From the NCBI GenBank assembly GCA_022446825.1, contig JAKVBY010000060.1, positions 13,268 to 46,714 on the forward strand: DNA of 33,447 nucleotides, in the 5' to 3' direction. Every line of letters begins with the position of its first letter. The stretch's first letter is position 1. Shown here piece by piece: positions 1-33,447 of this stretch. A model generated the notes under the pieces. It had not been told where the DNA came from and made no database searches. It saw only the letters and a program-made list of their open reading frames with translations. Both the position numbers and the translations under genes were made by a program. Origin of the DNA: Pirellulaceae bacterium (GTDB lineage: Bacteria; Planctomycetota; Planctomycetia; Pirellulales; Pirellulaceae).

Positions 1-629
1 CAACATTGTTCTAAGCATGTCTTACCCGCTCATTTTGTGAGATTAAAATAATGTCCGTCCGCGTCTCAGTTGATCGGTTCGCATGTCAGCACCCGGCATG
101 TCAACACCCGGCATGTCAACACCCGGATGAGTAGAACCATTGTACCGAACACATCGCTCCCTCACACTGCCAGCCGTCGTCGATGTCATACCGAGAAAAC
201 CGCAGCACCGGCATCGGGCCCATTAGCAAAGATACCGTCGCGGTACAGTTCTGCATCATCCTACAGACTTCGGAATCCTTCTTCAAACTTGTCGTCCGGC
301 TGCATGCAGAGAACCTCGGTACCAAAGGAAACGACAGCAAGTTGCAGCCGATCTAGGAGATCTCGTCGTCCAAGATCAATTCCCACGGCTTGTGATCGGT
401 ACAAATTTCTTTTTGACTACCTACTAAATTTCCTTCTGCAACAGACCTCAGGTCGCGTCATTGCGCAGCAAACGAGCAAGGCCAATTCCATGTTCTGCTT
501 TGCACAAGGTCCGGTAGGTGTGTGACTCGCATGGTTTCAATGAAATCGCATCCGCCGGCACTTGAACGCTTCTATTATGGAGTCACTCCAACAGATCGAC
601 GCCTGCCAGCTTCTGGCATTATCAGGATT
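1..629. other. Unassigned region, possible decayed coding traces
   Basis: No gene is recognised here. The open frames on both strands are short, compositionally odd and lack known motifs. On the minus strand at roughly 275-400 one frame reads like protein (it contains GTEVLCMQPDDKFEEGF) but meets an in-frame stop. It resumes with a short protein-like stretch containing AELYRDGIFANG before stopping again, so this could be a degraded gene. A triple tandem repeat lies at 81-125. No function is proposed. Confidence 0.35.
81..125. repeat. 15-bp tandem repeat, three copies
   Basis: Three head-to-tail copies of a 15-mer (GCATGTCARCACCCG) are visible. The first copy differs from the other two by one base (G for A at unit position 9). 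The repeat is in non-coding DNA and has no spacers, so it is not a CRISPR. It belongs to a set of similar intergenic mini-repeats in this window (14029, 17110, 31293). Confidence 0.85.
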
Positions 630-654
630 AATGCCCTTACGAAGGCATTTTTTT
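630..654 (+). terminator. Rho-independent terminator-like hairpin
   Basis: A six-base stem (AATGCC at 630-635 pairing with GGCATT at 644-649) encloses an eight-base loop and runs into seven consecutive T (648-654). This is the form of an intrinsic terminator for plus-strand transcription. No convincing gene ends just upstream, so it may close a decayed transcription unit or a small RNA. The stem is short. Confidence 0.4.
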
Positions 655-827
655 GATTGACAACAACGTTGTCCGTTGCAACATTTCCTTCCACTTAACG
701 TTGCGGTGGAGCTGGGTTGCCGTAGAGCCAGTCCCAACACCTTATCCTCGTTGACCGGCGGCGTTATAACCTTGGGCCTTTTCAAAAAGAAAATGACGAA
801 TGCAGGAGTCTCTCATCGCTCAGATTT

Positions 828-911
828 GTTGACCCTGGTATGCTGCCAAAAAGACGCTGTGGATGAATTTTCAGGTGAGTTGACCCTGGTTCGATTGTTC
901 CGACCTGAAAA
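828..911. promoter_or_regulatory. Direct/inverted repeat cluster upstream of the GH32-like gene
   Basis: The 12-mer GTTGACCCTGGT occurs exactly twice, at 828-839 and 879-890. The second copy sits inside the loop of a 9-bp inverted repeat (TTTTCAGGT at 868-876, ACCTGAAAA at 903-911). The cluster lies about 140-220 bases before the start codon at 1050, in a non-coding gap. It could be an operator for the glycosidase gene, but no regulator gene is adjacent and this role is inferred. Confidence 0.35.
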
Positions 912-975
912 ATAATCGCCCACCACATCAGAAAAAGCATTGACCTATGTCGGACCTCTACTGTTCTGTGGCCAG

Positions 976-991
976 CACTGCCGTAGATCCG
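976..991. repeat. Copy of a dispersed 16-bp intergenic repeat
   Basis: CACTGCCGTAGATCCG here differs by one base from CACTGCCGTAGATGCG at 11861-11876 and by a few from the neighbouring copy at 11841-11856. All copies are in gaps between genes. Function unknown. Confidence 0.5.
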
Positions 992-1049
992 TCGTTCACT
1001 CACACCCAACCCTGGACTTAAGTCGTTGACGCAATCTAAAGGTAACTTT

Positions 1050-2603
1050 ATGAAATCGACTATCGCGACCTTCACTATCCTACTTCTGGTACCCTTCGTT
1101 ACGCTGCAGGCCGACGACAAACCCTCCAGGTCAGCTCAGGTGGACACCGTTCCACCGGACCGCATACTCAACTACCACCTCATGCACCCGGGAGGTCCTA
1201 GTGCGCCAGGTGATCCTAACGCCGCTTTCTATCTGGACGGCGTCTACCATCTGCACTACATCCTGGCACACCCCTGGAAAGAACAGACTTCTTTCAGTTT
1301 TGTCCATGTCACGAGCCCTGACATGCTGCATTGGACCTGGCAAGCCACCAAGCTACAGCCCAACTTCACGGGCCACGGCATGTACAGTGGCACCGGCTTT
1401 ATCACCAAAGATGGCCAACCCGCTGCCATCTATCACGGCGCTGGATCGGGCACAAATCAAATCGTCCTCGCCAAGAACCGCCAACTCTCTGCCTGGGAAA
1501 AACCCTATCCGGTCAAAGTACAAAACGCGGATGGTACGGAGGCAAAGATCAAACACTGGGATCCAGATTGTTTTCTCATGGGAGACACCTACTACGCCAT
1601 CTCAGGCGATGAAACCCCACCACTACTCAAGTCGACGGACTTAAAAGTCTGGACTCCGGTCGGCGACTTTCTACGAGATCAGTTGCCCGATGTCTGCGTG
1701 GGTGAAGACATCTCCTGTGCAAATTTCTTTCCGCTGGGCAACAAGTGGATGCTCCTCTGTATCAGCCATATGGTCGGCTGCCGTTACTATCTCGGTGAAT
1801 GGGATGCAAAAGCTGAACAATTTGTCCCGGAGAAACATGGCCGTATGAACTGGCGGCGTGACGACCAAAGTCTTTGGGGACAGCCCCCATGGCGAGTTGA
1901 TTTTTTTGCACCGGAAAGCCTCCGCACCCGCGATGGTCGCCGCGTGATGTGGGCTTGGTGCGCCACCCTTGGAAAAACCGACGGTAATATGGATCGTCAC
2001 ACCATTCAGTCGTTGCCACGCGAACTGAGCCTGCCTGCTGACGGTAACTTGCGCATCCAACCCTTGAGCGAGCTCGAAACACTTCGCCACAACCCTATAG
2101 AGCTAATGGATATCACGATCAACGAGCTCACCACAGAGGTGCTCGCTCAAGGTGCACCCATAGGGAAAAAGATCGCAACACTTCCCAGTGACGCCGTCGA
2201 GATTCGCATCACTGTTGCCCGCGAGCAAGCTGCTCGAAAACTCTTTGGATTTACCCTCTTCTCAGACGGGCAAGGAGGCGGGCTGCCCATCCTGCTGCGT
2301 CCCGAAACCGGCACCCTCCGCGTCGGCACTGCTGAAGCACCGTTCTCAATCGCAGACTTACCCCCCCATGAAGACCTGGAATTGCGCATCTACGTCGACA
2401 AGTACGTCGTCGAAGTCTTTGCCAACAATCGTCAAGCGATGCTCACCATGCATGCAGACCACCTCCACAAACGCGATCTTTGCGCCTTCAGCGTAGGAGC
2501 CCCAACCGCAATCAAAAAAGTGGAAGTCTGGCAGCTCCACCCTACGAATCAAGGTTTTCATGAGGCGCAGAAAAATCTCATTTGGCAACCGAAAACCAAG
2601 TAA
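1050..2603 (+). CDS. Secreted GH32-like glycoside hydrolase (fructan/invertase fold)
   Basis: Likely a beta-fructosidase-type glycosidase of family GH32, hydrolysing fructose-containing or related sugars outside the cytoplasm. The 517-residue protein has an N-terminal signal peptide (about 1-21), then a five-bladed-propeller domain. In order it has GDPNA (54-58, nucleophile Asp55, matching the family NDPNG), HWDPD (169-173, counterpart of RDP), and GEDISC before FFPLGNKW (Glu219, counterpart of the acid/base Glu of the EC motif). Further on is a DFFAPES segment corresponding to the family's D-x-YAPQ. The last 150 or so residues form the usual beta-sandwich, with an EVFAN motif close to the end. 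The ATG at 1050 is preferred over the upstream TTG (1026) because it begins the leader and has AAAGG about seven bases upstream. The motifs are divergent from classical invertases, so the substrate is uncertain. It converges with the DUF1501 gene. Confidence 0.85.
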   Translation: MKSTIATFTILLLVPFVTLQADDKPSRSAQVDTVPPDRILNYHLMHPGGPSAPGDPNAAFYLDGVYHLHYILAHPWKEQTSFSFVHVTSPDMLHWTWQATKLQPNFTGHGMYSGTGFITKDGQPAAIYHGAGSGTNQIVLAKNRQLSAWEKPYPVKVQNADGTEAKIKHWDPDCFLMGDTYYAISGDETPPLLKSTDLKVWTPVGDFLRDQLPDVCVGEDISCANFFPLGNKWMLLCISHMVGCRYYLGEWDAKAEQFVPEKHGRMNWRRDDQSLWGQPPWRVDFFAPESLRTRDGRRVMWAWCATLGKTDGNMDRHTIQSLPRELSLPADGNLRIQPLSELETLRHNPIELMDITINELTTEVLAQGAPIGKKIATLPSDAVEIRITVAREQAARKLFGFTLFSDGQGGGLPILLRPETGTLRVGTAEAPFSIADLPPHEDLELRIYVDKYVVEVFANNRQAMLTMHADHLHKRDLCAFSVGAPTAIKKVEVWQLHPTNQGFHEAQKNLIWQPKTK

Positions 2604-2869
2604 AATCGAGCCAAACCACGCATTTGAAAACGCTGAGAGTTCGGTACAGCCGAGGATGAAATTTCTGCAACTTCACCTCGATGAGGCGGCGCGAACACGA
2701 GCGAAACAGGCAGAATCGGAACAGGGACAAGCAGGATGGCCAGAAGCAACAGAAGAGCAACTCCTCGGATGAACGCGATCGATGCCCGGAGCAGCTCGAT
2801 TGGCATCACGGGCTGCAAAAAAAGACGCGCCGTTGCAGACAGACTTCAGCCGCTTATTGAGCTGCGCCC
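2604..2869. other. Convergent intergenic spacer
   Basis: This gap lies between the 3' ends of the GH32-like gene and the DUF1501 gene. No clear T-tract terminator is visible. A hydrophobic minus-strand frame crosses it but was rejected as a gene. Confidence 0.5.
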
Positions 2870-4255
2870 TTAAGCGATTAGTTCCCCGATCAGTTGACCA
2901 CCAAACTGGCTGAGTTGCTTGTAACGGCCGGCATGAAAATAAGTGAGTTTATTGTCATCAAGTCCCAACAATCGCAAGAGTGTCACGTGAAAGTCACGTA
3001 ATGGATGCACTGACTCGACGGCCTCCATACCGAGTTCATCAGTTGCTCCAATCGTGTGTCCTGCTTTCACTCCACCACCTGCCAGCCACACAGTCATCGC
3101 CTGCGGGTTGTGATCGCGACCATATTTAATACCACCTCGTATGCCGTTGTCGGGAGTGCGACCAAATTCACCCATCCAAACAATCAATGTCTCGTCCAGC
3201 AATCCACGTTGCTTCAAATCTTTTATCAGTGCAGCAATCGGCTGATCCACTCGTTTGATCATGGCACCATGGGCGCGCTGAATGTAATCGTGACTATCCC
3301 AAGTACCCGCATAGAGTTGCACGAACCGCACACCCTTTTCAATCAGCTTCCGCGCCAATAAACAACGTCGCCCAAACAGATCGGTTTTTTGCTGATCAAT
3401 CCCGTACATGTGGTGAGTCGCTCGTGACTCCTCTGCAAGGTTAACGAGATCTGGCACTTGAGTCTGCATGCGAAAAGCTAATTCATAATTCCGCATCCGA
3501 GCTGCCAATTGATCGTTTTGCGGACGTTGTTGGGCATGTCGGGAATTTAAGGTCGTCAGCAAATCCAAGTTAAGTCGCTGTTGTTGACGCGTGACGCCGC
3601 GCGGAGGATGAATATCTAAAAGTGGCGACCCCTGCGGACGAAATGCTGTCCCCTGGTATTCCGTCGGCAAAAATCCATTGTTCCAGTTAGACGCGCCGCC
3701 TTGAGGGTAGGAGACTTCTGGCAATACAACAAAGCCTGGCAAATCCGAATTCTCGGTGCCCAAACCCAGATTAACCCAGGCCCCCAGGGCGGGATCACCA
3801 CCGAGCCGATTCCCTGTATTGACGTGATAATTCGCAGCCGGATGATTCACCGAAGTCACCTGCAAGCCTCGGTAGAAACAAATTTCATCCGCCACACTGG
3901 CTAAGTGCGACCACTCGGTATTCATGTCTGCGCCGGATTGCCCTGCTTTGTGAAAGTCAAACGGGGTCTGCACGTAATACCGTTTCCCAGAGGACATTGC
4001 ACTCTGCTCATTACCCTGACGCTGAAATTCCTGCTCGTGCAATTCTTTTAATTTTGGCTTGGGATCGAAGTTATCGATATGCGATGGGCCACCTTCCATA
4101 TACAAGAAAATACAGGATTTGGCTTTGGCACTGGGAAAGTCCAGTTCTGGCGTGCCAATTCCACCTGCAGCGTGCGTCTTCTCGCCCAGCATGGCAGATA
4201 TCGCAATGCTCCCCAAACCAGCATTCAGTCCGTAGAGGAATTGCCGTCGATCCAT
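2870..4255 (-). CDS. DUF1501 family exported protein
   Basis: A member of DUF1501 (PF07394), a large planctomycete family related to the sulfatase/alkaline phosphatase fold and of unknown biochemical role. The 461-residue protein opens with a Tat/Sec-like leader (MDRRQFLYGL, hydrophobic to about 24). The family signature MEGGPSHIDNFDPKP is at 53-67, and WMGEFGRTP plus GRDHNP lie in the C-terminal third, where metal-site residues are expected. The start is the ATG at 4255, because GGAGG lies about ten bases upstream and the leader begins there; an in-frame start at 4309 would overlap the upstream gene. It sits 25 bases downstream of the DUF1549/DUF1553 cytochrome gene and is surely co-transcribed with it, the standard pairing in this phylum. 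The pair is thought to act together in the envelope, but the reaction is not known. Confidence 0.93.
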   Translation of the reverse strand: MDRRQFLYGLNAGLGSIAISAMLGEKTHAAGGIGTPELDFPSAKAKSCIFLYMEGGPSHIDNFDPKPKLKELHEQEFQRQGNEQSAMSSGKRYYVQTPFDFHKAGQSGADMNTEWSHLASVADEICFYRGLQVTSVNHPAANYHVNTGNRLGGDPALGAWVNLGLGTENSDLPGFVVLPEVSYPQGGASNWNNGFLPTEYQGTAFRPQGSPLLDIHPPRGVTRQQQRLNLDLLTTLNSRHAQQRPQNDQLAARMRNYELAFRMQTQVPDLVNLAEESRATHHMYGIDQQKTDLFGRRCLLARKLIEKGVRFVQLYAGTWDSHDYIQRAHGAMIKRVDQPIAALIKDLKQRGLLDETLIVWMGEFGRTPDNGIRGGIKYGRDHNPQAMTVWLAGGGVKAGHTIGATDELGMEAVESVHPLRDFHVTLLRLLGLDDNKLTYFHAGRYKQLSQFGGQLIGELIA

Positions 4256-4280
4256 AGCCCGTTCTCCTCCGCCGTCATGT

Positions 4281-6965
4281 CTAATCGATATAAATGAATT
4301 CGTTCGCATTCAGCAAAACCAAACACAGATCAGCCAATGCACGCGTCCGCACGTCCACTTCATATGGCTGCAAATCCGGTTGGTAATCCTGATACTCAAG
4401 GAGCGGTTCGGTAAAGGTAAACAATTCGCCGGTATTCTCTTCATTGGCTTGGCGCACCACTTCAAAAGGATAGTCCGCCGGCTGCGGTACAATCTGCTCC
4501 TGCATTTCGAGACTTCGCCGCCAATGCAAAAGGGCTGCCTGTGTTTCGTCCTCCGTCGGCCCGCGCCCGAAAGCCAATTCGAATGCACGTTGGATTGCCG
4601 CGTCATCACCCGCCGTCTCGGCGGACACTCGATTTGCAAAGGCCAGCGCTCGCTCAGCGGATTCTTCGCTGTTGAACAACGCAAACACCTGCGGAGTTAC
4701 ATTCGAAGCCTCGCGCATCTCACAAGATTCGTCTGGCGAAGGTTGATTGAATGTGGTCATCAAAGGATCCCTCAATCCACGCATCTTCAACGCATACACC
4801 GAACGACGGTTACGTTGGCTGGCAGTGATATTAGGCACGTAACTAGGAGCAAACGTTCCCATGATCATCCGCGGTTGTAACGCAACTTCCAGATTCATAT
4901 CCGGCCGACTCGGCAATCCGCCCAATTCATGCACTAACTCACCACTTACCTGCAACATCGAATCGCGGATTTCCTCTGCGGTGAGCCGCCGCATCTTGAA
5001 TACCGCATAACTTTTGCGATCCAGGTCCAAAGCGTCAAGTTGTTCAGGATGAGGGTGTGTGCTGCTACGTTGGTAAGCCGCCGTCATCAAAATTATTTTG
5101 TGGAGTTTTTTGATCGACCATCCGCTACGAATGAACTCAACTGCCAACCAATCGAGCAACTCGGGATGCGTCGGTTTACCGCCCGCGGCCCCAAAATTAT
5201 TTGGATTTCCAGCAAGACCTCGTCCAAAGTGATAACCCCAGATGCGGTTGACCATCACCCGTGCAGTCAAGGGATTACGAGGATTGGTCACCCAGTGTGC
5301 AAAGGCACTGCGGCGACCATCCAACGTGGGAGGAATTTCTGTTTCCACCGCAGTCACACTGAGGGCACCTGGAGAGACGACTTGCCCAGGAGAAAACACG
5401 TCTCCTCCCGTGAGAATTGCAGTCTTTTCCAAAATTCCGTTCGTCACATTCGCAGGTTTTTCAAAACGCTTGTGCGAGGTACGCCCAAAATTCGTGTGAC
5501 CGTTGTAAACTCCCAAAGCGAAAGGTTGATAGCGATCCCTGGCTCGCCGGTACAACGTGCTCCATTTCCGACTTAATCGGTCGCGACCAAAGTCGTTGGG
5601 AGTTTGCTGCGGACGATTGATCGTCTGCTTTAAATCATCGAGTGCGGACTCGCGCTGCTCCAGGTACTTTTGATCTTCCTCAAACTGACTGCGATTCTCT
5701 TGAGGTAGAAAAGGAACCTCAAGCTCTGCCAACTGAGTCGTTGCAAAGACTGACTGGATCGCGTAGTAATCCTGAGTAGGGACGGGGTCGAATTTGTGGT
5801 CGTGACATCTGGCGCATTGCAATGCCTGCCCCAAAAACACTTGTCCTACCGATGAGGTGACATCATCCAAAAACTGCTGCCGCGTAATTCGCCCGACCGC
5901 CATCGACGTATGTTCCCAAGGTCCCATGCGTAGAAACCCCAGTCCCAACATCGCATCCGTCGATTCTGAAAATAATTCGTCGGCGGCCAGTTGTTCCTGC
6001 ACAAACTGATCATAGGGTTTGTCATTGTTAAAACTACGAATGACATAGTCACGATACCGCCACGCATTCGGACGTTCAAAGTCATTTGCAAACCCACTGC
6101 TGTCGGCATATCGAACAACATCTAACCAATGTTTCGCCCAGTGTTCCCCATAGCGTGCAGATGCGAGGAGACGGTCGACAAGTAGTTCGTAAGAGTTTTG
6201 AGACCGATCGACAACGAACGCTGCAAGCTCTTCTGGAGAAGGCGGCAGACCGGTGAGGGTGTAACACAGACGCCGCATCAAAATAGCCCGTTCTGCCGGG
6301 CCGGCAACAGCCAGCCCTGCCGGCACACGGTTCTGAATGAAATAGTCAATCGGATTGTCTGTGCCCGCTGGCAATTCCAGTGACATCAATGGTTGATAGG
6401 CCCAGAGACGCGCCGGCTCATAGGTACGGTTCGTCCATTCTTCACTCAGGCCGCCGGACGTCTGGACACGAACCTCTTGCCCACTGCTCCATGGATTTCG
6501 CCCCTGCTGAAGCTGTTTGAATCGTTCCGGATCCGGCCAAGGAGCACCTCTGGTAATCCAGACTTGCAGAAACTCCAACTCCTCTTGCGTCAGACGTTCA
6601 CTCTCCTTGGGCGGCATGGCCTGCCACAGGTCGTGATCGCGCATCGCAGCCAAATAAAGAGGACTCTCTCCGGGACGCCCAGGACTTAGGGAAGATTCAC
6701 CACTCGTCCCACCTTGGAGCATTCCAAGACGAGACGTTAAATCCAACTCTCCTTCGAGTTCTTGTGGCGCATCGCCGTGACAGGCAAAGCATTTGTTCAC
6801 TAACATCGTGTGAATCTGAAAAACAAAAATTTGCTCCGGATCTCTCCGTAGTTCCGTCAGTTCTTCTGTGGCTCGCAGCGTCAGCCCTTCTCCCAGCAAA
6901 CCTGCAAGTATAAGGAACCACCTCGTTCGATCGGCCCACGATCTGAATGATGCTTTGGATTTCAT
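4281..6965 (-). CDS. PSCyt1-DUF1549-DUF1553 cytochrome-type protein
   Basis: A large exported planctomycete protein of 894 residues with predicted haem attachment. After a basic, hydrophobic leader (about 1-32) comes the PSCyt1 domain (PF07635) with C59-FA-CH63 and a downstream MPP motif (117-119). DUF1549 (PF07583) spans about 203-410, including NPIDYFI, LTGLPPSPEE, HWLDVVRYADS and a second CxxCH motif, C384-AR-CH388, followed by DHKFDPVP. DUF1553 (PF07587) fills the C-terminal half, with NPLTARVMVNRIW as the recognisable segment. Length is typical for the family. The ATG at 6965 fits the leader best; a TTG at 7013 would add 16 residues without a better ribosome site. It is followed 25 bases later by DUF1501. 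The role is probably electron transfer or a structural task at the membrane, unproven. Confidence 0.93.
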   Translation of the reverse strand: MKSKASFRSWADRTRWFLILAGLLGEGLTLRATEELTELRRDPEQIFVFQIHTMLVNKCFACHGDAPQELEGELDLTSRLGMLQGGTSGESSLSPGRPGESPLYLAAMRDHDLWQAMPPKESERLTQEELEFLQVWITRGAPWPDPERFKQLQQGRNPWSSGQEVRVQTSGGLSEEWTNRTYEPARLWAYQPLMSLELPAGTDNPIDYFIQNRVPAGLAVAGPAERAILMRRLCYTLTGLPPSPEELAAFVVDRSQNSYELLVDRLLASARYGEHWAKHWLDVVRYADSSGFANDFERPNAWRYRDYVIRSFNNDKPYDQFVQEQLAADELFSESTDAMLGLGFLRMGPWEHTSMAVGRITRQQFLDDVTSSVGQVFLGQALQCARCHDHKFDPVPTQDYYAIQSVFATTQLAELEVPFLPQENRSQFEEDQKYLEQRESALDDLKQTINRPQQTPNDFGRDRLSRKWSTLYRRARDRYQPFALGVYNGHTNFGRTSHKRFEKPANVTNGILEKTAILTGGDVFSPGQVVSPGALSVTAVETEIPPTLDGRRSAFAHWVTNPRNPLTARVMVNRIWGYHFGRGLAGNPNNFGAAGGKPTHPELLDWLAVEFIRSGWSIKKLHKIILMTAAYQRSSTHPHPEQLDALDLDRKSYAVFKMRRLTAEEIRDSMLQVSGELVHELGGLPSRPDMNLEVALQPRMIMGTFAPSYVPNITASQRNRRSVYALKMRGLRDPLMTTFNQPSPDESCEMREASNVTPQVFALFNSEESAERALAFANRVSAETAGDDAAIQRAFELAFGRGPTEDETQAALLHWRRSLEMQEQIVPQPADYPFEVVRQANEENTGELFTFTEPLLEYQDYQPDLQPYEVDVRTRALADLCLVLLNANEFIYID

Positions 6966-7110
6966 AAAACAGCGGCCGAAAAAATGGTTCCAAGAACGTG
7001 GACATTTCGCCAATTCTTAGGCCTTCCCAAGATCCTTCTCATGCTCCAACGGACATTCTATTCTTTGATTAGATCGTACTCCTCGTCAATGGCCTGTTCG
7101 GAAGTGCCTG

Positions 7111-8436
7111 TCAACGTGGTGGCGAAAACACCCAGAAAAATTCGCCCCGATCTCCACCCTGCAGTTGTGCCTGTTCGTCTAGGAATTCAACTTCGGCCTG
7201 CAATTCCTCGGCTGACCAGCCCAGGCAAGACCTCATTTTGAGAGATCGCATGTCATAATCCATGTCATAGCTCTCCGGAGCTCGCACCATCAGAGCCGAC
7301 GGCAGAACCACGCAATGATAGACACGCAGCGCACACGGCAATTCTCGAGCTCGGTGGAAACTTTTGCGGAAGTTTTCGGGTCCATCACCAGGCAAACCGA
7401 GAATGATCTCCAAAGCAACGCTCGAAATGTCTGTCAGTAGTTGCAAGTGGTTGTCAAACTGTTGTTCATCGTAAGAACGTTCGACATGTGCCAAAACTTC
7501 GTTGTCGAAGGACTGCAATCCCATACCGACCAGCGGACGACCAATGTCCCTTAGAAAGTCGAGATGAATCGGTTGTATCTTAGCTGGATATACTTCGCAG
7601 ATAAAATGACGATCTTCAAATACCTGAGTTTCGCGCGCAGCAATATGAAGATTCTTGAACGCGATTTGATTCAAGTTGAGCCCGGCATCGACCAACAACG
7701 CACCCTGGACCTCGTGCCGTCGCATTCCCTCAAACTCACGGCATAAATCTTCTACACTTCGTACTCGCTTGGGCGACTCCATCGTGCCCCACTCACAAAA
7801 CGAACAAGTAAAAGGACAGCCGCGGTAAGTTTGTAACACGCCCAACCCCCCCGGCGACGCCAAGCCCATTTGATACGGTGACGCAAGCTCATTGAGGTCT
7901 CCTAAAGGGCGAGCCGGCGACTCAAACCAATCGTCATCCATGGGCAGGATGACTCCGGCAATCTTACTCAGCGCGTCAAAAGTCCGCTCCCGGTTCAACA
8001 CAATATCAAGAAACGTCAGCTCCCCTTCCGTGCTCACCAAGGCATCGACGTATTGACGCATCGAAAGGTAAGGGGGCAGGTTCATCATGCTTGGGCGCGC
8101 GGATGGCCCGCCGAGTACAATTAGTCGACTGGGATCAGCCAGTTTCAAATGCTGCGCTACTTCCAAGAAAAACGGAAACGACCAGAGATAGCAAGAAAAA
8201 CCAATCACATCTGGATCAAACCACAACAGATCGCTGACCACTTGATTCAAATCCGGTTCAACCAAGTCATAGATCTGCAATTCCAAGTCAGGCAACTCAG
8301 CAGCTCGCAAGGTCGCTTCGACCATCCGCATTCCGTGATTGGAAATCAGCTGTGGTGATGCCGGGTCCTGCGGTGCATATTGGGCCAGCAAAGCAACGCG
8401 ACGTCCGTCCCGACGCTGGCTTGTAGTCGTGATCAT
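7111..8436 (-). CDS. Cobalamin-type radical SAM protein, second of a tandem pair
   Basis: A 441-residue protein with the layout of the B12-binding radical SAM class. An N-terminal Rossmann-like domain (about 12-145, with DVIGFSCYLWS and VLGGPSARP) is followed by a radical SAM barrel carrying the [4Fe-4S] motif C207-PFT-C211-SF-C214 and then EWG. Barrel signatures follow: LLVDAGLNLN (about 247-256), a GMGLQS strand and EIILGLPGD. The tail is aromatic (FFWVF). The classical DxHxxG cobalamin-ligand motif is absent, which is common in this class. The start ATG at 8436 has AGGAG twelve bases upstream, a long spacing. It lies 19 bases after its paralogue and ends 145 bases before the cytochrome gene. 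These enzymes do methylations or other radical chemistry, but no substrate is indicated here. Confidence 0.88.
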   Translation of the reverse strand: MITTTSQRRDGRRVALLAQYAPQDPASPQLISNHGMRMVEATLRAAELPDLELQIYDLVEPDLNQVVSDLLWFDPDVIGFSCYLWSFPFFLEVAQHLKLADPSRLIVLGGPSARPSMMNLPPYLSMRQYVDALVSTEGELTFLDIVLNRERTFDALSKIAGVILPMDDDWFESPARPLGDLNELASPYQMGLASPGGLGVLQTYRGCPFTCSFCEWGTMESPKRVRSVEDLCREFEGMRRHEVQGALLVDAGLNLNQIAFKNLHIAARETQVFEDRHFICEVYPAKIQPIHLDFLRDIGRPLVGMGLQSFDNEVLAHVERSYDEQQFDNHLQLLTDISSVALEIILGLPGDGPENFRKSFHRARELPCALRVYHCVVLPSALMVRAPESYDMDYDMRSLKMRSCLGWSAEELQAEVEFLDEQAQLQGGDRGEFFWVFSPPR

Positions 8437-8455
8437 AGCCGGTACATGCTCCTGG

Positions 8456-9769
8456 TCAGATCCGGGGGAAATACCACCAATAGTTTCCAGCACGGCCACC
8501 GCTACCAATAGCCTCCGATGTCAGACGATCACGCATTTGCAACAAGTCGTCGTGACTCCAACCGCGGCAAGACGTCATTTCAAGTGTCAGCGGGTCGTAC
8601 GCAATCTCCCATTCGGGTTGGGAACGCGACATTAAGGCGTCGGGCAACACCAGGCAATGGTAAGCGCGAACCGCAACTGGTAATGAGCGGGCATAGGACA
8701 AGGTCTTCAAGAACCCCTCCGGGGAATCAAGCGGCAAGCCAAAAATAATCTGAACTTCTCCTTCTGAAACACTCGCCAATTGTTCGATGGAAGACTCAAA
8801 TTTCGTTTGATTAAATGGTCTCTGGTGAGCCTGCAGGACTTCCGGATCGAGAGATTGCAGCCCGATTCCCAGATAAGACGGCCCAATGTTGGATAAAAAG
8901 TCCAAATGCTCTTGTCGTACGTGCGACGGATAAATCTCACACCAGAAATTTGCCGATTTGAGAAAAGACACATTGCGTTCTGCCTCGCAGAGATTCTGAA
9001 ACCCACGCGCGTTCAAATTGAGCCCTGCGTCGACCAGGAATACCGCAGGCACATTCTGTTCCTGGTATGCTTCTAGTTCGCGAGTCAGGTACTCCGCAGA
9101 AAAAACAGCGCCATTCTTGTCACTGGCACCCCATTCGCAAAACGTGCACGAAAGTGGACAGCCTCGAAAAGTTTCCAAGTACGACACCGCGTCAGGCTTC
9201 ATGATCTGCGACGCATAGGGGGATGGAATCTCGTCGAGCATCAACAGCGATGGACGAGGGTCCGTTTGTACCCAGCCATTGGATGTGGGAATATGCAGTC
9301 CAGGGATCGACTCGAGTGTTCGGTTGTCAGACAGAACGCATTTGGCAATTTCACAAAATATCATTTCACCTTCTCTAGAGACCAGCCCGTCCATATACGA
9401 CTCGGAATGCTGGTACAGCGGCAGGTCGAATAAAACAGTGCGTGCTGACGGTCCGCCGAAAATGATCGTGCATTGCGGTCGAGCCTGCTTGATTTGACGG
9501 GCAACTTCCACCAGTGTCGGCGTAGACCAAACATAGATCGAGATTCCAATCAAATTCGGATTGGTCGCCAGAATCGCATCCGTATAGGCAGCGACATCTG
9601 CTGATTCCCGATCAATCATCGTCACGGCAGCATCCTGCAACTCAGGGTCAGCCATAACAGCCGCCTGAATTCGACGAATCCCGTAACTCGGCAACTCGAA
9701 ATCGCCAAGCTCACCCCCGTCCACCGGTGGTGTCATGCAAACAAGTGCAATATTTTTTGATGTAGCCAA
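8456..9769 (-). CDS. Cobalamin-type radical SAM protein, first of a tandem pair
   Basis: A 437-residue paralogue of the next gene downstream with the same architecture. The N-terminal B12-binding-like domain (about 6-140) has LIGISIYVWS and IFGGPSAR. The radical SAM domain follows, with C204-PLS-C208-TF-C211 then EWG, LVDAGLNLN (about 245-253), GIGLQSLD and IIFGLPLD. The C-terminal end is GNYWWYF. The start is a TTG at 9769: an in-frame TAA lies nine bases before it, and AAGAG with a six-base gap precedes the TTG. The next internal ATG (9736) has no ribosome site and would cut the first strand. The two genes form an operon, and the similarity points to duplication followed by divergence. The product is not predictable; methylation of a natural product, peptide or lipid is possible. 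Confidence 0.88.
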   Translation of the reverse strand: MATSKNIALVCMTPPVDGGELGDFELPSYGIRRIQAAVMADPELQDAAVTMIDRESADVAAYTDAILATNPNLIGISIYVWSTPTLVEVARQIKQARPQCTIIFGGPSARTVLFDLPLYQHSESYMDGLVSREGEMIFCEIAKCVLSDNRTLESIPGLHIPTSNGWVQTDPRPSLLMLDEIPSPYASQIMKPDAVSYLETFRGCPLSCTFCEWGASDKNGAVFSAEYLTRELEAYQEQNVPAVFLVDAGLNLNARGFQNLCEAERNVSFLKSANFWCEIYPSHVRQEHLDFLSNIGPSYLGIGLQSLDPEVLQAHQRPFNQTKFESSIEQLASVSEGEVQIIFGLPLDSPEGFLKTLSYARSLPVAVRAYHCLVLPDALMSRSQPEWEIAYDPLTLEMTSCRGWSHDDLLQMRDRLTSEAIGSGGRAGNYWWYFPRI

Positions 9770-10320
9770 GAAGAACTCTTATAGCGTGCCCTGGGACCGT
9801 CTTTGTAACCGTGACGTGAGTGCAAGTCGACACACAAATTCCCGGCGGCCGGATCGCGGATGCCGGGACACTCTCTACCATAATCACTCAAGATGGCATC
9901 GTGTGTAAAAAACGGCAAATAAGGATTCAGATGTGGGCTGGAAAGGGCTGCAGTCAAGACACAGTTCGGTCTTTTCCAGGACTGTCGGCGGTGAACCTTA
10001 GCCACGCCTGGTTCTGGAGGAATGGGTCCAGCGGATTATCCTTGCCTGCTGTTCATTCTCGCGGAAAGCAATCGTTGACCGGACCAAGTTACGTAAATTC
10101 ACCCGAGTTGCATGGGTTCAATAACGGGCAGACTTCGTTCCTTCGCCCCTCAGGGCCTCGGATGTCTTGGCGCGAACCGCTTATCCATTTATCCATGAAT
10201 CTCAGCTTTGCTGCAGCTACTTAAATCGCGCAACATCAGACTACAGAGCACCCCCGGTAATCAGGACTTGCAGATTTCATTCGTCACAGAATCGATGCAA
10301 GGCCAGAACTTCTTTTGGAG
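9770..10320. other. Intergenic region upstream of the radical SAM pair
   Basis: About 550 bases lie between the DUF1080 stop and the radical SAM start, both on the minus strand. No known gene, cobalamin riboswitch box or tRNA was recognised. A 56-codon minus-strand frame (9711-9881) with several cysteines overlaps the radical SAM start and is discussed among the findings. The length of the gap suggests the radical SAM pair has its own promoter here. Confidence 0.5.
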
Positions 10321-11322
10321 TCACTTTTTGACAACCCAGATATTACGATAAACCACCGGATTACCGTGACCTTGCAAATAAAGCAGCCCAGGAGAGTTGG
10401 CTTCTTCATGTTTACCGGGTGTGTGATTTGGTAATTCGAGATCATCGTGAATCACGACACCGTTGTGCTTGATGGTCACCCGTGCATTGGTCGTCTTTTG
10501 ACCATCCGCATCATATTTGGCGGCAGTAAAATCATAATCATAGGTTTGCCAGGAGAGCGGTGGCAAACACATGTTGACTCGAGGCACGGAAATGGAATAG
10601 ATCCCCCCACACTCGTTGTTCTTGCCTTCCAAGCCGAACGAATCAAGTACCTGGACCTCGTAGCGACCTTGGATATACATCCCACTATTACCGCGTCCTT
10701 GACCTCGAGCAAACGGCATGTAGGGAGTACGGAACTCGAGATGTAATTTGTGGTCGCCAAATTTTTCTTTGGTTTCGCAGTCGTGGCGGAGAAGTTTGCC
10801 GAAAACAACCTCGCCTCGTTCAAAATTCTTGGCACTTTCAGCACTGCCGTCAAACAAGACCATCGCACCCTCTGGTGGCTTGGCTCCGAGCGTTTTACTC
10901 TGACGATGGACTTTGGGAATGACCACCGCCACCGTACCACTGTCATTGAGAATACCAATACCGCCATCGACCTGTTTGGTGCGCGTAACATTTCCCTCTG
11001 CGCTCGTCCAAGCAACAAGCTCCCCATCCAGTTTGCCTTCACTCGTGCGGGTTCGATCGCCGCGTTCCCAACCAGCACCCGGGAGCCCGCCAATAAAAAT
11101 CGTGCTCTGGAAGGTCGCATCACCCATGGCGATCACTTGCACCCCAATTTTAACCGTTGCACCATCCCTGACGACTTCCCCCGCATACTCTCCCTGGATT
11201 TTGAAGTGTGCCGTCTGACGGGCTTCCTCGGGCTGAATCCACTCCTTCTTGTCCTGGGCCCCTGCCGGCGTAATCATCAAGAGGGTCAGGATGCAGAAAA
11301 GGGATCGTTGGTTCAGACTCAT
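10321..11322 (-). CDS. DUF1080 (3-keto-disaccharide hydrolase-like) exported protein
   Basis: A 333-residue secreted protein. The signal peptide is about 1-22 (ending PAGAQ). An N-terminal accessory region (about 35-145) of the type often found before DUF1080 in planctomycetes follows. DUF1080 itself (PF06439, a LamG-like beta-sandwich) covers about 150-333, with VLFDG (155-159), HLEFRTP, NSGMYIQGRYEVQVLDSFG (212-230), and the end motif LYLQGHGNPVVYRNIWV. The family includes 3-keto-glucoside hydrolases, but most members are uncharacterised, so the activity is provisional. The start ATG at 11322 has GGGAG nine bases upstream; the in-frame codon at 11355 would put extra residues before the leader. 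The gene stands alone, with a long gap on both sides. Confidence 0.9.
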   Translation of the reverse strand: MSLNQRSLFCILTLLMITPAGAQDKKEWIQPEEARQTAHFKIQGEYAGEVVRDGATVKIGVQVIAMGDATFQSTIFIGGLPGAGWERGDRTRTSEGKLDGELVAWTSAEGNVTRTKQVDGGIGILNDSGTVAVVIPKVHRQSKTLGAKPPEGAMVLFDGSAESAKNFERGEVVFGKLLRHDCETKEKFGDHKLHLEFRTPYMPFARGQGRGNSGMYIQGRYEVQVLDSFGLEGKNNECGGIYSISVPRVNMCLPPLSWQTYDYDFTAAKYDADGQKTTNARVTIKHNGVVIHDDLELPNHTPGKHEEANSPGLLYLQGHGNPVVYRNIWVVKK

Positions 11323-11995
11323 GCTAGAATTCTCCCGAGAAAGACAAAGCGGCAACGGCGCAGGTGAAAAACGCCCCGATCGAGCATGGCATTGTCGAGT
11401 GTGCCCGTCTTCAAAACAAGGGAACCGGGTCCATTTCTCGTGAAAAAATACCCTTCCTTTTCTCTACTACCACCACATTTCTCAGGTAAATACTTCTCCA
11501 TCCGACTCGAACTCGCGGAGAGCAATAATTTCCTTAATTCGCCACAGTGTTACCCTCAACTTGTTGGCCTGCGCGGTGTTGGCCCGTGACCTGATGAACC
11601 GTGCGTCAATCTCTTTTGAAATCCGTTCTTCTGAAACGCGGGAGCAGAGAACGTGACACCACGCTACTACGTTTGGAAACCGTGTTTATGCCACGGCATA
11701 ATTGCTTGCCCTGCGTGCTCTGATCAACAGAAAATCGGGAGTAAAAGAATAACTTTTCCAGATCAGCACAACTGTCTGAAAGTAAGGCTATGACAAACGC
11801 AAATGCATAGCTAAATCTTACTTGCCAGCGAGTTCATTTACGCTGCGGTAGATGCGTTTGCACTGCCGTAGATGCGTAGATGATCGAGTAGAAGCAACGA
11901 TTCAGAGTAAATGAATATTCTCAACTCCGCACCAAATATTTAACTCTTTTGCCCTTCTGTATTTGCTTAACGCAATTTGATTTTGAGGTTAATTG
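11323..11995. other. Divergent intergenic region
   Basis: About 670 bases lie between the DUF1080 start (-) and the small membrane protein (+). No gene is recognised. It holds the 20-bp tandem repeat at 11841-11880 and a small hairpin near 11788 (GCTATG with CATAGC). Promoters for both neighbours must lie here, but no clear consensus stands out. Confidence 0.5.
11841..11880. repeat. 20-bp imperfect tandem repeat, two copies
   Basis: Two adjacent 20-base units begin CGCTGCGGTAGATGCG (11841) and CACTGCCGTAGATGCG (11861). They share most bases, including TAGATGCGT. The second unit closely matches 976-991, so the sequence is dispersed as well as tandem. Confidence 0.6.
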
Positions 11996-12241
11996 GTGTC
12001 GGATCAAATAAAATACGTCTTGCTAAGAATCATTCCCGCAAGTTTATTTCTTGGTCTTGTTCAATTTCTGTTTACGTCAGTCATTCCAAAACAACTCGGC
12101 ATAGAGGTGTCTGCAGGCGTACAAGCGGTAAGCAACATGTTTTTCAGCATGTCAAACGTCTTCCTTTGCCTATTTTTGGCGCGCAAACTTTCCACCAACT
12201 TTAACGCCGCCAAGTCCGAAGATTCAGCGGACAACCGTTGA
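11996..12241 (+). CDS. Small membrane protein, unknown function
   Basis: An 81-residue protein with two likely transmembrane helices, at about 8-30 (hydrophobic through SLFLGLVQFLFTSVI) and 46-63 (MFFSMSNVFLCLFLA). A short loop separates them and a polar, charged tail (about 66-81) follows. The GTG at 11996 is preferred over the TTG three bases earlier because GAGG ends seven bases before it. No family is recognised. The helix pattern, positive flanks and plausible ribosome site support a real gene. No neighbour suggests a role. Confidence 0.5.
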   Translation: MSDQIKYVLLRIIPASLFLGLVQFLFTSVIPKQLGIEVSAGVQAVSNMFFSMSNVFLCLFLARKLSTNFNAAKSEDSADNR

Positions 12242-12894
12242 TCTTGGTAACCAAAACACCGCAGCGGTATGCAAGAAACACTATTCGGCTACCGCCTTCA
12301 ATAGCTGACATTGCCAAGGTACTGGCAGCCGAGACTTCTCGTCTGAAAGCTGGCGGTAAATTGGGGATACGGCAATCAGTCGAAGTTACCCCAAGTATGC
12401 CTACAAATCAGACGGTTTTGGTTAGTATCTTAGCAAACGCGATAGCTACAGACGTTTCAGTACTTCTTAAGCGCGCCCTGCAGCCTTCGAAACCGAGACC
12501 TCCAGCCCGGTATTTACCGCCCCACTGCAGACTTTCACAAACCGAGAAAAACGACCCGATTTTCCGCACAAATATTTGAAATGGCCAAACTGAGTGGTGA
12601 CCAACCGCCGCGTGCCGCAAGCGTTACGTGAATTATTCTTGGTAACGGACCGGCGCCTGCCTGGGCGTTTGGTCATGACGCTACATGCCGAACTGATTGC
12701 CGGCGTGCAATTCCAGACAACCTCAAACGCCCCTCCATTTCTGCCGAATTACAGACGCCTGAACTGGGAACGTGCTGCGTGCGCAAACGCTTGTGGTTTA
12801 CCCAACAGACCGCCACAATACGATTCGAGGCGTTTCTGGACGATCCACAGAGAGGGCTCCTCGTTCCGCATCTTATACCGCAAAGGGAAATTCT
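12242..12894. other. Intergenic region, no gene recognised
   Basis: About 650 bases lie before the alpha/beta-hydrolase. Short open frames occur on both strands, but none has a recognisable motif, good start signal or protein-like composition. Nothing else was seen. Confidence 0.45.
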
Positions 12895-13872
12895 GTGAAG
12901 CAACGAAACCGCCGCCAGTTCCTCTCCGGCGCAGCAACCGCTGCGACCATTCCTTGGATATCTCAACTCGCCGAGGCTGCTCCTGACGTGAAGAAAACAA
13001 CTTACACCTACAAGACCGTTAACTCGCTACCTATTCAATTGGATGTCTATCGACCGGAGGACACGGTGCCACGCCCGCTCGCCGTCTGGATCCATGGGGG
13101 TGCGTTGATCATGGGACATCGCGAAGGTGTTTCCACTCGAGTCAAGACGGATCTGCTTGAGGCGGGCTATGTTGTCGCTTCCATCGACTACCGGTTGGCG
13201 CCGGAAACCAAACTTAAAGATATCATTTCCGATGTCGAAGACGCTTTTGGCTGGCTACATGCAAACGCCCAACAACTTCATATCATTCCTGAACAGACCG
13301 CCGTGCTGGGAGGGTCTGCAGGTGGCTATCTGACGCTCACATCCGGTTTCCGTGCCAAACCACGACCCCAGGTACTCGTATCCTTCTGGGGTTACGGCGA
13401 CCTGATTGGGGATTGGTACAGCACCGCCAGTCCGCATGTCCGACACCACCACAGCAAACTGTCGGCCGCCGAAGCCTATCACCAGGTTGACGGAAAGCCA
13501 ATTTCCGATGCGCGACAACGCGCAGGAGATGGCAATGCTTTTTATCAGTTCTGCCGACAACAAGGGCGTTGGCCCTATGAGGTTTCCGGCGTCGACCCGG
13601 CAGAAGATCCCCAGTACTTCGCGCCGTACATGCCACTACTCAACGTCGATCCTGATTATCCGCCAACCCTGATGATTCATGGAACGACAGATACGGATGT
13701 ACCGTACGAACAGTCCGTCCTGATGCAAGCAACGTTTCGCAAAAATCATGTCCCACATCGCCTGGTTACCATTGAGGGAGGTGAGCATGGCCTAGAAGGA
13801 GGGGATCCAGCAGAAATTGACGCAGCCTACGCAGCTGTGATTCCCTTCATCAACCAACACCTGCAAAACTAA
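12895..13872 (+). CDS. Exported alpha/beta-hydrolase (esterase/acetyl-esterase type)
   Basis: A 325-residue serine hydrolase of the esterase/lipase (BD-FAE/Abhydrolase_3-like) group. The leader carries a twin-arginine-like RRQFLSG (6-12) and runs to about 29. The catalytic features are the oxyanion HGG (67-69), the nucleophile elbow GGSAGG with Ser141, an acidic residue near 266-268 (HGTTDTDVP), and His298 (GGEHGLEGG). The start is the GTG at 12895: GGGA lies six bases upstream and the leader begins there, whereas the longer frame from 12772 adds 41 residues with no homologous look. It probably removes acyl groups from sugars or other esters in the periplasm, but the substrate is inferred from context only. 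Confidence 0.87.
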   Translation: MKQRNRRQFLSGAATAATIPWISQLAEAAPDVKKTTYTYKTVNSLPIQLDVYRPEDTVPRPLAVWIHGGALIMGHREGVSTRVKTDLLEAGYVVASIDYRLAPETKLKDIISDVEDAFGWLHANAQQLHIIPEQTAVLGGSAGGYLTLTSGFRAKPRPQVLVSFWGYGDLIGDWYSTASPHVRHHHSKLSAAEAYHQVDGKPISDARQRAGDGNAFYQFCRQQGRWPYEVSGVDPAEDPQYFAPYMPLLNVDPDYPPTLMIHGTTDTDVPYEQSVLMQATFRKNHVPHRLVTIEGGEHGLEGGDPAEIDAAYAAVIPFINQHLQN

Positions 13873-13878
13873 GTCCCA

Positions 13879-13894
13879 CATGCCGGCTGGCATG
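13879..13894. terminator. Hairpin after the hydrolase stop codon
   Basis: CATGCC (13879-13884) pairs with GGCATG (13889-13894) around a four-base loop, and begins seven bases after the stop codon. Outer bases can extend the stem with a bulge (CCACAT and ATGTGG). There is no T-tract, so it may be an RNA 3'-end stabiliser rather than an intrinsic terminator. Confidence 0.3.
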
Positions 13895-14028
13895 ATGTGG
13901 CTCTGCCAGCGGGAACCTCGGCGGGACCGCAAGATTTCCCTGCAGCGCCGCTGCTCTGCCATAGGCAATCGGAAATCGTGCGGCCGACAGTGATCGACGT
14001 GCTCTCTAAACATGCTGGAAACATCCCA

Positions 14029-14056
14029 GTGACAAGGTCACCGTGACAAGGTAAAC
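14029..14056. repeat. 14-bp tandem repeat, two copies
   Basis: Two adjacent 14-base units share GTGACAAGGT and then differ slightly (CACC in the first, AAAC in the second). The repeat is intergenic and resembles the other mini-repeats of this window in size and copy number. Confidence 0.65.
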
Positions 14057-14180
14057 AAACCTCAGAACAACCAGAAGTATCCCACACCAAAATCGGGACG
14101 ACACACGGTCTCCCGCAGCCACATCTCTCCCCTTCTCACACCAAAGATTGGTGGATGGGGGATTCCGAGGCAACAACCGA

Positions 14181-15038
14181 CTAGGGAGCATGTTCCTGGA
14201 CGAATTGAATCAATGCTTGACACCGAAAAAAACCCGGCCAATAGCTATGGCCTTGATCTTTAGCGATGATCAGTTGAAAAGCATCGCTTGCTTGTCGGCT
14301 TTGATAAATCACCTCCAGAGCTTGCGAATTATGTTCCAGCGGAACGACTGCGTCATGATCCCCGTGGATAATGCAGACCGGGATCCGCTGCTGTGCCAGT
14401 ACAGCACCTTGGGCGATCGGATTATAAGTCGCTAATTGGTTCTCCAATTCTGCGGTCGATAGGTCATAAGCAGTTGCAGCGCGTACGAGCCCTGGATAAC
14501 TCCGCAAATCATAAACGGGATAGATCCCCGCCAAGCCAGCAACTTTGGTCGGATTGGCAATCGCCCAACTCAAAGTAAACAAACCACCACGACTACGTCC
14601 TAAGAGCACCGGTGTGGTGGAAAAATCGTAGTGCTGAGTCAATTCGTTATAAAGGGCGGTCATTTTCTGTTGCCCGTGTGGGCTGCCATACGATTCACCC
14701 GAATCGATCCCCGCCACAGCGATTCCGGCCGCTAAGAATTGTTGGTGCATCCATTTTTCCGCCACATCAGGCAACCCAGGCAAAGTCGGAGCATACATTA
14801 CCCAGGGCTGGGGCCTTTTGCGTTTGTCTTGTGGCGGAAGGAAAATAAAGGCAGGACGACCTTCCAGCAGGAAAGCCTTGCCGGGAAGAATTAATTCCTT
14901 GATCGGCTTTTCCGCACCACAGGCACCGCTGGCCTGTGCCAGAGCTAAGCCGACCATGATCAGAACAAGACCTTGACCGCAAAGCGCTCTTTGCCGCTGG
15001 GATGACCACGAAACATCAAGGCAAGCAGATAATTTCAA
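14181..15038 (-). CDS. Alpha/beta-hydrolase (dienelactone hydrolase/peptidase S9-like)
   Basis: A 285-residue alpha/beta-hydrolase. A basic N-terminus and hydrophobic stretch (about 20-40, ending near GACGAE) suggest export. The catalytic set is Ser149 in GRSRG (147-151), an Asp in HGDHDAVVPLEH (227 or 229), and His264 (DQGHSYW). GIDSGESYGSP is at 110-120. The start is a TTG at 15038, supported by a strong GGAGG ribosome site five to six bases upstream. The frame has no suitable ATG before the hydrophobic leader. It follows two decayed fragments on the same strand, so its original operon may have been lost. Its role is likely ester or peptide hydrolysis of an unknown substrate. Confidence 0.82.
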   Translation of the reverse strand: MKLSACLDVSWSSQRQRALCGQGLVLIMVGLALAQASGACGAEKPIKELILPGKAFLLEGRPAFIFLPPQDKRKRPQPWVMYAPTLPGLPDVAEKWMHQQFLAAGIAVAGIDSGESYGSPHGQQKMTALYNELTQHYDFSTTPVLLGRSRGGLFTLSWAIANPTKVAGLAGIYPVYDLRSYPGLVRAATAYDLSTAELENQLATYNPIAQGAVLAQQRIPVCIIHGDHDAVVPLEHNSQALEVIYQSRQASDAFQLIIAKDQGHSYWPGFFRCQALIQFVQEHAP

Positions 15039-15057
15039 GAGACACCTCCAAGGTAGT

Positions 15058-15471
15058 TCAATGGTCGTTCGCGTAACGACTAGCTAAGAATTCCGTGAAT
15101 GGGATTGCCGTAATCGACCGCCAGACATTTCCGTCCTGGGATGTTGAGGCGGCGGATCTCCAGTCCCAGTAAAGGGAGTACGGTGGCGTGCGGGTGGTCA
15201 GATCAGGATCCGAGACGCGGGCTATGAGCAGGCTAGAGGTCGGTTTGTGGGGGACTAGCGCCGCTCCCGTCTCGACCCCTCGCCAGGCGATCTCGAACGT
15301 GTCGAGTCGCCAGGAATCTTGTTGCTTCAAACCCTCATGACAAGCCAAGCAACACTCTTGCAGGATCGGCTTCACATCAGCGAGGTAATCGGTCTCTGCA
15401 GAAGCCTGCAGGCAGAAAACGACCAGGGTCGTCCCCAGACAAAGACCAGTCGTGAATCTTCTTGAGCACAT
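15058..15471 (-). pseudogene. Truncated/frameshifted PSCyt1 cytochrome remnant
   Basis: The first 100 or so residues read as an exported PSCyt1 domain: a leader (about 1-26), then CLACHEG with its CxxCH at about 41-45, followed by SWRLDT, GVETGAALVPHKP, SSLLIARVSDPD and RTPP. In intact proteins the MPP-like end of this domain is followed by L-x3-E-I-x2-L and then DUF1549. Here the annotated frame turns into unrelated sequence, whereas another frame (about 15080-15178) contains LGLEIRRLNI and then NPI followed by a stop. This points to a frameshift and loss of the DUF1549/DUF1553 part. It could still make a 137-residue secreted haem peptide. The hydrolase gene starts 19 bases downstream. Confidence 0.6.
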
Positions 15472-15480
15472 CTGTTTATC

Positions 15481-15744
15481 TTAAAACATTTTCGCGCAAA
15501 ATTCAGTGAGCCTGCCGATCACGTCGTTCCCAAAGGGGTACTGTTTGGCTGTGAAATCCGGCTCCTGAACCTGAGACATGGGGATAAGAGAGGTCTCATC
15601 ATGGCCCTTCCAAACACAATAAATCGAGCCAGACAACGTGTTTACAGAAACTGTTTGCTCAGAAAAAATTCGCTCGTCATGACCAAGTGACACGACACAG
15701 TAATTTTCGAGGCCTTTAGCCCAGCCAACGGCATTTTCCCCAGG
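15481..15744 (-). pseudogene. Possible ThuA-like C-terminal fragment
   Basis: An open stretch of 87 codons lies between an in-frame TAA (15745-15747) and a stop at 15481. It reads as PGENAVGWAKG, then CVVSLGHDERIF, and later SIYCVWKGHD. This order (a W-x-K/R-x-G segment, then V-x-SLGHD, then a hydrophobic segment ending in W-x-KG) is reminiscent of the C-terminal end of ThuA-like proteins (PF06283), which are common beside PSCyt genes in planctomycetes. The N-terminal three quarters are missing upstream. No proper start is visible; a GTG at 15693 would delete half the similarity. It is best read as a remnant, with family assignment tentative. Confidence 0.4.
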
Positions 15745-16083
15745 TTAGAGCAGTGTCGTTTAGGCTGGTCGCCAAAAGCATGCCCAAAGAAGTCGCCCCT
15801 GTCCGTTCTGGAAGCAAAACAGCGTGCTCCTGCATTTAATCCTGGTCACCATTCGACCATGGCTCTACAACCTCGATAAAAAGTCGGCTCGCAACGCCCT
15901 TCCCACCGGCCAGTTGCGAAATCCTCTAGAGCACCGCATGCGGTGCTCACTCCGTGCCAGAGACCACACTAAATGCAAACCTCGGAACAGTGCAGCTCCT
16001 CAGGAACCTGAGTGGCCGAGAAAGCCGCAGTTAACGCGACACTCCGCGCGGGACAAGTTGATCTCCAGTATCCACCCATCCAT
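15745..16083. other. Intergenic region with a perfect palindrome
   Basis: No gene is recognised in about 340 bases between the ThuA-like remnant and the dioxygenase stop. Its main feature is the 20-bp palindrome at 15929-15948. The missing upstream part of the remnant is not visible here in any frame. Confidence 0.45.
15929..15948. repeat. Perfect 20-bp palindrome
   Basis: GAGCACCGCATGCGGTGCTC equals its own reverse complement over all 20 bases, with no central spacer. The symmetry is that of a dimeric repressor site, but it is downstream of both neighbours on the minus strand rather than at an evident promoter. Confidence 0.6.
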
Positions 16084-17016
16084 TTATCGCTTGTGCCAAG
16101 GCTCCGTCAGTGGCTTGGCCCCATTTAATTCAGCGTACCCAACTCCCGTCGTACCGCTTGGGGTTGGGCCCTGATAGCGAGGATCGACCGGATCGCGTGC
16201 TGGCTGCCAACGGACATCACAAGAGAGGCGGGTCCGCCCCTGGGACGAGTGATTGTCCAAGCTGCCGTGCAACAGGGTCATACTAAACACGATGACGTCC
16301 CCCGCACGAAAGTCCGTCGTCAAAAGATGCACTCCCCGCTGGCGTGCCAATTCATCCGGCGCAGTCGACAGCTGCACCTGAGGTGTCTCATTGGACGCAT
16401 AATCTACTTGGCGTGCTGCTCCAATTAGGTCATTAAAATGATTTGACCCCTCAACGACCATGAGCGGACCTTCCACAACGGGCACATCCCCCAATGGCGT
16501 CCAGGCGGTATAAATGCTCTCGGAACCACGGGCAAAGAATGGATGATCGTAGTGCAAATCCGTCGCTTGCCCTGGAACTCCAGGACGCAGAAACAGATAG
16601 TCGTGAGCCTGACTTGCTTCGCCACACAGGGCGTCCATAACGCGTTGTATTTTGGCGCCGTGACTGACCATTCTGAGCGCTGGCCCCTCGCTTACGGATT
16701 GCCAGAAACGCCCTAGGTCATCAACCGTTTCCCGACGGCGACTCGCCCCCGTGAAGCGGGCTTCACTCACAGGATGGGCGATTTCTCCGACTACGGCTAA
16801 ACGTTCAAACACTTCCATTCGCGCTGCCAAGACCTGATCTCTGTCCAACACCCCGCGCAACAACAAATAACCATCCTGATGCAAACGCTGCCGCAGCAGA
16901 TCGTCAGATTCCGCCTCAAAGTCACTCTCCCTCAGAGGTGCTAACAGATCAGCAGATAACGGACGCCCCTGAGAACGACACCCCGACACGTCGAATTGGC
17001 TCGCCTTCGTATTCAT
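16084..17016 (-). CDS. Phytanoyl-CoA dioxygenase (PhyH) family protein
   Basis: A 310-residue Fe(II)/2-oxoglutarate-dependent oxygenase of the PhyH family (PF05721). The iron triad is visible as H155-Y-D157 (in LHYDHPFF) and the distal His250 (LLHGSLDN). Arg261 or a nearby arginine (GRTRLSCDVRW) is placed to bind 2-oxoglutarate. HQDGYLLLRGVLD (46-58) is the usual N-terminal PhyH segment. There is no signal peptide, so it should act in the cytoplasm, hydroxylating a small molecule that cannot be named. The ATG at 17016 is the natural start, although no Shine-Dalgarno is evident. It is divergent from the beta-lactamase-like gene and stands alone. Confidence 0.88.
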   Translation of the reverse strand: MNTKASQFDVSGCRSQGRPLSADLLAPLRESDFEAESDDLLRQRLHQDGYLLLRGVLDRDQVLAARMEVFERLAVVGEIAHPVSEARFTGASRRRETVDDLGRFWQSVSEGPALRMVSHGAKIQRVMDALCGEASQAHDYLFLRPGVPGQATDLHYDHPFFARGSESIYTAWTPLGDVPVVEGPLMVVEGSNHFNDLIGAARQVDYASNETPQVQLSTAPDELARQRGVHLLTTDFRAGDVIVFSMTLLHGSLDNHSSQGRTRLSCDVRWQPARDPVDPRYQGPTPSGTTGVGYAELNGAKPLTEPWHKR

Positions 17017-17313
17017 GGTTTGATTCGCACTTACTTTTTCTTATTCAGGCTCATTCGCTTGTTTACAGAGCATATCGCCGGACATCCCCCAACTCCTCCG
17101 TGCGCCATGCCTCACCTGCGATTCCTCACCTGCGATTCTTGGTACCGAGGCACAACAAAACTTTCGACCGGCCCCATGCACCTGTTCACAACCACCAAGG
17201 GCTATACTAGTGAGGGCCATCTGCCCACCTCGCCTGATGTTTGCGGTGATTATAAACGTAAGCTGAGGTACTACCAGAAGGCAGACAGGCTTCAGATCAC
17301 TAAGGACGACAAA
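17017..17313. promoter_or_regulatory. Divergent promoter region
   Basis: About 300 bases separate the divergent PhyH and beta-lactamase-like starts and must contain both promoters. A TATACT at 17203-17208 could be a -10 element for the plus strand, but no matching -35 is well placed. The 14-bp repeat at 17110-17137 lies within. A long open frame (from 16996) crosses the region in phase with the downstream gene but looks non-coding before 17314. Confidence 0.35.
17110..17137. repeat. Exact 14-bp tandem repeat, two copies
   Basis: CCTCACCTGCGATT is repeated twice with no mismatch and no gap, between two divergent genes. It is another of the 14-15-bp intergenic mini-repeats of this window. Confidence 0.8.
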
Positions 17314-18441
17314 ATGCTCTTCTCCAAGCTACAATCCTTGCGCATTCCAGTCGCAATCGCCCTGCTCCTTGCCTGCCATCTGCCTGCGCACGCCGACCGG
17401 CTTTCAGATCAGGCCAGGGCGGCGATTGAACAGATTGTACATGACGAAATGGAAAGCCAGCAGGTGGTCGGCATGGCCGTAGGACTGATCCAACACGGGC
17501 AGGTCGTCTACACCAAGGGGTTTGGACTGGCAAATCGTGAACGGCAGCTTCCCGTGGGGCCACGCACTCTGTTCCGCTGGGCATCGATTTCCAAACCGTT
17601 AACTGCCTTAGCTGCCTTACAGTTGGTCGAACAAAACCGCTTGGATCTCGACGCCGATGTCTGCAAGCTGGTTCCCGAATTCCCTGCGAAAGGCAAGCCG
17701 ATCACCGTCCGCCAATTACTTTGCCATCAGTCGGGCATCGTCCACTATACCAACGGGAAACTCATTCAGACAAAGCGGTCTTACGACTCACCGCATCCCT
17801 TCGAAGACTGCATCCTGGCACTCGACACGTTCTGCGAATCCCCGCTCGTTGCGCCACCGGGAACGCAATTCTCTTATAGCACACACGCCTACATACTGCT
17901 CAGCGCCGTGGTACAACGGGCGGGTCGACAAAAATTTTCCGACCAGATCGCCGATCGGATTGCCCGACCACTCAAGATGACAACCCTGCAACCCGATTAT
18001 CAATGGAAATCTCTCCCCGCTCGAGCAGTAGGCTATCGCTCGCTCGCAGGAGAGATCGTGAGATCGACCGACACCGACGTAAGTTGGAAGTTAGGGGGAG
18101 GGGGCTTTGTCTCTAATGTCGAGGACCTGGCCTTACTCGCTGCCGGACTGATTAACGGTGAGCTCGTTTCAGGCAAGACAGAAAAACTTATGTGGACTCC
18201 ACAAACAACAATCTCAGGAAAAAACACTGAGGTCGGACTTGGATTCTTCATCAGCCAACAAAACAACAGGCTCAAAGTATTCCACAATGGCGCTCAAGAA
18301 AAGTCGCGAACTCGACTCGTTATCTACCCTCGCGAGCGACACGCCGTGGTTGTGATGTGCAACTCCGAGTATGCCAAGCCCGCTCGATTCACCACCGCCA
18401 TCTATCGAGTCCTGGCGACGCTTGCCAGAGCCGCCAATTAA
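17314..18441 (+). CDS. Exported serine beta-lactamase-like hydrolase
   Basis: A 375-residue member of the beta-lactamase/PBP4-type superfamily (PF00144), probably an esterase or peptidase rather than a resistance enzyme. A signal peptide (about 1-27, ending HADR) is followed by the three active-site motifs: S91-ISK94 (SxxK), Y188-ST190 (in place of YxN), and H324-NG326 (H/KxG). HQSGI (138-142) is also typical. The Thr where class C lactamases have Asn fits the esterase-like relatives. The start ATG at 17314 has AGGA seven bases upstream and begins the leader. The longer frame from 16996 would place over 100 residues before the leader and is rejected. No partner gene is adjacent. Confidence 0.9.
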   Translation: MLFSKLQSLRIPVAIALLLACHLPAHADRLSDQARAAIEQIVHDEMESQQVVGMAVGLIQHGQVVYTKGFGLANRERQLPVGPRTLFRWASISKPLTALAALQLVEQNRLDLDADVCKLVPEFPAKGKPITVRQLLCHQSGIVHYTNGKLIQTKRSYDSPHPFEDCILALDTFCESPLVAPPGTQFSYSTHAYILLSAVVQRAGRQKFSDQIADRIARPLKMTTLQPDYQWKSLPARAVGYRSLAGEIVRSTDTDVSWKLGGGGFVSNVEDLALLAAGLINGELVSGKTEKLMWTPQTTISGKNTEVGLGFFISQQNNRLKVFHNGAQEKSRTRLVIYPRERHAVVVMCNSEYAKPARFTTAIYRVLATLARAAN

Positions 18442-19064
18442 CGCCATGGCTGACCGACTGCCAACGCATCCCTACTGAGTAGACCTCTGGATGCTCGCCT
18501 CCTCAAACGAACATCAAACCCAAGAGAAAAGTACGCGGCGCAGCGAGGTAGCGTCAGCAATCCAACTGGTTGCTGACCTGCGTTTTCTTAATCCGCGAAC
18601 GTGCGATTACTTTGCTTGCTGGAGACGACCAAAAGCGGACAGTAATCAACCGCCGCACGAATTGGGCCGCATCCCGCTTGAGTCCCGCCAAGCTGCCCCG
18701 CATTCGATTGTCGCAACATGCGATGCTATCGCAGCCACCATTATGGATAAAACTCGCAATCCTTCAGACCGCCTTGGAGTAGACTTACTCCGCGCCCGCT
18801 GCGTCTTTTCAGAAGTGGGTTTTACGCATGAATAATTCATTACAAATATAATTACAAAGCCATACAAACGAAGCGTTAAAATTTGTTAAGATCAAACGTC
18901 TGCACCTAAATGGATATCTCGTGGCCGCACTTACTCGCTTTAAAATATCGCATTACTTGAAAGTGCGACAAGGAACGGCGGGACCTGAAGAGATCCCAGC
19001 CCACAAACCAATGCCCGCTTGCTGAGTGGGGTAGACCACGAGGAATCAACAAAGCTGCAAGTAA
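18442..19064. other. Intergenic region upstream of the cytochrome module
   Basis: About 620 bases contain no gene that can be supported. A clearly AT-rich patch at about 18830-18900 may hold the promoter for the cytochrome/DUF1552 pair. No exact consensus or terminator was found. Confidence 0.45.
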
Positions 19065-21452
19065 ATGAAATACCCCGCAATTCTTTTCGTATTCCTCTGC
19101 CTCTTGCCAAGAACAGCCGCCGCTGACTCGTTTCAGCAGTCGATCGCGCCCCTCATCAAAACCTCATGTCTTGCGTGCCATGCAGAGGACACGGAAACGA
19201 ACCTCAACCTTGCTGCGCTCGAATACAATCTCTCCGACAAACAGGTCTTTGGCATCTGGGAAAAAGTACTCGATCGCGTACGAGCTGGCGAGATGCCTCC
19301 CAAAACCGCAGAGCCTCTTGATCCGGAGCAACAGAAAACAGCACTGAATGCATTACATCAAGACCTGCTGGCGGCCAGCCTGGCAAATCAACAAAAAGTC
19401 GGCCGTGTTCCAGCGCGGCGGCTGACCAAACTCGAACTCGGCTACACACTCCGTGATTTACTCCGGATCGAGGGCGATGTCACGCGCAGCATTCCGGATG
19501 AAGTTGAAGCCGGCAGCTTCGATAACGTAGGGTCGACCCAGCGCATTTCCGCCGTGCATATGGAGAGTTACCTGCAGGCAGCAGATGCAGCACTTGGACT
19601 GGCAATCAATCTGCGTCGTCAATCAAGTCATCGCAGCACAACCGACTTTGCCTGGCTGGAGGAATGGCATGAGAAGCCTGCCAATTTAGGTGGTAGCATC
19701 ACACGAAAACTCGCTTCGGGCAACGGCATCGCGTTATTTCGAGATGTCGATTACCTCACATCCTTTCGAGTTCATGTCACAACTCCGGGAATCCACCGGC
19801 TAACGGCAAAAGCTGCAGCCTACCAATCCGAAGACCCTGTCACCGCTAAGCTCATTGTGAAGAATCGAACGGGTGAAGCAAATCTTATCCATGCGATCGA
19901 CCTGGAACCGGGAAAGCCTGCCACGATTGTTGTTGATACATTTTTACGGCCAGGCGACACGCCCTACCTGACCTTCGACATGGGAGGCGTCGAACCGTTT
20001 GGTGCGATTCTGGCTGCCGGCGGTACAAAAAACTATCGTGGCCGAGGGATAGCGATTATGTCTCAAGAATGCGAAGGACCACTCTTCGACTCTTGGCCAC
20101 CCTCCAGCAGTCGTGAACTCCTCCGCGGCCTGAAACTAGCTGATGCCTCTGGCGATGGAAAAGGACCTTTTAAGACCCAACTCTCCCAAAATCCGCTACA
20201 GCACGTCGCTGAGATTGCTCAGTACTTGGCACCGCGTGCCTTTCGACGCCCGCCCGAGGAAAAAGAACTACAACCGTTCATCGATCTCGCCAAGCCAGCA
20301 ATCCAAGAGGAGCGGGATTTTTTAGACGTTTTACAGGTGACCCTGCGAGCTATGCTCAGTTCACCACAGTTCCTCTTACTGGGTGGCGAGGCGGGACCAT
20401 TGGACGATTATGCGTTGGCAGAGCGACTCTCCTACTTTCTTTGGAAAAGCCTGCCCGACGAAGAATTGTTCGCCCTGGCTCATCAAAACCAGCTCTCTAC
20501 ACCCGACGTACTTGCCGCGCAGGTCGAACGCATGCTGGCCGATGAAAAATCGCATCGCATGGTGCAAGATTTTCTTGGGCAATGGTTGATGCTCTATCAG
20601 ATAAACGCCACCACACCGGACGAAAGCCTGTATCCGGAATATGACGAACTACTCGGCAAGGCCATTCCCACGGAACCCGAGCTATTCTTTGCCGAACTGA
20701 TCCACCAGAACTTGAGTCTTGCCAATCTGATCGACTCCGAGTTCACTTTCCTGAACCGTCGTCTTGCGGAGCACTATGCCATTCCCAATATCACCGGTCA
20801 GCATTTCCGTCGGGTAGAACTCCCAGCGAAGAGTCCACGGGGCGGGCTGTTAACCCAAGCGGCCATTCTTAAAACAACGGCCAACGGCACCACGACGTCG
20901 CCGGTAACACGCGGCAACTTCGTCCTGACGAACTTCCTCGGAACGCCCCCTCCTCCACCCCCTCCGGCGGTTGGATCGATTGAACCAGACACCCGAGGCA
21001 AAACAACGATCCGCGAAATCCTGGCCGCTCATCGTACGATTGAGACCTGTAACCAATGCCATCGCGAAATCGACCCGCCCGGATTCGCCCTAGAAAACTT
21101 TGATCCCATCGGCGGGTTCCGTACCACCTATCGAGCCAGTGGTGGCGGGCTGCTCTCCATCTTTTCTGGGAAAAGCTACGGCCAAGGGCCGGCCGTCGAT
21201 CCCAGTGGAATCACCGCAGACGGTAAACCATTCTCCGGAATCGAGGAATTTAAACAGCATCTACTCGCCCAGCAGGATCAGATCGCCAAACATTTTATTT
21301 CCCAATTACTCGTCTATGCGACAGGAGGGGAGATCGAGTTTGCCGATCGCGCTGAAATTGACGTGATCAGTGAGCGCAGCGGCGCGCATGGTTTTCGATT
21401 AAAAGACATCTTTCATGCAATTGTGCAAAGCAAGATATTTCGCAACAAATAA
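19065..21452 (+). CDS. PSCyt/DUF1587-DUF1592-DUF1588-DUF1585 cytochrome-type protein
   Basis: A 795-residue exported planctomycete protein. The signal peptide is about 1-20, then a cytochrome-c-like domain with C35-LA-CH39 and GEMPP. DUF1587 (PF07626) follows at about 115-185 (RRLTKLELGYTLRDLL). A beta-rich carbohydrate-binding-like insert comes next, then DUF1595/DUF1592 with FRRPPEEKE, LSYFLWKSLPDE and VQDFLGQWL. DUF1588 (PF07627) shows HYAIP, RGGLLTQAAILKTTANGT and a proline run. A second haem-type site is C662-NQ-CH666, followed by DPPGFALENFDPIG. DUF1585 (PF07624) ends the protein. Domain order and length are standard. The ATG at 19065 starts the leader, with no strong Shine-Dalgarno. 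It precedes DUF1552 by 94 bases, the usual pair. Function is unknown, probably envelope electron transfer. Confidence 0.93.
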   Translation: MKYPAILFVFLCLLPRTAAADSFQQSIAPLIKTSCLACHAEDTETNLNLAALEYNLSDKQVFGIWEKVLDRVRAGEMPPKTAEPLDPEQQKTALNALHQDLLAASLANQQKVGRVPARRLTKLELGYTLRDLLRIEGDVTRSIPDEVEAGSFDNVGSTQRISAVHMESYLQAADAALGLAINLRRQSSHRSTTDFAWLEEWHEKPANLGGSITRKLASGNGIALFRDVDYLTSFRVHVTTPGIHRLTAKAAAYQSEDPVTAKLIVKNRTGEANLIHAIDLEPGKPATIVVDTFLRPGDTPYLTFDMGGVEPFGAILAAGGTKNYRGRGIAIMSQECEGPLFDSWPPSSSRELLRGLKLADASGDGKGPFKTQLSQNPLQHVAEIAQYLAPRAFRRPPEEKELQPFIDLAKPAIQEERDFLDVLQVTLRAMLSSPQFLLLGGEAGPLDDYALAERLSYFLWKSLPDEELFALAHQNQLSTPDVLAAQVERMLADEKSHRMVQDFLGQWLMLYQINATTPDESLYPEYDELLGKAIPTEPELFFAELIHQNLSLANLIDSEFTFLNRRLAEHYAIPNITGQHFRRVELPAKSPRGGLLTQAAILKTTANGTTTSPVTRGNFVLTNFLGTPPPPPPPAVGSIEPDTRGKTTIREILAAHRTIETCNQCHREIDPPGFALENFDPIGGFRTTYRASGGGLLSIFSGKSYGQGPAVDPSGITADGKPFSGIEEFKQHLLAQQDQIAKHFISQLLVYATGGEIEFADRAEIDVISERSGAHGFRLKDIFHAIVQSKIFRNK

Positions 21453-21546
21453 CACTCACCAACGCAAGCCACTTGCAACAAAAACAGATCCAGACACACC
21501 GCCGAGTTCCTGCGGGAAGTGTATTTAATCTCTGGGAGAATTCTGA

Positions 21547-22806
21547 ATGTTCCAACCTCTGGATCGACGTACTCTACTGAAAGCTTCTGGTGTTTCGTTA
21601 GCACTGCCGCTCCTCGAGTCGATGCAGCCGGCCTGTGCGGCGATTGACCAGAAGCCTCCCCAACGGCTGGTCTTTATCTGCACCACGCTCGGCCTCCATC
21701 CGCCGCTGCTATGGCCTAAAAAATCGGGTCCGGACTATGAATTGACTCCCTATCTGGAATTACTGAAAGAACACCGAGAGGACTTCACACTTTTTTCCGG
21801 TCTGTCTCACCAAGACCAAACGGGCCGTCAACCGCACGATAGTGAGATGACTTGGCTGACCTCAGCACGTAAGCCTGGGATGGGTGGCTTTCGCAACACC
21901 ATCTCCATCGATCAAGTGGCCGCAAGTCGGCTGGGGCATGTGACGCGTTATCCTTCCATCTCACTGGGAACCGTCAAGACACAAAGCCAGTCCTATACCA
22001 ATGGTGGCGTCATGATTCCGGCCCAAACCAGCCCCTCCCAACTCTTTGCCCAACTGTTCTTGGAAGGCAAGCCGAAGGAATTACGAGCACAGAAGCAAAA
22101 GCTGGGGGACGGGAAAAGCATTCTCGACGAACTGGGAACTCAGGCAAATGTCCTGCGGCGCAAGACCAGTGGAGCCGACAACCACTTACTGAACGATTTC
22201 TTCGATTCAGTCCGTGAGGCTGAAACCAATATCGCCGCGGTTCAGGGATGGATCGATCAACCCAAGCCTCGGGTGTCTACCAAGCAACCCTCAGACATTC
22301 CCGACAATGCCGACATCATCGGCCGGGCACGGCTATTACTGGATCTCGTGCCGCTGATCGTCCAAACGGATTCGACACGTGTAGTTAGTATTATGATCCA
22401 AGACCACTACGCGGTACCCAAGGTGGCCGGGGTGACCGGCAATCATCACAATCTTTCCCATCACGGTCAGGACACGTCAAAAATCCAACAACTGCAGAAA
22501 ATTGAAACGGAAATTGTAGAGTCTTTCGCCAGCTTGCTCGGCCAAATGAAAGACAAAGCAGAGATGGGGACAAACCTGCTGGCAAGTACCGCGGTTCTCT
22601 TTGGTAGCAATCTCGGCAACGCCAACGCACACCATGCCCGAAATCTGCCAATTTTTCTTGCCGGTGGCGGTTTCTCACATGGGCGTTATGTCGTGCGAGA
22701 CCAAAAAGACAACACGCCGCTGTGCAACCTATTCCTCACCATGCTAAATCAAGCCGGGCTTCCTATCGAAACGTTCGGACAAAGCAACAGCAACTTGACC
22801 TGGTAA
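21547..22806 (+). CDS. DUF1552 family exported protein
   Basis: A 419-residue DUF1552 protein (PF07586), the regular partner of DUF1587/1592-type cytochromes. The leader has a twin-arginine motif, RRTLLKASG (7-15), and a hydrophobic core to about 32, so Tat export is likely. Recognisable segments are FICTTLGLHPPLLWP, FSGLSHQDQTGRQPHDSE, SIDQVAASRLG and, near the end, GSNLGNANAHHARNLPIFLAGG. Like DUF1501, the family is thought to be related to the sulfatase-type fold, but no reaction is known. The ATG at 21547 has GGGAG eight bases upstream. It is co-directional with and closely follows the cytochrome gene. Confidence 0.93.
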   Translation: MFQPLDRRTLLKASGVSLALPLLESMQPACAAIDQKPPQRLVFICTTLGLHPPLLWPKKSGPDYELTPYLELLKEHREDFTLFSGLSHQDQTGRQPHDSEMTWLTSARKPGMGGFRNTISIDQVAASRLGHVTRYPSISLGTVKTQSQSYTNGGVMIPAQTSPSQLFAQLFLEGKPKELRAQKQKLGDGKSILDELGTQANVLRRKTSGADNHLLNDFFDSVREAETNIAAVQGWIDQPKPRVSTKQPSDIPDNADIIGRARLLLDLVPLIVQTDSTRVVSIMIQDHYAVPKVAGVTGNHHNLSHHGQDTSKIQQLQKIETEIVESFASLLGQMKDKAEMGTNLLASTAVLFGSNLGNANAHHARNLPIFLAGGGFSHGRYVVRDQKDNTPLCNLFLTMLNQAGLPIETFGQSNSNLTW

Positions 22807-23248
22807 CAAGTCCACAAGCACTTAGGCCGCCCCAACTCTGCCCATTGCAATCAACTTCCAAACGGGAAGCCAAAAAACGACCGCAGAGGACTTCCCCATT
22901 CCAGTGATTCAAACGACCTGCAGCACCCTTGTCACCGTCGTGGTGCTCCTCTCCTCACATATTTCAAAAGTAGCGGCCAGCAAAACGAGTTGGCGGATCC
23001 CGCAAACTTTGCTACACGCGTCGGGCAATTCAACCTGTCAGTTTGATCTGGTGGTATGCGTGATCCCTTTCCACAAATTTCCTTAGCGGTCCAACGCAAC
23101 CTTCTGCGCCAGTATTTTTTGGCAAGGACTTGCTTGACAAAGCATGGGGGCCACAGCCAACATAACGGGTGGCCGCATTGAAAAGCGAGGAAAATTAACT
23201 CGCAGCAGACGGCTTTTTTGAGCTGCCTAACGCGACAGCAGGTCTTGT
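22807..23248. other. Intergenic region
   Basis: About 440 bases lie between DUF1552 and the beta-helix gene. No gene, strong hairpin or repeat was seen. The promoter of the beta-helix gene is presumably here. Confidence 0.45.
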
Positions 23249-25078
23249 ATGAATCTGAGAAACCTTGAAGCCTCCATCGTGGCAGCGATCATCCTTGCCG
23301 GAACGACTCACCTGAGCGCAGAGCCTTTCGCTCCAGTGACGGCCAGTACCGCTTGGCTGGGGGGGAGCAACGTGGTGGAACACGGCGCCATTCCCAACGA
23401 CGGCCAAGATGACACGGCTGCGGTGCAGGCAGCAATCGCAGCAGCCTCCGGGAGCAACAACAAAACGCTTCTTTTCCCTGGTGGTAAGTTCCGGCTTTCC
23501 ACGCTCACCTTTCCGCCCACCATGAGTGTGTTGATTCTCAACGGAACACTTCTGGAAATTCAAGACGAGGCTGTCCTGCAATTTAAAGGCCCCTTTCACG
23601 CGGGCCTTTATCACGTCTTTTCCGGCCTTGGCAAGGCACAATTCGGCGCGGGCGCCGTCAGTGAAGTCTATCCTCAGTGGTGGGGCGCCTCGCCCGCCTC
23701 CTCGGACAGCAGCCCCGCCATCAATCAAGCGATCAACTCCGCGCCGTCTCTTCCAGGTGTCAGTGTCCGGTTATCGGGCACATTCCATTGCCAGACAACG
23801 ATCCACGTCAATCGGCACCGAGTGAGGCTACTGGGCGATGGAATGTACGCTACACAGATCACCTTCAATCCAGCCACCCCGCTGGCGTTATTTGAATTCT
23901 CTCATCCAGACAAGAGCGTGATCGCCCAATGTGCCATCAGGGACATCGGGCTGGTAGGGGCAGGAGCTTACGAGGACACAAAACGCGTCCAGAAAATTGG
24001 GATCCGCATCGTCGACGCCGACATCATCGAAGTACGCAATGTCGCCATTCACAACTGGGGAGGCTGTCAGAGCATTGGACTCCAAGTGCAGGGACGCCAG
24101 TTGGTTTTAGTGGAAAACATCACGATTCTTGCGGACCAACCGATCGTGATTGACAAAAACCCTGGTAGTGATTGGATCTCCATCGACCATTCGACTTTCC
24201 GAAACACATATTTATTACCGATGGATCCAGAGGGAGCGGCCGTCACGATTACTTCGGGCGTCGCCTTGCACAACGTTGTCTTTGACGGGACCAATGCCTG
24301 GGTGAACGGAAAATATGGCCTGTACTGGGAAGACACCGAGTCGCAGGGGGTCGGCATGAATCTTTCCATAAAGAACGTCCGGATGGAGAATGGCACAACG
24401 CATGGCGGGAGCATGATTCACATCGCCCACAACTACAACTTGATGAATCTCGTCTTAGAAAATATTTACGGCTGTGGCGGTGGTGTCGGTGGAATTTATC
24501 TGCGCAACTGCACCAACGTGACACTCCAAAATATTTTTTACACTCCCGTACAAGGAAATGCGCCCGCAGGATATCTGCCCACCGCGTTGGACATTGACGA
24601 GAGTTCCTCAAACATCGCCTTGATCAACGCTTTCTGGAACGGTGGTTTGATCAAAACTGGCAAACTGATCAAAACCTTCGGCACAAACTCAAATCCAGCC
24701 CGCTACAACAATCGGTTGATCGAGGTCTATGATCGACCCGGTAATGGGCAAGGAGAGGGTCTGGTGATCTATGGGACAAAGACCTGGTGTTACAACGGCG
24801 AACTGGCGACCGGTGACATACTTTCTTTACCGATCGGCGCTGGGGCAAGAACCAAGGTGGCCCACGTCACCGTTTCCGCCAGCGACGGTGGAGACATTAA
24901 TGAAGCGGCGAACTTCCTGGTGGGAGGCCAAGGCAAAACGATCAAAATTTCCGGTACCGAAGGAACAAGCAACTCTCCCACGGCAGGCAAACTCTGTCTT
25001 GTTCCAGGAAAAACAATCGAATTGCAGAACCGCTTAGGCGCTCAAGTCGATCTCGTCATCACGCTCTTCTGGAAATAA
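23249..25078 (+). CDS. Secreted right-handed beta-helix (pectate-lyase-3-like) protein
   Basis: A 609-residue secreted protein with a pectin-lyase fold. The signal peptide is about 1-24. The start of the helix is marked by VVEHGAIPNDGQDDTAAV (42-59), a signature of the Pectate_lyase_3 family (PF12708). A second, degenerate copy (VYPQWWGASPASS near 140-152, then AINQAIN) resembles the start of phage-tail-type beta-helix proteins. Repeating turns rich in I, V and N continue to about 480. The last hundred or so residues (with CYNGELATGDILSLP and ending LVITLFWK) look like a separate beta-sandwich, possibly for carbohydrate binding or trimerisation. No catalytic residues can be named. It probably binds or cleaves a polysaccharide. 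Confidence 0.8.
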   Translation: MNLRNLEASIVAAIILAGTTHLSAEPFAPVTASTAWLGGSNVVEHGAIPNDGQDDTAAVQAAIAAASGSNNKTLLFPGGKFRLSTLTFPPTMSVLILNGTLLEIQDEAVLQFKGPFHAGLYHVFSGLGKAQFGAGAVSEVYPQWWGASPASSDSSPAINQAINSAPSLPGVSVRLSGTFHCQTTIHVNRHRVRLLGDGMYATQITFNPATPLALFEFSHPDKSVIAQCAIRDIGLVGAGAYEDTKRVQKIGIRIVDADIIEVRNVAIHNWGGCQSIGLQVQGRQLVLVENITILADQPIVIDKNPGSDWISIDHSTFRNTYLLPMDPEGAAVTITSGVALHNVVFDGTNAWVNGKYGLYWEDTESQGVGMNLSIKNVRMENGTTHGGSMIHIAHNYNLMNLVLENIYGCGGGVGGIYLRNCTNVTLQNIFYTPVQGNAPAGYLPTALDIDESSSNIALINAFWNGGLIKTGKLIKTFGTNSNPARYNNRLIEVYDRPGNGQGEGLVIYGTKTWCYNGELATGDILSLPIGAGARTKVAHVTVSASDGGDINEAANFLVGGQGKTIKISGTEGTSNSPTAGKLCLVPGKTIELQNRLGAQVDLVITLFWK

Positions 25079-25428
25079 TCTGGTTTTGACAGCCTTACCG
25101 GGGGAGCAAACAGCCTTACAAAATTCCGGACTGCCGCTGCAACCAACCTTGACGAGGGCTAGAGCGTCACTTGTCCTGCTCACAAGGTTGCTACCTCTTT
25201 CCCCTTGAAATTGACAAGCGATCTGCGCTGCGATGTATTGCATGCGCCACAGACCAGATTCCAGCTGGTCTATCCACTCGAACCAGCAGCATGCGGCCCG
25301 AGAGAAGGCAATGGTCTGCGGCCACAATCCGCTCGCGTTAACCGCTTTTAAATCATGCGGTTTCTACATTATGATGGTCACCAACAGCCACTTCTCCCCA
25401 CCATCTCGCAACATCACCTTTCACCAAC
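25079..25428. other. Intergenic region with short repeats
   Basis: About 350 bases hold a 10-bp direct repeat (ACAGCCTTAC at 25089-25098 and 25110-25119) and an 8-bp inverted repeat (CAACCTTG at 25144-25151 and CAAGGTTG at 25183-25190). No gene was recognised. The promoter of the next gene probably lies here. Confidence 0.45.
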
Positions 25429-27651
25429 ATGATCAGAATCTCTTTTCTCCTCAGCCTGTGCAGTGTCCTATGGGTAAATTCTGCCGTGGCGCAGATCTAT
25501 CGGCCCATCGAAAACAACATCATGTGGGATTCGTATCTCCTGCGTGATGATGACACGTATCAGCTGTTCTATCTCCAGAACGAAAATTACCCGGCAGTCG
25601 ACCCGCAGCGTTCCAGTTCTCTCCTCGCCTCCGTCGGCCGCGCCGAGTCGACCGATCTGGTCCATTGGACAACCCTGCCTCCATTGAATTTTGAAAGCTA
25701 CGACAACGATTACTCCTTAGATGGACACATGTTCATCGGGCAAGCTCCAGTAAAACATCAGGGAGAGTATTACTTTTTCTTTGACCCACGGCCACGCTCG
25801 CAACCTGGCGGTTCGCCTCTCTATGCACTCCGCTCACCGGACCTGGGCTCCTGGTCCCCTATCCCGGGCGGACCTTTCCTACAACCAACCCCACCCTATT
25901 ATGGCGGGAGCGCCTGGCGCGACCTCTTTCTTTCCTATGATCCCACGGAACAGATCTGGCACGGTTACCTCTGTGCCCAAACCGCAACGCGACCCAAACG
26001 GGAAACGCCACTCGACGAGTTCACGATCGCGCTCTGGATCGAGATGCCCGCTGCACAGCATAACGCGGGTGCTTTCTGCATCAATTTTGCTGACCCCAAC
26101 GGCCAAGCGTTTGAGTCTCTTGTGCTCGACCAAGAACGACGCTGGAGCATCACGAGCGAACAAGAACGCAAACGAATCAGTGCGACTCCACCGCCCGACC
26201 CTGCTGCCGATGGCGAGCCGATTCTGCTGGTCGTTGTCTATGAGAAAAAGCAAGTCCGCATCTATCGCAATCAGCTACTCTATGCCATCTATGAAGGGAC
26301 GCCACTCACGAAACGCCCGATTGCCAATATCACCATGGGGCGTGTATCAGCGCTTGCAGGGGCCCACCACCCGAATCATTTTATCGGCTCGCTCGATGAC
26401 GTCCGCATCTACAATCGCGCTTTGAATGCGACTGAGCTTGGCCAGCTACAACCGGCCCAGGGGACCGCAGTGGAATTTCCTTTGTCGCCCATGGCGGCCT
26501 GGACCTTCGAAGACACGACAGCGGCCGACCAAGCGGGCTCGTTCGTGATACCCGAAATGAATTTTGGCGCCTCTGTAAATCAAGGCAAACTTTCCCTGGA
26601 TGGCAAACTCGCCCATCTCTATCAAACGGCCATCAGCACCCCAGGCATGTCCTGCATCGCGCACGTGACATCGCCCGACCTACTGCAGTGGAAATACCAT
26701 CCGCCTGTTTTTTCCAGCCTGAGATTCTGCAACCTTGAATGCCCGGATTACTTTCAGATCGGGGATTGGCATTATTTCACCTTCTCCACGGTTCGCACCC
26801 GCATGGACACGAGCGGCCGTAAAGATGCTTCTGGAACCTACTACATCCGGTCTCGCCACCGGGACGGTCCCTACCACCTTGCAGAACACCCCCTCTTATT
26901 TGGCTCGGGGCGGGGACGCATGGACAATTACGTGGGCCGAGCCATTCTCTACCACGGCGAGCATCTCCTCTATTATCACACCGTGCATGGCAACATTCGA
27001 GACTGTATCGCAAGGCCTGTAACTTGGGGTGCTGCCAAACGGATCGTGCAGCAATCAGATGGTCAGCTTGCTCTCGCTTACTGGCCGGGTGTGGAAAAAC
27101 TGGCCGCGGAAATCAGCTACGATTCATCGCAGGCGACCAACACATCGCAAACAAGTGGCAGAGGTAATTGGAGCCAGCGAGGAGCCGTCCTCACGGGAAC
27201 GCCCGCCGGGAATCATCCGTCGGTCTTATGGCTTCCGCCAACGGAGAACGACTTGATGATCACCGCCCAAGTGCGTCTCGAACCCAATGCAACTGCAGGA
27301 TTTCTGTGGCGCCATCGTGACGGATCAGGTGACGCCTTACTCATAGATCCCTCCTCTCATCAGGTGCTTCTTGCCAAACTCCAATACGATCAGAACATGG
27401 ACGCTCTCCAGCAGGACCTCATTGACGATTACAATGGCTTTAATTTTGGCACGGAGCTACACGTCCGCATCATGCTCCGTTCCCATCGAGTCGATGTTTA
27501 CATCAACGATCAGTGGACTCATAGTACGTCACTTATCGGAGCCGCACCGACAGGACGAACCGGCCTGATCACTGCCAACGGCACGGCAAGATTTACCCAG
27601 CTTCGCATCCGCCAACTCAAGCCACTGGAAACGCCAACCTTGCCTCCCTAA
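25429..27651 (+). CDS. GH32-like glycosidase with inserted LamG-type domain
   Basis: A 740-residue secreted protein. The signal peptide is about 1-21. The first half of a five-bladed propeller follows: W33-D34 with LFYLQ downstream (NDPNG counterpart), a DGHMFIG segment, and W163-RD-L (RDP counterpart). A concanavalin/LamG-type sandwich then occupies about 195-340, ending in FIGSLDDVRIYNRALNATE, a very typical LamG close. The propeller resumes at about 400-580, with VTSPDLLQW and LECPDYFQIGDW, where E437-C438 is the GH32 EC motif. A C-terminal sandwich (about 590-735) completes the family architecture. The ATG at 25429 starts the leader; no Shine-Dalgarno is evident. It follows the beta-helix gene co-directionally. 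It is probably a glycosidase on fructans or related sugars, but substrate and activity are inferred. Confidence 0.82.
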   Translation: MIRISFLLSLCSVLWVNSAVAQIYRPIENNIMWDSYLLRDDDTYQLFYLQNENYPAVDPQRSSSLLASVGRAESTDLVHWTTLPPLNFESYDNDYSLDGHMFIGQAPVKHQGEYYFFFDPRPRSQPGGSPLYALRSPDLGSWSPIPGGPFLQPTPPYYGGSAWRDLFLSYDPTEQIWHGYLCAQTATRPKRETPLDEFTIALWIEMPAAQHNAGAFCINFADPNGQAFESLVLDQERRWSITSEQERKRISATPPPDPAADGEPILLVVVYEKKQVRIYRNQLLYAIYEGTPLTKRPIANITMGRVSALAGAHHPNHFIGSLDDVRIYNRALNATELGQLQPAQGTAVEFPLSPMAAWTFEDTTAADQAGSFVIPEMNFGASVNQGKLSLDGKLAHLYQTAISTPGMSCIAHVTSPDLLQWKYHPPVFSSLRFCNLECPDYFQIGDWHYFTFSTVRTRMDTSGRKDASGTYYIRSRHRDGPYHLAEHPLLFGSGRGRMDNYVGRAILYHGEHLLYYHTVHGNIRDCIARPVTWGAAKRIVQQSDGQLALAYWPGVEKLAAEISYDSSQATNTSQTSGRGNWSQRGAVLTGTPAGNHPSVLWLPPTENDLMITAQVRLEPNATAGFLWRHRDGSGDALLIDPSSHQVLLAKLQYDQNMDALQQDLIDDYNGFNFGTELHVRIMLRSHRVDVYINDQWTHSTSLIGAAPTGRTGLITANGTARFTQLRIRQLKPLETPTLPP

Positions 27652-27673
27652 GTCCGGCCTGACCTTACCGGAC
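27652..27673. terminator. Hairpin between convergent genes
   Basis: GTCCGG (27652-27657) pairs with CCGGAC (27668-27673) around a ten-base loop, immediately after the TAA of the GH32-like gene and 35 bases from the stop of the facing dehydratase gene. A GC-rich stem in a 56-bp convergent gap suggests a shared terminator, though no T-tract follows on either strand. Confidence 0.45.
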
Positions 27674-27707
27674 GGATCACAGCCAGATGGCAGCTCTCAG
27701 GAAATTT

Positions 27708-28946
27708 TTAGGTGTCACCGACGGAACCATCTGGCCAATGGAGCATCCCTCGAGTCTTGGCGAACGGACGAGCGGGCCGTTTCTTTGCGGCCGCTTCGTC
27801 GATATCAATTCCCAAACCTGGCCCCGCTGGTAACTCCGCAAATCCATCGGCGTACTTGATGTGGACTCCGCCATAAAGTTCCTCTTCCCAGTCTGCATAC
27901 TCACGCGCCTGATTGAACTCATGGATTACACAGTTAGGTGTGCTGGCATTCACATGAAGTCCGGCCAGCGTCATGACAGGACTCTGCGCGTTGTGCAATG
28001 AAACATTAATGAAGTGGGCAGCGGCCATCGACGCAATCTTCTTGCATTCGGTGATTCCACCCGCATGAATCACATCCGGATTGACAAAACTGATCAAGTG
28101 ACGATCAATCATTTCTTGAAAACCAAACTTCATGAATTGACTCTCGCCCTGACAAAGCGGGACCTTGACGCGATCTGCCAGCCACTGCATTTTCCCTAAA
28201 TCGGACGTGCGCATGGGTTCTTCAACAAAAAACGGTCGAAGTTCTTCCACGCGCGTACAGAATTCGAGCGCCATCTCCGGCGTGAACTGCGTATGGGCAT
28301 CGTAGAGAAGATCGAAATCATCTCCGCCCGCGTCACGCATTTGCGTCATCCGCGCAATCTCGGCTTTGACATCAAAGGGCTGCTGGATCACGCCTTGGCG
28401 GGAAATATGAGGGGCCGTTTTGACGGCAGTGAAACCTTCTTCTTTCGCTTGCTGAACACCTTCCGCTGACCCACAACCGACATAGAGCCGAATTTTATCC
28501 TTAGCCGCACCACCTAGTAGTTGATAAACGGGGGCATCTAAAACTTTTCCGGCAATATCCCAGAGCGCGATGTCGACCGCGCTCACCGCACTGTTGAGGA
28601 TCGGGCCACCGCGCCACCGTGGTCCGCGATACATGGCTTGCCAATGCTTTTCGATCTGTAGTGGGTTCTTCCCTACGATATATCGTTCGTGTTCTTGGAT
28701 GGCAGCAATCATCGTCGCTGCCCGACCCCGCAGACCACCTTCGCCGACTCCGGTAATTCCATGATTCGTGTAGAGCTTGACGAACACATAATTCATCGAT
28801 CCAGTCCAGACAGGAATCACCTTCAAGCCCGTCACGCGAAGATCAGCGGGGATCCTTGCCTGCACTTCGGAGGGAAACAATGAATATCCAACAGCGGACG
28901 AGGCAGCCCCGAAGATACTGGCTTGGTGAAATGCTCGGCGGTGCAT
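27708..28946 (-). CDS. Enolase-superfamily sugar-acid dehydratase-like protein with Tat-like leader
   Basis: A 412-residue mandelate racemase/muconate-lactonising-type protein, closest in motifs to D-galactonate/mannonate-type dehydratases. Metal ligands are Asp216 (YDAH), Glu242 (VEEP) and Glu268 (QGES). His218, two residues after the first ligand, and His318 (LHNAQSP) are placed as the catalytic bases. NPDVIHAGGITE is typical. The N-terminus MHRRAFHQAS plus a hydrophobic stretch to about 24 looks like a Tat signal, unusual because relatives are cytoplasmic. The start ATG at 28946 has GGAG seven bases upstream; the ATG at 28958 has none. It probably dehydrates a sugar acid released from polysaccharide; the exact sugar is unknown. 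Confidence 0.88.
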   Translation of the reverse strand: MHRRAFHQASIFGAASSAVGYSLFPSEVQARIPADLRVTGLKVIPVWTGSMNYVFVKLYTNHGITGVGEGGLRGRAATMIAAIQEHERYIVGKNPLQIEKHWQAMYRGPRWRGGPILNSAVSAVDIALWDIAGKVLDAPVYQLLGGAAKDKIRLYVGCGSAEGVQQAKEEGFTAVKTAPHISRQGVIQQPFDVKAEIARMTQMRDAGGDDFDLLYDAHTQFTPEMALEFCTRVEELRPFFVEEPMRTSDLGKMQWLADRVKVPLCQGESQFMKFGFQEMIDRHLISFVNPDVIHAGGITECKKIASMAAAHFINVSLHNAQSPVMTLAGLHVNASTPNCVIHEFNQAREYADWEEELYGGVHIKYADGFAELPAGPGLGIDIDEAAAKKRPARPFAKTRGMLHWPDGSVGDT

Positions 28947-28982
28947 AGCGGTCTCCATGGTAATGGTGAAATGACAAGGATC

Positions 28983-29129
28983 TCAAATCTCGCACAGGAA
29001 TGCTTTTTCTCGAGCGAGCGGTTGGTGGAAATCTACACTTTGTTTTGGCGTTTCTGCGACCGCCGGAATGAACGACGGCACGAAAGTCGTCGCGACGGCA
29101 AGACAAACCCAGCAACAACCTTTCATCAT
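28983..29129 (-). CDS. Short secreted peptide or gene remnant
   Basis: A 48-codon frame starts with MMKGCCWVCLAVATTF and reads as a signal peptide ending near PAVAE. A 20-odd-residue tail (with QSVDFHQPLAREKAF) follows, then a stop. GGGAG lies eleven bases upstream of the first ATG. It is on the same strand as the dehydratase gene and ends 36 bases before its start. It may be a small exported peptide, a leader frame, or the 5' stub of a broken gene. No family is recognised. Confidence 0.3.
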   Translation of the reverse strand: MMKGCCWVCLAVATTFVPSFIPAVAETPKQSVDFHQPLAREKAFLCEI

Positions 29130-29491
29130 AGCCACACACACTCCCTTCCCACTGACAGCAAACCGGTCGTGATTTAAGGTCGGATCACGAATCGCGTATT
29201 GAATCTGCCACGTTCGGCAGAAGAGGCTAGAAATGGCTAAGCTTGTCAATTTTTCGGACCAAGATCCCGTGGTTGTCTCCTACTATTGAGTGGGGAGAAT
29301 ACCAAGCGGAACGCTGCTACATACAGGTACAACACCCATACAGCACCCATTGCTGGCGTGCCTGCGCAAAATCAGCCACTACTCCTCGGTCTGACCTGCG
29401 AAACAAACGACTCAATCCTTGCGGAAAGGTGTTTTGCTAGCCACGGTACAATTAATCGAGATCAAAAAACTTAAACAAACGACACCGGGCC
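29130..29491. other. Intergenic region
   Basis: About 360 bases hold no recognisable gene. It should carry the promoter for the dehydratase unit and the 3' end of the TM2 transcript. A T-rich minus-strand stretch lies just after the TM2 stop, but there is no good stem. Confidence 0.45.
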
Positions 29492-29740
29492 CTAGAACCA
29501 ACTCTTCTTTTCGATCTGGTAGGTCTGTACGAACTCTTCCTCAGACTTGGTCAGGTAGATAATGCCCTCGATCAATCCAATGACGGATCCAACGCCACAA
29601 GTAACCACGTTGATTAGGATCCGGATGAGGCCCCCCTTGGTATCTCCAAGCACGAACCGGTGGACTGCAAGGCTACCCAGTAGAATGCCGAGCACGCCCG
29701 CGATAACTCTCTTGCTTTCCAGTGATCCTGTTTCGTTCAT
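29492..29740 (-). CDS. TM2-domain membrane protein
   Basis: An 82-residue protein of the TM2 family (PF05154). Two transmembrane helices (about 11-31 and 40-65) are separated by the family turn HRFVLGDTKGG. The second segment contains TCGVGSVIGLIEGIIYL, and the conserved C-terminal T-x-SEEEF follows. The TM2 family is widespread and its function is poorly known. The ATG at 29740 is preferred because GGAG lies six bases upstream; an alternative start at 29752 has no ribosome site. It appears to be a single-gene unit. Confidence 0.88.
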   Translation of the reverse strand: MNETGSLESKRVIAGVLGILLGSLAVHRFVLGDTKGGLIRILINVVTCGVGSVIGLIEGIIYLTKSEEEFVQTYQIEKKSWF

Positions 29741-30071
29741 TACCAGCTCCAAGATGAATAATAATACATCGAAACGGCAAACGTCCGATCGAATTATTAC
29801 CCTACCAAGCCATGAATTTCAATGCCTCGTCACGCGTCGAACTTTTGTTTAAGTCATTCTCTCACCCCATTCCGTTCGCGAAACGCAGCCCGGGCGGAGA
29901 ACAAGGGCGGAAACGCCACTTTGAGTTTTCGTTTCCTGCCACTATCACAGGGACCTGGAGCTGGTGCCGAGTGTAAAACAGGCGACAATTTCCACAATAC
30001 ATAGGTCCCGTAGGTAGCAAGCCTGCCGTTGTATCAACGCACCTATCCAGGAAGGTTGCTCAGCCCCAAAT
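29741..30071. other. Intergenic region
   Basis: About 330 bases lie between the Gfo/Idh-like stop and the TM2 start, both on the minus strand. No gene, repeat or strong hairpin was seen. It probably holds the TM2 promoter. Confidence 0.45.
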
Positions 30072-31166
30072 TCAGTCACCATATTGTTCTGCGGCATCCG
30101 CTTGCGCTTGGCGAATCACGGACTCGATCGTGATCGGGATACCACCTTGACGTTTGCTTTCGTGTGCGGCTTCCAAGAAGGCAAAGATCTCGATGGTCTC
30201 GGTGCTTGAAACGGGTGGTGTTCCGGTACGGAAAAATTTTGCAATTTCCAAGGCGACACCCTTGTAGCCCATGTACTCTCCTGCCGGAGCAAACCAATGT
30301 TCTCCCGTGGGATCTTCTTTCCGTTCTGGAACACCGCGACCGTAATTGCCGGCACGCAGGATTCCCTGCTCACCAAAGACCAGCCCACTGTACTTCACGA
30401 CTCCTCGACCAATGCCGCGAAAAGTACCAATGCGCTGGTCTCTCCAGATTCCGGTCACGAGTTCCGCAACAGGAGTTGAGGCACGGGTAACGCTGAGGCA
30501 ACCTGCCCCCATAATCGTAAAGAGGGTTTCCGCGCTGTGAATGGAATGCCAAAAGAAATCGTCGTGCGATGCTTCAAAACTTAAACCGCCATAAACGCTA
30601 CAACCGAGTACCCGCCCGACCTGAGGGTGATTTTTCATACCCTGGAATGCTGGGACAAAGCGGTGCTGAGAACAGGAAAAGAGCGGCGTATCATATTTTT
30701 CCGCCCGCCGAAAAAGCTCTACCACATCCACCAGCGAGGCAGCCATCGGACGTCCGATGTAAACCGGCTTGCCAGCTTGCAAGGCGAAAGTCGCCTGCTC
30801 TAGGTGCGTACGACCGTCTAAACTCATCACCAAGATGGCGTCTACCTGCGCGGGAATGTCCTCGATCGAATCGACCAACGGAATGCCCATGTCGGTATAA
30901 CTTTTCACCCATTTAGGAAGCGAATCCACACTCTCCTGGATGTCGGGGCTCCCTCCAGGATAGGCGACCACGACTTCGATCCCTGCCAGCGGTTCATTCG
31001 CCTTGGCTTGCTGAAACAGGCTGGCAAACGCTACCGCTTGGTAACTGTCGAGCCCAATGACTCCTACTCGAATCGGCTCCGCCCCAGAGACCTTACCGAC
31101 GATCACTGGTGATACCAAAAGGCTGAGTAAAACGCCCGAACACAAAAAGGGGGCCATTCGTTGCAT
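30072..31166 (-). CDS. Exported Gfo/Idh/MocA-like oxidoreductase
   Basis: A 364-residue protein of the Gfo/Idh/MocA family (PF01408). A Sec-type signal peptide (about 1-28) precedes the Rossmann fold, with VGVIGLDSYQ (34-43) at the nucleotide site. The usual active-site EKP motif reads IGRP (137-140), followed by MAASLVDVVELF, so the conserved lysine is replaced by arginine. The C-terminal half (FSCSQHRF onwards, with IHSAETLFTIMG) is the substrate-binding domain. The ATG at 31166 has AGGAG five bases upstream and starts the leader; the longer frame from 31256 is rejected. Family members oxidise or reduce sugars and cyclitols. Export and the EKP change leave open whether this one is active. 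Confidence 0.87.
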   Translation of the reverse strand: MQRMAPFLCSGVLLSLLVSPVIVGKVSGAEPIRVGVIGLDSYQAVAFASLFQQAKANEPLAGIEVVVAYPGGSPDIQESVDSLPKWVKSYTDMGIPLVDSIEDIPAQVDAILVMSLDGRTHLEQATFALQAGKPVYIGRPMAASLVDVVELFRRAEKYDTPLFSCSQHRFVPAFQGMKNHPQVGRVLGCSVYGGLSFEASHDDFFWHSIHSAETLFTIMGAGCLSVTRASTPVAELVTGIWRDQRIGTFRGIGRGVVKYSGLVFGEQGILRAGNYGRGVPERKEDPTGEHWFAPAGEYMGYKGVALEIAKFFRTGTPPVSSTETIEIFAFLEAAHESKRQGGIPITIESVIRQAQADAAEQYGD

Positions 31167-31539
31167 AAGAGCTCCTGACATTCGCAGTATGAAATAAAAA
31201 GAGGGGAAGTCGAGCACCCGAGCGCTGGTCACCGCCTTAATCAGCATGCGGTGCACCAGCTCGAATCACCGATGATACCGCGTCCGGGCCAGGAAGTCAC
31301 AGGCACGAAGTCATAGCCACGAAGTCACAGCTCAGATATTCAGAGCCCCAGAGCAACGGAATCTGCCGCCCGGCCGGAGTTCGTGCCCCTGGAAAAGGCC
31401 TGCAAGCCTATAGCGTTCCCCCACTTGAAGAAGACCTGTAGCTGCACTTGCCACCAACATGTTTCAGTAACAGAGTTCGTCAATGCAGGAAAATTTCTCG
31501 GGGCCAGAGACTCGGAATCGGCCGCCAAAAACGACTCGA
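31167..31539. other. Intergenic region
   Basis: About 370 bases lie between the amidohydrolase stop and the Gfo/Idh-like start. It holds the 14-bp triple tandem repeat at 31293-31334. No gene is supported. Confidence 0.5.
31293..31334. repeat. 14-bp tandem repeat, three copies
   Basis: Three adjacent units begin GAAGTCACAGGCAC, GAAGTCATAGCCAC and GAAGTCACAGCTCA. They agree at most positions and have no spacers. The repeat is in the 5' region of the Gfo/Idh-like gene, about 130 bases upstream of its start. It is like the triple repeat at 81-125 in size and number but has a different sequence. Confidence 0.75.
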
Positions 31540-32901
31540 TTAGTGCCCAGCTGTATTTTCTGGCGAAAGTCCGCCATCAAAACGCTCGGTCTTGAATACC
31601 GCCTGCTGTCGCTGGAGGTACTCGTCCTTCGACATCTCAGGACGAAAACGAGTCATTACCTCCTGCGCCAGAGTTGCTTCGGAGCTAAGCAAATCCACCG
31701 CCATCATGGCCAATGTTTTGGCAGGGGCCACGTATCCCGCATCGTGATCTGAAATGTACCAATCGGTCTGATGATGGGTTCCCGAAGCACCCGTCATCAT
31801 CGGATGTAACACGGGCATGAACTGGCTCAGATCCCCCGCATCCGTCGAGCCACCACTGTGGCCATAATCCCGATATTCATCGGGCCCGAAAAGACTGCCC
31901 GCGTGCTGCTTAAATAACTCCGAGAGCGTGGGGTCGTTTCGTAGCGGAAGATTACCAGGCACGGTGGCAATTTCAACTTGGCATCCCATCGCCATGGCGG
32001 CACCTCGCAACGCACGGTCAACCTTGTGAGAGGCGTCGAGAATTGCATCGGCGGTCTTCGCACGCACATAGGTTTCCATCTTGACTTCCGCAGGAATGAT
32101 ATTCACCAAGTCACCCCCTTTGGTGATGATGGGGTGTACTCGCACGCATTCCTCGTCGCTAAAAGTTTCCCGCTGTGCATTGATCGCACTCAAAGCTAAT
32201 TGTGCTGCGTAAAGCGCATTGACACCTCGCTGCGGTGACCCACCCGCATGCGACGCTTTCCCCTGAAATGTAATGTTCTTGGCCAGGAAACCGTTGCTTG
32301 ATGGCGAGAGCCCCATACTTCCTGAGGCAACTTCAGGGCTTGTAGAATGGATCATGATGGCCATATCAATGTCGTCAAAAAGTCCGAGTTGAACGAGTTC
32401 CTGTTTGCCGGTGAGAAAAGAAGTGACGCCCGATTTGACCAGACCGAGGCGATAATCAATTTCCACATATTCTTCCGCAGGAACAGCAAAGAAAACCACG
32501 TTCCCTGCCAACTGCTCCGCAACGTTTGCCTGGGAAAGACCGATCGCCGCACCTAACAAACCGGCAATTTGTGCGTTATGTCCACAGGCATGCGCTGCAC
32601 CGGTGGTAGCATTGGCGCGGGGGTGTCCCGGTACTTGCAAGGCGTCCAGTTCACCCATCAGAGCCACCGTGGGACCTGGCTTACCACCACGCAGGACAGC
32701 CTTGACGCCCGTGATGGCAAGGCCGTCGTCATAGGTTAAACCGAGGTCCTCTAGCGTCTCCTTAACCCGGGCTGCGGTAGCATGTTCTTTAAACCCTAAT
32801 TCTGGCGCGTCCATGATCGCTTCTCCCAGACCGACGATCCGATCCCGCGCCTGGTCGATTACCTGACAAACGTTTTGCTTCAGTACATCATGATTGGTCA
32901 T
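31540..32901 (-). CDS. M20-family amidohydrolase (AbgB-like)
   Basis: A 453-residue zinc peptidase/amidohydrolase of the M20 family, closest in look to aminobenzoyl-glutamate hydrolase (AbgB)-type proteins. Metal and catalytic motifs are GELDAL (83-88), AHACGHN (103-109), PAEEY (141-145, with the catalytic/metal Glu pair) and GKASHAGGSPQRG (214-226, dimerisation-domain His). Near the end, GHSGGSTDAGDLS and GTHHQTDW carry the last ligand region. There is no signal peptide, so it acts in the cytoplasm, cleaving an amide of an N-acyl or peptide-like compound. The ATG at 32901 has an AAGGGAAG stretch about five bases upstream. It stands alone; the link to carbohydrate use is not obvious. Confidence 0.9.
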   Translation of the reverse strand: MTNHDVLKQNVCQVIDQARDRIVGLGEAIMDAPELGFKEHATAARVKETLEDLGLTYDDGLAITGVKAVLRGGKPGPTVALMGELDALQVPGHPRANATTGAAHACGHNAQIAGLLGAAIGLSQANVAEQLAGNVVFFAVPAEEYVEIDYRLGLVKSGVTSFLTGKQELVQLGLFDDIDMAIMIHSTSPEVASGSMGLSPSSNGFLAKNITFQGKASHAGGSPQRGVNALYAAQLALSAINAQRETFSDEECVRVHPIITKGGDLVNIIPAEVKMETYVRAKTADAILDASHKVDRALRGAAMAMGCQVEIATVPGNLPLRNDPTLSELFKQHAGSLFGPDEYRDYGHSGGSTDAGDLSQFMPVLHPMMTGASGTHHQTDWYISDHDAGYVAPAKTLAMMAVDLLSSEATLAQEVMTRFRPEMSKDEYLQRQQAVFKTERFDGGLSPENTAGH

Positions 32902-33164
32902 AACAACTTCCCTTCCTTATGCAGCGAAACATACCGTTCCGGATTATCCGACAGTCAGATCTATGGATGCTCAATTTCTCGCGGCATTACTCTACCACCC
33001 ATTAAACCCAATGTTTGCCAAGGGCGTTATAAAAATGGACCAAAGCCGCCAATTTTCCTTCGTTGCTGAGAAAAATGCCCTGCCACCTGTCTTTTCACTC
33101 TCGCAACTTTATGGCACTCTCGGAACCCATTGGCACCCATCGAGCAAAAATACGACCAAGCACA
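32902..33164. other. Intergenic region
   Basis: About 260 bases lie between the amidohydrolase start and the stop of the partial beta-helix gene. No gene or distinct signal was seen; the amidohydrolase promoter is probably here. Confidence 0.45.
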
Positions 33165-33447
33165 CTACTCTACGGAGTCAGCAACGGGGAGCTCTGCAAG
33201 CGGGTGGCTCTGAATTCGTGTATTCGCCTCCAACACGGTCCCCCTACCAGCATCCGTGATCCAATCCGTCAGCCCCCTCGCAAACACGTTCCCTTGGAGA
33301 ATGGTTTCTTCGACGTCACCGCCGATCTCAACCTGATTACGAACTTGCCTTCCCAGGAGTTGATTATCCCTGATAATGACGCCAGCCCCACTCACCGTCG
33401 CACTCTTTTGTGTGAGCGCGATATTGTCGAATCGGTTGGCTGCGCGT
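33165..33447 (-). CDS. C-terminal part of a right-handed beta-helix protein (runs off the window)
   Basis: The last 93 or so residues of a minus-strand gene whose 5' part lies beyond the window. The reading is open to the edge (NRFDNIALTQKSATVSG and on) and ends VADSVE with TAG at 33165. Short alternating strands with N and G turns (VIIRDNQLLGRQ, ILQGNVFARG, VLEANTRIQ) are the pattern of a parallel beta-helix. No catalytic residue can be placed. The pattern is like, but not the same as, the beta-helix protein at 23249. It may be a polysaccharide lyase or binding protein. Confidence 0.6.
   Translation of the reverse strand, partial: RAANRFDNIALTQKSATVSGAGVIIRDNQLLGRQVRNQVEIGGDVEETILQGNVFARGLTDWITDAGRGTVLEANTRIQSHPLAELPVADSVE

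Follow-up and report, generated by a model that had tools for sequence, protein, structure and literature searches.

Paired, truncated B12-binding radical SAM proteins as candidate C-methyltransferases of a dispersed planctomycete pathway to a small aromatic compound

Two adjacent genes of a Pirellulaceae bacterium, here called A and B, encode B12-binding radical SAM proteins that, on balance, probably act as TokK/CysS-type C-methyltransferases in a dispersed pathway to a small aromatic compound, most likely one derived from indole or tryptophan. They lie within the window, by which we mean the whole stretch of 33,447 nucleotides that was analysed, and no gene beside them in it belongs to the pathway. 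The pair and its landmarks are as follows.

Gene A: 8456-9769, minus strand; TTG start, 437 residues, B12-binding radical SAM protein.
Gene B: 7111-8436, minus strand; ATG start, 441 residues, B12-binding radical SAM protein, paralogue of A.
A/B intergenic gap: 8437-8455, minus strand; 19 bases, which fits one transcript.
A, radical SAM cluster motif C204-x3-C208-x2-C211-E-W213-G: 9128-9160, minus strand; W213 aligned to TokK W215.
A, W81 in the YVWS motif: 9527-9529, minus strand; aligned to TokK W76 (cobalamin lower axial face).
B, radical SAM cluster motif C207-x3-C211-x2-C214-E-W216-G: 7786-7818, minus strand; placed by alignment to A and the 15-sequence comparison.
B, W85 in the YLWS motif: 8182-8184, minus strand; equivalent of TokK W76.

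A first-pass annotation had described two neighbouring genes for proteins of 441 and 437 residues, 19 bases apart, and we reproduced these coordinates and found every landmark it had listed (GGPSAR, CxxxCxxCEWG, VDAGLNLN, G[IM]GLQS, I[FL]GLP and an aromatic tail), most of them with little or no variation among 15 A and B sequences. Its view of the genes as a paralogous operon pair agrees with the short gap and with the 40% identity of A and B over 412 residues (BLASTP, E = 7e-107), so that paralogy rather than chance resemblance accounts for the likeness. In Pfam, Radical_SAM scores above its cut-off in both proteins, and B12-binding scores 40.6 bits in B, above the cut-off of 32.1, and 30.6 bits in A, slightly below it (E = 3e-7). 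With a B12-binding domain followed by a CxxxCxxC radical SAM core, both proteins satisfy the class B cobalamin-dependent radical SAM architecture, in agreement with the class first assigned to them. In the one close pair of loci measured (L022 versus L010), A and B are under strong purifying selection, with dN 0.056 and dS 1.56 for A (dN/dS about 0.04) and dN 0.069 and dS 1.19 for B (dN/dS about 0.06).

The pathway of the pair had been called unknown. This holds for the window, where no neighbouring gene belongs to the pathway, but not for the relatives, where the orthologues belong to a conserved biosynthetic cluster, most of which is also present on a separate contig (C113) of the window's own genome. 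Besides A and B, the cluster comprises the following genes.

R: MoaA-like radical SAM enzyme of about 302 residues with a conserved Cys-rich C-terminus.
H1: tryptophan-halogenase family, active-looking.
H2: degenerate halogenase copy.
W: WelO5-family Fe/2OG enzyme (PF22814).
M: SAM methyltransferase.
O: SAM methyltransferase of the O-methyltransferase family.
K: P-loop kinase.
U1 and U2: no Pfam match.

The order R-H1-A-B-W-M-K-H2-O-U1-U2 is found in L009, L010 and genome G364, and partial forms in L008, L011 and L012. Genome G780, from the window's own family, carries ten genes together in the order R-U1-U2-O-W-M-A-B-K-H1. Among the window's genes, a PSD1/DUF1501 pair, a 3-keto-disaccharide hydrolase and an esterase were considered as partners and rejected, as they are not beside A/B in relatives. 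Just upstream of R, an outer-membrane-protein-like gene is conserved in family f21 (L010:5032-6138, PF05150; L066:7781-8818; L068:12355-13398; L075:1381-2454) and may encode an exporter or receptor for the product.

The structure predicted for U1 (pLDDT 84.9, pTM 0.83) satisfies the strand and helix order of a ten-stranded alpha-beta-beta-alpha barrel, and its best 50 fold matches in the PDB are all ABBA/DMATS prenyltransferases, headed by 5-dimethylallyltryptophan synthase (5-DMATS, E = 4e-9). For U2 the model is of low quality (mean pLDDT 58.8), and its best fold matches are the cyanobacterial indole prenyltransferases FamD1, AmbP3 and AmbP1 (E = 2e-5, probability 1.00). The models thus place U1, and less firmly U2, among proteins that fold like indole/aromatic ABBA prenyltransferases. 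Invariant K-x-Y, R and E residues in U1 hint at a possible prenyl-diphosphate site; sequence profiles of U1 and U2 found no prenyltransferase in the PDB, and viral models searched with U1 gave weak matches only. Sequence homology between U1 and U2 was not supported (hhalign probability 0.3%), although both model as ABBA folds. In the window's genome the two are one fused gene on C113 (L031:16944-18731), and G630 and G003 encode a 599-residue protein whose N-terminal part is R and whose C-terminal part can be aligned to U1 (L072:9874-11673; L073:8198-9997). These U1-U2 and R-U1 gene fusions suggest that R, U1 and U2 may form a physical complex.

H1 looks like an active flavin-dependent halogenase by its motifs: the equivalent of PrnA K79, the E of EPLES and WxWxIP are present in 12 of 12 copies, and the GxGxxG flavin-binding motif is readable in 11 of the 12, the N-terminus of the other being cut by a contig end; the segment after GGG varies in L069 and L089. 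H2 (L010:13846-15417 and relatives) has mostly lost the flavin-binding, WxWxIP and catalytic E motifs, yet is kept in the cluster; it is probably not a halogenase and could be a non-catalytic partner. ABBA enzymes and flavin halogenases both accept phenols as well, and the former also peptides and the latter pyrroles, so that an indole substrate is not proven.

WelO5 halogenases have HxG/A in place of HxD, leaving room for chloride. The best PDB match of W is a WelO5 G166D mutant (5iqu), and all 12 copies of W carry HxD (HCD or HVD) where WelO5 has HxG; the role of halogenase implied by its Pfam name was accordingly rejected on this motif, and W is predicted to be an Fe/2OG oxygenase. A second, distant WelO5-family protein of the window's genome (L033:3940-5085, on C110) is 22% identical to W and has relatives in G003, G630 and G780, with which it makes up an Fe/2OG family separate from W. 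The cluster resembles the hapalindole, ambiguine and welwitindolinone pathways in the ABBA folds of U1 and U2, whose fold matches include AmbP1, AmbP3 and FamD1, and in the WelO5-family protein W. It differs from them in that WelO5, with G166, is a halogenase and W has HxD, and no isonitrile synthase was seen in the planctomycete clusters. We know of no counterpart of R, H1 or A/B in those pathways.

SPASM maturases, C-methyltransferases of ribosomally made and modified peptides (RiPPs) and cyanobactin prenyltransferases act on precursor peptides, and the cluster could be read in the same way, with R, A, B, H1 and the ABBA proteins modifying a ribosomal precursor. R does resemble SPASM-type maturases, B12-radical SAM peptide C-methyltransferase families score on A and B, and the peptide prenyltransferases PagF, KgpF and LimF are among the fold matches of U1. 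A search of the gaps at 16 loci found no conserved small open reading frame, however, and yielded no candidate precursor; the genes are packed with small gaps or none, and the cluster has no conserved gene for a peptidase, a transporter or a recognition domain. We consider a peptide product unlikely, and return to A and B as enzymes acting on a small aromatic compound.

The first-pass annotation had included methyltransferases in the class, and it is to these that A and B are most closely related. The closest solved structure is TokK (E = 1e-24 for B, 7e-20 for A), followed by CysS (about 1e-15 to 1e-16 for the two), and the best NCBIfam model is that of the KedN5 C-methyltransferase (NF033712), with 97.8 bits for A and 86.1 for B against a cut-off of 700. 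In TokK, cobalamin has its lower axial face filled by W76 and is bridged to SAM by W215, the second residue beyond the last cysteine of the cluster motif (PMC9692996). TsrM, a tryptophan 2-C-methyltransferase (PDB 6wte) which methylates an sp2 carbon by a non-radical route, has R69 and E236 at these positions (PMC9692996). Counted along the alignments, W76 corresponds to W81 of A and W85 of B, and W215 to W213 of A and W216 of B; both positions are invariant in 15 of 15 A/B proteins. The CEWG signature, proposed earlier as a shared mark of the pair, is present in both but not private to them, as its W is TokK W215 and TokK itself has CDWG. With both tryptophans invariant where TsrM has R69 and E236, a TokK-like radical methylation of an sp3 carbon is expected, and our best guess from sequence is that A and B are radical C-methyltransferases of the TokK/CysS kind.

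The likeness to TokK/ThnK, the carbapenem C6 methyltransferase (PDB 7kdx), extends over the B12-binding domain and the radical SAM core, including the W76/W215 equivalents and C-x3-C-x2-C-[DE]-W-G. TokK has 681 residues with a C-terminal domain, whereas A and B end about 55 residues past the core, near TokK residue 400, and lack the C-terminal part of about 290 residues; substrate binding must therefore differ from that of TokK. A and B are, in addition, a paired duplicate without carbapenem genes. CysS (PDB 9n1b) and KedN5 come next by sequence and are natural-product C-methyltransferases; the scores far below the KedN5 cut-off put A and B outside that family, in a separate subfamily. TsrM shares the B12-radical SAM class and probably a tryptophan-type substrate; apart from the R69/E236 pair, it differs in that A and B score only 27.6 and 19.7 bits with its model (TIGR04428, cut-off 500). 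Together, A and B constitute a new subfamily within a known enzyme class.

Missing the C-terminal domain of TokK, and joined in the cluster by at least two SAM methyltransferases, A and B might instead catalyse a ring formation or rearrangement on the same intermediate, in the manner of BchE or OxsB, rather than methyl transfer. Indeed, BchE, HpnJ and other B12-radical SAM families also score on the two proteins in NCBIfam. Against this, the best-scoring relatives (KedN5, PhpK, TokK and CysS) are all methyltransferases and both tryptophans are invariant, so that ring formation seems about as improbable as a peptide product, and methyl transfer remains the preferred activity.

The pair is conserved as a unit across planctomycetes. 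A scan of 84,980 species genomes, whose sensitivity is limited because its peptide patterns came from one sequence, found close relatives in planctomycete MAGs only, and together with family-wide searches it gave 14 genomes with A or B. Both genes are complete and adjacent in 10 of these, and in G638 B comes after A but only its start is present before the contig ends, making 11 of 14 paired; contig ends interrupt the pair in the other three (G462, G549 and G557). None of the 14 is a counter-example, and wherever both genes share a contig they are adjacent or overlapping. Orthologues in planctomycete genomes are 51-57% identical for A and 57-62% for B. In a tree with seven outgroups, A and B each form one side of a branch (support 84/91 for the A clade and 100/99 for the B clade), and these separate clades place the A/B duplication before the split of the two families. 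The distribution is patchy, with A/B in 9 of 170 genomes of family f21 and 5 of 241 of the window's own family. L013 of a marine Pirellulales MAG, a candidate 91% identical orthologue of A, was rejected: it is a remnant of 533 bp (L013:10008-10540, about 85% DNA identity) that contains in-frame stops and lies between unrelated sequences, which is evidence of pathway loss.

So strict a pairing, seen in every genome with an uncut pair, together with near-equal lengths and the lack of a C-terminal domain of its own in either protein, would also suit an obligate heterodimer of one catalytic subunit and a second that gives only structural or cofactor-loading support. All 15 of the proteins compared, however, keep the three cysteines, the tryptophan of the B12 pocket and that of CEW, which a non-catalytic partner would not need, and dN/dS is low in A and B alike. 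We find a division of this kind hard to credit, more so than ring formation, and favour two catalytic C-methyltransferases.

Of the 170 genomes of family f21, 10 have R, and all nine A/B genomes are among these 10; the co-occurrences are not independent events, since only two genera are involved. Three of the five A/B genomes of the window's own family have R; the search for R in the other two (G649 and G659), where clusters run into contig ends, gave no match, and both have O, W, M, U1 and U2 beside A/B, as well as H1 in G649. W is present in 13 of 13 A/B genomes checked. Three further genomes (G732, G630 and G003) have R, H1, O, U1 and U2 and lack A/B; searches for W gave no match in G732 and a weak paralogue only in G630 and G003. 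From this pattern, R, U1, U2, H1 and O seem to make up a core module, and W, M, A and B a module for tailoring. In G732, which is without W, A and B, a putative 2OG-Fe(II) oxygenase (PF13759, L069:7598-8242) lies beside the core module and might serve as a tailoring enzyme instead.

The window's genome carries H1, K, O, R, the U1-U2 fusion, W and M side by side on C113, at about 17.4-25.5 kb of 45.8 kb, and A/B on contig C111, at about 20.4-23.0 kb of 46.7 kb. Both places are away from contig ends, and the split is thus a true one, barring an assembly error. G550 has its set on four contigs: A/B on C50, W on C52, R and H1 on C72 and U2 on C39. This retention despite dispersal is the best evidence that the genes serve one shared pathway. 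That A/B have a role of their own, independent of the C113 cluster, is very improbable: the pair does stand apart from cluster genes in the window and in L007, but it was not found in any genome that lacks them, and in G550, where it is also alone, W, R with H1, and U2 persist on three other contigs.

For the preferred pathway, in which A and B methylate a small aromatic intermediate, we infer the substrate, the order of reactions, the sites of methylation and the type of reaction as follows. R, U1 and U2 would make and prenylate an aromatic core, H1 would halogenate the ring, and O, M, W and the A/B pair would decorate the halogenated core. Both A and B would generate a 5'-deoxyadenosyl radical by reducing SAM, abstract hydrogen from an sp3 carbon of the intermediate and then transfer the methyl group of methylcobalamin, either at separate positions or one methylation after the other. 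The product is probably a halogenated, prenylated and repeatedly methylated aromatic small molecule, indole-like in character.

We found no description of this gene combination among open-access papers; the SMIRC planctomycete MAG paper was set aside, its PKS product being unrelated. The cluster is easily overlooked, being without PKS or NRPS genes, and mining for one cluster would miss the pathway where it is split over contigs. With antiSMASH 3.0, Fuerstia marisgermanicae gave bacteriocin, terpene and ectoine matches only (PMC5177795); we infer, in part from its kinship with L010, that G364 is this strain.

Together, these observations give a pair of orphan enzymes a place in a concrete pathway that can be tested, and provide a functional lead for U1 and U2, families without a Pfam match. 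On one presumed scaffold, the route would bring together a halogenase, an Fe/2OG oxygenase and three radical SAM enzymes. We raise, tentatively and with some doubt, the idea that planctomycetes hold an indole-alkaloid-like pathway of a new class, in which a radical SAM enzyme is gene-fused to ABBA-like proteins and paired, truncated B12-radical SAM enzymes methylate a halogenated prenyl-indole, its modules possibly lying on different loci. If G364 is the cultured strain, the product can be sought directly.
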